Part shown: piece after piece, positions 1-64,000 of the stretch | Layout: every line of letters begins with the position of its first letter | Position numbering within the stretch: the first letter of the stretch is position 1 | The notes under the pieces: model-generated | Seen by the model: only the letters and a program-made list of their open reading frames with translations | Told to the model about the DNA's origin: nothing | Databases searched by the model: none | Made by a program: the position numbers and the translations under genes | Source of the DNA: Roseimicrobium sp. ORNL1 | GTDB taxonomy: Bacteria; Verrucomicrobiota; Verrucomicrobiia; Verrucomicrobiales; Verrucomicrobiaceae | Length of the DNA stretch: 64,000 bases | Assembly (NCBI RefSeq): GCF_011044495.1 | Contig: NZ_CP049143.1 | Coordinates: forward strand, 5,580,001 to 5,644,000 | Direction: 5' to 3'

Positions 1-3000
1 CAAGCCCGGCCGCGTGAAGCTGCGCTCCTGCACATCCGTATTCGCATAGTGCTCGGGTGTATCGATCTGGATCGCCAAGGTGTAGTGCCCCTCGATGGCA
101 TCACGCACGGCAAGGTCGCAGCGGAAACGTGATTGTCCCACCTGCACATCGACCTGATGTCCGCGTGCGCGCAAGGCTTCGGCCAGTTGTGTGGCCACCA
201 CATCCTGCGAGGAAGAGGCTCGCAGGGATTGCCGGTTGAGCGGGTTCGCTCCCTCCAGCACCTGGCGTGCATGGCGCAGCTCACCACGCGAAGTGTGCTC
301 GGCGTAGTTGAGGAAATTCTTGAGCGCGGAGGCTCCATCATTCCAGTCGTTGGTGATGTCCACATGCCGGATGCTACTCACCACCGCCATGTGATGCTTC
401 GCGCGGGAGAAGATCACATTGAGCCGCTTCTCCCCACCCTTCTGGTTGATGGGACCGAAGTTCATCAACATGCGATGATTCGCATCATAACCATAGCAGA
501 TGCTCAGCAGGATGATGTCACGTTCGTCGCCCTGTACGTTTTCCAGGTTCTTCACGAACAGCCCGACAAACTGGTCTTCCTCTTCGCGATTGTATTCCGC
601 CTCCAACCGCGTGGCGAAGTCAGCATCCTCTCCAGCGAGGCGCTCCAGTGCATCCTCAATCGCCGTCTGTTGTGCTTCGGAAAAAGCCACGATGCCCAGG
701 CTGAGCTTCGTGCCCTGCAGCAGGAGCGTTCGCACGAGGTTCGCGATGTAGTTCGCTTCATCGAGGTTGCGACGATTCTCATAAAGACCGCGCTCCATGC
801 GATGGAAGCTGATGCTGCGCGCCAGCAGCTTGGCGGCATTTGCCTCCGCATCCGCCGCCGATTTCACCACAATGTCCCCCAGTCCTTCCGCCACCGGACG
901 CCGATCCGGAATGGTCAGCAAATTACCACTGTAGAAGGACGCATTCGAGAACGAGATGAGCGCTTCATACCGACTGCGATAATGCCACGCCAACAATGTA
1001 GACGGCAGGCTCGCCGCCGACTGCGTGAGGAAGCTGTCCGCATCCAGGGAGATGGCAATCTTCTCACCTTCCTCCTCCACAGTGATTTCCTCTTCGTCAC
1101 CACCGCGGCTGCTGGCAAAGAAACTCGTGGGTGGAAGCTGCATTTCATCGCCCACCACGATCACCTGCTTTGCGCGGTAGAGCGAAGGGATGGCTTCCTC
1201 AAGTGGCACCTGACTGGCTTCGTCGAAGATGACCACATCAAACAATCCGGGATCCAGCGGCAGCGTATCGGAGACACTCAGCGGGCTCATCAACCACACG
1301 GGTTTCAAGCCGCGAATCACCTGGCCTGTCGTATCGGTGGCCAGATCGCGGATGGAGCGATACCGCATGGTCTTGCCGAACTCATGCTCGAGGTCGCGAC
1401 GTCCGGAGCTGAACGTCTTCTTGAAAATCTTCTGTTCCGGGGTGAGCTGCGCTGCGGGAAGCGAGGACACCTGTACCTGCTCCAGGAAGGCACGCTTCAC
1501 TCCATGACGGATGGAAGCGGCATTCTGATCCAGCAATGCGCTGTGTCCCCTGTGGAATCTTCCAATACGCTCCGCGAGCTGTGGTCCATCAAACCGTGCC
1601 GCATGGCGATCATCTCGCCAGCACGAGCGCAGCCCCTTGCGCGCCATGGCAAATTCCAACGCATCCACCGGGAGCGGCACGCGACGCACCATGTTGGCGA
1701 AGGCAGCGGGTGTTTCTCCCAACTCGCGCAAGATGCTGGCAAGCTCCGGTAGAAGATCCGCGCTCTCCCTCAGTGCGGCGATGACATCGGGCAACTCAGC
1801 AAACTTCGGCGCGCTCGCGTCATTCAGCGCGGTGTTGAGCACCTTCTGCAGTTCGTGTGTATCTCCATGCGCTTCCGCCAGCGCCTTGGCCAGTTCCAGG
1901 CCCTCATCACTGGCGCAGAGCTTGCGCAAAACACCGCGCAGCACCGGTGGTGCTGCATCCAGCCGCTGCTTCAGCGCTGTCATCTGCTCCACGAAGGCCG
2001 GCAAATCATCGATGTTCCACTCGGTCGCAGCCCGTTGCTTCACCTGGGCCACCGCAGCCTCTGCCTCCTGGGTTTTTGCCAGTGTCCCCAGCACCCGTGA
2101 GAAGGCAGGGGGCACCTTGTGCTTGGAGAAGTCATAGCGGGACTGCACCACTTTGCGCAGCCGCCACCAGGTCGGATTGAGGAAGCGGAAGACGCTGTTC
2201 TCCGTCGCCTTGGCTTGAGTGATCGCCTCCTGCACATCATCCGGCGGAAGCGGGTCATGCCATCCTTCGGACTTCACTGCGGCGTCGCGGTGTGCCTCGA
2301 TCTTGGTCTGCAAATCCTTCTGCAAGGAAGCAAAGGCCTTGGTCTTGCCATCGCCACTGCCATCCAGTGCCGTCATCAGTCCACGTTCTGCCAGAGGACG
2401 AGCTTCATGCGCGAAGTCCACACTGCTTGCGAAGTGCCCCAGTGGCAGCGCCTTCACACTCTCCGCATCGCCTGCGAGTGAGAGACTCGACTCAAGAGAA
2501 TCCAACAAGTCCTCCACAGCATTGAGCGACTCCCTCAAAGTATGAAGAGGTCGCTCCGACTCCAACACCGTCTGGCTCACATGGCGCAGAGGATGCTCCG
2601 CGAGGACTTCATCCTCACCCAGGTCCACCAGTGCCTGCCGGAGTCGACGAGCCACCTCACCGTGTTCCTTCCACTGGCCATAGTCTGGCAGCAACTCATC
2701 CGTGGAAGCATCCAGTTCCTCGGGATTGAGCAGTGCGTCTGCCTTCGACACCTCAGGTCTCAGCTCCACGAGACGTTGCAGCATCTGGTGTGCACTCGCA
2801 CCCATGCCGGGCTTCGCGGAGATCATCACTTCGCCGAAGCGCTTGATGGATTCCATCTCCTGCTCGAGGCGCTTCACGGTCTCCTGGCGTGCTTGCGTGA
2901 CATCACCATCCTGCTGCGCCTGCTGGAGGAAACCTTCATAAGTCTGTTTCAGATTTTGAATGAAGGCCTTCTTGTCCGTCTGGGAGTCATGAATGAGGCA

Positions 3001-5106
3001 GCACAGCTCATCCAACCCCTGCTGCCGCAACCGGTGGAAGACCACGTCGATGGCTGCGCGCTTTTCACAGACGAAGAGCACGCGCTTCCCGCGAGCGATG
3101 TTGTCCGCAATCAGGTTCGTAATCGTCTGGGACTTCCCCGTTCCCGGCGGTCCTTGGATGATGAAACTTCGTCCGTTGCGTGCCTTGGCCACGGCAGCCG
3201 CCTGGGCAGCATCGCAGGCTACTACAAAATGCTGCTCCTTCAGCGGAATGACCGCTGGGCTGATATCCTGCTCGCGAGGAGCGATGGAGAAGATGGTGTC
3301 AAACGCCTCACATGCGGGATCATGCTCCAGCAGGTGCTCGTAGTCGTGCACGAGCGACATCTTGCGGTAGTTGAAGTTCGCCAGCGTCAGTGAGCACAGA
3401 TCGTATTCCCACGAATACGGATTGGAAGATCCGCTCCCCTTCTGGAGGGAATAGGTTTCCTGGGAAGTTTCCATCACACCCTGAGAGGGTGTCTCACCCT
3501 GCGGATCCACGAGGTAGTCCAGGGGCAGGGATTCCCTCCCCATCGTCCCACCTGCAGCCACGCGCAGCGGCATGGGTTGCGGTTTCACCTTCTCGAGGAA
3601 GAGCTGCAACCCCAGAGGCCGGTAGTCCTCCTTCTTGTAGCTGTAGGACACCTTGCGTGCCACCGGCTTGCCCGTCTTCAGCATCTGGCGCCTGCGGAAC
3701 TGATCCACACGCATGCGCGCCCGCTCCTGCACGAGCTTGACCTGCGGCTTCTCGATGCACTTCAAGATCACCCCTGGCTCGCTGGCCTGAATCTGGGCGC
3801 GAAGCTGTTCATGAAACTGCCGCAGTGAGGTCTTCTGCAAATCCACCTCTTCTGGCAGATCAAGGTTGTACACCTCCTTCAAGTGGAAGCGGAGCGCGGG
3901 ATTCACCTCCGCAATGCCCGTGTCGATGGGGTCCAGCGTATAGCTATCCCGCACACCCTTCTTCTTCGTCAGTTCCACGGGAAGCAGCAGCAACGGCGAC
4001 TCGATCACCTCGTTCGGCGACTCCTTCAAATTGTGCCAGCGCAGGAACACCAGCACGAGCCGGAGCTGGGCGAAGCCATACTCCGCGCGATCGCGCCGCG
4101 CCTCGCTGATAATCTTATCCAGCACGCCCTGGAGATAGGGTTGCTCCTCAAAGCGCAAGTATTTGCCAAGCGGCATGACCTTCCCCTGGGACACCATGGA
4201 CTCGATCTCTGAATGCGCATAGCAGAGCTGCTCCGGCTTCACATTGCGGTAATCCAGCAATGTGGGCACGGACGCCACGGTGAGGTTCAGCGACTGCTGG
4301 GTCGGCTTGTAGTAGATGAGCCGGTTGCGTCGCGAGATCTCGAAGAGCCGATCGCGCAGGCGTGCCTGAATCAGCTTGCGGCGTCCGCTCGGCGTGGCCT
4401 GCTCCAGACCCGCGATGCGACGAACATCGAAATCGTCCGGCTGTTCACGATAGGTCTCCAGTCGCTTGATGATGGAAGCGAGGTCACAGGCACGCCGATG
4501 ACGATTCAGTTCCGTCATTTCCTCAATCACCGCAGCGACGACGGGATGCAGTCGCGGATGAAGATTGAAGAGGTTGTGCCGGTGATTCGCAAAGAGACGC
4601 ACATCCTCCGCATCCGTGAAATCCAGACCGCACGCGACGCTGGCCAGCACCTGGCCCAGCAGGAACACATCTGTGAGGACATCATGATGTCCCACGCGCT
4701 GCTCCCAGCAGCCATAGTCTGGCACATACACCGGGCGAGTGAGAGGCTTGTCCTCGACAGCCACCGAGTCATTCGTGTACACGGTGCTCGCTTCATCCAG
4801 GTTCGTCTCCAGCGTACCGTGACCAGTGACATCGAGCGCACGACTCATCGGCGCCTGCAAGGCTTCCACCTTGCTTGTGGCCTGTTTCGGATCGCTGGCC
4901 AGAGACGGGTCAAATCGAAGCTGGTTGTGATGCGCATCATAACTCAGCGCGCCCGCGGAGAGGCCAGCCACCTGGACCGTGTCATGCACCGCCTGCACCT
5001 GTCGGATGAGGGGTAGCACCACGGAAAGAACGTCATCCGTCTCCATGCCACCGTGCTCAGTGACTGCCCGCAACCACGAAAGAAAGGGTTTCCCTGCCTG
5101 TTCCAT
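1..5106 (-). CDS. DUF4011-type superfamily I helicase with C-terminal Vsr/MTES_1575-like nuclease (partial, 3' end beyond window)
   Basis: Open from an ATG at 5106 to the left edge: 1702 codons without a stop, so the C-terminus is missing. Residues 1-240 faintly resemble a protein-kinase C-lobe (QAVHD...LSAGALSYD, then a GHHDVLTDVFLLGQVL segment) but lack HRD and DFG residues. A DUF4011-like segment (LRDRLFEISRRNRLIYYKP, about 247-266) follows. Walker A GPPGTGKS is at 652-659, DEAS at 1295-1298, then GDEMQLPPTS, a HYRSR motif and VIFSRAKHHM, all typical of UPF1-like SF1 helicases. The last 60 residues match the start of a PD-(D/E)XK nuclease of the Vsr/MTES_1575 type (CDLAV with D1664; the usual IExD position reads IQID, Q1680). 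The start overlaps the upstream protease stop (TGATG), so the two are translationally coupled. The architecture recalls single-gene antiphage proteins of the DUF4011-helicase-Vsr kind; a defence role is inference. Confidence 0.88.
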   Translation of the reverse strand, partial: MEQAGKPFLSWLRAVTEHGGMETDDVLSVVLPLIRQVQAVHDTVQVAGLSAGALSYDAHHNQLRFDPSLASDPKQATSKVEALQAPMSRALDVTGHGTLETNLDEASTVYTNDSVAVEDKPLTRPVYVPDYGCWEQRVGHHDVLTDVFLLGQVLASVACGLDFTDAEDVRLFANHRHNLFNLHPRLHPVVAAVIEEMTELNRHRRACDLASIIKRLETYREQPDDFDVRRIAGLEQATPSGRRKLIQARLRDRLFEISRRNRLIYYKPTQQSLNLTVASVPTLLDYRNVKPEQLCYAHSEIESMVSQGKVMPLGKYLRFEEQPYLQGVLDKIISEARRDRAEYGFAQLRLVLVFLRWHNLKESPNEVIESPLLLLPVELTKKKGVRDSYTLDPIDTGIAEVNPALRFHLKEVYNLDLPEEVDLQKTSLRQFHEQLRAQIQASEPGVILKCIEKPQVKLVQERARMRVDQFRRRQMLKTGKPVARKVSYSYKKEDYRPLGLQLFLEKVKPQPMPLRVAAGGTMGRESLPLDYLVDPQGETPSQGVMETSQETYSLQKGSGSSNPYSWEYDLCSLTLANFNYRKMSLVHDYEHLLEHDPACEAFDTIFSIAPREQDISPAVIPLKEQHFVVACDAAQAAAVAKARNGRSFIIQGPPGTGKSQTITNLIADNIARGKRVLFVCEKRAAIDVVFHRLRQQGLDELCCLIHDSQTDKKAFIQNLKQTYEGFLQQAQQDGDVTQARQETVKRLEQEMESIKRFGEVMISAKPGMGASAHQMLQRLVELRPEVSKADALLNPEELDASTDELLPDYGQWKEHGEVARRLRQALVDLGEDEVLAEHPLRHVSQTVLESERPLHTLRESLNAVEDLLDSLESSLSLAGDAESVKALPLGHFASSVDFAHEARPLAERGLMTALDGSGDGKTKAFASLQKDLQTKIEAHRDAAVKSEGWHDPLPPDDVQEAITQAKATENSVFRFLNPTWWRLRKVVQSRYDFSKHKVPPAFSRVLGTLAKTQEAEAAVAQVKQRAATEWNIDDLPAFVEQMTALKQRLDAAPPVLRGVLRKLCASDEGLELAKALAEAHGDTHELQKVLNTALNDASAPKFAELPDVIAALRESADLLPELASILRELGETPAAFANMVRRVPLPVDALEFAMARKGLRSCWRDDRHAARFDGPQLAERIGRFHRGHSALLDQNAASIRHGVKRAFLEQVQVSSLPAAQLTPEQKIFKKTFSSGRRDLEHEFGKTMRYRSIRDLATDTTGQVIRGLKPVWLMSPLSVSDTLPLDPGLFDVVIFDEASQVPLEEAIPSLYRAKQVIVVGDEMQLPPTSFFASSRGGDEEEITVEEEGEKIAISLDADSFLTQSAASLPSTLLAWHYRSRYEALISFSNASFYSGNLLTIPDRRPVAEGLGDIVVKSAADAEANAAKLLARSISFHRMERGLYENRRNLDEANYIANLVRTLLLQGTKLSLGIVAFSEAQQTAIEDALERLAGEDADFATRLEAEYNREEEDQFVGLFVKNLENVQGDERDIILLSICYGYDANHRMLMNFGPINQKGGEKRLNVIFSRAKHHMAVVSSIRHVDITNDWNDGASALKNFLNYAEHTSRGELRHARQVLEGANPLNRQSLRASSSQDVVATQLAEALRARGHQVDVQVGQSRFRCDLAVRDAIEGHYTLAIQIDTPEHYANTDVQERSFTRPGL

Positions 5107-6299
5107 CACGCCTGTGTCTCCTCCTGTTTTGCCAGTACTTCCACCGCACCGGTACGCAGCGCTTTGATCTCACGCACCTTCATGTCCAGTTCCTTGCCCG
5201 CCATCTTGTCGAAGGCTTTCTCAATTCCCAAACGGCCGCTCATGAGCAGGCATGCACGCAGCGGCATGTCATCGAGTTCTTCATCCACCGTGGCGAAGTC
5301 CATCAACACCGCTGCGAAATACTCCGCCCTGCCTTCCACTTGATCAGGAGCATCCGTTTCCAACGACCCATCCATCGCGCCGTCGGGCTCGAAATCCGTG
5401 AAGAACAAACGTGCATGCGCCATCACAAGGTCAGAGCGGAACCATCGTGGCCGCAGCAATTGTGCGATGACACGTCGGGTGAATGCCGAAAGTGCCTCCT
5501 GCGCCGGCAGGTCCAGTTCATCGAGCGACGCCGGCCCATTGATCATCCTCTCGATTTCCTCTTCCGCGTCCGTGCCTCCCTCGTGCCAGAGCGCCAGGCA
5601 ATGCGCGCGAAGGAAAAGCTCCGGATGCGTTTGCTCCGCCGACTTTGTCTTCCACGAGTCGCACACTTCCGCCGCCTGTTTCAGATAGCTCTCACCACTC
5701 ACCTCCGCGAGCCCGGTGGCACCCTTCACCAGAGCCGCCACGGTGACAGCCAGATCTCCCGTCACCTTCAGCGCACCGCGATCCGCGAAAAGTTCGGTAT
5801 TCAACCGCAGCCGCCGGGCACTGTGCAAGTGCGAGGCATGCGCACGCGGGTCACTGGCACAGGCATGCGCGAGGCGATCGACCGTGTGGTGCACCCCGCC
5901 CTCATGCTGCCACAGGATGAAATGCGCCAGTTCGTGTCCCAGCACCGCGTGCAGTTCACGCCCACGCAGGATGCTGAGCATGCTCCCGTAAAAGACAATG
6001 TGGATCTCCTCCGGCAGCCGACAGATGGAGGCATTTGGCGCGAGCACCGCCTCCTGTGACTGATAGAGCGTGATGGGCACCGCAATGCCCAGCACTTCCG
6101 CCGCCTCCTTCGCAGCCGTCAGCAGTTCCGCGTGTTGGGGACCATCGAGCCTATAGCTGGAGGTCAGCAGTTCCCGACGGATGCCCTCCGTCACTTCCGT
6201 GCGATTGGCCGGCTCGGAAAACCACTGCCAGAGTTCCGGCTCCTGCTTCTGGAGAAAGCTCAATAGTTCCGTGTGATAGCTGGTGGGAGAAAGCGACAC
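5106..6299 (-). CDS. M48-like zinc metalloprotease with TerB-like C-terminal region
   Basis: 397 residues from a GTG start; no in-frame ATG lies upstream of the catalytic region. HELAH at 122-126 is the zinc-binding HEXXH motif (catalytic E123), and ELFAD at 169-173 fits the ExxAD third-ligand motif of M48 peptidases. There is no signal peptide and there are no obvious membrane segments, so the enzyme is probably cytoplasmic, unlike HtpX or Ste24. The C-terminal 70 residues (AEYFAAVLMDFATVDEELD onward) resemble the acidic helical pattern of TerB-like domains; this is a weak, by-eye match. The TGA stop overlaps the helicase ATG, so protease and helicase should be made together. A role as processing or regulatory protease for the helicase is inference. 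Confidence 0.8.
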   Translation of the reverse strand: MSLSPTSYHTELLSFLQKQEPELWQWFSEPANRTEVTEGIRRELLTSSYRLDGPQHAELLTAAKEAAEVLGIAVPITLYQSQEAVLAPNASICRLPEEIHIVFYGSMLSILRGRELHAVLGHELAHFILWQHEGGVHHTVDRLAHACASDPRAHASHLHSARRLRLNTELFADRGALKVTGDLAVTVAALVKGATGLAEVSGESYLKQAAEVCDSWKTKSAEQTHPELFLRAHCLALWHEGGTDAEEEIERMINGPASLDELDLPAQEALSAFTRRVIAQLLRPRWFRSDLVMAHARLFFTDFEPDGAMDGSLETDAPDQVEGRAEYFAAVLMDFATVDEELDDMPLRACLLMSGRLGIEKAFDKMAGKELDMKVREIKALRTGAVEVLAKQEETQA

Positions 6300-6413
6300 G
6301 CGCGGAGATTATCAAAGCCTCCTGTTCCGCCAAGCTCTCTTTGGCTGGAACGTAAAAAATGAGCCGTCCAAGGCTGGTTATCGGCCACACAAACGAGTTG
6401 CAGATTCGTCTGC

Positions 6414-7493
6414 CTACTCCGCGACTTTTTCTTTGATTATGTGAGCCCACATGCGCTTGAACCGCGCTTCCAGTGAGGCCTTACCCCTTTTCCGATATTC
6501 TCGCTCTTCCGACTCATCCTCCAGAAGAATCCAGCCATCTCCTTGAGTCATGCGATAGCCCGGTATTTCCTCTGCTCCTTCGTGGAAAAGGAAACACTTG
6601 TGATGATTCTTGTGTTCTTCCACGAGCCATTTCATGTGCTCACCGCTGTCTGCATCGTTCAGAATCCAGATATCGCCATACCCCAATCCCTCGCTGTATT
6701 GGATAAATTGGCTCTTCCATCCTCCGAGCCAGTCGTCACAGTCAGAAGAAATGCCGATCGGAAATGCCTCAAAGGGATGTTTTGGCGAGTCCTTCGCGCG
6801 GTTTGCTTGGGTGGTACAGATGAGGCGAAAGACTTGGAAATCGGGCACTTCTCCACTCATGATCAACGACTCGATGTCACTTCGCTCGAGAAGTTCACGG
6901 AGTTTTTCGTAATAGGCCTCCGTACGTTTTGGAACAATAGGTGACAGGTAGTCTGGCCCAGTCCGACGGAAAGGAGGTGTTGGATCCAGATCACGAGGAT
7001 CCTGATAGAGTTCCAGAGATTCCACCTCTCTGCGAACCAAAGGATCCTGACTAACCCGAAGACGTCGCTGGACTTCAATCACCCGTTGAAAAATGCGACG
7101 TATCTCCGCCTTGAAGGTATCGCTTTCACGGTGATTCAACCAGCAGGCGTCCAGAGACGGCGTATACTCCCAGCCCCACGAGAAATACGAGTCAAAACCC
7201 CCCAGCGGAACAAAGTTCTCGGGCCACTCGCTCCCCTTTGGGAACCTCGTCTTTTCACGTTGTTCGGCGGCTTTGATCCTTACCCAGTCGGGCACCTCCA
7301 AAAGCTCAACCCACAGGTACTTGCACACATCCCCCGGTCGGGTGATGCACATGAGCTCATACACCCTCAGCGCCTGCTGGGCATCGCTCATCAAATGCTC
7401 AAGCGCGCAATCGTGTACGACCACGTGAAAAGGACGCCAATTGTCCTTCCTCTCGGGATAGGTCAGTTCACACTTAAGGGGCTGTCCGCTCAT
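6414..7493 (-). CDS. Protein of unknown function upstream of the protease-helicase pair
   Basis: 359 residues from ATG 7493; a GTG nine bases further upstream (7502) is the alternative start. I do not recognise the family. The sequence is soluble, rich in Trp, Tyr and charged residues, with no signal peptide or membrane segment. Notable short stretches are FDSYFSWGWEY near residue 100 and GYGDIWILNDADSGEH in the last third, an aromatic/acidic pattern somewhat like SMI1/KNR4 or DUF1963 folds, without convincing signature residues. It ends 114 bp before the protease start on the same strand and may belong to the same transcript. The base composition (more A+T than the flanking housekeeping genes, e.g. 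GAA/AAA-rich C-terminus) hints at acquisition, but weakly. Confidence 0.72.
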   Translation of the reverse strand: MSGQPLKCELTYPERKDNWRPFHVVVHDCALEHLMSDAQQALRVYELMCITRPGDVCKYLWVELLEVPDWVRIKAAEQREKTRFPKGSEWPENFVPLGGFDSYFSWGWEYTPSLDACWLNHRESDTFKAEIRRIFQRVIEVQRRLRVSQDPLVRREVESLELYQDPRDLDPTPPFRRTGPDYLSPIVPKRTEAYYEKLRELLERSDIESLIMSGEVPDFQVFRLICTTQANRAKDSPKHPFEAFPIGISSDCDDWLGGWKSQFIQYSEGLGYGDIWILNDADSGEHMKWLVEEHKNHHKCFLFHEGAEEIPGYRMTQGDGWILLEDESEEREYRKRGKASLEARFKRMWAHIIKEKVAE

Positions 7494-7777
7494 GGCATCC
7501 ACATCGTCAGTGGGTTTATCTATCCGTCAAGAAGACCATCAATCACGTCTTCCTTACTGCCTTGCGTCCATGGATGAAAAGCTGAAACACGCAGATCTAC
7601 CAAATCACGCGCGTGCGATTGCAAGAGCAGCAGTCGCCCACCGCCCCCTGCAACGCAACTGTCACGCACGGTCATTCCCTGGGAAAAAGCTCCTGCTTCA
7701 CTGGACGCCTTGCGAAATTGTTGCTTCAATCACCGCCAGTCAGTCACACGGCCAACGCTCCTTACATCCCTTCCACA

Positions 7778-8230
7778 ATGAATACCTATCCTCCTTCACA
7801 GCCGCCCATGCCCCAGAAGAAAAGCAGCAAGAAATGGTGGTTCCTGGGCTGCGGCGGCTGTCTGGGCGTCCTCGCACTCGGAGCCGTCGGCTTCGTGGCC
7901 TTCATCTTCCTTGTGGTGACCACCGCTATCAAGAACACGGATGCCTATACCGATGCCAAAAACCGGGCCATGGAGTCCCCGCAAGTGCGCGCCGCGATTG
8001 GAGAACCCATCACGGAAGGGACCATGTTTGGAGGCAATGTCAGCAATGTGAACGGCAAAGTGAGCGCTGACTTCAAGATCCCCCTTGAAGGCCCCAAGGG
8101 CAAGGTTGATGTCATTGTGGTGGGCACCCGGGAAAGCAACTCCTCACCATGGGAATATTCCGTGCTTCACGCCATACTCCCCGATGGGACCAAGGTTGAT
8201 CTGAAGCAGGCGGGCACTCCAGCTCCCTGA
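7778..8230 (+). CDS. Membrane-anchored Coa1/Tim21-like domain protein
   Basis: 150 residues from ATG 7778; in-frame codons upstream have no protein-like character. A short Pro/Lys-rich cytoplasmic N-terminus (QPPMPQKKSSKKWW) is followed by one membrane segment at about 21-48 that opens with GCGGCLG. The rest is a small alpha/beta domain: a helix (NRAMESPQVRAAIGEPI), then TMFGGNVSNVNGKVSADFKIPLEGPKGKVDVIVVGTR. This order (helix, I/LGxPI, strands, GPKGKG-like turn) is that of the cytochrome-oxidase assembly factor Coa1 family, common as small membrane proteins in bacteria and of uncertain function there. No cytochrome oxidase gene is adjacent, so a role in oxidase assembly is not supported by context. 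It is convergent with eboE. Confidence 0.8.
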   Translation: MNTYPPSQPPMPQKKSSKKWWFLGCGGCLGVLALGAVGFVAFIFLVVTTAIKNTDAYTDAKNRAMESPQVRAAIGEPITEGTMFGGNVSNVNGKVSADFKIPLEGPKGKVDVIVVGTRESNSSPWEYSVLHAILPDGTKVDLKQAGTPAP

Positions 8231-8245
8231 TCAGGTATCCCTACT

Positions 8246-8278
8246 CGCGGGCTGCGGCACTCACGCCGCCAGCCCGCG
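8246..8278. terminator. GC-rich hairpin between convergent genes
   Basis: CGCGGGCTG at 8246-8254 pairs with CAGCCCGCG at 8270-8278, with a GCGGC/GCCGC pair inside the loop. It lies just after the Coa1-like stop and overlaps the last codons and stop of eboE on the other strand. There is no clear U-tract on either side, so it may act as a weak bidirectional terminator or mRNA 3'-end stabiliser. Confidence 0.4.
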
Positions 8279-9433
8279 CTTCTTCATCTCACCCAGGGTC
8301 CACGCATACTCCGCGCTGAGCTGGTCCACCACATCCCCCGTGCGCAGGCCTTCGGGCAGCACTTCCCAGGTGTAGGTTTCCATTTCCAGATGCTGGCACT
8401 TGGTGGGGTTGGCCTGCAGCCAGTCGAGGGCGCCCAGCAGGTGATCCTTGGTATCGCGGAAGCCACCGCTCGGCTCGGCATGCAACGGGATGTGGAAATG
8501 CACCCGCCATTCGTCTCCCAGATCATGGGGTGACTGTGCCGCCATCTCCAGCGCATTGGGGATGTCGCGGAAGCGCCGCAGGGGTGCCTCACCCTCCTTC
8601 ACCACCACCTGGTGGAAATACACCGGCTCATCATAGCCACGCAGGCGCTCGAGATTTTCCTTTGTGGGTTGCAGGCTCAGGGCCGAGCTGAGGTGCAGCT
8701 TGCTGAGGCGAATGCCGGCACCGGTGATGCGGTCGAGCGCTTCCTTCGCCTCCTCAAACTCCACCGCGAGGTGGCAGCAGTCGTAGTTCAGGCCGACCCG
8801 CTTGAAAAAATTGAGGTCCTTCGGGTAGCGATCGAGGTACAGGCCAAAAAATTTCAAGGTCTCTCCGCTGGTCTCGAAAAGGCCGAGAGGCTCCGGCTCC
8901 AACCCCAGATGCAGGTCGTGACCGGTCTCATCGCACAGGCGCTGGATGTGCTCCGAGCAGGCCTTGAGGTTGTCGAAAATGGCGTTCAGCTCGTCCTCGC
9001 CGATGCCGAATTCCTTGTGGGATCCCGGCAGGGTGCTCACGCTCCCGCTCATGCCTTTGGGCAGCAGTTTGGCGAGCAAATCAAAGAGAAGGCAGGTGTA
9101 ATCCAGCCGCTCCTTGGTGGTCCAGTCCGGCTTGAAGACCTGTTCCTTCACCCGGGTACCGTGGAAGGAACCGTAAGGGAAACCGTTGATGGTGAAGACG
9201 TAGCAATTGTTCGCTTCCAGCCACTCCTGAAACTCCGCCATCATGCAGGGCGCGGAGAGATCCCGGGCCGCCTGCTCGCTCAGGCGCAGGCCGATGCCGT
9301 AGGGCTGACCGGGGGCCACACGCTCACGCACCTTCAGGGTATAGTCGCGCAGGCCGCGCCACGTCTCTTCAAACGTTTCGCCGCGGTGAATGTTCGTGCA
9401 GTAGCCGAGATGAATGCCGTGGGGGAGGTGCAT
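8261..9433 (-). CDS. eboE: Metabolite traffic protein EboE (xylose-isomerase-like TIM barrel)
   Basis: 390 residues, ATG start; the N-terminus MHLPHGIHLGYCTNIHRGETF is what I recognise as EboE. Family members are TIM-barrel proteins of the sugar phosphate isomerase/epimerase (AP endonuclease 2-like) superfamily, encoded in ebo clusters that support transport of a precursor metabolite to the periplasm. Candidate metal-binding positions are the EPEP segment (LGLEPEPLGLFE), the LNYDCCHLAVEFEEA segment, the HFHIPLH motif and HLEMETYTW near the end, all consistent with a barrel metal site. Length fits the family (about 390-400). The usual partners eboA, B, C, D and F are not in this window; they may lie elsewhere or be absent. 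The next gene, divergent by 158 bp, starts the ATP-grasp operon. Confidence 0.85.
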   Translation of the reverse strand: MHLPHGIHLGYCTNIHRGETFEETWRGLRDYTLKVRERVAPGQPYGIGLRLSEQAARDLSAPCMMAEFQEWLEANNCYVFTINGFPYGSFHGTRVKEQVFKPDWTTKERLDYTCLLFDLLAKLLPKGMSGSVSTLPGSHKEFGIGEDELNAIFDNLKACSEHIQRLCDETGHDLHLGLEPEPLGLFETSGETLKFFGLYLDRYPKDLNFFKRVGLNYDCCHLAVEFEEAKEALDRITGAGIRLSKLHLSSALSLQPTKENLERLRGYDEPVYFHQVVVKEGEAPLRRFRDIPNALEMAAQSPHDLGDEWRVHFHIPLHAEPSGGFRDTKDHLLGALDWLQANPTKCQHLEMETYTWEVLPEGLRTGDVVDQLSAEYAWTLGEMKKRGLAA

Positions 9434-9591
9434 CCGGTCAATTTAGCGCGCTTTCGGACCCGCCAAAGAGATTCTCGTCCCGCGATTAAATCCGTGGAGA
9501 AACAAAGGGAGTGCACTACTGCGTACAAACGATTCGTGGCGATTGGCCTTGTTTTTGCTTTCTCCCGCATACACCTAACTCTCACGCTTCC

Positions 9592-11037
9592 ATGCTCTTC
9601 AACGGCTACGCCAACGACGACTTTTTTGACGAGATGTTCGGCGAAGATGGTTCTGTCCGGAACCACTACGCGCACATCATGGACCGGTTCAACCGCCTGG
9701 ACCCGCCCGAGTGGTCCCAGCGGCAAACTGCCACGGACTTGGCCTTCATGCGCGGCGGGGTGACCTTCACGGTCTACTCCGACTCCCAGGGCACGGAGCG
9801 CATCTTCCCCTTCGATCTGGTGCCCCGAGTCATTCCGGCGAATGAGTGGAAGGTCATCGAGAGCGGCCTCATCCAGCGCATCACCGCGCTGAACATGTTC
9901 CTGCATGACCTCTATCATGAGCAGAAGATCCTGCAGGACCGCGTCATCCCCCCGCACTATGTGCTGAATGCCAAGCACTACCGGCGGGAGTTCATGAATG
10001 TGAATGTGCCCAAGGACATTTATGTCCACATCTGCGGCACGGACCTCATTCGCGGACGCGATGGCACCTACCTCGTGCTGGAGGACAACCTGCGCTGCCC
10101 CAGCGGCGCCAGCTACATGCTGGAGAATCGCGCAGCCGTGAAGCGCGCTTTCCCACGGCTCTACCAGGCGGCCAATGTGCGCCGGGTGGACACCTACTCC
10201 GCGGACCTGCTCAAGGCCCTGAACTACGTGGCTCCCAGCAATCTGGGCAATGAACAGCCCAATGTGGTGCTGCTCACTCCCGGGGTGTACAACAGCGCCT
10301 ACTTCGAGCATTCCTTCCTCGCCCGACAGATGGGCATTCCCATCGTGGAAGGGCGTGACCTCGTGGTGCGCGACTCACGCGTGTACATGCGGACAACCGC
10401 GGGCCTCATGCCGGTGGACGTAATCTACCGCCGCATCGATGACGATTTCCTGGACCCATCCGTGTTCCGCGCAGACTCGCTGCTGGGAGTTCCCGGACTG
10501 GTGAATGCCATCCGCGCCGGCAATGTCAGTCTCTCAAACAGCATCGGCACCGGCGTGGCAGATGACAAGGTCATCTACTACTTCGTGCCGAAGATCATCA
10601 AGTACTACCTCGATCAGGATCCCATCCTGCCGAACGTGGAGACCTACCTCGCCAGCGAGCCCCAGGACCGCATGTACATCCTGGAGAACCTGAGCAAGCT
10701 CGTGGTGAAATCCGCCAACGAAGCCGGCGGCTACGGCATGCTCATGGGACCTTGGGCCGCGAAAGAGGAAATCGAAGAGTTCCGCAAACAGATCCTGGCG
10801 AACCCGCGCAACTTCATCGCACAGCCGCCCATCTCGCTCTCGCGACATCCCACGTGGGTGGGAGAGGGCTTTGAGGGGCGCCACGTCGACCTGCGCCCCT
10901 ACATCCTCTATGGCGACAAGATTACGGTGACGCCTGGAGGGCTGACTCGTGTGGCCCTGCGCAAGGGCTCCCTGGTGGTGAACTCCTCCCAGGGCGGCGG
11001 TTCCAAAGATACCTGGGTCTTGCAGGGGGACGCCTGA
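9592..11037 (+). CDS. Circularly permuted ATP-grasp type 2 protein
   Basis: 481 residues starting at ATG 9592 ([16 protein letters not shown]); an in-frame start at 9511 would add a Cys/Pro-rich, non-conserved leader. The family (DUF404/DUF407, CP_ATPgrasp) is predicted to ligate amino acids or peptides in an ATP-dependent way. Recognisable blocks are the [15 protein letters not shown] segment near residue 75, [19 protein letters not shown] near 160, [12 protein letters not shown] near 280, [22 protein letters not shown] near 325 and the C-terminal SLSRHPTW...LRPYILYG. Length is normal. The stop overlaps the start of the alpha-E gene as TGATG, and the transglutaminase gene follows, matching the ATP-grasp/alpha-E/transglutaminase trio predicted from comparative genomics to make or modify a small peptide. 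Substrate unknown. Confidence 0.92.
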
Positions 11038-12242
11038 TGCGCCAGATCTCCCAACACGACGCCGACCCGGCCGCCAGTCTGCGCAAGACTCTGGACCGGG
11101 TGGCACCCCTGCCACACACTCCCAAACCCGCCCCTCCGTCTTCCACTCCTCCGGCTCCCTCCATGCCCCATCCCATTCAACTGAACACGAGCATCCAACG
11201 CGGCTCCCAGGTGATGCTATCCCGCGTGGCCAACTCCCTTTACTGGATGAGCCGGTACATCGAGCGCGCGGAGAACATCGCCCGTCTGCTGGATGTGAAT
11301 CTTCAGCTCATGCTGGATTTCGGCCAACTCGATGACCAGCAGCTCAAGGAGCACTGGCTTCCCATCCTCCGCTCTGCCGGCGACGAAGAGACCTTCTTCA
11401 ACCACTACACCACGGCGGACAGCCAGAACGTGACGGAGTTCATGACCTTCTCCCTGGAGAATCCGAACTCGGTCATGTCTTGCCTCCTGGCAGCCCGCGA
11501 GAATGCGCGCCAGATCCGCGACCAGATCTCCCGTGAAATGTTCGAGGCGCTCAACGAGTGCCACCTCTTCCTGAAGTCCACCAGCGCACGTGCGCTGTGG
11601 GACGGCGGCGCGCATGATTTCTACGAACAGATCAAGAAGTACTCCCACCTCTTCCAGGGGCTGACGAGTTCCACCTTCTCCCGCGATGAGGGGTATGAGT
11701 TCATCCAGTTCGGCAAGTTCGTGGAGCGCGCGGACAAGACGGCACGCATCCTGGATCTGAAGTACCACATCCTCCTGCCGAGTCTCGCCGATGTGGGGGG
11801 CGCCGTGGATACCGCGCAGTGGCAGGCGCTTCTGCGCTCCGTGAGCGCGCTGGAAGCGTATCGCCGCTCTCACATTGTGGACATCGCCCCGTGGAAGGTG
11901 GCGGAGTTCCTCCTCTTCTCGGAAACCTTCCCCCGCTCCGTGCGCTACTGCCTGGAGCAGGTGGATCGCTACCTGCACCTGCTCGCGAACACGGCGATTG
12001 GCGAATACCGCAGCCCGCGGGAGCGCTCTTTTGGAAAGCTGCTCTATGAAATGAAGTTCCGCACCATCGAGGAGGTCATCCGCCAGGGTCTCCATGAGTA
12101 TCTGGAGGAGGTGCGCAAGACGCTCGACAGCATCGACGACTTCATCTACGAAACATTCATGTACCACCCGCCCACGGACATGGAGGCTGAGATCCGCCTG
12201 CACCAGCAGGAGATGCAGCAGCAACAGCAAAGTCAGGGATGA
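11037..12242 (+). CDS. Alpha-E domain protein
   Basis: 401 residues if the ATG at 11037, overlapping the ATP-grasp stop (TGATG), is used. The conserved family sequence only begins at residue 60 (MLSRVANSLYWMSRYIERAEN), so ATG 11214 is a serious alternative giving 342 residues. The first 59 residues are Pro-rich and look non-conserved; the overlap favours the upstream start through coupling. The body is all-helical, with the repeated W/Y...R..AEN.AR.LD pattern of the alpha-E domain, later FVERADKTARILDLKYH, and the C-terminal helix ETFMYHPPTDMEAEI, ending in a Gln-rich tail. The alpha-E protein is assumed to act with the ATP-grasp enzyme as a scaffold or catalytic partner. Its last four bases overlap the transglutaminase start (ATGA). 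Confidence 0.9.
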   Translation: MRQISQHDADPAASLRKTLDRVAPLPHTPKPAPPSSTPPAPSMPHPIQLNTSIQRGSQVMLSRVANSLYWMSRYIERAENIARLLDVNLQLMLDFGQLDDQQLKEHWLPILRSAGDEETFFNHYTTADSQNVTEFMTFSLENPNSVMSCLLAARENARQIRDQISREMFEALNECHLFLKSTSARALWDGGAHDFYEQIKKYSHLFQGLTSSTFSRDEGYEFIQFGKFVERADKTARILDLKYHILLPSLADVGGAVDTAQWQALLRSVSALEAYRRSHIVDIAPWKVAEFLLFSETFPRSVRYCLEQVDRYLHLLANTAIGEYRSPRERSFGKLLYEMKFRTIEEVIRQGLHEYLEEVRKTLDSIDDFIYETFMYHPPTDMEAEIRLHQQEMQQQQQSQG

Positions 12243-13150
12243 GCACCCCTCAGGACGGTGCGCCAGCTTTGCCAGAATGGACCGAGCCTCTCACGCTGGA
12301 GGTGCGTCACCTCACGCGCTTTGCCTATCATGATGCCGTGTGGGACAGCTTCAATGAAGCGCGTCTCCAACCGGTAACGGATACAACGCAGCTCTGCCGC
12401 CGCTTTTTTCTCCACATCGACCCGACTGCGGAAGTACGCGACTACCCGGACTTCTACTCGAACTGCGTGCACTACTTCGATGTGAAGCGCCCGCACGAGC
12501 AACTCAGCGTGGAAGCTGTCTCTCATGTGGAAACCCATGCGGACACCCGTGGCCCCGTACCGGAGAAGAATCCTCCCGGGGGATTGAAGGACTCCTCCAT
12601 CATGGAGAACTACTTCGACTTCCTCCACGATTCGCAGTTCGTCTCCCTGGAGCCGGACATCTGGCGTGAGTCAGTGGACTCCCTGCCCAATGGCGTGTCA
12701 GACCTCTGGGAAGATACGCGGACCGTGGGCCGTCATGTGTTCAGCACCTTCACCTACACCCCTGCCGCCACCACGGTGAACACCCGTCCCACAGAAGTGG
12801 TGAAACTGCGCAAAGGTGTCTGCCAGGACTTCGCGCATGTGATGCTCGGCATTCTGCGCACCCACGGCATCCCTGCCAGGTACGTGAGCGGGTACTTCTA
12901 CAATCCTGATCGGCGACCCGACGAAATCGAAGCGAGCCATGCCTGGGTGGAGGTGTACCTGCCGGGCTACGGATGGAAGGGATTCGACCCCACGCACAAC
13001 CGCGTGCCCGATACCCGGTATGTGAAACTCGCCTCGGGCCGTGACTACGCGGACATCCGCCCGCTCAGCGGCACCTTCCGCGGTCGTGGCACCCGCGAAA
13101 TGAGCGTGGAAGTACACGTGCGACGACTGCCGGAGGCCGAGTGGGAGTAA
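12239..13150 (+). CDS. Transglutaminase-like cysteine protease with bacterial transglutaminase N-terminal domain
   Basis: 303 residues; ATG 12239 overlaps the alpha-E stop. Residues 15-100 form the beta-rich bacterial transglutaminase-like N-terminal domain (LEVRHLTRFAYHDAVWDSFNEARLQP split over the first 45 residues). The core carries the Cys-His-Asp triad: C195 in KGVCQDFAH, H234 in SHAWVEVYLPGYGW and D250 in GFDPTHN. There is no signal peptide, so the enzyme is probably cytoplasmic. With the ATP-grasp and alpha-E genes it completes a three-gene unit in which the transglutaminase fold is thought to act as a peptidase or amide-bond transferase on the ATP-grasp product. The downstream gene is convergent after 34 bp, so the operon ends here. 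Confidence 0.93.
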   Translation: MSTPQDGAPALPEWTEPLTLEVRHLTRFAYHDAVWDSFNEARLQPVTDTTQLCRRFFLHIDPTAEVRDYPDFYSNCVHYFDVKRPHEQLSVEAVSHVETHADTRGPVPEKNPPGGLKDSSIMENYFDFLHDSQFVSLEPDIWRESVDSLPNGVSDLWEDTRTVGRHVFSTFTYTPAATTVNTRPTEVVKLRKGVCQDFAHVMLGILRTHGIPARYVSGYFYNPDRRPDEIEASHAWVEVYLPGYGWKGFDPTHNRVPDTRYVKLASGRDYADIRPLSGTFRGRGTREMSVEVHVRRLPEAEWE

Positions 13151-13184
13151 GCGTGGTTCACCGAAAAACGGGCCACTGCAAACG

Positions 13185-14915
13185 TCACGGCATCTCCAGC
13201 ACCACGCGGAATCCCACATTCGCCTTCGCCGCATTCGCCGGCAGATGCTGACGCGCTGAACTGAGCAGGGTATCCGGCGAGAAGCTCAGCCAGGAGGAGC
13301 CACGCACCACCTTCTCCCCTGACGCGCCAGGCCACTCATCCGAGCACCATTCGGATACATTTCCCGCGAGGTCATAGACATGCAGACTGTTCGGAGAGAA
13401 GCTGCCCACGGGAGCGGTGTAGGTATAAATGTCCTGATATCCTGACATGCGCGCGGTATCGAGGTTCGCACTCATCTTCGGCGGCACCGCTTCGCGGCCC
13501 CAGGGGAAATCCGTCTTGTTGGCGAGGTGGCGCTCCGCCGGAGTGGCACCCGGATCGACCTCCAGCCCGGCAGCGTGGCTCCATTCTGCGTCCGTTGGCA
13601 GACGGTACCGCGCCCCTTCTGGAATAAGCTTGGCGGCCCGGTCCTTGCCGGTCAGCCATTCACAGAACTGGTTCGCCTCCTCCCAACTCACATTCACGAC
13701 GGGATGTATCTCGCTAACCGGGAAATTCGGACGATTACGCCACGGCTTGCTGCCGGCTTCATAATCCTGCACGCGGACTTCATGCTCGCCGATGAACACG
13801 CGCCCTCCCGCTCCCAGCGGTCGCAGTGACATGCCCAGCGTGTTGGTGTAGGGTTGCCCCGCCTGCGCAGGCTTCAGCGAAGCCACATCAGGCAGCGGCA
13901 CTCGTTCGGACTTCGGCGCGGGCATGAGCACGTCAGCACTGCGCCGCTCCATCTTCTCGCGCATCTTCTGCACTTCATCCTCGGTGACCTGCGGCCCATC
14001 CATCAACTCGGAGCGCCGCTGACGCGCGATCTCCGCCTTGGACTTCTCCATCTGCGCCAGGAAGGCCGCCATTCGCGGCCTGTCTTCGAGCACATAACGA
14101 AACCCGATGCTGGGTGAGCGCGTCTCGCCGGGGACCTTGTATTGATAGGCGGAGAGAAGGCTCTCTTTGCGGAAATACATCCAGGAACCACCACGCAAGG
14201 CGCCGGAGGGCTGCAGATTCGTTTCGCCGCCAGGGGGCTGGTCCCACGTCCATTCCCAGACATTCCCCGCCAGGTCCGCCAACCCTTCCGGAGAGGTCCC
14301 AAAACTGCCCACAGGCGCGGTATACGAAAAGCCATCATTCTTGCCGGAGATCTCCAGGGAATTAAAATTGCCGGAGCCTTGCGGCGGCGGCCACTCCATC
14401 CCCCACGGGAAGGCCTCGGTATCGCGCTCGCGCTCCTGCGGCGTGGGTTGCGGCGAGCGCCCGATGGCCAGTCCCACGGCGGCGTCCCATTCCCTTTGGG
14501 TCGGGAGACGGTAGGACTGCATCCTGGTCAGCAATCCGCTGGCCTGCTCGCGCTGGGTGAGCCAGGCGCAGAACATCATGGCATCCCTCAAGCTGACATT
14601 GACCACCGGATGGGTGTCCGTTTGGGGAAAGAAGGGCGTGTTCTTCCAGAGATAGCCCGACTCCTCCACAAACTGTCTGAAATCCGAAACCCGCGTCTCC
14701 CACGCGGCAAGGTACACAGGCGTGCCGGGAATCTCCATCATGGGCATGCCCTGGCTGTTTTTGAGCGCAGGCTTGGCGTCGCTGGAGTTCGGACCGGGAG
14801 TCGGACCAGGAATGAACTTCCCATCCGGCGTAAGCTCCTGCGCATCTGCCGACGTCAGGAATCCGGCAAGCGCCAATAGGAACATGAACCGGCAAACCGG
14901 CAGGCATCGAATCAT
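13185..14915 (-). CDS. Secreted protein with two tandem formylglycine-generating-enzyme (FGE-sulfatase) domains
   Basis: 576 residues, ATG at 14915, with a signal peptide ending near residue 25 (FLTSADAQ). Two copies of the SUMF1/FGE-sulfatase fold lie in tandem: domain 1 about 45-275 (YRLPTQREWDAAVG, DLAGNVWEWTWD, ALRGGSWMYF, GFRYVLE) and domain 2 about 335-576 (YRLPTDAEWSHAAG, DLAGNVSEWCSDEW, VVRGSSWLSF, GFRVVLE). A charged helical linker (MEKSKAEIARQRR) joins them. The fold is shared by true formylglycine-generating enzymes and by many ligand-binding relatives; the paired active-site Cys of true FGE is not evident, so sulfatase activation should not be assumed. Such proteins are frequent in Verrucomicrobiota and Planctomycetota. 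It is convergent with the transglutaminase gene. Confidence 0.9.
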   Translation of the reverse strand: MIRCLPVCRFMFLLALAGFLTSADAQELTPDGKFIPGPTPGPNSSDAKPALKNSQGMPMMEIPGTPVYLAAWETRVSDFRQFVEESGYLWKNTPFFPQTDTHPVVNVSLRDAMMFCAWLTQREQASGLLTRMQSYRLPTQREWDAAVGLAIGRSPQPTPQERERDTEAFPWGMEWPPPQGSGNFNSLEISGKNDGFSYTAPVGSFGTSPEGLADLAGNVWEWTWDQPPGGETNLQPSGALRGGSWMYFRKESLLSAYQYKVPGETRSPSIGFRYVLEDRPRMAAFLAQMEKSKAEIARQRRSELMDGPQVTEDEVQKMREKMERRSADVLMPAPKSERVPLPDVASLKPAQAGQPYTNTLGMSLRPLGAGGRVFIGEHEVRVQDYEAGSKPWRNRPNFPVSEIHPVVNVSWEEANQFCEWLTGKDRAAKLIPEGARYRLPTDAEWSHAAGLEVDPGATPAERHLANKTDFPWGREAVPPKMSANLDTARMSGYQDIYTYTAPVGSFSPNSLHVYDLAGNVSEWCSDEWPGASGEKVVRGSSWLSFSPDTLLSSARQHLPANAAKANVGFRVVLEMP

Positions 14916-15042
14916 AAAGCAGGGGAAAAGTGGCCCTCAGCAGGGCAGTAGCAGGCAAGTGAGCCGGGTACGGAGGAAGAGAAAGTTGGACCACAACACT
15001 GCCCAGACAATCAAAGATTGTTCCTGATCCGGGCAGAATCTC

Positions 15043-15075
15043 AAAAAAAGAGCCGCACCTCTCGAGGTGCGGCTC
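15043..15075 (-). terminator. Rho-independent terminator
   Basis: On the minus strand an 11-bp stem (15050-15060 paired with 15065-15075, core AGCCGCACCT/AGGTGCGGCT) with a four-base loop is followed by seven U (complement of the A run at 15043-15049). It lies 26 bases after the stop of the exported protein encoded at 15101-16609. Confidence 0.9.
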
Positions 15076-15100
15076 CCACAAACCATCCCAAACCAAAAAA

Positions 15101-16609
15101 TTAAGGGCTCGTCGGGGGCGGATTCGGACTCGGAACAATGATGATAGGCGGGCCGTTGCCGTTATTGCCACCGCCGCCCTGATTGTCGTCGTCGTCGTCT
15201 GCCGGAGGAGCCTGGAAGGGGCCGCTGCCACCGGTGCCACCGCCGCGATAGGCGGAGAGACCGAGAGCTGAAAGGGACGCGGGATTCAGCGGAGCATTGG
15301 GATCACCGATCACCGAGCCACTGCCGTTGTCGCCGTCATCTTCATCTCCGTTGGTGCCATTGGTTCCATTGGTGCCGTTCTCACCGGGGGTGCTGGCAGG
15401 CGTAAGGCCAGCAGCGGCAAGAATCGCATTGATGGCATCCTGTTCGGTCGCGTTGGGTCCAAGCTGGCTCTGCACCTGAGCGATGGCCGCCTTGGAAATC
15501 AGCACCAGTTGGGAGCCGCCTGCGCAAGCGATTTTGATGGATTCAAAGCCTTCCGCAGTCGACTGAGGAGCCTGGGTGTAGGTGGGACCGTCCATGAGGC
15601 CCAGTTCCTTGAGTGCATTGGCGTAGGGCACGACCACCGACATGGCCACCGCTTCCCACTCAGGGGAGACACCAGCGACACCACGCTTGTCGAAGTTCGG
15701 CTCGAAACGCAGGGCCACGTAGCGGGCCTTCACAGGCTGCTTCGGGGTGAGCTGCATGAGGCCCTTGCCCACGGAATCTTCGCCAGAGGCGATGATCGGT
15801 GTCGTGTCGAAGATGGAGGGATCCAGCGTCAACTTGCCGCGCCAGTCTTTCTTCTCAGGAAGCTGCTCGAAGGCAAACACATCAAGGCGGGTCGGCACGC
15901 GGGAGTAGGCAGCGCTGAACTTCTTGATGACGCGGGCGGTGCCCAGGTCATACACCACGGTGCGGAAGCGCTCAGTGGTCTTCGGGAACTTGAAGGTCTG
16001 GCGGGCGCCCTCGTTGTCACCCACGTTCGTGGGGGTGGGGTACATGTAGATGGGCTTGGCGCCGGAGCTGGCGGAAGCAAGGTCCACTTCAGTACCCTTT
16101 TCCTTCACCGGCACCGCCTTGTAGTCGGAGACCTTGGAAGGACCGGAAATCGAAAGATTGCGGATGGAAGCGCCATTGGAAGCATTGAAGCTGAGCTTCA
16201 CATACTTCGCCTGGGCACCGGCAAAACGCAGGGAGACGAGGCGCTCGCCAGCGTCGAAACCGGCCTGGGCCAGCGAAACCCACTGGCTGTTGTCCGTGCT
16301 GCTGGAAACGGTCACGCTGCCGCTCACGCCTTCATTGATGAAGGACACGTCCTCCACAACTTCCTGCGCACCCAACGTGATGACCACATGCGAAGCTCCG
16401 GAAGGCACTTTGGCCGCCTCCATCGAACCCTCGTTCAGCAGGGCTGAGGAGTTGCCGATGCTGGCGCTGGACTGGATCTTCGCACCCAGGATGGCTTGGT
16501 TGGCCAAGTTGATGGGGGCATCAGCAGAAGGCAGACGCTGCCATGCCGCGGACGATGTGCCCAGCATGCAGACCATCGCCAGAAGGGTGGGATGAAAAGC
16601 AGATTTCAT
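15101..16609 (-). CDS. Exported protein of unknown function, discoidin-like body with Asn-Gly-Thr and Asp-rich tail
   Basis: 502 residues with a signal peptide (MKSAFHPTLLAMVCMLGTSSA). The first part (about 30-165) has the strand pattern and motifs of a discoidin/F5-8 type C-like domain (LANQAILGAKIQSSASIGNSS, VTVSSSTDNSQWVSLAQAGF, RFAGAQAKYVKLSFNASNG), often a carbohydrate- or surface-binding fold; a second similar beta-rich region lies at 190-340. The end is low complexity: an NGTNGTNGTNG tract, acidic DEDDGDNGSGS, then a Gly/Asn/Pro-rich tail with DDDDD. I know no enzymatic motif here. It is likely an abundant envelope or surface protein: it has its own promoter and a strong terminator. 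Confidence 0.82.
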   Translation of the reverse strand: MKSAFHPTLLAMVCMLGTSSAAWQRLPSADAPINLANQAILGAKIQSSASIGNSSALLNEGSMEAAKVPSGASHVVITLGAQEVVEDVSFINEGVSGSVTVSSSTDNSQWVSLAQAGFDAGERLVSLRFAGAQAKYVKLSFNASNGASIRNLSISGPSKVSDYKAVPVKEKGTEVDLASASSGAKPIYMYPTPTNVGDNEGARQTFKFPKTTERFRTVVYDLGTARVIKKFSAAYSRVPTRLDVFAFEQLPEKKDWRGKLTLDPSIFDTTPIIASGEDSVGKGLMQLTPKQPVKARYVALRFEPNFDKRGVAGVSPEWEAVAMSVVVPYANALKELGLMDGPTYTQAPQSTAEGFESIKIACAGGSQLVLISKAAIAQVQSQLGPNATEQDAINAILAAAGLTPASTPGENGTNGTNGTNGDEDDGDNGSGSVIGDPNAPLNPASLSALGLSAYRGGGTGGSGPFQAPPADDDDDNQGGGGNNGNGPPIIIVPSPNPPPTSP

Positions 16610-16667
16610 GAGATGTGAACGTATGGGGGTAGGGCCGTGTTGAGCGAAAACACGCTTTTATTTCTCA

Positions 16668-16697
16668 AAAATACCCAATGGACCAGTGGATTGTCAA
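16668..16697 (-). promoter_or_regulatory. Probable sigma-70 promoter of the 15101-16609 gene
   Basis: Minus-strand TTGACA (16697-16692), an 18-bp spacer and TATTTT (16673-16668) lie about 60-90 bases upstream of the ATG at 16609. The -35 is perfect; the -10 is fair and the spacer is one base long. A small hairpin (CGTGTT...AACACG, 16636-16654) falls in the predicted leader. Confidence 0.45.
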
Positions 16698-16813
16698 TGC
16701 AAACACTTTCGATATACCGATTCCTGACAAGACCTTCACCGTGTCAGCCTTGACACAGCCGATTATTACAGTTTTCTTGATAAAATCCGGCGCTTCGGGT
16801 ATTTCCTGAATTC

Positions 16814-17533
16814 ATGGAATGTCCACGCTGCGGGAATCATGCCAAAGCACCCCAAGCCTCATGCAGGCATTGTGATTTCCATGCTGCCCAACTCACCGAG
16901 GAACTCGGCAGCAGCCTGGTGCGGATGGAGGCGCTCAACGACAATGCCAATTGCCTCAGGCTGAGGGATCGTCACTTCCTCATCGATGAACTCGAGTCTC
17001 TCCAGCAAGAGTTCCCGCAGGTGTTCTTTTGTGTTTTCCTCGGGATCCTGCCGCCGCAGCCGACCCTGCCCGAAACTTCCTTCTGGTTGCTGAACCATGC
17101 CGCCTTTCCCACCCAGGATGGCCCGCGACTGAATGAATATGCCGCGCTGCTCATGATCGATCCGGTGGCGAAGTGCGCCGGACTGAACTTGGGCTACGCG
17201 CTTGAAACGTTGATTCCGCAAAAGGAGCTCTCACGAATTCTCGCGGCCATGCGCACGCCGCTCTGGCATGGCGAGTTTGCCAATGCCATTGACCAGGCAC
17301 TCCAGTTGCTGGCCAGGGCCCTCCGCAAGGCGGGCAAACGTGTCCCAAAAAAGCAGGAATTCCGTCCCCCAGACACCGAAAAGGGTTTCCTGAACGCTAC
17401 CGGACTGCAAACCCTGCGACCAGCCACGCCTCCCCGGACGCTGTCAACGCTGTCCAAGGACATCACCTCGATGTCGCCACCTGCCGATGTCGATGACCGG
17501 GACTACCATTTCCCGCCACCCACTGCGAGATGA
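16814..17533 (+). CDS. Zinc-ribbon protein with TPM-like domain
   Basis: 239 residues. The N-terminus is a zinc ribbon: C3-x2-C6 and C17-x2-C20 (ECPRCGNHAKA...SCRHCDFH). Residues 45-170 form an alpha/beta domain resembling TPM (DUF477) domains, with RDRHFLIDELESLQQEFPQVF as helix and strand, LLMIDPVAKCAGLNLGYALETLIP, and LARALRKAGKR as terminal helix. The C-terminal 50 residues are Pro/Thr-rich and likely disordered. TPM domains occur in membrane-proximal proteins of unclear function (photosystem repair in plants). The last four bases overlap the start of the next gene (ATGA), whose tail is of the type often found in TPM proteins, so the two probably form a split TPM module. Confidence 0.75.
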   Translation: MECPRCGNHAKAPQASCRHCDFHAAQLTEELGSSLVRMEALNDNANCLRLRDRHFLIDELESLQQEFPQVFFCVFLGILPPQPTLPETSFWLLNHAAFPTQDGPRLNEYAALLMIDPVAKCAGLNLGYALETLIPQKELSRILAAMRTPLWHGEFANAIDQALQLLARALRKAGKRVPKKQEFRPPDTEKGFLNATGLQTLRPATPPRTLSTLSKDITSMSPPADVDDRDYHFPPPTAR

Positions 17534-18696
17534 TGTCGTCCAGATACATCTTTCCATACGCAATCTGCCTGGCGTGTGCGGCCCTGGGCATCGGCACGGC
17601 CCGCAGTGAAAGCATGTCCGTGGACGACGCCCTCCCCCTCCCCGCGTGGAGCCCGGAGGACACGGCCGCGCAGCAGGGCCTGCTCGAGACGCCTCCCCTC
17701 AGTGGCCTGCTCTGGCCGGACAATTTCGATCCAGACAAGCTTCAACCTCCAGAGCCGCAGGTGGCGGGCACTCCGGGTGCAGGCGAGCCCTCCGTAAGCC
17801 CCGCCCCCAAGAACCAGCGTGGACTGGGAGATAATTTTCTGCTTTTCATCCCCAAACCTGCTGCCCCTGCCGCCCAGCACGCGCTCCCTCCGGACAAGCC
17901 GCTTACCGAGGTGACGCGTGAGTTCATGGAACAATCCGAGCTGCTGGAGCCGGATGCCTTCCTGCTGGATCCGCTCACGCTGCTGCCTGAAACGCAATCG
18001 GAGGATCTGCGCCGTCTGCTCACCTTCCACGTCACGCAGTCCCACACCTCGGCCTACTTTCTCATGCTGGATGCTCATGAGAAGCTCTCGCCGAACGTGG
18101 ACCTGTCACGCCTCGCCGCGGGCAGATTGACCCGGGAACATGCGTGCCTCGCCGCCTTCCCCCTGGGCCAGCCATGGCGCGCGCGTCTCTTCGTCACCCG
18201 TGAAATCGCCTCAGGGGTAGAGCCTGGATATCTGCCCGGCATTCTTGAAGCCTGTGTGCAGGACGCGATGCGCGCCTCGGATCCGATGGACCAACTGCAG
18301 CGCTTCGCCACACAGCTCTCCATCCGTCTCATCTGGATGGAACGCGCCTATCCCAAGCTCTTCTCCGCAGAAGAGACAATCGCCGCCAGCGAGAGTGCAA
18401 AAGAGACGACGCCAGAGTCACTCACCTCCTTTGTACTCGCCGATGTGTCCCAGCCTCTCGTGCCCGAGGGTGATCTCTGGACGCGATGGACATTGCTCAC
18501 GCAGACACACGGTCGCACGATGCTGCTGGGCTTCTGCGGATTCCTTCTCGTGCTCGCAGGGCTGATTCGATTCGTCCGCTGGCGCAAGCGCCAACACGGT
18601 CGCACGGTGTGGATGCTCCCGGAAGTGGAAAGCACGCCACGCTTCGGCGGCGCCCACTGCGGCAGTGGTGGTGTGTGGATCAAGTATGGGGCGTAA
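17530..18696 (+). CDS. Exported single-pass membrane protein with Gly-rich tail, partner of the TPM-like gene
   Basis: 388 residues from ATG 17530, overlapping the upstream stop; a second ATG follows directly (17533). A signal peptide (YIFPYAICLACAALGIGTARS) is followed by a Pro/Asp-rich linker to about 130, a soluble domain (about 130-300, FHVTQSHTSAYFLMLDAHEKL, AAFPLGQPWRARLFVTREI), and a membrane segment at about 334-353 (MLLGFCGFLLVLAGLIRFV). The short remaining tail ends RFGGAHCGSGGVWIKYGA, the Arg-Gly-Gly/Gly-rich ending seen at the C-terminus of many TPM-domain membrane proteins. Function unknown; with the overlapping zinc-ribbon/TPM gene it presumably forms a membrane-linked pair. Confidence 0.72.
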   Translation: MMSSRYIFPYAICLACAALGIGTARSESMSVDDALPLPAWSPEDTAAQQGLLETPPLSGLLWPDNFDPDKLQPPEPQVAGTPGAGEPSVSPAPKNQRGLGDNFLLFIPKPAAPAAQHALPPDKPLTEVTREFMEQSELLEPDAFLLDPLTLLPETQSEDLRRLLTFHVTQSHTSAYFLMLDAHEKLSPNVDLSRLAAGRLTREHACLAAFPLGQPWRARLFVTREIASGVEPGYLPGILEACVQDAMRASDPMDQLQRFATQLSIRLIWMERAYPKLFSAEETIAASESAKETTPESLTSFVLADVSQPLVPEGDLWTRWTLLTQTHGRTMLLGFCGFLLVLAGLIRFVRWRKRQHGRTVWMLPEVESTPRFGGAHCGSGGVWIKYGA

Positions 18697-18792
18697 TGTC
18701 TGCTGCTAGTGCCTGGCGGTTTTTTCGGAGCAATTACCAAGGAAGCCAGGTCCTGCGCGTTTGGCTCTTTGATCAGGCAAACATTTCCTCGC

Positions 18793-19695
18793 ATGGCCAT
18801 CATGTGTCACTCACGCATCGTTGCCTTCCTTGCGGTAGCGTTGTTGCTTTGCGCCGCACGTTCCGCATCCGCACTGTCCCGTGCCTATCAGCCGCTGGTG
18901 GTGACGATCGCACAGGCAGACGCCATTGTGGAAGCCAACGTCACCACGCTATCCGCTTCGAATGCGAAGATGGGCTCCACTACCATCACAGTAAATCGTG
19001 TCTTGAAAGGCAAAGTCGCGGAAGGAACGATGGATGTGACCATGAGCGAGATCTCGCGCTACTGGGTCGGGATCCCGTGGAAGGAAGGCGGACGATTTAT
19101 TCTGTTCCTCCAACAAAGACGCGGACAAGCTGGTTTCGAAATCATGGATCATGGCTCGCGTCCCCATACCGATGACGATGCCAGCGAGATCGCTTCTTTG
19201 ATCCAACGTTTACCGGGCTGGTCCAAACCGGAAAACGGCCTGTCTACTCTACTGACCACTGAACGCGTGAGGTATCGCGTAGACGATGAAATCGATTTGT
19301 GCGTAGGTTGCCGCAATGACTCGGATACGGATATCAAGATTCGCTACACCGACTGGCCGCGCGAGACCAGTTCCAGATGGAAACTGGAAGTGCAGAAGGA
19401 AGGCGACGCGCTGATCGCTGCGCAGCCCCATCCCACCATCACGCCAAAAGACATCGAGGATTACTTTTCCAAACACGGCAGGACCTACGCGGTGACATTG
19501 AAACCCGGCGAGCATCACTGGGTGTATCTCAAGCGCATCAACACCGCAAAACCCGGATGGGGCTACAAGGAGGAACTCGACTTCAAATACTATCCCATGA
19601 CCTCTCCCGGAAAATACACGCTGAGTGTCATCGGAGAAAACCTCCTGGCTAAAGGATGGATCAAGGCCGGGAGTATCGAGGTGACTCTGGAGTGA
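18793..19695 (+). CDS. Exported protein of unknown function
   Basis: 300 residues from ATG 18793 (second ATG at 18802); the in-frame extension upstream to 18709 is not protein-like. A signal peptide (VAFLAVALLLCAARSASA) is followed by a beta-rich domain beginning VVTIAQADAIVEANVTTL...ITVNRVLKGKVAEG, a pattern recurring in exported proteins annotated only as hypothetical. The second half (VRYRVDDEIDLCVGCRNDSDTDIKIRY, then YFSKHGRTYAVTLKPGEHHWVYLKRI) looks like an immunoglobulin-like sandwich. No catalytic motif is seen. It lies 96 bp after the TPM pair on the same strand, so it could be co-transcribed. Confidence 0.7.
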   Translation: MAIMCHSRIVAFLAVALLLCAARSASALSRAYQPLVVTIAQADAIVEANVTTLSASNAKMGSTTITVNRVLKGKVAEGTMDVTMSEISRYWVGIPWKEGGRFILFLQQRRGQAGFEIMDHGSRPHTDDDASEIASLIQRLPGWSKPENGLSTLLTTERVRYRVDDEIDLCVGCRNDSDTDIKIRYTDWPRETSSRWKLEVQKEGDALIAAQPHPTITPKDIEDYFSKHGRTYAVTLKPGEHHWVYLKRINTAKPGWGYKEELDFKYYPMTSPGKYTLSVIGENLLAKGWIKAGSIEVTLE

Positions 19696-19785
19696 TACGG
19701 CTCGGTCTTTGCCTCGCCAGCAATACACAGCGCAAAAAATATTGCCGGGCCAAAAGCACTTCTGCGACGATGCTACGCGTATCGT

Positions 19786-20112
19786 ATGACACCACCTGTC
19801 ACCAATCTCTTTGCCCCGGCTTCAGGCGTGGACTCTGAGCGCGAAACTTTTCATCCCCTCCTGGAGTCCCCGCACGTAAAGTTGGAGCATATCATCTCCC
19901 GCGGCCAGTCGAGTCCGCCGGATTTCTGGTATGACCAGAAAGAGGATGAATGGGTGCTGCTCTTGCGTGGTGGCGCAACGCTGGAGTTTGCCGATGGCGG
20001 CATGGTGGAACTCCATTCGGGGGACCACCTCACCATCCCCAAACACGTGCGTCATCGGGTGCACCGGACCAGCGAAGATGCGATTTGGCTGGCGCTTTTC
20101 TTGAAGGTGTGA
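19786..20112 (+). CDS. Small cupin-domain protein
   Basis: 108 residues forming a single cupin barrel. The signatures are a first motif around FWYDQKEDEWVLLLRGGATLEF (residues 46-67) and a second around ELHSGDHLTIPKHVRHRVH (72-90). The first motif has E but not the usual pair of His, so metal binding would rest on the E and on His in PKHVRHRVH. Proteins of this length and pattern are commonly annotated as cupin-domain proteins of unknown substrate. The gene stands alone, 90 bp after the preceding stop and 156 bp before rnr on the same strand. Confidence 0.85.
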   Translation: MTPPVTNLFAPASGVDSERETFHPLLESPHVKLEHIISRGQSSPPDFWYDQKEDEWVLLLRGGATLEFADGGMVELHSGDHLTIPKHVRHRVHRTSEDAIWLALFLKV

Positions 20113-20268
20113 TAGGGTGCACCGTCAACTATTAAAAAGTCAGTCACATGTTGTGTTAAAGTAAGTGGTAGGAAGCACACGATGCTCACGCCGCACCCGC
20201 CTCCGACCTGAGGCGCGATACATCCCCGACATGGGGCTCCCTGTACCCAGGGTTTGTCAGTCAGTTAT

Positions 20269-22899
20269 ATGGAAACCAAAATACTCAAATTGCTCGGACG
20301 CGCCGACTATGTGCCGTCCAATGTACCCCAGCTCATCGGAGGGCTTGGCTTGCACGCCAGCCAGCAGCAGGAGCTGCAGGAGGTACTGCACACGCTCGAA
20401 ACCGACGGAAAAATTCTCCGTACCAAGGGCAACCGTTACATTCTCTCCCAGCCGGCGGACATGGTGGCCGGCATCATCCAGATCAACCGCGCAGGAAAAG
20501 GCTTCCTGCTGCCCGATGAACCGGGAGCCGTCGAAATCGTGATCCAAGAAGCCTCCACCGGCACCGCGCTGAATGGTGACCGCGTGCTGGTGCGCCGTGA
20601 CGTGAAGCCTCGTGGCCTGCGTCCGAAAACAGCGAGTGAGGCTGAGGAAGTCACCGGCACCGTGGTGCGCATCCTGGAACGCAAGCGCAGCCGCCTCGTG
20701 GGCACGCTCAAGCAGGCGCGCGAGTTCCTCTACGTCGTGCCGGATGATCCCCGCATCCCCCACCACATCTCCGTGCCGCCGGCACGCGATACCGGACGCC
20801 CCGGAGTGGTGGGCGACAAGGTGGTGGTGGAACTCACCCACTGGGAAAATCGCTTCACACCGCCGGAAGGTGAGATCGTGGAAGTGCTCGGACCACCCGA
20901 TGCCGAGGGCGTGGACATGCTCTCCGTGCTGCGCAACTACGGCCTCCCACTGAGTTTCCCCAAGGAAGTGCTCGATGAGGCAAACTCCATTGTGCATGGC
21001 CTGGGTCGCGCGAATAACGAGCCTTCCGAGGAAGATTTCGTCGGGCGTCTTGATTGCCGCGAGCACATGGTGATCACCATCGACCCGGATGATGCGAAGG
21101 ACTTCGATGACGCCATCTGCCTGCAGCGCCAGTCGAAGGATCACTGGAAGCTATGGGTGCACATCGCGGATGTCTCCCACTACGTGAAGCCTGGCAGCCT
21201 GCTGGACAAGGAGGCCTATGAACGCGGGAACTCCACCTACCTCGTGGATCGCGTTATCCCCATGCTCCCGGAAGCACTCAGCAATGGGCTCTGCTCCCTG
21301 AAGCCTGGCGTCGCGCGCCTGACGAAGTGTGTGGAATTCGACCTGGCAACGGATGGCACGGTGGTGAAGGCCACGTTCCACTCCGCGGTGATCCGCTCCC
21401 AGCGACGCTACACCTATCAGGAAGCCTACAAGATCATCAAGGGCCAGCCGCAGGATGATATGGAGCGCATGCTGCATGCGGCGCACCAGATGGCACAGCG
21501 CATCCGCGCGAAGCGCTTCCGTACCGGTGCACTGGACCTTGAGTTCCCGGAGAACAAGATCCGTCTCGACGAGCGCGGTCGCGTGCTGCGCATCGAGCGC
21601 ATCGAGAACGATGAATCCCACCAGCTCATTGAAGAGTACATGCTGCTCGCCAATGAAGCCGTAGCCGGCCGCCTCATGGCCCTGGCACGCCCTTCCGTGT
21701 ACCGTGTGCACGAGAAACCCAAGGCCAAGCGCCTGGAGGCCTTCCAAGACGACGTGCTCGGTCATCGAGTCCCCTGCGGTGACCTCACGAAGCGTGATGA
21801 AGTGCAAAAGCTCCTGCGTACGCTGGAGAAGCTACCCATCGGCCCTGCGCTGAAGATTGGCTTCTTGCGCTCCTTGATGCGTGCACGCTATGCGGTGGAG
21901 CCGCTCGGTCACTACGGACTGAACAAGCAGAAGTACACCCACTTCACCTCGCCCATCCGCCGTTACTCGGATTTGGTGGTGCATCGCACCCTCTTCAACA
22001 ACCAGCTCATCCCCGTGCCGGAGTTGAAGAAGACTGCGGAGCATATCAGCAACACCGAACGCGTCTCCTCCGACGCGGAACGCGACAGCAAGGATGTGAA
22101 GCTCTATGCGCACCTGAAGGCCCAGCTCAAGTCCGGTGAACTCCAGACCTACCAGGCTCTCGTCACGGATGTGCGGAACTTCGGCTTCTTCGTGGATGTC
22201 ACCGATCTCGGCATGAGCGGTCTGATTCACCTCTCCTCGCTCACGGATGATTTCTTCATCTTCGATGATGTGCGCAATCAGCTCGTGGGCCGGCACACAC
22301 GCCGTGTCATCAAACTCGGAGATCGACTGTCCGTGCAGATCTACCGAATCGACGAGACCAAGAAGCAGGTGGACTTCCAGCTTGCCCCGCAAAGTGGTGA
22401 TGATGCCCGCGATGGCCGCGACCGTGACACCCGCAGGTCGGACTTCTCCCGCACACGGTCAGGCTCACGTGGTCCGCAGACACGCGAAGAGCGCTCCTCT
22501 CGCCCTCGGCCCGATGGTGTGCGCCCTCGTACCCTATTTCCGTCTGAGCAGAGGGAGGGTCCCCGCCCAGACCGTCCGGCACGCAAACCGGAAGTCGAGT
22601 CGCCAGAAGAACTGCAGCTGGCCTCTGGTCGGAAGCGCGGTGGCAAAGGTGGTCCCATGCAAGGCAGGCCGCCCGGCAGCGAAAGTGACGGCGGCGGATT
22701 TAGGGGAGGCTTCTCCAAGAAACGCCCGCACAGCTCCAAGAAATCTACACCTCGCCGTGACCATGGCCACGGAGAAGGCACAGGAACTGGCAGTAGCAGC
22801 GCTGGACGCACGGATGGCTTCGCCAAAAAACGTCCTTTCAAGAAAGGACCTGGTGGGTTTGCGAAGAAGAACTCAGCGAAGCGCGGCAAGAGGAAATAA
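20269..22899 (+). CDS. rnr: Ribonuclease R
   Basis: 876 residues from ATG 20269; a TTG five codons upstream is a less likely start. It is a processive 3'-5' exoribonuclease of the RNase II/R family, degrading structured RNA. Order of parts: an N-terminal winged-helix region (1-65), OB-fold cold-shock domains (65-225), the RNB catalytic domain starting DPDDAKDFDDAI at 272 (D272, D278, D280, D281 as the magnesium cluster), an S1 domain at about 624-708 (TDVRNFGFFVDVTDLGMSGLIH split over the segment), then about 165 residues of Arg/Gly/Ser/Lys-rich low complexity ending KKNSAKRGKRK. The basic tail is longer than in E. coli RNase R and probably binds RNA or ribosomes. smpB, its functional partner in trans-translation, is 6 kb downstream on the other strand. 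Confidence 0.96.
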   Translation: METKILKLLGRADYVPSNVPQLIGGLGLHASQQQELQEVLHTLETDGKILRTKGNRYILSQPADMVAGIIQINRAGKGFLLPDEPGAVEIVIQEASTGTALNGDRVLVRRDVKPRGLRPKTASEAEEVTGTVVRILERKRSRLVGTLKQAREFLYVVPDDPRIPHHISVPPARDTGRPGVVGDKVVVELTHWENRFTPPEGEIVEVLGPPDAEGVDMLSVLRNYGLPLSFPKEVLDEANSIVHGLGRANNEPSEEDFVGRLDCREHMVITIDPDDAKDFDDAICLQRQSKDHWKLWVHIADVSHYVKPGSLLDKEAYERGNSTYLVDRVIPMLPEALSNGLCSLKPGVARLTKCVEFDLATDGTVVKATFHSAVIRSQRRYTYQEAYKIIKGQPQDDMERMLHAAHQMAQRIRAKRFRTGALDLEFPENKIRLDERGRVLRIERIENDESHQLIEEYMLLANEAVAGRLMALARPSVYRVHEKPKAKRLEAFQDDVLGHRVPCGDLTKRDEVQKLLRTLEKLPIGPALKIGFLRSLMRARYAVEPLGHYGLNKQKYTHFTSPIRRYSDLVVHRTLFNNQLIPVPELKKTAEHISNTERVSSDAERDSKDVKLYAHLKAQLKSGELQTYQALVTDVRNFGFFVDVTDLGMSGLIHLSSLTDDFFIFDDVRNQLVGRHTRRVIKLGDRLSVQIYRIDETKKQVDFQLAPQSGDDARDGRDRDTRRSDFSRTRSGSRGPQTREERSSRPRPDGVRPRTLFPSEQREGPRPDRPARKPEVESPEELQLASGRKRGGKGGPMQGRPPGSESDGGGFRGGFSKKRPHSSKKSTPRRDHGHGEGTGTGSSSAGRTDGFAKKRPFKKGPGGFAKKNSAKRGKRK

Positions 22900-22994
22900 G
22901 AAGAGAGCCGGCTCTACCAAAGCAGCCCCAACTACCTTGTCCCTCAAACCGTATGAGCGTCAGGTCAGCTGTGTGGAATCCGTGACGCGCAGCG

Positions 22995-23143
22995 TCCCTG
23001 GACTGCGTGCAGCCCTGCTGCCGCTTTCCAGAGTCTGCAGCCTGCTGCAGCGATGGTGACACAAGCTCGCGGTGCTATGCGTCCTGAAAACTTGGCGACT
23101 TCGTCGCGGTGCAGCGTGCAGCAGGCTGCACGCAGTCCAGGGA
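22995..23143. repeat. 149-bp inverted-repeat element (MITE/REP-like) between rnr and polX
   Basis: The gap 22900-23238 holds no gene. A 26-base left arm (22995-23020, starts TCCCTGGACTGCGTGCAG) matches the reverse complement of the right arm (23119-23143) except for one inserted base. The interior contains a further GCAGCCTGCTGCAGC near-palindrome. Translation gives stretches such as AAGCRLWKAAAGLHAVQ, which I recall as recurrent spurious peptides in verrucomicrobial annotations, indicating a dispersed family. Confidence 0.75.
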
Positions 23144-23238
23144 TGCTTCGTATCACAGCATCCAGATCAACCGCGTGAAACTCCCTCTCTATGCCATGTC
23201 ACAGGGCCTGACACGATTCGCTAAGTAGTGCGTCAGGT

Positions 23239-24981
23239 CTATGATTCCCTCTTCACTCTCAACGCCTGCTCCACCTGCCCCAGCGGCAGGCAGTTGATCA
23301 CATCCTCCCGCGTGAGCCAACCCTTGCGCGCGATGCGGGCGCCGAAGAAGACATCCTGCAAACCACGCGTGCTGTGTGCATCCGGATTGATGGCGCACTT
23401 CACGCCCTTCTCCTTCGCCATCTTCCACCAGCGCCAGTCCATGTCGAGACGCCAGGGATTCGCATTGATCTCAATGATGGTCCCCGTGGCTGCGGCTGCC
23501 TCGATGATCTCAGGAATGTTCACCGCATAGCTGGGACGTGATAGCAGAAGACGACCCGTGACGTGACCCAGCATGGTCACATACGGATTCTCAATCGCCT
23601 TGATGATACGCTTCGTCATCTCCGCCTCGGAGAGCGTGAAGAGGTTGTGCACACTCGCCACCACGTAGTCGAGCCCCGCCATCACTTCATCGCTGAAGTC
23701 CAGCGCGCCATCCTTGAGAATATCGACCTCACTGCCAGCGAAGATGCGGAAGCCTTCCTTCGCATACTCGGCGTTCAGTTTTCGAATCTCCTCCACCTGC
23801 GCAGCGAGACGCGTTTCGTTCAGCCCATTCGCTTGGAAGGATGACTTACTGTGGTCTGCGATGCCCAAGTATTGCCAGCCCACTTCCTGGGCCGCTTCCG
23901 CCATCTCACGCAACGTTGCTGCACCATCGCTGGCCACGGTGTGATTGTGGAAGCAGCCGCGGAGATTCTGAAGCTCCACGAGACGCGGAATCTTCCCCTC
24001 CTCTGCTGCTTCGATTTCGCCGGTGTTCTCACGCAACTCCGCAGGAACCAGATCGAGATCGAGGGCGCGGTACACATCCGCCTCCTCCAGGCACTTCGGC
24101 GGCTCCTTGCCGTTGCCGTTCGCCACGGGAGTGAAGCTGTACTCATTGAGAGACCATCCACGCTCTAGCGCGCGGCTGCGGAGGACGATGTTATGCTCCT
24201 TGCTTCCGGTGAAGTACACCAGCGCGCAGGCGAACTCATCATTCGTCACCACGCGCAGATCGCACTGCACTCCGCTGTCGAGCACGACGCTCGCCTTCGT
24301 CTCACCATGGCCCAGCACCTGGGTCACTCCGGGCATGTGGACGAAATCCTCCAGTACTTCCTTCGGGCGACGTGAGGCCGCGAGGAAGTCGAGATCATGC
24401 ACCGTCTCCTTGCCACGGCGATAGCTGCCGCCCACTTCCACGCGGGAGACATCCGGATGATCGCGCAACATCTCCAGTACGCCCATGACGATGGGCGCCA
24501 CCTGCTCCTGACGGAACTCGTGCGCATGGCTCTCGCGGAAGCTGATGCCCTGCAGCAGCTTCTCCGCCGTCTTCGCACCGAAGCCCGGGAGCTTCGCCGC
24601 CTCACCGTTTTCACAAACGCGCTTCAGGTCGGCGATGGACTTCACGCCCAGCATAGCGAACAAGGCGGCGATCTTCTTTGCCCCAAGTCCCTGCACCTCG
24701 AACAGCTCCAAAATTCCATCACCGAACTCGGCCTTGAGCCTCTCGTAGAACTCCAGCTTCCCAGTGCTGGCCAGTTCATGCAGCTTCTGCTGAAGCGCAT
24801 CGCCAATGCCCTTGATGCCGCCGAGGTCATTCGCTTTCGCGCGCGCCACGATGTCACCGCTGAAGTTCTCCACCACATCGGCTCCTGTCGTGTAAGCGCG
24901 GATCTTGAAAGGGTTCTCTCCCTTGAGTTCCAGCAGCCGCGCAATGTTGCGCAGCACCTCGGCCATCTGTTCAGCGGTCAT
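23239..24981 (-). CDS. polX: DNA polymerase/3'-5' exonuclease PolX (family X polymerase plus PHP domain)
   Basis: 580 residues from ATG 24981; the open frame extends upstream but only as Ser/Arg-rich non-coding sequence. The N-terminus holds helix-hairpin-helix units (GGIKGIGDALQQKL, VQGLGAKKIAALF, LPGFGAKTAEKLL) that bind DNA. The nucleotidyltransferase signature GGSYRRG (184-190) with HDLD (D196, D198) gives the polymerase active-site Asp residues. The PHP domain begins HNHTVASDG (H345, H347) and includes GIADHSKSS, AGSEVDIL and NPDAHS as metal ligands of the exonuclease. Length is normal for bacterial PolX, which fills gaps in base excision repair and end joining. It is convergent with rnr across the repeat element. 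Confidence 0.95.
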   Translation of the reverse strand: MTAEQMAEVLRNIARLLELKGENPFKIRAYTTGADVVENFSGDIVARAKANDLGGIKGIGDALQQKLHELASTGKLEFYERLKAEFGDGILELFEVQGLGAKKIAALFAMLGVKSIADLKRVCENGEAAKLPGFGAKTAEKLLQGISFRESHAHEFRQEQVAPIVMGVLEMLRDHPDVSRVEVGGSYRRGKETVHDLDFLAASRRPKEVLEDFVHMPGVTQVLGHGETKASVVLDSGVQCDLRVVTNDEFACALVYFTGSKEHNIVLRSRALERGWSLNEYSFTPVANGNGKEPPKCLEEADVYRALDLDLVPAELRENTGEIEAAEEGKIPRLVELQNLRGCFHNHTVASDGAATLREMAEAAQEVGWQYLGIADHSKSSFQANGLNETRLAAQVEEIRKLNAEYAKEGFRIFAGSEVDILKDGALDFSDEVMAGLDYVVASVHNLFTLSEAEMTKRIIKAIENPYVTMLGHVTGRLLLSRPSYAVNIPEIIEAAAATGTIIEINANPWRLDMDWRWWKMAKEKGVKCAINPDAHSTRGLQDVFFGARIARKGWLTREDVINCLPLGQVEQALRVKRES

Positions 24982-25039
24982 GGCCGCATGGTGGCGAGAT
25001 GACCTCAGATGTCCATGGGCAAAGTGGTGGCCACCTCGT

Positions 25040-26302
25040 CTACACTCCCGCCATCTCCAGCCCGCGCATGGTGCCGGTGCTGGAGGCGAAAGAGGAAGAC
25101 TCGATGCCCAGACGCTGCAGCATGCTGACGAAGAGATTGGGCAGTGGGTAGTTGTTCTTCTGGTCGAAGGCGAGGTGCTGGCCGTGCTTGAACCCACCAC
25201 CAGCGAGAATGACAGGCAGGTTCGTCGTGAGGTGGCCGCTGGCATTGCCGAGGTTGCTACCCAGAAGCACCTGCGTGTTGTCCAGCAAACAGGAACCACC
25301 ATCCGTGCTTTGCTTCAAACTGCCGAGGAATGCCCAGAAGGCATCGATAGTAGCACGCTCAATCAGCGCAAGCTGGCCCATCATCTCCGGGTTCTTCCCA
25401 TGGTGTGAGAGGGCATGATACGCCTGTGTCACCCCCTTGATGGTGGGAACCAGTCCATAGCCCGTTCCACCCAGCGCGATGACGCGGGTGGAGTCGGTTT
25501 CCAGAGCGAGGCGAATCACGTCGAAGTTCGCCTTGAAGGTGCCGACGAGATCCGTGCCATCGATTTTGCCGGGCTGCGTCGCATTCACCTTCGGTTTCGG
25601 TGTCTGGCTCCAAGCCTGAGCCTTGGAGAGACGCTGCTCCGTCTCGCGTACAGCAGTGAAGAACTGGTCCAGCTTGTCACGGTCAGCAGCACTCACCTTG
25701 CCCTCCATGGACTTCGCATCTTCCAATACCGTATCCATGATGCTGCGCCCCTGATCGAGCTCCTGCTCCTGCGCGGCGATTTCCTTCGGCGTGCCGGTGA
25801 GGAAGAGCTTGGCGAAGGCCTTCGCGGGAGACTGCTCCACGGGAATGGGCACACCATTCGCCGTCCATGAAAGAGAGTGGTCACCTAGCGTGAGTGAAGC
25901 GAAGCGGGTCTTCTCACCAATCTGCTTCGCCACGTACTGGTCCAGCGAAATGCTGTTCTTGAAGCTGCGCGAGCCCGGATGCGCTGCCGCGGTGAGGAAG
26001 GACTTCTCTGCCGAGTGACCACCATCCACATCCGGATGACTCACACCGGAGAAAACGGTGAAGTCGCTACGCAAGGCCTCGCCCGGCTTCAAGTACTCGC
26101 TCAGTTCATAACCCGTGCCTGTGCCCGTTGGGAAGAACTTTTCACCGAGGAAACCCAAGGGAATGTTGATGGCCACCATGCGTCGCGGTGACGTCGCCGC
26201 AGCAGCAGCGGCTCGTGTACCGGGCATCATCGCTTCAAGTAGCGGGAGCGCGAGGCTCACACCGGCTCCACGGAGGAAGGTTCTGCGGGAAAGTTGCTTC
26301 AT
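25040..26302 (-). CDS. DUF1552 domain protein with Tat-type signal
   Basis: 420 residues. The N-terminus MKQLSRRTFLRGAGVSLALPLLEA carries the twin-arginine motif RRTFLRG, so it is probably exported folded by Tat. The body is typical of DUF1552 proteins: MVAINIPLGFLGEKFFP, FSGVSHPDVDGGHSAEKSFL, GSNLGNASGHLTTNLPVILAGGGF and the ending NLFVSMLQRLG. The family is distantly related to the DUF1501/sulfatase-like fold; function is unknown, but it nearly always accompanies DUF1592 cytochrome-type proteins in Planctomycetota and Verrucomicrobiota. Here it follows the DUF1592 gene after 18 bp on the same strand, so the two form an operon and probably act together in the periplasm. Confidence 0.95.
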   Translation of the reverse strand: MKQLSRRTFLRGAGVSLALPLLEAMMPGTRAAAAAATSPRRMVAINIPLGFLGEKFFPTGTGTGYELSEYLKPGEALRSDFTVFSGVSHPDVDGGHSAEKSFLTAAAHPGSRSFKNSISLDQYVAKQIGEKTRFASLTLGDHSLSWTANGVPIPVEQSPAKAFAKLFLTGTPKEIAAQEQELDQGRSIMDTVLEDAKSMEGKVSAADRDKLDQFFTAVRETEQRLSKAQAWSQTPKPKVNATQPGKIDGTDLVGTFKANFDVIRLALETDSTRVIALGGTGYGLVPTIKGVTQAYHALSHHGKNPEMMGQLALIERATIDAFWAFLGSLKQSTDGGSCLLDNTQVLLGSNLGNASGHLTTNLPVILAGGGFKHGQHLAFDQKNNYPLPNLFVSMLQRLGIESSSFASSTGTMRGLEMAGV

Positions 26303-26320
26303 GGCAGTGGGCGGTAGGTA

Positions 26321-28705
26321 TTACGGAGCAGCAAAGAGGTCACTGGCGGCAATCTCATGCACCAGCGTGCGCAAGCCATTCCCCTTCGAGGCCGCCTGTT
26401 TCACAATCGCCTGCAACGCCTCACGATCCGAGAAGCCCAGCGTGCGGCCAGTCGCATACGTCATGAGCTTTTCCGTGAGACAATGGCTGAAGGACTCCTG
26501 CTGGTTCATGAGCAGCTTCTTGAACTCACGGATGTCCGTGAACTTCTCTCCCGTGGCGAGGTTACCGCTGGCATCCACAGGCGCCCCCTCTTTCACAGAG
26601 CCGTAGCCCTTCTCCTCGTTGTGCACCACCCAGCGGGCGTAGTTCGCACGATAGTCTCCAATCGGATCAAAGCTCTCCAGAGCAAAGCCGGGCGGGTCGA
26701 TTTTCTTATGACACGCGCTGCAACTTTCCACGCTACGATGCTTGGCAAGCTGCTCACGCACCGTCTCGGCGCCACGAATGTCCGGCTCGATGCCCGCGGT
26801 ATTCGGCGGAGGTGGTGGCACGTGCTGGCCGAGGATATTCTCCAGCACCCACACGCCACGTAGCACCGGTGAGGTCGTAGTTCCGTTTGCCGTCACCTTC
26901 AGCACCGCCGCTTGGGTGAGCACTCCACCACGCACGGAGTCCTTGGGCAACGCGACGGGACGCAATGCAAGTCCCTGCACCTCTTTCGCATCGATGCCGT
27001 AATGCTCCACCAGCCGCTGGTTCAGCATGGCGAAGTCGGAATCAAGGAAGTTGGAAATAGGGAGATTCTTCGTCAGCAGATGGCGGAAGAATCCTTCCGT
27101 CTCCCCGATCATGCTGATGCGGAGGATTTCGTTAAACTTCTTGTAGAGCCGCTCGTCCGGCACGGTCTCGTTGATCTGGCGGAGCTTCAACCACTGGCCA
27201 GTAAAGTTCTTCACGAAGGCCTCCGCCCTCGGATCCTTCAGCATGCGCTCAACTTGGTCATCGAGTTGCGTCCGATCCTTCAGGCCACCCTTGGCAGCCA
27301 CTTCCAAGAGCGCGGCATCCGGCTGGCTGCTCCAGAGGACATAGGAAAGCCGCGCGGCCAGCTCTATATCGGAGACGCGCGCAGCATCTGGAACCTTCAC
27401 CTCATTCAGATAGATGAATCCCGGCGAGCACAACACGGCCACCAGTCCACCCTGCAAGCTCTCCAGAAATGGACGGCCTGCATCGAGCTGCTTGCGCACC
27501 AGCGTGACATATCGCTGCACTTCCGCGTCCGTCACCGGGCGACGATAGGCGCGTGGCATGAAGCGACACAGCACGGTCTCGGCATCTGCGATAGTGCCCT
27601 TGGTGACATCAATATCACCTAACAAACGCGTATGACTCTCTGGTGGCCATTGGTCGATGATCGGTCCGGTGATCTCCACCTTGCCAAAGCCGACGCCGCG
27701 ATACGGCATGCCAGGGACCTTCTTCACATAGCCAGGGAATCCCTGCGGGAAGAACTGCAGCGCATACTTCGGCTCGAGATAGGCCTCGACCTCAAACATC
27801 TTCGGCTCCGGTCCCACCTCGTAATAGCCGATCATCTTCGAGTAGGCTGCCACGCCTGCGAAGTTCGAGGCATTGATGCTGAAGTACTGGATGTCCTGCG
27901 TATTATGCGCGGCTGCCTGGAAGCGATAGCGATACCGTCCTGCGACCGGCGTGCGATAGGCGCGGGTGGAGACCTTCGAGTAGTCCGTATCCGTGGTGGT
28001 GTAGCTGATGATACGCCCATCCACGAAGCCGTAGTCCCCAGAGTCGATGTACTTTTGCACCTCGCTGAGCGAGTCCACCGTGACCGTCTTCGTCTCGGGA
28101 CGAGGTGTCGTGAAGATGGCGGCCTTCACCGCGAGCCGTGCGGCATCCAGATAGCCTTGCATCTGCTCTGCGGAGAGCGCGAGGGCCTCACCGTTGTTGT
28201 CGAATCCTCCGGCCTGCTGGTCCGCGGGAAGCAGGTCCTTCACCTCCACCTGCACTGCCAGCAGGTCGCGGATGGTGTTCTCGTACTCAATGCGATTGAG
28301 CCGGCGCTGCACCACTTCACGGCGCGCCTTGTCCGCCTGCGCAAGACGTGGAGACACGGTCGAGAGAAACTGCTCCAGCTCTGCCGCAGCGGGACGTGGT
28401 TGTTTGGCGGGCGGCATCTCGCCGGCCTTCACGCGGTCAAAGACGGCCGTCCAGAGGTCCGTCTGCTCCTTGCCTTCCATTGATGGCAGCAGCTTCTCCA
28501 GGTTCAGCCCACCCTTGGCCACATCCGCATCGTGGCACTCCATGCAGTGCTGCTCGAAGAACTTCGTGGAGCTCTTCTGGAAGTCACCCGTAGGATTTGC
28601 GAGCGCTCCGCCTGCACTAAACAAAACTGAGCCCAATCCCATCCCCAGCGAAATCGATCTCACCATGGAATGACGAAACAAAGCCGCCAGGAGGCGTCGG
28701 AGCAT
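26321..28705 (-). CDS. DUF1592 domain protein with N-terminal cytochrome c-type heme site
   Basis: 794 residues from ATG 28705; a TTG 21 bases upstream is unlikely and ATG 28666 is possible. After a signal sequence (GLGSVLFSAGGALA) comes a CxxCH heme motif (HCMECHDADVAKGG) in the planctomycete-type cytochrome domain, then the usual DUF1587 (LNRIEYENTIRDLLAV), DUF1595, DUF1592 (ARLSYVLWSSQPD, WLKLRQI), DUF1588 (RGVWVLENILGQHVPPPP, CSACHKKIDPPGFALE) and DUF1585 (LMTYATGRTLGF) series. A second CxxCH-like CSACH lies in DUF1588. The protein is predicted to be a periplasmic, heme-bearing multidomain protein; its electron donor and substrate are unknown. Partner of the DUF1552 gene downstream. Confidence 0.95.
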   Translation of the reverse strand: MLRRLLAALFRHSMVRSISLGMGLGSVLFSAGGALANPTGDFQKSSTKFFEQHCMECHDADVAKGGLNLEKLLPSMEGKEQTDLWTAVFDRVKAGEMPPAKQPRPAAAELEQFLSTVSPRLAQADKARREVVQRRLNRIEYENTIRDLLAVQVEVKDLLPADQQAGGFDNNGEALALSAEQMQGYLDAARLAVKAAIFTTPRPETKTVTVDSLSEVQKYIDSGDYGFVDGRIISYTTTDTDYSKVSTRAYRTPVAGRYRYRFQAAAHNTQDIQYFSINASNFAGVAAYSKMIGYYEVGPEPKMFEVEAYLEPKYALQFFPQGFPGYVKKVPGMPYRGVGFGKVEITGPIIDQWPPESHTRLLGDIDVTKGTIADAETVLCRFMPRAYRRPVTDAEVQRYVTLVRKQLDAGRPFLESLQGGLVAVLCSPGFIYLNEVKVPDAARVSDIELAARLSYVLWSSQPDAALLEVAAKGGLKDRTQLDDQVERMLKDPRAEAFVKNFTGQWLKLRQINETVPDERLYKKFNEILRISMIGETEGFFRHLLTKNLPISNFLDSDFAMLNQRLVEHYGIDAKEVQGLALRPVALPKDSVRGGVLTQAAVLKVTANGTTTSPVLRGVWVLENILGQHVPPPPPNTAGIEPDIRGAETVREQLAKHRSVESCSACHKKIDPPGFALESFDPIGDYRANYARWVVHNEEKGYGSVKEGAPVDASGNLATGEKFTDIREFKKLLMNQQESFSHCLTEKLMTYATGRTLGFSDREALQAIVKQAASKGNGLRTLVHEIAASDLFAAP

Positions 28706-28844
28706 GGGTATGGTCGCGCGGAGCAAGCGGACAAAACGAAGCCAAAGGCAAGACCCTTGCTTGATGGGTCAATGAATTCGGAAAGGTGGCACTCTCGGGC
28801 AAAATGCCGCTTTAGCGCCAGGCCATCCTGGTCGGATGCCTACC

Positions 28845-29306
28845 CTACTTCTTGGCTCGCTCGTTGAAGCGGGCCATGTCGCGTTGTGCTTCACGCATCT
28901 CGGCCTTCTTCTTGAGGTCCTGGCGCTGGTCTCCCTTGGTCTTGCCCTTGCCCACGCCGATTTCGATCTTCACACGGCGGTTCTTCCAGTAGGCACGCAG
29001 GGCCACGAGGGATTGGCCCTTCTGCTGGCTGGCCGCCCAGAGTTTCAGGATTTCGTTCTTGTGCAGCAACAGGCGGCGTGTACGCCGGGCCTCATGCTGC
29101 TCATGGCTGGCCTTCACATAGGGCTGGATGTCGCACCCATAGAGGAAGCACTGACCGCGCTCCACCCGGGCAAAGGCGTCGCCGATGTTGATATGGCCCA
29201 GTCGCACGGACTTCACTTCCGTGCCCTTCAGTTCCATGCCTGCCTCCACCTTCTCCAAGATGTGGTAATCCCGGTGCGCTTTGCGGTTGGTGGCGATTTC
29301 ACTCAT
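28845..29306 (-). CDS. smpB: SsrA-binding protein SmpB
   Basis: 153 residues, normal length. It binds tmRNA and the stalled ribosome in trans-translation. Family signatures are ATNRKAHRDYHILEKVEAG at the N-terminus, GxELKGTEVKS (ELKGTEVKSVRLGHINIGDAF region), the QPY segment of the OB fold, RTRRLLLHKNEI, and the basic C-terminal helix GKGKTKGDQRQDLKKKAEMREAQRDM, which becomes structured in the decoding centre. It is on the same strand as rpoZ, 118 bp downstream of it, with a hairpin in the gap. The tmRNA gene itself was not seen in this window. Confidence 0.97.
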   Translation of the reverse strand: MSEIATNRKAHRDYHILEKVEAGMELKGTEVKSVRLGHINIGDAFARVERGQCFLYGCDIQPYVKASHEQHEARRTRRLLLHKNEILKLWAASQQKGQSLVALRAYWKNRRVKIEIGVGKGKTKGDQRQDLKKKAEMREAQRDMARFNERAKK

Positions 29307-29365
29307 GACGGCATGCCCGATTGAATGCCCTCCTCAGCAAGGCATCCTGTTTCGCTGTATCCAAT

Positions 29366-29387
29366 CGCGAAGGCATGTGCCTTCGCG
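29366..29387. other. Perfect 10-bp hairpin between rpoZ and smpB
   Basis: CGCGAAGGCA (29366-29375) and TGCCTTCGCG (29378-29387) form a perfect stem around TG. There is no U-tract on either strand, so it is more likely an mRNA processing or attenuating element, or a partial terminator of rpoZ, than a full intrinsic terminator. A smaller GCGGC/GCCGC hairpin follows nearer the rpoZ stop. Confidence 0.45.
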
Positions 29388-29424
29388 TTCATCCTTCGAT
29401 TGTTCCGCGGCGGTACGCCGCTTC

Positions 29425-29643
29425 TTAGTCCTGCTTGGGGAACTCGTCCTCAAGGCGTTCCACCTTGATCTTGCCTTCGATGATTTCCAGGAGGGCGACA
29501 TCCGCCTCCCGCATGCCCGGCTTCTTGTCGATGAGCGCAGGGCGGCCCAAGGTCAGCTGCTTCACGCGCTTGGACACCATGTTAATCAACACGGGAAGTT
29601 CCGGGACGACCTGAGCGGCTTTTTCAACGAGTTCGGATCTCAT
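29425..29643 (-). CDS. rpoZ: DNA-directed RNA polymerase omega subunit
   Basis: 72 residues from ATG 29643 (MRSELVEKAAQVVPELPVL). An in-frame start at 29721 would add 26 residues of unusual composition and is less likely. The segment VLINMVSKRVKQLTLGRPALID contains the (V)ixxxskRvrQLxxGxrPLi pattern of omega, and the ending EIIEGKIKVER matches the conserved C-terminal helix. Omega promotes folding and assembly of the beta' subunit. The short length is usual for Verrucomicrobiota. It lies between khpB and smpB on the same strand, with 214 bp upstream for a promoter. Confidence 0.88.
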   Translation of the reverse strand: MRSELVEKAAQVVPELPVLINMVSKRVKQLTLGRPALIDKKPGMREADVALLEIIEGKIKVERLEDEFPKQD

Positions 29644-29857
29644 AGCTTGGACTGGGAGGCCGCCGAATGCGCCCATGCCGGCGGCTTTGGTCGAAAGGGG
29701 CATGGAAACAATGGAGGCCATGGAGCGAGGATGGTTTGGTGTCTAAACGTCCCACGCACTGACATGCGGGGAGCCTGAGAGATAAGCACAAACAGGCCGG
29801 AACGCAAGCACAAGGTGTGGAACACCCCTTTTCGCCTCCGAATTCAACCCTCCCATT

Positions 29858-30352
29858 TCAGGGCGCGTCGCCAGCAGCGGCCACCACTTCCTGCCCCGCA
29901 CTCCCCCGCTTCTTCAGCGTGATGCGTTTGAACCGGCCGTCCCCCTTGGCGCTTTCGCTAATGATGTCCGGGTCATCCACGAAGAGATTGTGCACCAGCC
30001 GCCGGTAGTAGCTGTTCATGGGGCTCAGCGCGATGGCATGGCCGGAGGTCCGTACCCGCTCCGCCTGCTGCTTCACCTTCTCCAGCATGTTGTCCTCCCG
30101 CATGGTGCGGAAGTACTCCACATCCACCCGAATGCGGGGGGCCTTGGGCTCGCGACGCTGCAGGATGCGGTTCACCAGGTACTGGATGTCATCCAGCACC
30201 TCGCCGCGGCGCCCGATGAGGGCGTCCGGCTCTTCCGTGAGAATCTGCAGCGTGGGACCGTCCGGGCCGTCATCCTCTTCAATTCTCACCACGAAGCCGA
30301 GGTACCCCAGCATGGTGTCGAGAATCTTGCGAGAATGTTCCAGCGAGGTCAT
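29858..30352 (-). CDS. khpB: KH/R3H RNA-binding protein KhpB (Jag/EloR)
   Basis: 164 residues; ATG 30352 overlaps the yidC stop (TGATG). It has a KH domain (about 35-85, with LIGRRGEVLDDIQYLVNRI, the GxxG loop being GRRG) followed by an R3H domain (about 95-150, HAIALSPMNSYYRRLVHNLF, with the R-x3-H core in RRLVH). The N-terminal Jag_N domain found in Firmicutes homologues is absent, explaining the short length. In other bacteria KhpB binds RNA and affects cell division and elongation. Its place directly after yidC in the rpmH-rnpA-yidD-yidC block is the classical one and supports the call. Confidence 0.93.
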   Translation of the reverse strand: MTSLEHSRKILDTMLGYLGFVVRIEEDDGPDGPTLQILTEEPDALIGRRGEVLDDIQYLVNRILQRREPKAPRIRVDVEYFRTMREDNMLEKVKQQAERVRTSGHAIALSPMNSYYRRLVHNLFVDDPDIISESAKGDGRFKRITLKKRGSAGQEVVAAAGDAP

Positions 30353-32220
30353 GTGTTGGGCTTGCGGGTCGATTTCGCACCACCACCGCCGGGACGCAGG
30401 GTCTTGGGTTTGTCCTTCTTCTGCTTGTTGCCCGCGGAGTAGGACGACATGGATGACACAGAGGCCGCCTTGGTGTCAATCACCGTTTTTTTTTCCAGCA
30501 CCGGCTCCTTCTGCCAGATGCGCGTGAGCTGTGCCTGCACGATCATGAAGATGTTCGTGAACGTCCAGTACAGCGCCAGCGCAGAGGCGAAGTTATAGCA
30601 GAAGAACAGGAACATGAACGGCATGAACATGAAGATGCGCTGCTGCATCTTGTCCACGGTCGCCGGCTGCGGCGTCAGCTTCATCTGCAGGAACATGGTA
30701 AGGCCCATGAGCAGCGGCAGCGGGTTGACGTCCAGATGGAGGAAGAACAGGTTCAGCCTGGCCACCGTGTCCGGCAATGAAAGGTCCTGCACCCACCAGA
30801 TGAAGGGCTGGCCACGCAATTCGGCGGCACTCTTCAAGGCGGTGTAGAAGCCGATGAAAATGGGGAACTGCACCAGCAGGGGAAGACATCCGCCGACGGG
30901 ATTCACCCCGTACTCGCGGTACATCTTCATCATCTCCTGATTCATCCGCTGGGGGTCATCCTTGTACTTTTCCTGCATCTCCTTCATCAGAGGAGAGAGC
31001 TTGCCCATCTTCTTCATCTGCGCGTTGGAGCGCGCCTGCAGTGGCCACAGGAGGCTGCGCACCGCCACGGTCAGCATGATGATGGCCACACCCCAGTTGC
31101 CCGTCCAGTCGTGGAACGTGCGGAGTGCTTGCACCAGAAACCGGCTCACCCAGCCAAACCAGTTCCCGTAGAACATGACCTGATTGAGCTGGCGACTGAA
31201 ATTGCCGTCTGCCGTGTCGATCGCGGCGAGGTCCCGATAGATCTTGGGGCCGGAGTAGATGCGGAATTCCACCGTCTTTGCCGCGCCAGCTTCCAGTTCC
31301 ACCGGGGGAAGGCTCATGCCACCGTGGATGGCATGGTCTGTGGCCGCCTTGCTGTTGTCGGCAAACTCATCTTTGGAGTGGTCGATGAGGAAGCGCTCCG
31401 TCCAGGTGCGGGACGGAAGGTCCTCCTTGTTGTTGATGACCGTGGCGTAGAAACGGCTCATCACGCCTACCCAGCGTGTGCGGGGAAGGGTGTTTTCCTC
31501 GTAGACGATGGCCTTTCCCCAGCCGAGCCAGTTCGGACCGTCGCGGAAGCGGCTGGTGTGAATGGCGTGCGGATCACCAGAGTCATTCCAGATGAAAGCA
31601 GGGCGCTCAATTTCATCGGGCCGCAATTCGGAGGCGGAGCCGGTATAGATGAACCAGTTGTCCCGGCTGATTTTTGCACCGCTCTGGTTGGTGAGGGTGA
31701 TTTTGAAATCGAGAAGGTTGTCGCTGACCTTCGGGCCCGTAGAGAAGCGGTACTCCTTGCGGATCAGCACCTTCTCAGGCGACACGGCCTCGAAGATCAC
31801 ATGCTTGTCACTTTTCTCGACGACCTTGTAGTTCAGGTCATCGTAGCTGCGCGCCGCGGTGCTCAGGGCGCCGATGGGAGCCTTGCCCCACTTGTTGAGT
31901 ACCACCTTGTCCTTGGTATCCAGAAGGTAGGTCTTGCTGACGCCGCCACCTTTGCTGGTCAATTCATAGCGCACATTCGTGCTGGTGAGTTCCACGGTTT
32001 CCACTGCTTCCGCTGGTACAGAAGGAGTGGACGCAGTCGCGGCTGCAGAGCCAGGAGTTGCAGCAGTAGCGTCGGTGCCAGTGCCAGCGGCCGGGTTGGA
32101 TTCCGCCGCAGCCGGTACGGGCGGGACAGCCTGAGGCTCCGGCTTCGGAGTCAGGTAGACGGCATTGATGATCATGCCGACAACGCAAAGGGTCACTACG
32201 ATCCAGGTCTTTTTGTCCAT
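30349..32220 (-). CDS. yidC: Membrane protein insertase YidC
   Basis: 623 residues. N-terminal membrane anchor (TWIVVTLCVVGMIINAVYL), an Ala/Thr/Pro linker, then the periplasmic beta-supersandwich domain (about 75-345) typical of Gram-negative YidC. The insertase domain follows with five membrane segments; the conserved hydrophilic-groove arginine is R388 in TVAVRSLLWPLQ. The coiled-coil C1 loop (MKKMGKLSPLMKEMQEKYKD) and the GVNPVGGCLPLLVQFPIFIGFY segment are diagnostic. The C-terminal tail is basic and includes a KK encoded in an A9 run (30486-30494 on the plus strand), a possible slippage site. It works with SecYEG or alone to insert inner-membrane proteins. It overlaps khpB and follows yidD after 50 bp. 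Confidence 0.97.
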   Translation of the reverse strand: MDKKTWIVVTLCVVGMIINAVYLTPKPEPQAVPPVPAAAESNPAAGTGTDATAATPGSAAATASTPSVPAEAVETVELTSTNVRYELTSKGGGVSKTYLLDTKDKVVLNKWGKAPIGALSTAARSYDDLNYKVVEKSDKHVIFEAVSPEKVLIRKEYRFSTGPKVSDNLLDFKITLTNQSGAKISRDNWFIYTGSASELRPDEIERPAFIWNDSGDPHAIHTSRFRDGPNWLGWGKAIVYEENTLPRTRWVGVMSRFYATVINNKEDLPSRTWTERFLIDHSKDEFADNSKAATDHAIHGGMSLPPVELEAGAAKTVEFRIYSGPKIYRDLAAIDTADGNFSRQLNQVMFYGNWFGWVSRFLVQALRTFHDWTGNWGVAIIMLTVAVRSLLWPLQARSNAQMKKMGKLSPLMKEMQEKYKDDPQRMNQEMMKMYREYGVNPVGGCLPLLVQFPIFIGFYTALKSAAELRGQPFIWWVQDLSLPDTVARLNLFFLHLDVNPLPLLMGLTMFLQMKLTPQPATVDKMQQRIFMFMPFMFLFFCYNFASALALYWTFTNIFMIVQAQLTRIWQKEPVLEKKTVIDTKAASVSSMSSYSAGNKQKKDKPKTLRPGGGGAKSTRKPNT

Positions 32221-32270
32221 GTCAGGATTCGGGAAAGAAAATTGGGGGTGGGGGTAAACGTTCTCGCGTT

Positions 32271-32606
32271 CTAGGCGGACTTACGCATCAGTCCGCCATC
32301 ATCGCGAGGAGGAGACTGGTGCTCCGAAGATGAGCGGTGGCAATCGCAATCCGCTCCGGGGTCATTCTTGTCACGGACCGGGGGAACGGGATCATGCCCG
32401 CTTCCGCCCCAGGGATGGCAGCGACAAATGCGCTTGATGCCCATCCAGCTCCCTGGCAGTACGCCGTGGGTTTCCACCGCCTCAAGGAAATACATGGAGC
32501 AGGTGGGGGTGTACCGGCAACCTCCTGCCGGTCCCGCGGCGAAATGGATGACCGGGGAGATAAACCGCTTGTAGAAGCGTATGGCGATCCGGATGAGGAA
32601 TTTCAT
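32271..32606 (-). CDS. yidD: Membrane protein insertion efficiency factor YidD
   Basis: 111 residues; its ATG overlaps the rnpA stop (ATGA). The signature is complete: [35 protein letters not shown], then [17 protein letters not shown]. Family members are about 70-90 residues; the last 35 here ([19 protein letters not shown]) are an unrelated hydrophilic tail. YidD helps YidC insert proteins, possibly as an amphipathic membrane-associated factor. Position between rnpA and yidC is canonical. Confidence 0.96.
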
Positions 32607-32968
32607 GGGGTGCCGGGGACTGCTGCCTCCTGCTGGAGGATGCGGGCACGCCGGGCGGCACGCATCCAGTCCTGCTTCAGTTCCTCATAGCTGGCCTCCA
32701 AGATACGCCAGCGGGCAACCGTCACCACCCAAACGCCATCCTGAATTGCAGACTGGCGGATGATTTCGCGCAGGCGGCGGCGGGCAAGATTGCGTTGCAC
32801 CGCTCCACCGACCTTCCGGGAGGTGATGACTCCCGAGCGCCAAAGGCCACCGTCCGGGTGGCGCAATGCATTCACTATCACAAACTTCCCGGAGACGCTC
32901 GTACCCTCAGCCCGCACACGGGCAAACTCAGAAGATGAGCGCAGGCGACGCGCGGCGGGAAGTCGCAT
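32603..32968 (-). CDS. rnpA: Ribonuclease P protein component
   Basis: 121 residues from ATG 32968; the frame stays open far upstream across rpmH but that part is out-of-frame rpmH sequence. Signature residues are [11 protein letters not shown] near the start and the RNR motif region [21 protein letters not shown], which contacts P RNA. It binds the 5' leader of pre-tRNA together with the catalytic RNA. It lies 14 bp after rpmH and overlaps yidD by four bases. Confidence 0.95.
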
Positions 32969-32982
32969 GGCGGCTCGCAGCC

Positions 32983-33198
32983 TCAGTAAGTGGGCCGGGC
33001 CTGGGCAGTGCCCTTGGGAGTGTGCTGGCGGGTATGACGCTTGAAGTGCACTTCCACGCCCTTCGGAAGAAGACGCCAGCGGCCTGCCTTGCGGCGGCGG
33101 CGCAGGATGTCCTGCCCCTTCTCGGTTTTCATGCGGGTACGAAAGCCGAACTGCTGCTTGCGGGTGCGCTTGGAGGGTTGGTAGGTGCGTTTGGGCAT
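32983..33198 (-). CDS. rpmH: 50S ribosomal protein L34, C-terminally extended
   Basis: 71 residues. The first 45 ([19 protein letters not shown], then [16 protein letters not shown]) are a normal L34. The remaining 26 residues, starting [12 protein letters not shown] and ending QARPTY, are an extra basic tail; most L34 proteins stop at 44-50 residues. It heads the conserved rpmH-rnpA-yidD-yidC-khpB block. The gap 33199-33465 upstream holds no gene and should carry the promoter, though no convincing hexamers were picked out by eye. Confidence 0.93.
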
Positions 33199-33477
33199 AT
33201 TCTCGCGGGGAGGTGAAAAGGGTATCGGAAGCCACCAGCGCGACAGGGTCGGATGGAAGGGGCAGGCAAACTACTGGGCAAGCCGTAGTTGTCAAACTGG
33301 AAGTGGCACGACTCCGCAAGGCCAACGAGTCCGCCCTCCCCTACCCAAGCAGAGTGAAACCTCTTGCCGGACAGGAATTTTTCCCACGGCTCAGTACCTT
33401 TGATTCAAGCTGCCCGCGAGCCGCAACTTTCAGGGTTTGAATTTTGAGTTTGGCTGGCTTGGAGTATGCTGGGGAAC

Positions 33478-33963
33478 ATGGTCATCGACTCCATCACTTC
33501 TGACCCACGCATCGAGGCTGCCACACTGGAAGATCTGCCGCAACTCACGGATCTGGTGATGGCGCTCATGGGCGAGGAGGAAGACTTTACGCCGAACCGG
33601 GTGAAGCAGGAGCACGGGCTCAAGCTCATCCTCGAGCAGCCCAGCCGCGGCCGCATCTTTGTCCTGCGCAATGACCACTTTGTCATCGGGATGGTGAACC
33701 TGCTTTTCACCATCAGCACGGCGGAAGGCGGCTTCGTGGTCGTCATGGAGGACGTGATTGTCCACCCCATGCACCGCGGCCAGGGCTACGGCTCGCGCCT
33801 TCTGAAGCGCGCCATCGAGTTCGCCCGCGAAAAGAATTTCAAGCGCATCACGCTGCTGACGGACAAGATCAGCGCCGAGAGCCAGCGCTTCTTCCAGAAG
33901 CACGGTTTTGTGTTCTCCCACATGATTCCCATGCGCCTGGTGTTCCCCGAAAATAACACCTAG
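33478..33963 (+). CDS. GNAT-family N-acetyltransferase
   Basis: 161 residues from ATG 33478 (preceded by GGGGA and, further up, GGAG); ATG 33466 would add four residues. The acetyl-CoA-binding motif A is clear: VIVHPMHRGQGYGSRLLKRAIEFA, with the (R/Q)-x-x-G-x-G/A core as RGQGYG. Then comes the typical second half (KRITLLTDKISAESQRFFQKHGF) where the FFQKHGF motif is the conserved helix-strand of the fold. Substrate unknown. The next gene starts 8 bp later, so they are co-transcribed. Confidence 0.93.
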   Translation: MVIDSITSDPRIEAATLEDLPQLTDLVMALMGEEEDFTPNRVKQEHGLKLILEQPSRGRIFVLRNDHFVIGMVNLLFTISTAEGGFVVVMEDVIVHPMHRGQGYGSRLLKRAIEFAREKNFKRITLLTDKISAESQRFFQKHGFVFSHMIPMRLVFPENNT

Positions 33964-33970
33964 TCCTCTC

Positions 33971-34288
33971 ATGAACCTGCCGGACACACCTCTCAGGCCG
34001 TCCGTATGGTGGCATGGTCTGGCGACCATTTCCGAGAACGAGGCCGTCGCCGCCGATGCCACGGCCTGGAGTCTCGTGGCCCTGCTCGTCTTTTGCACCG
34101 TCTGCTTCCTGGGCGGAGCCCTGGTCCTGAGAAAACGCGAACACGATCGTCCCACGGAGTTGGAAAACGAAGCGCCGCGAAGCCACGTCCAACGTCCGGA
34201 AAGCTCACAAAAGGCAGACAACAAGGAAGAGGATCCCAAGCGGCAGCCATGGGAGCGCGGAGCCGACTGGTGGAAGGATCAGGGCTAG
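33971..34288 (+). CDS. Small single-pass membrane protein
   Basis: 105 residues; ATG seven bases after the GNAT stop. One membrane helix at about 31-53 (ATAWSLVALLVFCTVCFLGGALVL) is followed by a highly charged, probably disordered cytoplasmic tail ending in WERGADWWKDQG. No family recognised. The tight spacing to the acetyltransferase and the shared terminator support a real gene. Confidence 0.75.
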   Translation: MNLPDTPLRPSVWWHGLATISENEAVAADATAWSLVALLVFCTVCFLGGALVLRKREHDRPTELENEAPRSHVQRPESSQKADNKEEDPKRQPWERGADWWKDQG

Positions 34289-34368
34289 CACTCCCGCCTT
34301 CGGGTGCATGACAGGCGCCCCCGCCTCCCCTGTCCGAGGTGCTACGATCTGCGGTGATCAGAAAAGAA

Positions 34369-34398
34369 AAAACCGTGGATGGGTCATCCACGGTTTTT
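34369..34398. terminator. Bidirectional intrinsic terminator
   Basis: AAAACCGTGGAT (34369-34380) pairs with ATCCACGGTTTT (34386-34397) around GGGTC, flanked by U-tracts in both directions (TTTTT on plus, the AAAAGAAAA run giving U on minus). It ends the GNAT/membrane-protein transcript and the convergent Wzc-like gene. Confidence 0.88.
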
Positions 34399-34432
34399 AT
34401 GAAGTTGCAGTATTGCTGACAGTTCCCGCAGC

Positions 34433-36622
34433 TTAGGTGGACTGCGGAGCACCCTTGCTCTTGGAGCCCACGGAGTAGTAGCTCGCGTAGTTGTAGTAGG
34501 TGTACTCCTTCAGGCTGGTGCTCGCGCGGTTGAGGATGATGCCACCGACATTCACCTGGCGATCATACAGAAGGTCGAGCGCCTTCGCAGACAGGCGGGC
34601 CATCGTGGAGGACATGCGCACCACGAAGAGCACGGTGTCCATCTTCGGCGCGAAGCTGGCCGTATCATCCGCTACCAGCACCGGAGCGCTGTCGAAAATG
34701 ATGTAGTCGTACTCCTCGGTCATCTCGCGGATGATTTCATCCGTAAGCGGCGAGAGGAACAACTCAGAAGCCTGATCCACCGCTTCTCCACGGGGCAGGA
34801 CATGCAGACCACGCGTGCCACTCTCAAGCACCGCATCCCGCCAGTGCATCTGGCCATTGAGCACCTCGCTGAAGCCGGGTGAACCGGGAATCTTAAAGAG
34901 CTCGCTCACGCCACCGCGGCGAAGGTCCGCGTCCGCCAGGAGCACCCGGGCTCCACCGAGCGCCATGGTAATGGCCATGTTCGCCACGGAGGTCGTCTTG
35001 CCTTCGTTTGGCACCGCGCTGGTGACCAGAATGATCTTCGGCGGCTTGCCTCCTGTCCAGTTCTTGAACAGAATGGACGAGCGCAGGTTGCGGAAGGCTT
35101 CCGCATAGAGGTGCCGGTCATCACTGGGCCGTATAAGTGCCACATCACCACGACCACCCAGCTCGGGGATCTGACCGAGAATGGACTCGCTGGGGAACAG
35201 GGCCTGGAACTCGCTGAAGGTATTCATGCGGTCATCCAGGCGGTCAAACAGGAGCAGGATCACGGAGCCCGCCACGAGGCCGGCGACAAGAGCAAGTGCA
35301 ATGGGCAGGAAAAGCTCACGCGGCTTCGGCGCAGCAGTGCCAGCCAGTTCAAGAATGGCCACCAAGTCAGATTGGGTGATGCTGGTGGTGTCAAGCTGAG
35401 CCAGCTTGTCCTTCCAGGACTGGTGATCTTCGACCATGCGCTTGTACTCGCTGTCGAGCTGCTTGTAGGTCACGATCTTGTCGTTCGCTTCCTTGGCCTT
35501 CACACTCCACTCGGCAATGGCCTCTTTCAGGCCGTTGACCTTGGTCTGGATGCCGTCGAGACGTCCCTTCATTTCCTCTTCACAGCGCGTCTTGTAGATG
35601 GCCACCTTCGACTTGGCCTCGCTGATATCCTCGTCCACTTGCTTGATGGAAGGGTGCTCAGGACGGTAGGTGTTAAGCAGCTCCTGCCGCTTCGCCTCCA
35701 TGAACATCATTTCATTTTGAGCTTCCAGATAGCGCGATTCCATGGGGGAAATGCCACCGGCAGAAGCTGGCATCGAGCTCGTCTGCGCCATGGGAAGGGT
35801 ATTGTTATTGCCCTGCACCGTCGGAGTAATGGCATCCGCCGCTGAGGGCATGGAAGGCATGGTGGAAGAACGCTTGTCCTGCTGACGCAAGTAGTTGTCC
35901 AAGCCCATGCGCTCCATGATGCGCTTTTCGGTCTCATACATGTTCAAGGAATTCTCAAGCTGCACCAGATAAGCGCCGGCGCGGTTGAAATTCCCCTCGA
36001 ACATGGTGGCATCATTGGCCTTGAGGAAATTCTCCAGGGCCAGCTTGGCAGTGGCCACATCCTTTTGCTTCTCAAGCACTTCCTGAATCACCTTGCCCAA
36101 CGTTCCGCCCACGGAGTCCTCGATCATCTTCTTGCGGAAGGCGATGTACTCGGAGAGCAGTTCATTCAGGAGGGCCTGCGCGTACTTCTCCTCAGTTCCC
36201 GTGGCGGTGACGTTGAGGATCGAAGACCCCTTCGTCTGAGTCACCTGGATCTCCACATCGATCTCCTTGAGATCTGGATGAGCCATGGCCACTCGCTCCT
36301 TGGCCTTGGTTCTAAGACTTGCACTTTCCAGAAGCTCAATCTGGGTGCCGTAGAAATCTTGAATGAACGCACTAGCCATGAAGCCGGCGTTCTTGTCCGA
36401 AAGGTCGATCTTCGTTCCCACATGCAGCTTGCCCACCGCAATGAACTCCTGGGGGCTGCTGGTCACCGTAATCGCGGCATACACCACGGCGATACAGGAT
36501 GTCAGCAGCAGGAACCACCACCGTCTGCGGAGCAGCACTTTGTAACGCTGGAGCTTGGCTGAGGTCTCGTGAAATCGATTCAGCGAGTTTGCCGAAGTCT
36601 GGGCGGAGTAAAGGGATTCCAT
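34433..36622 (-). CDS. Polysaccharide co-polymerase/tyrosine autokinase (Wzc/BY-kinase type)
   Basis: 729 residues. The N-terminal Wzz domain has a first membrane segment at about 35-56 (RRRWWFLLLTSCIAVVYAAI) and a long periplasmic coiled-coil region. A second membrane segment at about 438-460 (PIALALVAGLVAGSVILLLF) leads to the cytoplasmic kinase: Walker A NEGKTTS (G541-K542-T543), Walker A' LLADADLRRGG, Walker B IIFDSAPVL. The C-terminus carries a Tyr cluster (KEYTYYNYASYYS), the autophosphorylation site of BY-kinases. It controls polymerisation and export of exopolysaccharide together with the Wza-like protein. It is the last gene of the export locus, 120 bp after the SLBB gene. Confidence 0.95.
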   Translation of the reverse strand: MESLYSAQTSANSLNRFHETSAKLQRYKVLLRRRWWFLLLTSCIAVVYAAITVTSSPQEFIAVGKLHVGTKIDLSDKNAGFMASAFIQDFYGTQIELLESASLRTKAKERVAMAHPDLKEIDVEIQVTQTKGSSILNVTATGTEEKYAQALLNELLSEYIAFRKKMIEDSVGGTLGKVIQEVLEKQKDVATAKLALENFLKANDATMFEGNFNRAGAYLVQLENSLNMYETEKRIMERMGLDNYLRQQDKRSSTMPSMPSAADAITPTVQGNNNTLPMAQTSSMPASAGGISPMESRYLEAQNEMMFMEAKRQELLNTYRPEHPSIKQVDEDISEAKSKVAIYKTRCEEEMKGRLDGIQTKVNGLKEAIAEWSVKAKEANDKIVTYKQLDSEYKRMVEDHQSWKDKLAQLDTTSITQSDLVAILELAGTAAPKPRELFLPIALALVAGLVAGSVILLLFDRLDDRMNTFSEFQALFPSESILGQIPELGGRGDVALIRPSDDRHLYAEAFRNLRSSILFKNWTGGKPPKIILVTSAVPNEGKTTSVANMAITMALGGARVLLADADLRRGGVSELFKIPGSPGFSEVLNGQMHWRDAVLESGTRGLHVLPRGEAVDQASELFLSPLTDEIIREMTEEYDYIIFDSAPVLVADDTASFAPKMDTVLFVVRMSSTMARLSAKALDLLYDRQVNVGGIILNRASTSLKEYTYYNYASYYSVGSKSKGAPQST

Positions 36623-36742
36623 AAATGAGCGAAATGAACTGGCGAATTTTAGCTTACCAGATTGAGCAAGTGTTCAAAAGAAAATTTTGTTCACATTGCC
36701 CCCACGATTGCAGCCGTATGAGACCTGCCAGAGTGGAGGACG

Positions 36743-37210
36743 TTAGAACTTGATGAGTTTCCGGTCGATAACAATGGCGTCACCAGGCAGAAGAGGGAGA
36801 TCATTTCCCGGCATCGGCTTGGCCAAAACCTTCCGAAGGCTGACCACGAGTGTCACATTGCCCCTTCCGGGGACGCTTCGGATGACTTTTACGGTGTCTT
36901 TGGCGGAGGAGGTCGGTCCTCCGGCCCGAAGAACAGCACTGACGGCCCGTTCGTCCGGAAGAAGTGTGTAACGACCCGGGTGAAGCACCTCTCCGGAAAT
37001 GGTAACCTCGTCCCTAAGAGGTCCGGCCGATACAGCAGCTGTAGCAGAAGGAACCGGCGGAGACGACACTCCTGAGGTATAGGCAAGGTAGGCCATCGGC
37101 AGTACCATCACCAGAGCCAGCGTCAGCAGGAAGACCCGGCCCCACCACGAATTATTGGCTTTCCGCGGCGCGGAAGCCGCCTGCCTGGGCAAGCTGGTGG
37201 GAACATCCAT
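36743..37210 (-). CDS. Membrane-anchored SLBB-domain protein of the polysaccharide export locus
   Basis: 155 residues: a cytoplasmic N-terminus, one membrane segment (about 24-45, RVFLLTLALVMVLPMAYLAY), then a single SLBB-like domain (about 68-155) with VTISGEVLHPGRYTLLPDERAVSAVLRAGG and the ending PGDAIVIDRKLIKF. It lacks the Poly_export domain of Wza. The ending closely parallels that of the next gene upstream (NDTIIVEEKLINF), so the two SLBB domains are paralogous. It may add a ring to the export channel or link it to the inner membrane. Position between the Wza-like and Wzc-like genes supports a role in the same secretion machine. Confidence 0.85.
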   Translation of the reverse strand: MDVPTSLPRQAASAPRKANNSWWGRVFLLTLALVMVLPMAYLAYTSGVSSPPVPSATAAVSAGPLRDEVTISGEVLHPGRYTLLPDERAVSAVLRAGGPTSSAKDTVKVIRSVPGRGNVTLVVSLRKVLAKPMPGNDLPLLPGDAIVIDRKLIKF

Positions 37211-37367
37211 GAACGGTCGACTGGGGAGAGGAAGCGCGGCCGCCCGATTGCTGCTGTCACCCCGCCACTCATTTCGGGACCATTCCCAAAATCCCCTCCA
37301 CCTCCCCGGCGTACAGCTCAGGACGGACGGCTCGGCACGGCAGAAAGCTGCAGCGCCGGGCGAAGTC

Positions 37368-38150
37368 TCAGAAGTTAATCAGCTTTTCTTCGACGATAAT
37401 GGTGTCGTTGGGAAGAATGGTGATGTCCTTCTCAAGGCGACCTTTGGTCATGACATCACGAAGGTTCACCACGATCGTGACGTTGCCCTTTCCGGGGACC
37501 TTGCGGATGATCTTCACGGCCTTGTCCTTGGCGAAGGGGGCAAAACCACCAGCGCGCAGAATGGCCTGACTGGCGGTCAGCTGGTCTTCCGGGGCAAATT
37601 CATACTTACCCTGGCGAATGACCTGGCCATAAATGGTGATGTAGCCCATGTCTTCGACGACATAGCCGCCACCCTGGCTGCCACCCGGCCCCACGGGCCG
37701 CTCACGCTCGAGCGCAACAATGACCGTGGCCTGCTGGAAGTATTGCTTTTCCAGCTCGGTCTTCATGTGCATGGCAAGTTCGCGGGGGGTGCGACCCGCC
37801 GCCTTCACCAAGCCGATGTACGGCGCAAAAATATCACCGGAATCCTGAATCATCAGGCTCTTGGGCTCGGCCTTGTCTTCCACGATACGGAACACAATCT
37901 GATCCTTGACGCGGAGCTGACGGGAATTGTCGAGCTGGCTCATCGAGGTGATGCGCGCTGCAGAAGCGGCAACATCATCCCGCTCTTGAGACGCGGTCTG
38001 CTGTGGGGCAGCTGCTTGCATCTGCTGCTGACGCTGACGAGACGAACTCTGCTGCTGGGCAGGGAGGAAACCAGGATCCTGGGCGACAGCAATCATCTGG
38101 CCGGCTAACAAGACCGCGGCGGTGGCGGCATGGGGAAGAAGGCACTTCAT
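37368..38150 (-). CDS. Polysaccharide biosynthesis/export protein (Wza-like, Poly_export plus SLBB)
   Basis: 260 residues with a signal peptide (AAVLLAGQMIAVAQ) but no lipobox cysteine, unlike E. coli Wza. A Gln-rich segment follows (SSSRQRQQQMQ). The Poly_export domain (about 80-165) contains LRVKDQIVFRIVED and GLVKAAGRTPRELAMHMKTELEK; the SLBB domain (about 175-260) contains ITIYGQVIRQGKYEFAPEDQLTASQAILRAGGF and ends NDTIIVEEKLINF. These form the periplasmic/outer-membrane channel for exopolysaccharide. It is flanked by the outer-membrane barrel gene and the second SLBB gene, all on the minus strand with 150-170 bp gaps that could hold separate promoters. Confidence 0.93.
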   Translation of the reverse strand: MKCLLPHAATAAVLLAGQMIAVAQDPGFLPAQQQSSSRQRQQQMQAAAPQQTASQERDDVAASAARITSMSQLDNSRQLRVKDQIVFRIVEDKAEPKSLMIQDSGDIFAPYIGLVKAAGRTPRELAMHMKTELEKQYFQQATVIVALERERPVGPGGSQGGGYVVEDMGYITIYGQVIRQGKYEFAPEDQLTASQAILRAGGFAPFAKDKAVKIIRKVPGKGNVTIVVNLRDVMTKGRLEKDITILPNDTIIVEEKLINF

Positions 38151-38321
38151 AGAAGGTAGGGCAGGACTGAATTGGAATTTCGAATGCGACTAGGACAAGT
38201 TTCCCTTTTCGGTGTTCGAACTGCAAGAGGATTCATTCGCGATTCCAGGGGCCGTTTCAGGCCTCCCGCAAAACGCAATGCGCCGCCGTGGTTCCAACTT
38301 TGCCGTCTCGCCCCCTTGCCA

Positions 38322-40226
38322 TCAGAAATTGTAGTTCATCGACATCACGAACCGGTTCTGGTCGAAGCTCTGGCGGCTGTCCTCGGCATCCGTCGTCAGG
38401 TAGCGGTAGCCCACTCCTACGTTCATCTTGCGATTGAAGGCCCAGCTCACGTCGAGAGAGAAAGCATGCTGGTTGTAGTCGCGAAGCTCGATGTTGGAAT
38501 CGGTATTGCCGTAGTGGTAGCCAAGGCCAAGAACGAGGCGGCTGTTCAGGCGGTGCGTGAGCAGCGCGTCGACACCCCACTGCTCCACGTCTTCCGCAAG
38601 GCGGCCGCCGGAGTCTTCAGCATCTTCGTAGTAGGTGCTGACCGTCAAACGGGAACCTCTCCAGGCAATGAGTCCCACCGCGTAGGTGACATAGTCAGCC
38701 GTGAGGAAGTTCGAGCTGGTGTTGAGCGAGGACTCGTGACCGAAGCTGAGCTGATGGGAGATGCGGGCGTTAAGCTGGTTGAAGAGGGTGACGTTGTAGT
38801 AGTAGTCGTCTAGTTCGCTGTTGGTGTCGAAGCTGCGGCTGGCAGCAGTGACGTCATCCTGCTGCTTCTGGATCTGCTGGGCGGCCAGCTGATCCTGCAA
38901 GGCAGCCTGCTGCTCCTGGATGGCAACGAGCTGCTGCTGAGCTGCCACCGGATCGGGTGAGGTAGCCACGTTGATGGAGGCTGCCTGGTTTGAAAGCGAA
39001 TCGATTTGGGACTGGGTCGAGGCGATGTCCTGATCCGTCACGCTGCGCGTGAAAGTCGGAGGTGAGTCGAACTCGAAGTGCTGGTAACCACCCGAGGCCT
39101 TCAAGATGGTGCTGCGGGTGATTGGCAGGATGAGGAACACGCCGGCACTGGAAGTGATACCGTCATTGTTGAATTCCTCGTCATAGTTGATCCATGAAAC
39201 GCTGCCTTCGATACCCACCGTGTAGGTGCCCGTCGGGGTGTATGCCAGGGACGCCGAGATGGAGTCGACCATGCGGTCAGTCTCGGAGAAGTTGTCCTCC
39301 AGTGCGATGGAGTCAGAGTGGTTGAAATTGACGGAGAGGCTCGTCTTCGAGTTGAGCGCCCAGCTCATGGCCACACCGATGTCGTTCTGGAACACACCAA
39401 AGACGTCCAGATCGTCCAGCGCAAATTCGGTCTGGGAAGCCGGACGCACGGAAACACGGTCGTAAATGACGAACAGGATGTCTCCCACCATGACGTCAAA
39501 CGCGAGCGTCGAGCCCGGAAACACATTCAGATTGAAGTCTTTGCCGTTGGGGCTGTACTCGGGGTGGTTGAAGTAGTGGTCCACTCCCAGCGTGACCGAC
39601 AGCGAGAGTCTCTGCTGCTCGGTGATCTGATAGTTGGCGTCTACGTTCATGTAGAGCCCTGCGATAAAATCATCGACGGGGGCCGACCCCGACTGGTTGA
39701 TGTTGTCGTTGTACTCAACGTTGCCATTCAGGCCCAAGCCGATGTTCACCGGACCGAGCTTGATGTTGCGCTTACCTGCCAGGAACGGATCCGTGATATA
39801 GGTGGGCGCGAAGAATGTGGTGCTGGCGGGGTACGGGCCGGAAGAGCTGGTATAGTCGGCAGCTCGGCGACGCGAGGCCCCGATATAGGCGCCACCACGG
39901 ATGTCATCCTGGCCGAGCGAACGGCCTACATTCTCCTCCAACTGCGTGCGCTCGCCGAGCGGACGCTCCTCAGGGGTAGATTCACCGCTGTACTCGCCGC
40001 GGTTGAAATCATACACCCCTGCGGAACTCGTAGCAGATTGATCCTGTGCAGCTTCCTGCTGCCTAAAGAGGGCAGCACGACTGCGCAAGTCATCAAAAAA
40101 GAGTCCCGTTTGGGAAGGGGCTACGCCCGTTTGGGCCGAGGCGGTTGTGGCTAATTGATGGGCGGCGAGAAGCGAAAGGCACGCAGCAACAATTCTGGGG
40201 AGATGAATTTTTGCGCAGGGAGTCAT
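38322..40226 (-). CDS. Outer-membrane beta-barrel protein of the exopolysaccharide export locus
   Basis: 634 residues from ATG 40226; an ATG at 40265 would add 13 residues before the signal peptide. The signal peptide (IVAACLSLLAAHQLATTASAQ) precedes a hydrophilic region and then alternating amphipathic strands with many aromatic ends, e.g. LGLNGNVEYNDNINQSG, SLSVNFNHSD, GVGYRYLT. The last strand ends in NRFVMSMNYNF, a C-terminal aromatic as required for outer-membrane insertion. A Gln/Ala-rich coiled segment (about 435-490) interrupts the barrel as a long loop. Similar barrels accompany Wza/Wzc-like genes in exosortase-type exopolysaccharide clusters; the likely role is as porin or export partner. 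No glycosyltransferase is in the window. Confidence 0.85.
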   Translation of the reverse strand: MTPCAKIHLPRIVAACLSLLAAHQLATTASAQTGVAPSQTGLFFDDLRSRAALFRQQEAAQDQSATSSAGVYDFNRGEYSGESTPEERPLGERTQLEENVGRSLGQDDIRGGAYIGASRRRAADYTSSSGPYPASTTFFAPTYITDPFLAGKRNIKLGPVNIGLGLNGNVEYNDNINQSGSAPVDDFIAGLYMNVDANYQITEQQRLSLSVTLGVDHYFNHPEYSPNGKDFNLNVFPGSTLAFDVMVGDILFVIYDRVSVRPASQTEFALDDLDVFGVFQNDIGVAMSWALNSKTSLSVNFNHSDSIALEDNFSETDRMVDSISASLAYTPTGTYTVGIEGSVSWINYDEEFNNDGITSSAGVFLILPITRSTILKASGGYQHFEFDSPPTFTRSVTDQDIASTQSQIDSLSNQAASINVATSPDPVAAQQQLVAIQEQQAALQDQLAAQQIQKQQDDVTAASRSFDTNSELDDYYYNVTLFNQLNARISHQLSFGHESSLNTSSNFLTADYVTYAVGLIAWRGSRLTVSTYYEDAEDSGGRLAEDVEQWGVDALLTHRLNSRLVLGLGYHYGNTDSNIELRDYNQHAFSLDVSWAFNRKMNVGVGYRYLTTDAEDSRQSFDQNRFVMSMNYNF

Positions 40227-40234
40227 ACAAAAGG

Positions 40235-40281
40235 CTAAAAAAGAGGGCGATGCATCGCCATGCAAGCAAAGCGCCCCCCCC
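40235..40281 (-). promoter_or_regulatory. Leader hairpin with U-tract and upstream poly-G run before the barrel gene
   Basis: On the minus strand a 14-bp palindrome (40246-40259, GGCGATGCATCGCC) is followed by CTCTTTTTT and then, about 20 bases from the palindrome, the ATG at 40226. This resembles a short intrinsic terminator in the leader, i.e. a possible attenuator. An eight-base G run (40281-40274) lies just upstream and could vary in length. Confidence 0.4.
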
Positions 40282-40482
40282 TTGTCGAGGAGATTTCGTC
40301 ACGCTTGGGAAAAAAGTACGTCACTTGAAAACACTTTGAGAGGTCTTCTTGGCGAGCCCATTGCCCGCCATTGTCACCCCTCCTCCAACAGCATCTTTTG
40401 CGCCCAACACCCACCCTTCCATACCGGGAGTCTTGACTTAAGGGACGGAACTGCGGAAAAAAATGACATCCCACCGACTCGC

Positions 40483-40974
40483 ATGACACCTCCTGCCACG
40501 AAAACCCGCCTGACCATCCCCGAATACGCCATGGCCCTGGCCCATGTGGCCAGTCTCCGATCTGAAGACCCCTTTAGGAAGGTGGGAGCTGTGGCCTTCG
40601 ACTTCGACAACCGGGTCATCGGCACTGCCTACAACGGCCTGGCACCGGGGTTCAACGCCGACCATGAGTTCTGGCTGGACCGGGATACACGGCGGAAATA
40701 CATGCTCCACGCAGAGGTAAACCTCTGCAGCCTTTTCACCCGGGGAAATGTGAAACTGGTGGCCTGCACCACCATGCCCTGCACCTCCTGCGCCCAGATG
40801 CTCTGCGCCTACGGAGTGAAGGAGATTTATTATCGCGATGTCTATCCCGACTCGGAGGCTGACGCCATCTGCCAGCTCTACGGCATCAAGCTCGAGCAAC
40901 TCACGGATTACCCGTTGATCGTTTCCACCGTGGATCCGCCGGGAAGCCCTACGGGTACCGGCGCGTCGAAGTAG
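40483..40974 (+). CDS. dCMP deaminase-like zinc-dependent cytidine/deoxycytidylate deaminase
   Basis: 163 residues from ATG 40483; the frame is open further upstream but without protein-like features. The zinc deaminase motifs are HAEVN (H76, E78, with E as proton shuttle) and PCTSCAQML (C100, C103). The opening segment MALAHVASLRSEDPFRKVGAV matches the S(x)DP...VGAV pattern of dCMP deaminases, and RDVYPDSEADAICQLYGI fits their C-terminal helix. The enzyme would convert dCMP to dUMP for dTMP synthesis; a broader nucleotide deaminase is possible. The gene is monocistronic. Confidence 0.9.
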   Translation: MTPPATKTRLTIPEYAMALAHVASLRSEDPFRKVGAVAFDFDNRVIGTAYNGLAPGFNADHEFWLDRDTRRKYMLHAEVNLCSLFTRGNVKLVACTTMPCTSCAQMLCAYGVKEIYYRDVYPDSEADAICQLYGIKLEQLTDYPLIVSTVDPPGSPTGTGASK

Positions 40975-41004
40975 TTCCTCGACAAATCAGTGAAAGGCCA
41001 CCTC

Positions 41005-41745
41005 TCACTGGCGCATTCCGCGGTATCGGTACGGTTCGTAGCCCAGCCCCTGCAGAAACCAGACGGGCGTGGTGTGCTTCGTCACCATCCAGCCGAGCGG
41101 GCTGCCAGTCTCGTAGACGAGGAACTCGCTCTTGTCCGGCTTGGAGAAGGCAGCGAAAAGGAGGACGTGCCCGTTGACCGTATTCAGGGCGTCTCCAGGC
41201 TGAAGGTCGTCGAAACTGGCGAGCTTGTCGCAGATCTTCGGGATGCTGCGAGTCGAGCAATGCCAGTCGAGCTTCCAGCAGCGTGAAATGAAACCGCTGC
41301 AATCGGCGCCGACCGTGTGCTTGCTCACGGCATCGTTCAAATGCTTGCGCTTCTGCTCAGTGTACACATCGCCGGCCCACTTCCCCTCTCTGAGGCCCCT
41401 GTCAAAGCTCTCCGGTGTGTCGCTTCCTCCCCAGCAGTAGGGAATGCCCACATTCACCTGCCCCGGTTTCCACCAGCCAGGCGTGCGTCCTGCGGGTTGA
41501 AAAGCGGCGTCCGGCGTATCCACACGCACGCCCTCGGGATCGACGCCATGCACGGCTTGTCGTTCGGTGGCGACCCAGCGATGATTCACATAACGCTCTG
41601 CGATGGCCAGAGACTCCGCTGACGTCACCGAGGAAAGGGGACCAATGGGCTCCGCTGCCGTCGGCGTGATACTGACACACTGCGTGAGCAGCAGGCTGCA
41701 CATGCCTGCCACCACGCATCGCAAGACCAGGCTCCAGCGCCTCAT
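41005..41745 (-). CDS. NlpC/P60-like cysteine peptidase, lipoprotein
   Basis: 246 residues from ATG 41745, which overlaps the stop of the flavoprotein gene (ATGA). The signal sequence ends in a lipobox-like LLTQC with C23 as lipidation site. The catalytic domain shows C149 in VGADCSGFISRCW, H193 in NGHVLLFAAF, and a third polar position in the VYETGSPLGW segment, the NlpC/P60 order. IPYCWGGSDT (101-110) is the usual substrate-side YxWGG motif. Family members cut peptidoglycan stem peptides or other gamma-Glu/amide bonds. Translational coupling to a halogenase-type flavoprotein is odd and worth noting. Confidence 0.87.
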   Translation of the reverse strand: MRRWSLVLRCVVAGMCSLLLTQCVSITPTAAEPIGPLSSVTSAESLAIAERYVNHRWVATERQAVHGVDPEGVRVDTPDAAFQPAGRTPGWWKPGQVNVGIPYCWGGSDTPESFDRGLREGKWAGDVYTEQKRKHLNDAVSKHTVGADCSGFISRCWKLDWHCSTRSIPKICDKLASFDDLQPGDALNTVNGHVLLFAAFSKPDKSEFLVYETGSPLGWMVTKHTTPVWFLQGLGYEPYRYRGMRQ

Positions 41746-43031
41746 GCCGCTGCCTGCACAGGCTGGGCCACGGCACGCTCGGAATAGTCCAGGCGCGGGA
41801 CGATGGGGAAGTACTTCTGGATGGCGCAGATGGCGTAGAACATCTGCACCTTGAGGCGTAGCCACCAGCCGAAGTCGGTGTTGCCGGCCACGAGGTTGAA
41901 GACGGCCCACTCCATCTGCGGATCCGGAGCCGGGGTCATGAAGACCTCGAAGCCATTCCGGTCGTAGAACATCTTGATCATGCGCAGGAAGACCTTGCTC
42001 ATCTGGCCGACCTTTTTCGTGTAGGCCCTCTGCTCATTGAGCGACAGCGCCGTCCCTGCCTGGTCCGCTGCGATAACTTTCTTCGCCGCGAGATATCCAG
42101 ACTTGATGGAAAGCATCACACCCGAGGAGAAGATGGGGTCAATGAAACCCGCCGCATCACCGATGAGCAGCCAGCGGTTTCCAGCGTTCACTTCGTAGCG
42201 GTACGTGTAGTCGCTGACCACGTTGTAATCCCCCACCCGCTCGGCATTCTCCATGCGACGGCGGATTTCAGGATAGGACGCCACCACTTTCTCGAAGCAC
42301 TCGTTCGGCTTCAAACCCGTGGCCTTGTAATGCTCCAGCGTCTGCACAAGGCCGATGGAGGTTTTCACATCATCCAGTGGAATCATCCAGAACCAGCCGA
42401 AATCGAGACGCACGATCGTGATATAACCATCCGCCGGGGGGTCATTGCGCTTCACGCCCTTGAAGTGAGCGAAGGTGGCGAACTTCTTCGGCATACCGAG
42501 GTCGTCCTTGGGAAGGTTCATGCGCTTGCCCACAAAGGCATCGCGGCCACTCGCATCAAGCAGCCAGCGGGACTGCAGTTCAATGGTCTGGTCACCGCGC
42601 TTGCAGACAACTTTGGCGCCGTCGTCATTCACCTCGAACGACTGCACCAGCGTCTCCTGCCACACTTCGCAGCCGGACGAGGCGGCGTGGTCGATGAGGA
42701 TGTTATCGAACCGTGAACGCTCCACCTGAAAGGTCTGCGCGTAGTGCGGAGGCAGGTGCTTGCCGAAAACGATCTGGATCCCGGCGGTGGAATTGCCTAA
42801 CACGAACTCCGCCCCCAGTTTCGGCACGAAATTCGACTTCGTGAGCCGATCCCACACGCCGATGGCGCGCAGCTCTTCATTTCCAAAGGGAATCAGGGAC
42901 TCGCCCACATGAAACCGTGGGAACTTTTCGCGCTCGAGGATCAGCACTTTTTTGCCCTGTTGCGCCAGTGCGCTGCCCGCCGTGCTGCCGCCAGGGCCGC
43001 CGCCAATGATGATGACATCATACAAACTCAT
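41742..43031 (-). CDS. FAD-dependent oxidoreductase of the tryptophan-halogenase/geranylgeranyl-reductase group
   Basis: 429 residues from ATG 43031 (MSLYDVIIIGGGPGG, the dinucleotide-binding GxGxxG); ATG 43043 is four codons upstream. Halogenase-like features are FHVGES (40-45), K71 in FVPKLGAEF at the position of the catalytic lysine of flavin-dependent halogenases, and WFWMIP (213-218), which fits the WxWxIP motif thought to block monooxygenase activity. LIGDAAGFIDPIFSSGV is the second FAD-binding block. Related proteins without halogenase activity are common, so halogenation is a possibility, not a conclusion. The substrate is unknown and no biosynthetic genes flank it except the coupled NlpC/P60 lipoprotein. 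Confidence 0.88.
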   Translation of the reverse strand: MSLYDVIIIGGGPGGSTAGSALAQQGKKVLILEREKFPRFHVGESLIPFGNEELRAIGVWDRLTKSNFVPKLGAEFVLGNSTAGIQIVFGKHLPPHYAQTFQVERSRFDNILIDHAASSGCEVWQETLVQSFEVNDDGAKVVCKRGDQTIELQSRWLLDASGRDAFVGKRMNLPKDDLGMPKKFATFAHFKGVKRNDPPADGYITIVRLDFGWFWMIPLDDVKTSIGLVQTLEHYKATGLKPNECFEKVVASYPEIRRRMENAERVGDYNVVSDYTYRYEVNAGNRWLLIGDAAGFIDPIFSSGVMLSIKSGYLAAKKVIAADQAGTALSLNEQRAYTKKVGQMSKVFLRMIKMFYDRNGFEVFMTPAPDPQMEWAVFNLVAGNTDFGWWLRLKVQMFYAICAIQKYFPIVPRLDYSERAVAQPVQAAA

Positions 43032-43165
43032 TGGCGCGAGCATTGGCTGAGAAATCGAAGCGGGTCAAGGCCCAGCGCCATCCATCCATCCATCCCCGGC
43101 TTGGTCGTGAATCGATTCCAAGATGCAGCCGCTGCACGTGCAGATTTTCACACAATTCGCGCTTG

Positions 43166-43187
43166 CGTTCTTTTGAACAGTGTTCAA
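43166..43187 (+). promoter_or_regulatory. LexA-like/palindromic operator candidate
   Basis: CGTTC-TTTT-GAACA (43166-43179) differs at one base from the TGTTC-N4-GAACA box on imuA, and it overlaps a second palindrome, TTGAAC-AGT-GTTCAA (43173-43187). The site ends ten bases before ATG 43198 and also lies upstream of the divergent flavoprotein gene. Only the inner GTTC/GAAC arms pair perfectly in the first reading, so a different repressor is equally possible. Confidence 0.4.
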
Positions 43188-43197
43188 ATATTCCACC

Positions 43198-43611
43198 ATG
43201 CAACTGGAACGGCGTACCATTTCCCCAAAGCCAGGCATGAAAGCCTGGATGAGTGACAGTTCAGGCTATCCCCTCCCCGACGGTCTCTCGGATCGGCAGG
43301 AAGTCCGGGTCGTGGGCCAGCAAGGCCGCACGCGGACTGTGGAGGACTCTCGAGGACAACGCTACGAGGTCCTCTTCTGGCAGGTGGACGCCGGCTATGC
43401 CTTCCGCATCAATGGCCGCTACTACCGGGAGAACACTCCGCAGGCGCTGGATCTTCTGGAGAACTATCTCAAACACCTGGAGCGCATGTCTCGCTTCGCC
43501 CCTTGGGAGACTGCGGAGCAGCGCCAGGACATCCGGTTTCAGCTCCGGCGGAATGGCCGGGATCCGCAGGGCCGGGCGAGGTACGCGGATTTTAGTTTGT
43601 GCGCTGGGTGA
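43198..43611 (+). CDS. Protein of unknown function preceded by a palindromic operator
   Basis: 137 residues from ATG 43198 (MQLERRTISPKPGMKAWM). I do not recognise the family. It is a small, basic, soluble protein. The first 55 residues look like a small beta barrel (QEVRVVGQQGRTRTVEDSRGQRYEVLFWQVDAGYAF split across strands), followed by an amphipathic helix (TPQALDLLENYLKHLERM) and a charged end (RQDIRFQLRRNGRDPQGRARY). No signal peptide. The upstream operator suggests repression and possibly SOS control. It is convergent with the next gene. Confidence 0.7.
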   Translation: MQLERRTISPKPGMKAWMSDSSGYPLPDGLSDRQEVRVVGQQGRTRTVEDSRGQRYEVLFWQVDAGYAFRINGRYYRENTPQALDLLENYLKHLERMSRFAPWETAEQRQDIRFQLRRNGRDPQGRARYADFSLCAG

Positions 43612-43645
43612 GTGGCAAGATGGGCCTCACGCCGCATGCACTGCA

Positions 43646-44140
43646 TCAGACCAGCGAAGGAATCCCCATGGTGGCGAGAACTGGGAATTCCGCCAGCGGT
43701 TGCAGATAGACTTCGATGCGCTGATCATCGCCCAAGATCCCTGAGGTTGGGCTGTCACTACAGAGCGTGACATGATAGATGCCGTCTTCAAGGTTGAGGG
43801 TCTGGCCTTCTGGACACGCATCCGACCAGCGCATCAGATCATAGAGATCACGGATGCAGATTTTTCCACCCGTGACGACCAAGCCGAGACGGTATTTGAA
43901 CTCTGCTTCCTCAACTCGTACCTCGGTAGGATATCCCTCGAAGAAGTCGAGCGTGAACCTACCTGGGCTGCCAGTGCCGAAACCCACGATGGTGCCTTGC
44001 TGAATGTGGCGCTGGACGTCCGGCTCCCTCCAGTAGTTTGCTGTGAAGTAGTCCTCGTCCTGCGCGATGTGGGCGGTATGGACCGGGGAATACATGATGA
44101 TTCCCAATCCGGAGATATCGAGCGTGACGGAACCGTGCAT
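43646..44140 (-). CDS. Protein of unknown function downstream of the rRNA operon
   Basis: 164 residues from ATG 44140. I do not recognise it. It is acidic and beta-rich, without signal peptide: MHGSVTLDISGLGIIMYS, GTGSPGRFTLDFFEGYPTEVRVEEAEFKYRLGLVV, CIRDLYDLMRWS, DGIYHVTLCSDSPTSGILGDDQRIEVYL. The latter half recalls a C2- or jelly-roll-like sandwich as in some immunity or competence-associated proteins, but no diagnostic residue was found. It lies 120 bp past the rRNA operon terminator on the same strand and is probably transcribed from its own promoter. Confidence 0.65.
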   Translation of the reverse strand: MHGSVTLDISGLGIIMYSPVHTAHIAQDEDYFTANYWREPDVQRHIQQGTIVGFGTGSPGRFTLDFFEGYPTEVRVEEAEFKYRLGLVVTGGKICIRDLYDLMRWSDACPEGQTLNLEDGIYHVTLCSDSPTSGILGDDQRIEVYLQPLAEFPVLATMGIPSLV

Positions 44141-44260
44141 TCGGCTGTGCGATAGCCAGGGAGTTCGAAGCGAGAGGTACAGGCCTTTTCAGAGCATGGC
44201 CACCTGTTTTTGGCATCTCGTTGCAAACCGTCACGCCACATCGGACGGCGACATGCGTAT

Positions 44261-44296
44261 AAAAAAGCAAAGCCGTTCCATTGCTGGAACGGCTTT
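44261..44296 (-). terminator. rRNA operon terminator
   Basis: A perfect 12-bp stem (AAAGCCGTTCCA at 44269-44280 with TGGAACGGCTTT at 44285-44296, loop TTGC) is followed on the minus strand by GC and a run of six U (complement of 44261-44266). It lies 12 bases beyond the 5S 3' end. Confidence 0.92.
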
Positions 44297-44308
44297 GATT
44301 GAAATAAA

Positions 44309-44420
44309 CTGGCGACTGCCTACTTTTGCATGACCTTTCGTCAGGCTATCATCGGCTTTGCAGCGTTTCACTTCCGTGTTCGGGATGGGAACGGGTGGGT
44401 CCACTGCGGGATATCACCAG
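44309..44420 (-). rRNA. rrf: 5S ribosomal RNA
   Basis: The minus strand reads CTGGTGATATCCCGC ... GGCAGTCGCCAG over 112 bases. The internal CCCATCCCGAACACGGAAGT segment is the universal 5S loop B/C sequence, and the two ends pair (CTGG/CCAG). It is separated from 23S by about 227 bases that contain short ACTATCAACT-type repeats and no gene. Confidence 0.95.
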
Positions 44421-44647
44421 AAATCTATCCAGAGGCACTGCTTTTTAAGGGCGGTGGGCTGGCCAGAGTCCTGATGATGGACTTTGGGTTTAACTGGGCC
44501 GGTAGTTGGTGGCAACTGTTATTGCTATCAACTATCGACCCTCAACTATCAACTACTTCGGGGAGACCGGAGGGTTGGTTTGAAAACTGCACACAAGGTC
44601 TGAAACGATAATGTCGGTGATATGAGATGCTAACAGGGATGCAAGGA

Positions 44648-47438
<2,791 letters not shown>

Positions 47439-47559
47439 AATCAGTCATTGAATTTGTTTGCATCTTGTCCTGGCCTTAACACCAGGACATCACTGAACAT
47501 TTTTCAGTTTGTGTGCAGTTTTCAAAGAACTCTCCAGATCTCATCTTCAGCGGTAAGAG

Positions 47560-47636
47560 TGGTGGGCCTGATAGGACTCGAACCTATGACCCCCGCCTTA
47601 TCAAGGCGGTGCTCTAACCAACTGAGCTACAGGCCC
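47560..47636 (-). tRNA. tRNA-Ile(GAT)
   Basis: On the minus strand GGGCCTGTAGCTCAGTTGG begins at 47636; the anticodon loop is CTTGATAAG (anticodon GAT) and the T arm GGTTCGAGTCC. The 3' CCA is encoded (47562-47560). The 7-bp acceptor stem GGGCCTG/CAGGCCC is perfect. Confidence 0.97.
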
Positions 47637-47689
47637 GCAGGTCGCTCTCGCATTTGCCCGCTTGTTTTCGCTTTCGCTAAACTTACGAC

Positions 47690-47762
47690 TGGAGGCAAGG
47701 GGATTCGAACCCCTGACATCCAGCTTGCAAAGCTGGCGCTCTACCAACTGAGCTATACCCCC
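47690..47762 (-). tRNA. tRNA-Ala(TGC)
   Basis: On the minus strand GGGGGTATAGCTCAGTTGG begins at 47762; the anticodon loop is CTTTGCAAG (anticodon TGC) and the T arm GGTTCGAATCC. The 3' CCA is not encoded beyond the discriminator A, in contrast to the neighbouring tRNA-Ile. It lies between 16S and tRNA-Ile. Confidence 0.97.
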
Positions 47763-47870
47763 GTTTCGTGAGGCTGATGTTACACAGAACTATTTTGTTC
47801 CAACAGAGGCTAAACAATGCACTGCAGATTCCACACCCAATGGACGTCATGATTACTCATGAGGTTCCTA

Positions 47871-49408
<1,538 letters not shown>

Positions 49409-49639
49409 TGGAGCATCTTTCCTTTTACAAAAAGATACTGACTTTATTACTTAACTTTTTGTCCACTGCTATGTGCAACCATGCAGTGCATTGTTTAACC
49501 TCTGTTTTTGGTGGCAAATTCGCTCTCGCAAATCCTCCAACCGTAGTCTGTGTAAAGATCCGTTTCTGCTTCAGTCTGAAGAACTTGCTTTGCAGTTCGC
49601 TCTTCGTTTGGCAGCCCGTCGTTTTCTGTCGGGATGTAG

Positions 49640-49667
49640 ATACTACTCGGGACTCCCTTTTCGTCAA
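49640..49667 (-). promoter_or_regulatory. Likely rRNA operon promoter
   Basis: On the minus strand TTGACG (49667-49662), 16-bp spacer, TAGTAT (49645-49640), about 240 bases upstream of the 16S 5' end, with an A/T-rich stretch (49675-49700) just upstream that could act as UP element. The rest of the gene-free stretch 49409-49890 holds leader sequence and nothing else I can name. Confidence 0.5.
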
Positions 49668-49890
49668 CTTCCTCATCACACTTTTTTAAACATTTTCGAA
49701 AACGGAGGCTCTTTTGTTTTCAGGAATAATCGTTTGACAGGCTTTCCCCGGAAACCTGCCTAGACACCTGATCAGCAACACCTTGCCACGTCTTCTACTG
49801 CTGCCTCCTGTGGAGCAGCGCCACTTGGCATCATCCAAGCATGGGTGGAGAAACGAATCTATTAGTGGCCTCTTAAACCCCCGGCCACCT

Positions 49891-50247
49891 ATGAACGCCT
49901 CGAGCGTTGGTCATGCGTATCTGCACGCAGAGTATTGCGAGCGGACGTACTCGGAGATTCCATTCACTGATGAAGTGCACACCTCCTGGTGGCAGTGGCT
50001 TGCGTGGAGATCACCCTTCGCCTTCACCGTGACGGATTTACAGCTCGTCATCGCCTGGCTGCGCCGGGAGATCCATGCGAACAAGCGCCACCCGAGCTGC
50101 CTGGAGTTCTCCCACTTGATTGGGAACCCGGAGCTATTTGAGCAGTACCTGGGCCTCGCCCAGCGCTGGAGCCGTCTCCACCACGCACACGCCGATAGCG
50201 TGGCACGTGCGCGATGGAACAGCAGCAGTGCGCGGACGCATGGGTGA
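49891..50247 (+). CDS. Small protein of unknown function upstream of the rRNA operon
   Basis: 118 residues from ATG 49891 (MNASSVGHAYLHAEYCERTY); the frame is open to 49783 but the extra sequence is not protein-like. The core is helical and Trp-rich: DEVHTSWWQWLAWRSPFAFTVTDLQLVIAWLRREIHANKRHPSCLEFSHLIG in several blocks, then NPELFEQYLGLAQRWSRLHH. There is no signal peptide. No family recognised, but the length of well-behaved helical sequence and the third-base GC preference argue for a true gene. It ends 11 bp before a repeat element. Confidence 0.62.
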   Translation: MNASSVGHAYLHAEYCERTYSEIPFTDEVHTSWWQWLAWRSPFAFTVTDLQLVIAWLRREIHANKRHPSCLEFSHLIGNPELFEQYLGLAQRWSRLHHAHADSVARARWNSSSARTHG

Positions 50248-50257
50248 TGGGGATGGT

Positions 50258-50432
50258 CCCAAGGAGCGGCGTGCTTTAGCCGCCGTTGAAACGTGATCCC
50301 GTCTACTGCGCCAAGTGACCCGCGAACGCCCCTTTCAGTACCCGCAGGATTCTTGTCACATGATGGTGCGCAGTGCAGCGCAGGCCATGCCTTTCACGCT
50401 CTCACGGCGGCTAAAGCACGCCGCTCCTTGGG
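50258..50432. repeat. 175-bp element with perfect 29-bp terminal inverted repeats
   Basis: The left arm 50258-50286 (begins CCCAAGGAGCGGCGTGCT) is exactly the reverse complement of 50404-50432. It occupies most of the gene-free gap 50248-50558 between a plus-strand gene and the convergent dnaE2. The interior has no ORF of note. The outer GGAGCG resembles the end of the element at 60516-60680. Confidence 0.82.
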
Positions 50433-50558
50433 AGTGCGCCCTTCCGCCATGCGAGCAAGCTCCAGCACTCCACGTGGCGTTCTCGATGTGCTACGCGATA
50501 GGACACGGCATTATCGGTCGGACGTATCACCTGCCGCCGAAGCTCGGCGGACTACTTT

Positions 50559-53500
50559 CTAATGGAAGTCATGTGACTTCGGCCCGGCGGTTGTGGGGAA
50601 TATCAGTGGCTCCACTTTCAAGGCGTACACAGAGGTCACGTCATCCACGATCTGCAGTCGTCCAATGATGCGTAGGAAGGGCTCCTGGGTAATGACCAGA
50701 CGCCTTGCTTCGAAGAGCGGTGAAGGCACGAAGGCATTGGCGATACCCGTTTCATCTTCGAGGCTGACGAAGACGTGTCCCTTCGCAGTGCCGGGTCTCT
50801 GACGACAGATGACCATGCCACCGATGATGACACGTTGTCCGTGCGTGCCGTGGGGTAGATGCTTCGCGAGCATGACCTCCGGCACCTTCTCTCGTACGAT
50901 TGCCATGGGATGTGGTCCCACGGTTAATCCTGCGGCGCTGTAGTCTGCCGCCAAGCGCTCCACCGGATTCATGAGGAGCAGAGGTGAGTCACTGGTAGGG
51001 ACGTTGGCATTGGCATAACCGGTGGCTTCTTCACGAAGCTTTGCGCTGTGGGAAAAGAGGTCATGCTCCCGCTCGCGCTCCACTTCCCAGAGGGCAGAGC
51101 GGCGATGGGGTGTGAGTGTGTTCAACGCACCAGACTTGGCCAGCACACGGCGTTCATCACGTGACAGATGGCAGCGCAGCAGGAAGTCTTCGATGCTCTC
51201 CCATGGCTTGCGCTGCCGCTCTGCGACGATCTTCTCTGAGGACGCCTTGCTCACGCCGCGCAGTTGATTCAATCCAAGACGGATGGTGCTGTCATCGATG
51301 ACCGTGCAGACGTGTTCGGACTGTGTCACGCACGCCGGCAGCACGCGCAGGCCATGCAGCTTGGCATCGCGCACCAAAGTGGAGGAGGAATAGAACCCCA
51401 TGGGCTGGTTATTGAGCAGCGCTGCCGTCATCTCTGGAAGCCGATGCACACGGAACCACGCGCTGGCATACGCTAATAGAGCGAAGCTGATGGCGTGGGA
51501 CTCCGGGAATCCATACAGCGCGAAGGAGCGGATGGAGGCCGCGACACGGTCTTGAACAGACTTCTCCACCTTTCGTTCATCCATGCCGACGTAGAGTTTT
51601 GTCATGACCTTTGCCATGCGCTCTTCCGAGCGATGAAAACTTAAGGCGCGGCGCAACTCCTCCGCCTGGGCGCCATCGAAACCTGCGATCTTCATGGACA
51701 TCTCCAGCACCTGTTCCTGGAACAGCGGCACGCCCAGAGTGCGCCCGAGCACAGGCTCAAGTTTTTCATGGATGCAGTCCACCTTCTCCCTGCCTGCGCG
51801 CCGCTGCAGATACGGGTGCACCATCTTCCCCACAATGGGTCCGGGCCGGATGATGGCGACTTCGATGACGAGGTCATAAAAGTTCTTCGGCTTCAGGCGT
51901 GGCAACGTGGCCATCTGGGCGCGGCTCTCGATCTGGAACACTCCGACCGTATCTGCCTTCTGGATCATGGCATAGGTCTCTGGATCGTCTTGCGGGATGC
52001 GGTGCAATTCCATGGCACGCTCCTCACCGCGCGCCCGGCACATGGTCATGGTGTCCTCCAGCACGGCCATCATGCCGAGGCCGAGCAGGTCCACCTTCAC
52101 GAGACCGAGGTCTTCACAGTCATCCTTGTCCCACTGCACGACCACGCGTCCTGGCATGGAGGCAGGCTCAAGGGGCACGATGGTATCCAGACCGTTCGTA
52201 CAAAGCACCATGCCGCCGCTGTGCTGCCCCAGATGACGTGGCAGGCCATAGGCAGCGTGATACAGGCGCAGCAGTGCAGGCAGGCGAGGATGGCTTTCGG
52301 GAAGGCCCGCATTCTTGATCTGCTCACGCACACCCATGGTGTGCTGGAAGTCACCATTGGCGAAGTAGTCCGAGTAGCGTGAGATGACATCCTCCGACAA
52401 ACCGATGACCTTGCCCATCTCCCGCATGGCGCTGCGACCGCGATAGGTGATGACATTCGCCGTCATGGCCGCGCCGTGCGGTGCGAATTGCCGGTACATC
52501 TCCTGGATGACACTTTCGCGACGATCGCCGCTGGGAAGATCAAGGTCGATGTCCGGCCAGCTTTTCTGGCGCCGGCTCAGGAAACGGGAGAACATCAGCT
52601 TGTGCTCCGTGGGGTTGGCATTGGTAATGCCGAGGGAAAAACAGACGACGCTGTTCGCGGCACTGCCACGCCCCTGCACCGAGATGCCCTGCTTTTTACA
52701 GAACTCCACGATGCTCCACACCACGAGGAAATAACCACTGAAGTTCAACTCACTAATCAAGCTGAGTTCATCCTCGATCTGCTTCCGGATGGTGGTTCCA
52801 TCCAGAGTGTCCTTGAGCTTCTGCGAGAGCGACCCGAGGCGATGGCGAGCTCCTTCGAGTGCTCTTTCCTTCAGGAAGGAATCCTGAGAATGCCCATCCC
52901 CCACAGGATACTCAGGAAACTTATACCCGAGGTCCTGCAAGGTGAAGCCTGACATCGCCTTCTCCGCGATGCGCGCCGAATAGTCCACGGCCTCAGGCAT
53001 GTCTGCGAAGAGCTCGCGCATCTCCTTTTCACTCTTCAGGTAGTGCTGGGAATTGGCTGCGAGCCTCAGCCCGGCATCATCCAGAATCGTGTGGTGGCGC
53101 AAGGCGGTGAAAGCATCATGCAGCAGCCGTCCTTCCATCGTGGCATAGAGCACGCCATTGGTGGCGACGAGGGGCAGGTCGCTGCGTTCAGCCAGCTCCT
53201 GCAATGCTTTGATGCGGCGCTGGTCCTTGCGCAGGCGATGCCGCTGCACTTCGATGACAAGCCGATCTTCGCCGCCAAAGATGCGCTGCAACCGGTTGAG
53301 CACTGCCATGGGCGCGTGGCGATCCCGGCTTTCAATGGCGCGCACGAGTGGTCCCTCGGCATCTCCGGTGAGCGCGACGAGATCCGCGGCGTGCTCCTCC
53401 AGTTCCGCCCAGGTCACGCGGCTCTGGCCTTTCGGAGCGCGCAGCTTGGCGCGGGTCAGCATGCGGCAGAGGTTCTGATAACCCTGCTGCGAGTAAACCA

Positions 53501-53732
53501 GCAAGGGCAGCACGCTCTCATCTTCCATCGTGATTTCAGAGCCCACGATGCCTTTCATTTCCAGTTCCTCCGCCTTGTGATGCACACGCGCCGTGCCGTA
53601 CAGGCCATCGCGATCCGTGACCGCAATGCTGCCCATGCCGAGTTCCTGGGCGCGTACCACCAGGGACTCCGGATGCGAGCTTCCACGAAGGAAGCTGAAG
53701 GCACTGCGGGCATGAAGTTCCACGAAAGGCAT
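50559..53732 (-). CDS. dnaE2: Error-prone DNA polymerase DnaE2
   Basis: 1057 residues. The PHP domain starts at the N-terminus (FVELHARSAFSFLRGSSHPE, AVTDRDGLYGTARVH), as in all DnaE polymerases, but the protein is shorter than replicative DnaE1. Catalytic aspartates are in PDIDLD (D394, D396, D398). GRGSAANSVVCFSLGIT, LPRHLGQHSGGMVL, GVFQIESRAQMATLPR and SFALYGFPESHAISFALLAYASAW are DnaE2 hallmarks. An OB-fold near 960 precedes a short C-terminus without the tau/beta-binding extension. It performs translesion synthesis and SOS mutagenesis with ImuA and ImuB, encoded just upstream under a LexA box. Confidence 0.97.
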   Translation of the reverse strand: MPFVELHARSAFSFLRGSSHPESLVVRAQELGMGSIAVTDRDGLYGTARVHHKAEELEMKGIVGSEITMEDESVLPLLVYSQQGYQNLCRMLTRAKLRAPKGQSRVTWAELEEHAADLVALTGDAEGPLVRAIESRDRHAPMAVLNRLQRIFGGEDRLVIEVQRHRLRKDQRRIKALQELAERSDLPLVATNGVLYATMEGRLLHDAFTALRHHTILDDAGLRLAANSQHYLKSEKEMRELFADMPEAVDYSARIAEKAMSGFTLQDLGYKFPEYPVGDGHSQDSFLKERALEGARHRLGSLSQKLKDTLDGTTIRKQIEDELSLISELNFSGYFLVVWSIVEFCKKQGISVQGRGSAANSVVCFSLGITNANPTEHKLMFSRFLSRRQKSWPDIDLDLPSGDRRESVIQEMYRQFAPHGAAMTANVITYRGRSAMREMGKVIGLSEDVISRYSDYFANGDFQHTMGVREQIKNAGLPESHPRLPALLRLYHAAYGLPRHLGQHSGGMVLCTNGLDTIVPLEPASMPGRVVVQWDKDDCEDLGLVKVDLLGLGMMAVLEDTMTMCRARGEERAMELHRIPQDDPETYAMIQKADTVGVFQIESRAQMATLPRLKPKNFYDLVIEVAIIRPGPIVGKMVHPYLQRRAGREKVDCIHEKLEPVLGRTLGVPLFQEQVLEMSMKIAGFDGAQAEELRRALSFHRSEERMAKVMTKLYVGMDERKVEKSVQDRVAASIRSFALYGFPESHAISFALLAYASAWFRVHRLPEMTAALLNNQPMGFYSSSTLVRDAKLHGLRVLPACVTQSEHVCTVIDDSTIRLGLNQLRGVSKASSEKIVAERQRKPWESIEDFLLRCHLSRDERRVLAKSGALNTLTPHRRSALWEVEREREHDLFSHSAKLREEATGYANANVPTSDSPLLLMNPVERLAADYSAAGLTVGPHPMAIVREKVPEVMLAKHLPHGTHGQRVIIGGMVICRQRPGTAKGHVFVSLEDETGIANAFVPSPLFEARRLVITQEPFLRIIGRLQIVDDVTSVYALKVEPLIFPTTAGPKSHDFH

Positions 53733-53758
53733 GGCGTGTATTCCCCTCCTCTCCTGTC

Positions 53759-55309
53759 TCAGCCGAACATGCCGTCGAGCACCCAGCCCTGCTTCTCACG
53801 CGCGATTTGATACAGCGCGCCGTTGCTCGCGGCCACTTCCCAGATCTCGCGCTGCCAGGCATGGCGATCCCACCAGTCACCGGAGAGCAGGTTGCATGGA
53901 TTCGTCTGTACAATCTCCAGCCTGCCTTCCGGAATGAGCATGGCAGCAGGAAGCCCGCCGTTCATCTGCACGGTGATCTGGCACGGAGGACGACGCCAGC
54001 GCAGAGGCAGGCCATGGGTGATGCTCTCCTCGGGTAATGGTGTATCATCTTTGGATAGCAATGCTGGCACCGGCGCCTCGACCTCGACCTGATTTTTCAA
54101 GACAAAGGCACCAGGCCGACGGCTGGGCAGCAGGATGGGCCGTCCCACATTTCCCGCGCCGAGCAGGGCCTCAAGCTGGGTGAGTGTTTCCGCGAAGCGG
54201 TTGGGATTGCGCAGGCCACGCTGGAAGAGCTGGCTCTGCCGCGCATCCGGCGCGGAGGCAGTGAGTTCCAGTGTGACCACGCGGATGGGCGATGCGGTGG
54301 TCAACCCATCCAGATGCGTGTGCAACACGCGCAGGAGAAGCTCCGCATGACGGGTGGGCTCTGCGAGCTGGATGCTGCGCTCGTGCACTTCATCATTCTC
54401 GAACTTCAGCGTGAGCTTCTCCTCGCATGCGACGAGCCAGGCCTCCGCCAGCCGGCCGCAGAGGGAGTCCAACATGCGGCGCAGGAGGAAAAGCAGCGGC
54501 TCCAGCGACTCCACGGGATACTCCAGCTCCATGACTTCGCGATAAGCCACCTCTGGCCGCACGAGTCGCAGCAACCGCTCGCGTCCTCCCGCAGCCATGT
54601 CCCACAAGGTTGCGCCCTCCATGCCCAGGCGCGCGGCGATGTCGGCGCGCGGCAACTTGATGAGCTCCGCCAGAGTGCGAATGCCCCAAAGCTGCAGCAC
54701 CTCGGTGACGTTGGCGGAGGGTTGCAGAACGGCGAGAGGCAACTGGTGCAGCAATGTGGTCTCGCTGCCCTCCTTCTCCTGCTCCTGCAGCACCAGCACG
54801 TCCGTAGCAGCACGCGCGGCGAGGCAGGCCATGTCGAGATTCCCCGCGAAACCCACCTGCGCCTGCAGTCCACATTGCGCGAGCCACTGCCGCATGTTCG
54901 CGCCACTGGCTTCCAGGCGTCCACGCATGTTCCGCACGCGGGAAACTTCCATGACGCAGAGTCCCGGTGCGGTGGACTCGTAATGTGGCGTCCAGTGGGA
55001 GGCGCAGCGGAGCAGGTCCGCATGCGCACGCATCTCCTCTTCCGGATGGCGGTGGCGCAGGATTAATCCGTGGCACCGCGCGAGTGCCTGGGAAGGCGTC
55101 ATGCCTGCCGCGATGCCCGCGCGCTCCGCTTGCGGATTGGCATGGAGCACGTGCCCCTTCTTCTCCGCCTCGGCGGGGGACTGGGTCAAATCGCTATCCA
55201 ACACCGCGAGCGGCCCACGCGGAGTGTCCGGCCACGCGCGCAAGGCTGCCTGCAGCTGGAAGCGTGGCAGCCACAGAGCGGCGTAGATGGAGGTGCGGGA
55301 AACGGACAT
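53759..55309 (-). CDS. imuB: ImuB, catalytically inactive Y-family polymerase-like protein
   Basis: 516 residues. The Y-family fold is visible (AERAGIAAGMTPSQALARC, LWGIRTLAELIKLPRADIAARLG with the helix-hairpin-helix). The N-terminal strand that carries the DxD metal site in DinB reads YAALWLPRFQLQAAL, without acidic residues, as expected for ImuB, which is a scaffold. The C-terminal part (about 420-516) contains LRWRRPPCQITVQ and WWDRHAWQREIWEV, the family's conserved C-terminal segment. ImuB binds the beta clamp and bridges DnaE2 with ImuA. It starts 35 bp after imuA and ends 26 bp before dnaE2. Confidence 0.95.
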   Translation of the reverse strand: MSVSRTSIYAALWLPRFQLQAALRAWPDTPRGPLAVLDSDLTQSPAEAEKKGHVLHANPQAERAGIAAGMTPSQALARCHGLILRHRHPEEEMRAHADLLRCASHWTPHYESTAPGLCVMEVSRVRNMRGRLEASGANMRQWLAQCGLQAQVGFAGNLDMACLAARAATDVLVLQEQEKEGSETTLLHQLPLAVLQPSANVTEVLQLWGIRTLAELIKLPRADIAARLGMEGATLWDMAAGGRERLLRLVRPEVAYREVMELEYPVESLEPLLFLLRRMLDSLCGRLAEAWLVACEEKLTLKFENDEVHERSIQLAEPTRHAELLLRVLHTHLDGLTTASPIRVVTLELTASAPDARQSQLFQRGLRNPNRFAETLTQLEALLGAGNVGRPILLPSRRPGAFVLKNQVEVEAPVPALLSKDDTPLPEESITHGLPLRWRRPPCQITVQMNGGLPAAMLIPEGRLEIVQTNPCNLLSGDWWDRHAWQREIWEVAASNGALYQIAREKQGWVLDGMFG

Positions 55310-55344
55310 GAGCGGAAGGCAGGCATGGATGATGAGTCCGGAGG

Positions 55345-56064
55345 CTAGACCGCCATAGCGACCGGCATTGGCGAAGGCATCGGTCTCGATCGAGACGTGC
55401 CGACAGGAACCGGCATGGGTAATGGCTCAAGCGCTGAGCCCCGGCGAATGACCCGCCCATTCAAATAGCTGAGCAGGACGGGCCGTTCCTCATCCAGCAC
55501 CTCCAGCGGCAACTGCCTGTCCAGCAGCAGCCGGGAACGAGCACAAGGCACCGCCTGAAACGGGGTGAAGACACACAGCGCCGCCCCACCCCGCTCCGCG
55601 AGCAAGCGCAACCGGTGCCAGGCTTGGGAGGGGATCTGCCTGACCTCGCGCTCAGGGCAAAGTTGAAGGTCCAGCAGCACGCGGGGGATGTTCCCATCGC
55701 GCAGGAGCAGGTCCGTGGCACGCACCGCCTTCTGCACCTGCCGGCAACGCAGCCAGAGGAGCCGTCCAAGGGCCTGCGGCGAGAGGGTGCGGGGATCAAA
55801 GGCATCTGCCCCATCCACCAGCGCCACCTGCTCGCGCAAGGTCTCCTCCTCCCCCTCCATGAGGGCGGCAAGAATCAGCCCGGAACCCGCACTGCCACAA
55901 GGAGATACGAACTCCGTGATCTGCCCGGGAGTGACCCCTGCCGCATCTACACAAGGAATGCCCGTGAGCACGGCACTGCCCATCTGCCGGATGGCCTGAG
56001 CCTCCGGGAAGCGCGCTTGCACCAGCTCGCGGATGTCCAGAATGTTGGGGGCGGTGGCAGACAT
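55345..56064 (-). CDS. imuA: ImuA, RecA-superfamily translesion accessory protein
   Basis: 239 residues from ATG 56064. The core resembles RecA/SulA-like proteins: a beta strand then PGQITEFVSPCGSAGSGLILAAL, a degenerate P-loop without the usual GK(S/T), followed by VALVDGADAFDP (Walker-B-like) and LGRLLWLRCRQVQKAVRATDLLLRDGNIPRVLLDL. The C-terminus is Pro/Met-rich and likely disordered. ImuA works with ImuB and DnaE2. The start codon sits one base after the operator palindrome, leaving no room for a Shine-Dalgarno sequence; the next in-frame ATG (codon 28) would remove conserved sequence. Confidence 0.93.
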   Translation of the reverse strand: MSATAPNILDIRELVQARFPEAQAIRQMGSAVLTGIPCVDAAGVTPGQITEFVSPCGSAGSGLILAALMEGEEETLREQVALVDGADAFDPRTLSPQALGRLLWLRCRQVQKAVRATDLLLRDGNIPRVLLDLQLCPEREVRQIPSQAWHRLRLLAERGGAALCVFTPFQAVPCARSRLLLDRQLPLEVLDEERPVLLSYLNGRVIRRGSALEPLPMPVPVGTSRSRPMPSPMPVAMAV

Positions 56065-56110
56065 GTTTACTGTTCACAAGAACAGTAAACTTATCAAATC
56101 CCAATGGCAA
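56065..56110 (-). promoter_or_regulatory. SOS promoter/LexA operator of imuA-imuB-dnaE2
   Basis: A perfect 11-bp palindrome, GTTTACTGTTC-N4-GAACAGTAAAC (56065-56090), contains TGTTC-N4-GAACA and also CTGT-N8-ACAG. Minus-strand hexamers TTGCCA (56110-56105), a 17-bp spacer and TACTGT (56087-56082) place the -10 inside the operator, the usual layout for LexA repression. The predicted transcript start falls about ten bases before the ATG. Confidence 0.9.
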
Positions 56111-56195
56111 GGTGGAAACGTGCCGCGCCTCTTCCTTGCCCAATATTGCGGCCACCTTACACACAGCTCACCGCAGAGGGTCGATTCATGGTTCT

Positions 56196-56351
56196 ATGAA
56201 AACAATCCCCCTCACCCTTACCTTGGTAGCACTGGCAGCCTGCTCGCTGCTGCTCTCCAACTGCTCCGCCCGAGGCGGTATCAGCAGCAGCCGCACCGGT
56301 GGCGGCATCAGCACGCCGATTGGCGGTCTCGCGGCCAATCTCCGCTACTGA
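56196..56351 (+). CDS. Small putative lipoprotein
   Basis: 51 residues: MKTIPLTLTLVALAACSLLLSNC then a Ser/Gly-rich remainder (ARGGISSSRTGGGISTPIGG). The LLLSNC segment looks like a lipobox with an unusual Asn before the Cys; an earlier AAC is a second candidate. Such tiny Gly-rich lipoproteins are frequent in Gram-negative bacteria and resemble entericidin-like peptides in size only. It lies 88 bp before the PLD-like gene on the same strand. Confidence 0.6.
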   Translation: MKTIPLTLTLVALAACSLLLSNCSARGGISSSRTGGGISTPIGGLAANLRY

Positions 56352-56439
56352 GCAGTCCGACTTCCTCGGTTGAGTCCCATGCTCTTCTACCCTGACTGGC
56401 CGCGGGTTTCGCGGCCAGTCAGGCATCCGGGCCTGTGAA

Positions 56440-57912
56440 ATGAAAGCGATTCGTTCGATCCCCTGCGTGCTGAAGGCAGCTGCCATGGTCTGCCTGTGCG
56501 CGATCCCCGGCTGCAATTCCCCCAAAGCCTTTTCCGGCTCCGGCGGCGGGGTGAAGAGAACGATCCAGACCATCCATGTGGCCGGCGTAAAAGGAATCGG
56601 CACCAGCGTCGTCCGCTATCCCGTCTCCGGCACCGTCCGCGCTGCCCAACAGGGCACCACCCTCGCTGGAGCTTGGCTGCATCCCGGCATGGGCGGCCTA
56701 GCAAAAGCCAACCGCGCACAGCTACCACCTGCCGGGACGCAACCAGGCATGGATGTGGCCTCCTTCGAGGCACTGCTCGATCGCAAGCTCCAGCCTCGCC
56801 GTGCTCCGGGCAAAGTCAGCCTCTTGATTGATGGGCCGGAATATTTCTCCCGGCTCAGCCAGCTTTTCCGTGAGGCGCGAGAGCCGGTGGATGTGCAGTT
56901 GTACATCTTCGACCGGGATGACTTCGCTGTGCAGATGGCGGATGAACTCAAGCAAACCTCCCGGAGGGTGCCCGTGCGTGTGCTCTATGATGACCTTGGC
57001 AGTCTGCAGGCCGGGCATACCAAGCCCAAAACAACACCCCCTGCGGGATTCGAGCCACCGGCAGACATCGCAGCGTACCTGAAGGAAGGTTCTCGCATCC
57101 GGGTGCGCACGCTGCCCAACGTGGCGCTCACCTCCACGCACACGAAGATCATCACCTTCGGACCTTCCTTGGCGCACATCGGTGGCATGAACATCGGCAG
57201 GGAGTACCTTTCCGAATGGCATGACATGATGGCGGAAGTGCGCGGCCCTGTGGTGGCCCTGCTGCAGGCGGAAGTGGACCATTCCTGGAAACGCGCCTCG
57301 CTGCTGGGTGACTGGCAGCATCTCCTGCCATCCGGTGGAAATAGCAAAGACCGCCCTTCATCAACGTCAGCCTCCATCCCGACAGAGAAAGGCGCCTATG
57401 ACATCCGCGTCTTCCGTACCAAGCCCTTCGACTTCGAAATCCAAAAAGTCATCCACCTGGCCATCGACAACGCCAGACGGCGGGTGTGGATCGAGAACCC
57501 CTACTTCACCGATGACGCCATCGTGAGGAAGCTCATCGCCGCCCGCGAGCGGGGCGTGGACGTGCGCGTGGTGCTGCCGGTCGATGCCAATGCAAAGGTG
57601 CTGAGTGAAAACAACGAGGCCACAGCCGCGGTGATGTTCGAGCATGGCATCCGTGTGTTTGTATACCCGCGCATGACGCATGTGAAGGCTGGGCTGTTTG
57701 ACGGATGGGCCTTCATTGGCTCCGCCAACTACGACCGCCTGAGCCTGCGGGTGAATGACGAGGCCAATATCGCCTACTCCGATCCCGCTGCGGTGCGCGA
57801 GCTGGAGCAGCGCTTGTTCCTGAAGGATTTCCGAGCCAGCAAGGAGCGAAAATCTCCGCCGCCCACGGATGGCCTGGACCACGTGGCAGAGACGGCCGCT
57901 GACGCCCTGTAG
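56440..57912 (+). CDS. Secreted phospholipase D/cardiolipin synthase-like protein
   Basis: 490 residues. The N-terminus (LKAAAMVCLCAIPGCNS) is a lipoprotein-type signal with C25. Two HxK catalytic motifs define the PLD superfamily: H234-x-K236 in TSTHTKIITFGP and H414-x-K416 in MTHVKAGLFDGWAFIGSANYD. Between them, GGMNIGREYLSEWHDMMAEVRG and FRTKPFDFEIQKVIHLAIDNARRRVWIENPYF are the blocks seen in bacterial cardiolipin synthases of the ClsB/ClsC kind. Cytoplasmic ClsA has two N-terminal membrane helices, absent here. Likely a phosphatidyl transferase or hydrolase on the periplasmic side; nuclease activity cannot be excluded. Confidence 0.92.
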   Translation: MKAIRSIPCVLKAAAMVCLCAIPGCNSPKAFSGSGGGVKRTIQTIHVAGVKGIGTSVVRYPVSGTVRAAQQGTTLAGAWLHPGMGGLAKANRAQLPPAGTQPGMDVASFEALLDRKLQPRRAPGKVSLLIDGPEYFSRLSQLFREAREPVDVQLYIFDRDDFAVQMADELKQTSRRVPVRVLYDDLGSLQAGHTKPKTTPPAGFEPPADIAAYLKEGSRIRVRTLPNVALTSTHTKIITFGPSLAHIGGMNIGREYLSEWHDMMAEVRGPVVALLQAEVDHSWKRASLLGDWQHLLPSGGNSKDRPSSTSASIPTEKGAYDIRVFRTKPFDFEIQKVIHLAIDNARRRVWIENPYFTDDAIVRKLIAARERGVDVRVVLPVDANAKVLSENNEATAAVMFEHGIRVFVYPRMTHVKAGLFDGWAFIGSANYDRLSLRVNDEANIAYSDPAAVRELEQRLFLKDFRASKERKSPPPTDGLDHVAETAADAL

Positions 57913-57966
57913 CCGCGCACCCGGCAAACACGCGACCTCCAGAGGAGCGGCGATTCGGGTGGTGAT

Positions 57967-58293
57967 ATGAAAACAAAACGCCCGTCAGAAGACACCCCGG
58001 TCCCCCTGCCTGTGGAGAGCGTCGTGGAAGACCTCAGCCAGCAGGATGTGCTCCCCAGCGGCGATGCGTCTGACGTGATTCCCGGCATGGAAACCATCGT
58101 GGATCTCGAAAGCCAATCCGGTCCATGGGATGAGCCCATGGGTGATCCGGGACATCGCGCCAGCAGAATGCCACTCGAAGATGAAGCCAATGCTGCTGAG
58201 ATGCTCGTGGACAAGGGCATCAGCGAAGCCGACGAGGAACTGCGAGACCTGGATGAAGCGGAGGAGATGGAGGAAGAAGAGCAGGAATCCTGA
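57967..58293 (+). CDS. Acidic small protein of unknown function
   Basis: 108 residues, ATG at 57967, 54 bp after the PLD-like gene. It is strongly acidic, ending in a run of Glu (EEMEEEEQES), with no signal peptide, membrane segment or Cys, and is probably largely disordered. The segment SRMPLEDEANAAEMLVDKGISEADEELRDLDEA looks helical. No family recognised; third-position base use agrees with coding. Confidence 0.6.
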   Translation: MKTKRPSEDTPVPLPVESVVEDLSQQDVLPSGDASDVIPGMETIVDLESQSGPWDEPMGDPGHRASRMPLEDEANAAEMLVDKGISEADEELRDLDEAEEMEEEEQES

Positions 58294-58385
58294 ACCCCGA
58301 ATAACTGCTTACGGATAAATCGTAGGCAGGAGTACTTACAGGGTTTGCTCTTGCCCGGCATTGAACCATTTGGAAGCATAGGGGC

Positions 58386-60437
58386 ATGCGCTGCCACTTG
58401 ATTGCCCTGGTTGCCTTCGCATCCATGCGCTTCACGGCCCATGGTCAGGATGCATCCGCCGTGGTGCAACAGGGCCATGTAGCGCTGTCGCGCAAGGCGT
58501 ACTCGGAAGCCATCCAAAACTTCACCACGGCGCTGTCTCTCGGGCTCACGAAGGAGGTGCAGTGCACGGTGCGCACCCAGCGCGGACTCGCCTACCTGGC
58601 GAGGGAGGAATGGGAGCACGCCATTCGTGATTTCAACCTCGTGCTCGCCGAGAAGCCGAAGTCCCTCGACGCCCTGGGTGGACGGGGCATGGCGTACACT
58701 GAATTGCACCAGGCGGAGAAAGCCATCGCCGATCTGGATACGGCCATTGCGCTGAACAACAAGCTGGCCCTGCTGTACCGCCACCGTGCGGAAGCCTACC
58801 AGACCAAAGGTGATCTCGCCAAGGCCATGAAGGACGCGGACGAGAGCATTCGCCTCGAACCCGGCGAGGCAAAGGGGTACATCACGCGCGCCGCCATCCA
58901 TCTGGCCTCGGGCTCGCTCGACAACATGCTGGCGGACTTCGACAAGGCGATGGAGATCAACCCCGAGGTGGCGGAAGTGGAAATGGAAGAAGGCGCGGGC
59001 AGCGCGACGGCGGTGAGAAAACTCCTGACCGGCTACAAGGCCCAGAAGGAGAAAAAAATGACGGAGGCCATCGCCGCCTATGATGAAGCACTGATGGGCG
59101 ACCTGGCTCCACGGATGAAGTCCATGGTGCTGTGCAATCGAGCGCTGGCCAGCTATGAGTTGGGAGGGTGGACGGAATGCATGGCAGACGCCACGGCAGC
59201 ACTGAAGGCGGATCCATCCAATGTGGAAGCGCTCGGCGCACGAGCCATGGCGCTGGAGAAACTCGGACGGAAGGACGAAGCACTGCGCGACTACACAGAT
59301 GCCCTCGACCTGCAGCCCAATCACGTGAGCATCCGCAACAACCGCGGCAACGTCTACCGGGAAACCGGCAGGCTGAACGAGGCACTGGAAGACTACGCCG
59401 TGGCGCTACGCGGGAATCCCAAGAACGTGCCTTCGCTGAACGGGCGGGTGGATGTCTATCGCCGCAAGGGTGACCACGAAGCCGCGCTGAAAGCCTCCGA
59501 AGAAGCACTGCGTGCCGCCGGTCCCCAGGCCTCCATCTACAACTTCCGTGGTCTCGTTTATCGTGACATGAAGCAGGCGGACAAGGAACTCGCGGACATG
59601 AGCGAAGCCGTGCGACTCGATCCGGCCAATCTCACCTACCTGCGCAACCGGGGTCTGGCCTATGAAAGCAAGAAAGAATGGGACAAGGCCCTGCGCGATC
59701 TGGATGAAGCCATCCGCCTGAAGCCGGACGATGCGGAGGGATACCTGCTGCGAGGCGCTGTCTATGAGAACAAGGGTCAACTGGAGACCGCCCTGCGTGA
59801 CCGTGAAATGGCCGTGAAGCTGGCTCCCAAATCCGCCGCTGCCTACACCGGCAGGGGCGCCACGAATCTGAAACTCAAGCAATGGGATCCGGCGCTCGCG
59901 GATTTCAGCAAGGCCCTTGAACTCAATCCGGACAGCGCCCATGCCCACACGGGACGCGCCGCTGCCTACCATGGAAAGGGCGATGTGAAGAACGCGACGG
60001 CAAGCCTCGACGAGGCCATCCGTCTGCAACCCAGTCACGCCGGCAACCAGAAGAACCGCGCCATCATGCACGCGAACATGGCTGAGTGGGCGCCGGCCAT
60101 CGCAGGATTCTCCAAGGCCGTGCAACTCAATCCGAATGACCTCGATGGGCAACTGTGGCTGGTGCGCCTGCTGTCCGCGAGCCCGGACAACGCCGCGCGT
60201 GACGGCAGGAAGGCAGTCGAACTCGGCACGAAGCTTTGTGAAAAGCTCCAGTGGAACAGCGAGAGCGTGGATGTGCTGGCCGCCGCCTACGCGGAGACGG
60301 GCGACTTCGCGAACGCAGTGAAGTACGCGAAGCAGGCCCTCGCATCTGGCACCGCTGCTTCGCCCGAGCACAAGACGCGGATGGAGCAGCGGTTGAAGCT
60401 GTATGAAGCCGGCCAGCCGTACCGGATTGTGCCGTGA
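58386..60437 (+). CDS. Secreted tetratricopeptide-repeat protein
   Basis: 683 residues with a signal peptide (LIALVAFASMRFTAHGQ). Almost the entire mature protein is TPR units of about 34 residues with the W4-L7-G8-Y11-A20-F24-A27-P32 pattern, e.g. ALGGRGMAYTELHQAEKAIADLD, LRNRGLAYESKKEWDKALRDLDEAI, GRGATNLKLKQWDPALADFSKALELNP. I count roughly 16-18 units. TPR arrays bind peptides or partner proteins; a periplasmic scaffold role is likely and no enzyme domain is attached. It is convergent with the gene on the right, separated by a repeat element. Confidence 0.93.
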   Translation: MRCHLIALVAFASMRFTAHGQDASAVVQQGHVALSRKAYSEAIQNFTTALSLGLTKEVQCTVRTQRGLAYLAREEWEHAIRDFNLVLAEKPKSLDALGGRGMAYTELHQAEKAIADLDTAIALNNKLALLYRHRAEAYQTKGDLAKAMKDADESIRLEPGEAKGYITRAAIHLASGSLDNMLADFDKAMEINPEVAEVEMEEGAGSATAVRKLLTGYKAQKEKKMTEAIAAYDEALMGDLAPRMKSMVLCNRALASYELGGWTECMADATAALKADPSNVEALGARAMALEKLGRKDEALRDYTDALDLQPNHVSIRNNRGNVYRETGRLNEALEDYAVALRGNPKNVPSLNGRVDVYRRKGDHEAALKASEEALRAAGPQASIYNFRGLVYRDMKQADKELADMSEAVRLDPANLTYLRNRGLAYESKKEWDKALRDLDEAIRLKPDDAEGYLLRGAVYENKGQLETALRDREMAVKLAPKSAAAYTGRGATNLKLKQWDPALADFSKALELNPDSAHAHTGRAAAYHGKGDVKNATASLDEAIRLQPSHAGNQKNRAIMHANMAEWAPAIAGFSKAVQLNPNDLDGQLWLVRLLSASPDNAARDGRKAVELGTKLCEKLQWNSESVDVLAAAYAETGDFANAVKYAKQALASGTAASPEHKTRMEQRLKLYEAGQPYRIVP

Positions 60438-60515
60438 GTGCTGAGTAGCTGTCTAAGCCCTGCTTATGCTATCAAAGTTGAAAAGGCTCCTTGTGTGGGG
60501 AGCGAAGGATTGGGC

Positions 60516-60680
60516 AAAGGAGCGTGGACACTCTTGTCCGCCGTTCTGTTGCGCAGCGACTTCTGTAGTGTGAAATCTGCGGGTGACGCCTCTGAAGCAG
60601 CTGGTGGAATGTGACCTTGCTTGCCAGATGGAAGACGATGGCACGTCGGGGGCAGCGGACAAGAGTGTCCGCGCTCCTTT
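60516..60680. repeat. 165-bp element with 26-bp terminal inverted repeats
   Basis: The left arm 60516-60541 (AAAGGAGCGTGGACACTCTT...) and the reverse complement of 60655-60680 agree at 25 of 26 bases. The arms translate to peptides such as SADTLVRCP and GHSCPP, which I recall as frequent spurious ORF products in Verrucomicrobiota. The element lies in the gap 60438-60703 between convergent genes. No target-site duplication was recognised. Confidence 0.82.
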
Positions 60681-60703
60681 GAAATGCCCGACGCATCTCA
60701 GTC

Positions 60704-63700
60704 TTACTTCAGCGTGCGGATGTAGCTGAAGAGATCCGCGATTTGCTGCTCGCTGAGCGCATCCATCAGGCCTTCGATCATCAGCGAGCGCTCGGTGAAG
60801 TCCGCCTTGGCCACGTCGGCCATGTTGATGCGCTGATCTATGCCGCCCATCATGCGCAGGGTGAGACCATCCTTGTCGCGTGAGGCGAGGAAACCTTCCA
60901 CGAGGCGGCCATCCTTTGTTTCCACGCGGAAGGCGCGGTAGCCACCCTCCACGGCGGCATTCGGCGTGAGCAGGGCGCGCAGCAGGCCATCGAGATCACG
61001 ATGTGCGGAGCCATCCAGGGCCGGCGCAAGGTTTGCACCTTTCCCCGCCACCGTATGGCAACTCATGCAAATGCTGGTGAAGGTGATCTGGCCAGCTTTG
61101 GCATCCCCGGACTTCGCGGCGATGACCTTGTACTTTGCCAGTTTCTCCGCCTGGGCCTTTGCCTCGGTGGCACTGAGAAGATGCGGACCGTTCAAGAGGG
61201 GCACAACTGTCGCCTGCTTGGTAATGCCCTGCCAATCGGACATCGGCGAATGATACACCATGAGATGCTCGGGCTTCGCTTCACCGGCGAAGGTGCGGTC
61301 AAAGCTTGAGCGAATCTCCTCCGGCGTGCGGCAGACATTCCACACGCGATACTCGGCGAATTCGCCCGCTGTGCCTTTGTTCCCAACCGGACTGCGTCCG
61401 ATGTCACAGCCCTCAAAGCTGGCCGTCGTGGTCTTGTTGCCGGTCGCGTCCAACTCGCCGTTCAGGTAGATGCGGAACACCCCCTTGTCATCGCGAGTGA
61501 ATGCCACATGCGTCCACGCGCCAGGCACCATGTCCTTCGTGGCAACAGCCACATCATGGAGGTCACCACCCACATACACGCGGAATTTCTTGGCGAAGAA
61601 ATTCGGACCAAAAGTCTTACCGTTGGAGATCAGGCCATCACCGTTGTCGATGCCGTCATCCAAGCGCACCCAGGACTCCACGGTGAAGGGGCCTCGCAGC
61701 GTGATATTGCTGTCCACATAGCCATCTTTGTTGCCGTTCATCTTCAGCACGCGGACGAACTTCTTCGCCACGCGATCCCAGAGTGACTTCATGGCAGGGT
61801 CTTCCGGAAAGAGAGAATGCAGACGCTCCAGCAGTGAGGCATCGAGATCCGCATCCTTCAGGGTGCCTGTGGTGACAGCACCCAGCAGCACTTTCCCACT
61901 GGCCTTGGAAGAGGCGAGCTTCGTAGCCAGCGTGTTGCGTTCCAGAGGATTCAGCTTGGGCCAGATGCTCCCGAACTGCGTAGACGCAACCTCAGGTTTA
62001 CCGGAAGCCAGCGCAGCAATCGCCGCACCGCGAAGTCCCGGAGGGGTGCTTTCGTCCGTGGCGAGCGGTTCCAGTCTCACCGTCTCCTTTGCAGAGAGCT
62101 TGGGAAGGGTATCGATGGCAAGAAGTCGAACATCCTGCGGCGTGTTCGATGCCAGTGCGATGTCAGCCACGGCATGCTCCAACCCCTTTACAGGAAACGC
62201 CGCTGTCAGAGATACCGTAAGCGGGTTGTACTGTTTGCTGGCGCGGTCGTGCAAGGCTTCATCCAGATCGATGTTGTTCAGCATCACGGTGGTGTAGCCG
62301 CCATCCAGACGGTCACGCTGGCGCACGGCAGCCTCCAGTACACGGAGCCTGTTCTCGGGACGGTTGATGAACCCGGCGGCCTCATCCAACCACCCGCTGG
62401 GAATCATCTGCAGGTATCGACCACTGCTCACATCGCCCGACTTGAGGGGCACTGGCGGAGTCAGCAGGGCAACCACCTCTTCGTCGCTGAGTGCGCGACT
62501 GGCATCGCGGAGCGCCTCAATGAGGGCATAGGGAGGCTCGCCCTTCGGTAGAGCGAGGCAGGCAGAAATCCGGTTCTCAACCGGGAGAGCGCGTGCCGCT
62601 TTGCTGCGCAGGAAACTAGCCAGTGCCGCTCCGTGATTTTCCAACGCAGCACGCGCCAGATACCGCTCAAACTCCCGCTCATAGGCCTGCATCTTGTCGC
62701 TGCCTGCCAGCAGGGAAGGGGCGAAGAAATGCACGAGCGCTTCCACCAGCACGGGGCTGGATTCCTTCACTGTCGCCAGTGTCTGGATGATGGCACTGCG
62801 CACATCGCTGTCCTTTTCATCGCGCAAGGGGGTGAAGAGTTTGGCGAGCACCTCGCCACTCAAATTGAAGGAAGCCAGGGCGCGAGCCGACTCGCGGCGC
62901 TCATTTCGATCCTGCGACGCCAGCAACTTCACCATCGTGGCTTCGTCGTAGATGCCCAGGCCCTCGCAAACCCAGAGGGCATTCACATGCGTGGCGGCAT
63001 CCTTGTTCTCATCTGTGGCCAGTGTCAGCAGAGTCGGAGCGAGATCCTTCGCTCCACGCTGGATCAACTGTTCCGTCGCTGCGCGCTGGGCCCACTGGCT
63101 GGTGGTTTCCAGATACAGCAGCAGGTCATCCGTGGCTACCTTGGTCATGTCCGGCACATCCGGCTTGGACTGGTCCTTGTGGCGGATGCGCCAGATGCGT
63201 CCGCGGGTCTTGTCGCGGTCCGGGTGCGCGCGTGGCACTTCGTTGTGACTGATGATGCGATTGTACCAGTCCGTGACATACAAGCAGCCATCCGGTCCGA
63301 AGGCGATGGCGATGGGCCGGAACCACGGATCCGTGGAGGTCAGGAAGTCCGCTTTCTTCTCAAAGGTGTATCCGTTCCCATCATGCTTCATCTGCACCGC
63401 CTGAACACTGCTGGTGATGGGATTGGCAATGTAGAAGATGCGTGTGTCACCTTTTCCGGTAAAGGTCTCGGGCCAGTCACCGTCTTCCTTTAAGGCGAGG
63501 CCGGACAATCCGGTGCCGCCCATCTGCGGAGGGCTCAGCGAGGGTGGACGCACAGGCGCGTAGGGCTTGAGCTTTTCATTACCCACACCGGGGACATGCG
63601 TGCCGGGCATGAAGGGCACCACGGGATAGCCCATGTCATTCGCTTCCTGGATGAACCAACTGCCGGCGCGATCCAGCACGAGGCCCCAGATGTTATTGGG

Positions 63701-64000
63701 ACCGCTGGAGAGCAGTTGGAAATCGCTGCCATCAGGGCGCATGCGGGCCAGTTTGCAGAAATGGAAGGGCGTGCTCGGCTGCGGGGTGATGGAGAACATG
63801 CTGCCGGTGGCGAGTGGCTTGCCATCCGGCCGCTTCACATCACCGTGGTTGAAGGCGCCCTGTGCGAGGTAGATCCAGTTCCCCGGTCCCTGGGTGAACT
63901 GATGGGGAAAGAGGTGCGAGTCATCAATGCCGAATCCGGTGAGCACGACGTCATGCTTGTCAGCTTTGCCATCGCCATTCGTGTCCTTGTAGAGTCGGAT
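60704..64000 (-). CDS. PVC-type heme-binding CxxCH protein (beta-propeller, HEAT, LamG, cytochrome c); 5' end beyond window
   Basis: 1098 residues in the window, open to the right edge, so the N-terminus is missing; the first visible residues RLYKDTNGDGKADK are the calcium-binding-like repeat common in this family. Then: a beta-propeller (SHLFPHQFTQGPGNWIYLAQG, AFGPDGCLYVTDWYNRIISHNE), a HEAT-repeat-like helical stretch in the middle, a LamG/concanavalin domain (FTVESWVRLDDG, WTHVAFTRDDKGVFRIYLNGE), and a C-terminal cytochrome c with CMSCH (codons at 61055-61069) and a final IADLFSYIRTLK. Such mosaic periplasmic proteins are lineage-specific to Planctomycetota and Verrucomicrobiota; a sugar or alcohol dehydrogenase role is only presumed. 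Confidence 0.94.
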   Translation of the reverse strand: MRLYKDTNGDGKADKHDVVLTGFGIDDSHLFPHQFTQGPGNWIYLAQGAFNHGDVKRPDGKPLATGSMFSITPQPSTPFHFCKLARMRPDGSDFQLLSSGPNNIWGLVLDRAGSWFIQEANDMGYPVVPFMPGTHVPGVGNEKLKPYAPVRPPSLSPPQMGGTGLSGLALKEDGDWPETFTGKGDTRIFYIANPITSSVQAVQMKHDGNGYTFEKKADFLTSTDPWFRPIAIAFGPDGCLYVTDWYNRIISHNEVPRAHPDRDKTRGRIWRIRHKDQSKPDVPDMTKVATDDLLLYLETTSQWAQRAATEQLIQRGAKDLAPTLLTLATDENKDAATHVNALWVCEGLGIYDEATMVKLLASQDRNERRESARALASFNLSGEVLAKLFTPLRDEKDSDVRSAIIQTLATVKESSPVLVEALVHFFAPSLLAGSDKMQAYEREFERYLARAALENHGAALASFLRSKAARALPVENRISACLALPKGEPPYALIEALRDASRALSDEEVVALLTPPVPLKSGDVSSGRYLQMIPSGWLDEAAGFINRPENRLRVLEAAVRQRDRLDGGYTTVMLNNIDLDEALHDRASKQYNPLTVSLTAAFPVKGLEHAVADIALASNTPQDVRLLAIDTLPKLSAKETVRLEPLATDESTPPGLRGAAIAALASGKPEVASTQFGSIWPKLNPLERNTLATKLASSKASGKVLLGAVTTGTLKDADLDASLLERLHSLFPEDPAMKSLWDRVAKKFVRVLKMNGNKDGYVDSNITLRGPFTVESWVRLDDGIDNGDGLISNGKTFGPNFFAKKFRVYVGGDLHDVAVATKDMVPGAWTHVAFTRDDKGVFRIYLNGELDATGNKTTTASFEGCDIGRSPVGNKGTAGEFAEYRVWNVCRTPEEIRSSFDRTFAGEAKPEHLMVYHSPMSDWQGITKQATVVPLLNGPHLLSATEAKAQAEKLAKYKVIAAKSGDAKAGQITFTSICMSCHTVAGKGANLAPALDGSAHRDLDGLLRALLTPNAAVEGGYRAFRVETKDGRLVEGFLASRDKDGLTLRMMGGIDQRINMADVAKADFTERSLMIEGLMDALSEQQIADLFSYIRTLK

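Follow-up and report, generated by a model that had tools for sequence, protein, structure and literature searches.

A soluble M48-family zinc metallopeptidase and a giant SF1 helicase are encoded by overlapping genes in the genome of Roseimicrobium sp. ORNL1 (a single contig of 7.96 Mb), and the two genes are inherited, acquired and lost together, while a second lineage carries them as a fusion. The reading favored here, to which a probability of roughly 0.45 is attached, is that the two proteins make up a sensor-effector system in which the helicase would serve as sensor and the protease as effector, most likely in defence against invaders. The findings suggest an undescribed system in which the partner switched on by a helicase sensor would be a protease rather than a nuclease. 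The initial annotation had suspected a defence or regulatory system; the coupling behind that suspicion is conserved and the pair is a good candidate for such an undescribed system, while a defensive use is plausible and the genomic contexts lie mostly outside defence islands.

Gene layout

The window, that is, the whole 64,000-nt stretch of DNA analysed, carries the first 1,703 codons of the helicase gene, and the remaining 513 nt lie beyond the window start (Table 1). The full-length gene bears out the expectation of a partner protein of more than 1700 residues. Two start readings are possible for the helicase, either GTG with a 4-nt GTGA overlap or ATG with the TGATG overlap (5104-5108) noted at the outset, which is present in the sequence; the GTG reading corresponds to the 4-nt overlap type that is usual among relatives. 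Among the protease-profile matches listed, the closest relatives of the pair belong to the Verrucomicrobiota. The genes that flank the locus lie apart in other genera of the family. Adjoining the pair is a 362-aa protein (window 6414-7502, minus strand) without a family match, which evolves faster in a congener (62% identity, dN/dS 0.13).

Table 1. Coordinates of the protease and helicase genes and of their features in the window
Feature	Position	Strand	Details
M48-family zinc metallopeptidase gene	5106..6299	-	397 aa, GTG start
Giant SF1 helicase gene	1..5109	-	1,873 aa in full; L002:8488-14109 -
GTGATG start/stop overlap (protease stop and helicase start)	5104..5109	-	Sequence
HELAH zinc-binding motif	5922..5936	-	Protease residues 122-126
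ELFAD, third zinc ligand E169 and D173	5781..5795	-	Protease
THPE...R motif typical of M48	5607..5630	-	Protease residues 224-231
Alpha-helical C-terminal protease tail, possible half TerB domain	5109..5537	-	AF2 helices, weak hhalign
Kinase C-lobe fold, predicted pseudokinase	4444..5106	-	Helicase residues 2-222
DUF4011	3889..4350	-	Helicase residues 254-407; Pfam 2.6e-14 (full gene)
Walker A, QGPPGTGKS	3130..3156	-	Helicase residues 652-660; invariant in 39 aligned helicases
Walker B/motif II, DEASQ	1210..1224	-	Helicase residues 1296-1300; invariant in 39 aligned helicases
Vsr-like MTES_1575 domain, conserved E replaced by Q	1..189	-	Helicase residues 1641-1734; Pfam 5.4e-17 (full gene)

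Conservation, distribution and fusion of the pair

A protease-profile scan with one genome per species recovered at least 53 loci. Among the matches listed, the helicase lies downstream on the same strand in all 36 of the other two-gene loci with a readable contig, and eight further loci (L013, L051-L057) encode protease and helicase in one frame of about 1,900 aa that contains M48, a TerB-like domain, DUF4011, the SF1 motor and the Vsr-like domain. The remaining nine complete matches are distant M48 proteins without a helicase. The adjacency count of homologues called for at the outset has thus come out in favor of the pair. Most of the 36 two-gene loci show the 4-nt ATGA/GTGA overlap (30), two show TGATG and the rest differ slightly; one has an 843-nt insertion between the genes. 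This insertion (L018:4951-5795, about 840 nt) contains two small open reading frames. Just upstream of the Herbaspirillum pair lies a second, truncated M48 relative (L024:217-2867), which shares 60% identity with the paired protease of Cupriavidus and overlaps a 713-aa Sel1-repeat protein.

The pair spans at least five phyla, namely Verrucomicrobiota, Planctomycetota (from one MAG), Pseudomonadota (Alpha- and Betaproteobacteria), Myxococcota and Actinomycetota. Protease and helicase distances are tightly correlated over 34 pairs (Mantel r 0.98, with 0 of 5000 permutations as high). The concern that the pair might occur in this genome only is thereby removed. Its presence is patchy, the protease occurring in 6 of 388 genomes of a Verrucomicrobiota sample. 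Across 38 Kribbella genomes, protease and helicase are found in the same 25 and are both missing from the same 13. One of these 13 retains syntenic flanks and a scar in which codon 30 of the protease gene runs directly into codon 1674 of the helicase gene; about 6.1 kb of the pair has therefore been lost, most simply by deletion in one step. Chance adjacency is ruled out by the 36 loci, the Mantel correlation and the Kribbella pattern, and a genome-specific oddity by the homologous loci in other genomes. In a congener of the source genome the pair occupies the same place with dN/dS values of 0.066 and 0.068, similar to those of housekeeping neighbors. A counter-example is the close relative G143 (L097), in which the helicase (49% identical) occurs without the protease, and which argues against the sensor-effector reading.

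The M48 protease

The protease matches Pfam M48 in a short stretch at 26.7 bits, above the gathering score of 20.3, and possesses the HExxH motif, the downstream E of ELxAD and the HP motif of peptidase family M48; the zinc protease with HELAH and ELFAD recognized initially is thus confirmed. Ten residues (H122, E123, H126, E169, D173, R174, H225, P226, E227 and R231) show no variation across the 39 paired proteases. An AF2 model built from 33 relatives (pLDDT 92.6) finds its best structural match in HtpX (3cqb, Z 9.9 over 93 residues), followed by ZMPSTE24, Ste24 and BepA, and the M48 core is therefore well supported. No transmembrane-like segment was found in a Kyte-Doolittle scan (window maximum 1.41). 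Judged by the lack of such a segment and by its motifs, the protein is a soluble and catalytically complete M48 enzyme. While HtpX, Ste24 and BepA have the same catalytic fold and all of the M48 motifs, the window protease differs from them in having no membrane-like segments and in carrying a helical tail of its own, co-inherited with a helicase. PADLOC models gave zero matches to the protease.

The TerB-like tail originally assigned to this protein is not established, as there is no Pfam match and a comparison with genuine TerB domains in hhalign yields 0.1%. The tail shows a weak hhalign likeness (19%) to that of the fused relatives, which at the equivalent place is clearly TerB-like (94%) and whose sole PDB sequence match is a COG3793 tellurite-resistance protein (E 0.05).

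Pfam also detects a SprT-like similarity (E 0.019), at 15.3 bits against a gathering score of 25.6. This bears on a role in DNA-protein crosslink repair, in which the protease would degrade proteins covalently attached to DNA and the helicase would deliver it to the lesion, as in SPRTN/Wss1. Such a task would suit a zinc protease that is combined with a translocase, with modules of DNA-end type and with a nuclease fold that possibly does not cut, and this weak similarity fits as well; the similarity nevertheless falls below its gathering score, M48 is the supported family, and a repair pathway would not usually be so sporadic or be lost so cleanly in one piece. Crosslink repair is thus quite unlikely.

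The giant helicase

All three parts proposed for the giant protein, DUF4011, an SF1 helicase and a Vsr-like domain, are found by Pfam. DUF4011 scores 2.2e-14 in the window portion alone, and the motor matches AAA_11 and AAA_12 (6e-21 and 4e-16). The final 31 residues of the MTES_1575 domain fall outside the window, and it passes the cut-off in the full gene only (62.1 vs 38.2 bits).

Residues 1-250 have no Pfam match. A profile of 34 N-terminal sequences searched against the PDB returned 27 matches, all of them kinases (best E 0.006); the AF2 model of this domain (pLDDT 90.7) likewise retrieved only kinases among its top-50 Foldseek matches, with PknB at Z 15.1. The aligned part extends from near the kinase hinge onward, so that the N-lobe is missing. 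Of the features of an active Ser/Thr kinase (N-lobe, HRD, DFG), the helicase N-terminus shows the C-lobe fold only, and across the family the HRD/catalytic-loop position reads VAPL-like. The domain is predicted to be a pseudokinase. Its profile matched neither ProA nor the fused proteins.

At the other end, the full-length protein terminates in a WGR domain (Pfam), as do most paired helicases in Verrucomicrobiota, Alpha- and Betaproteobacteria. In a Myxococcota paired helicase (L035), WGR is replaced at the C-terminus by BRCT (16359-16688; DNA ligase A, E 4e-15). WGR and BRCT are known from proteins that sense DNA breaks and nicks, such as PARP1/2 and DNA ligase, which supports a capacity to sense DNA structure.

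The nuclease domain sets the coupled helicases apart. DUF4011/DUF3320 helicases without the protease have [IV]ECDG as their nuclease motif and ARDRDRLR after it, and the E of ECDG is present in 24 of 28 relatives. This E is absent from all 36 pairs, all eight fusions and the solo protein of G143, and in every coupled member the RDRD helix differs as well. The window helicase has Q in this position and so lacks the conserved E (ECDG) of Hhe/ProA-type nucleases. A tree of the motor alone groups the paired helicases in one clade (100/99) and the fused helicases in a separate one (100/100); the losses of E thus represent at most about two independent events rather than 44. An AU test against a single clade of paired and fused helicases gave weak rejection (p 0.034) with long branches, and the protease tree places paired and fused forms together with 80/79 support. 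The loss may be one or two ancestral events, and it also occurs in 4 of the 28 controls, both of which count against the sensor-effector reading. The Vsr-like nuclease named initially is accordingly present as a domain, while its conserved acidic residue is missing; judging from these motifs the nuclease of the paired helicases is probably dead, a point that changes which mechanism is likely. The source genome encodes a second giant helicase of the DUF4011/DUF3320 type (L098:664-6954; G000:C1 near 3.29 Mb; about 2,096 aa), in which the nuclease E is retained and which has no neighboring protease of this kind.

Alternatively, the protease could be a maturation or safety factor that cleaves the giant protein or an inhibitor, leaving the helicase as effector, acting by translocation or through a still-active nuclease. 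Vsr itself relies on another residue set, so nuclease activity is conceivable without the E; the dN/dS of the nuclease domain in the congener comparison is still 0.06, and tight co-inheritance would be expected in this case as well. Against this, every coupled member shows changes at both the E and the RDRD helix motif, and in the fused forms protease and helicase are parts of a single chain. A maturation factor is decidedly improbable.

Genomic context

The two-gene loci lie mostly outside defence islands. PADLOC matches among the pooled 205 nearest neighbors are few and scattered and come largely from one CRISPR locus (a descriptive count without a matched background), and Pfam on half of these neighbors returned ordinary genes. 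With few exceptions, neighbors are common to close relatives only, and no conserved regulator or target gene adjoins the pair beyond the genus level. In Fulvimonas soli, a fused protease-helicase gene is contained in a type I-G/I-U CRISPR-Cas locus (L056:3748-20618), between Cas3/GSU0054-type genes and Cas4-Cas1 and next to an array with about 37 repeats; at another fused locus, the upstream genes encode large MZB-domain and UvrD helicases. Thus, the possibility of a purely housekeeping context, raised at the outset as a ground for dismissal, agrees with the few defence genes near two-gene loci and conflicts with the one fused gene inside CRISPR-Cas.

Carriage by plasmids, phages or viruses was considered and rejected: no copy of the pair was found on 72,556 plasmids, on 50,697 phages or in viral contigs. 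DUF4011/DUF3320 helicases without the protease occur on 413 plasmids. This restriction of the pair, together with its mostly off-island position, counts against the defence reading, and the slow evolution and stable locus within the genus fit a host function as well.

Such a host function could be DNA-damage signalling, a stress module rather than immunity, in which the helicase would sense damaged DNA and the protease would cleave a repressor or other regulator. Damage sensing would be a natural task for an SF1 motor with WGR/BRCT ends, and the housekeeping surroundings and strong purifying selection are in keeping with this reading. The precedent is IrrE, itself an M78-like metallopeptidase and not an M48 enzyme, a difference of family that weakens the parallel. 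In Deinococcus, IrrE cleaves DdrO and is thus a damage-responsive metalloprotease acting on a repressor, which illustrates how the same parts could serve (PMC8533742). The patchy presence in the phylum, the lack of a conserved regulator or target near the pair beyond the genus and the kinship of the helicase to antiphage proteins all speak against damage signalling, which is considered unlikely.

Proposed mechanism and significance

Under the preferred sensor-effector reading, the giant helicase would be an SF1 sensor, powered by ATP, for damaged or foreign nucleic acid; it would consist of the motor, DUF4011 and a scaffold of kinase fold, to which many members add a DNA-end-type module at the C-terminus (WGR, or BRCT in one). 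The Vsr-like nuclease would not be the effector and is probably retained as a binding or structural domain. The M48 protease would instead be held in a physical complex by the helicase, which would gate it, and be activated once the motor engages its target; cleavage of a host or invader protein would then halt growth or infection. The most likely purpose of such a device would be antiphage or other anti-invader defence. The wider proposition, offered tentatively, is that of an immune system, widespread but undescribed, whose Hhe/ProA-type nuclease effector gave way to the M48 protease and whose dead nuclease and pseudokinase stayed on as scaffold or sensor parts.

Within the Hhe/ProA group, DUF4011 helicases are curated as antiphage proteins, and little is known of how they act. 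A lineage that exchanged its nuclease for a protease would, if the proposal is true, reveal the helicase as a modular sensor. A soluble M48 protease would join the few proteases that serve as effectors of bacterial immunity, and the system would sit outside classical defence islands, so that island-based searches would miss such loci.

Comparison with known systems

Among the papers searched, none was found that pairs DUF4011 or DUF3320 with an M48 protease; with the coupling conserved and even fused, the original impression that a DUF4011-helicase-Vsr protein tied to its own cytoplasmic protease is undescribed holds. The nearest curated families, the antiphage ProA and Hhe, together with the PADLOC candidate PDC-S37 and the one fused gene in CRISPR-Cas, suggest a sensor-effector system in defence. 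ProA (NF058533) is the closest of these and has the DUF4011-SF1-MTES_1575 core in common with the window helicase, the score arising over motor and nuclease; the helicase reaches 650.4 bits against a curated cut-off of 1500 (relatives 521-700 bits), and true plasmid ProA differs in being a single gene with no protease and no match to the pseudokinase profile. Hhe (NF042953; PADLOC Hhe E 9e-91) has the same core, present in the window helicase with Walker A and B intact, but it is a single protein without a protease, and the window helicase lies far under its cut-off (470.9 vs 2000 bits). Of the PADLOC models, PDC-S37 matches the helicase best (E 1.4e-203, for a model shown without a curated cut-off), although it is a candidate model of the helicase alone, with its best stretch at 611-1697.

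Two further systems suggest, by analogy, precedents for the sensor-effector reading. In Hachiman (HamAB), an effector is kept in check by a helicase sensor, which activates it when DNA is damaged (PMC12278908). The resemblance is one of working, with two genes for a helicase sensor and an effector; the Hachiman effector, however, is a nuclease and its helicase is of another type, no HamA or HamB model appeared among PADLOC matches of the protease or helicase up to E 1, and no kinship is claimed. SF1-Vsr giants of the MTES_1575 group carry a transglutaminase-like peptidase, and protein cleavage has been proposed as their further line of defence (Anantharaman et al. 2013, PMC3710099). These HEPN-transglutaminase-SF1-Vsr proteins differ from the present pair in uniting a transglutaminase-like fold and a HEPN RNase in one chain, in having a nuclease described as a DNase and in being without an M48 partner gene, but they likewise join an SF1 helicase and the same Vsr-like domain to a peptidase-like domain.
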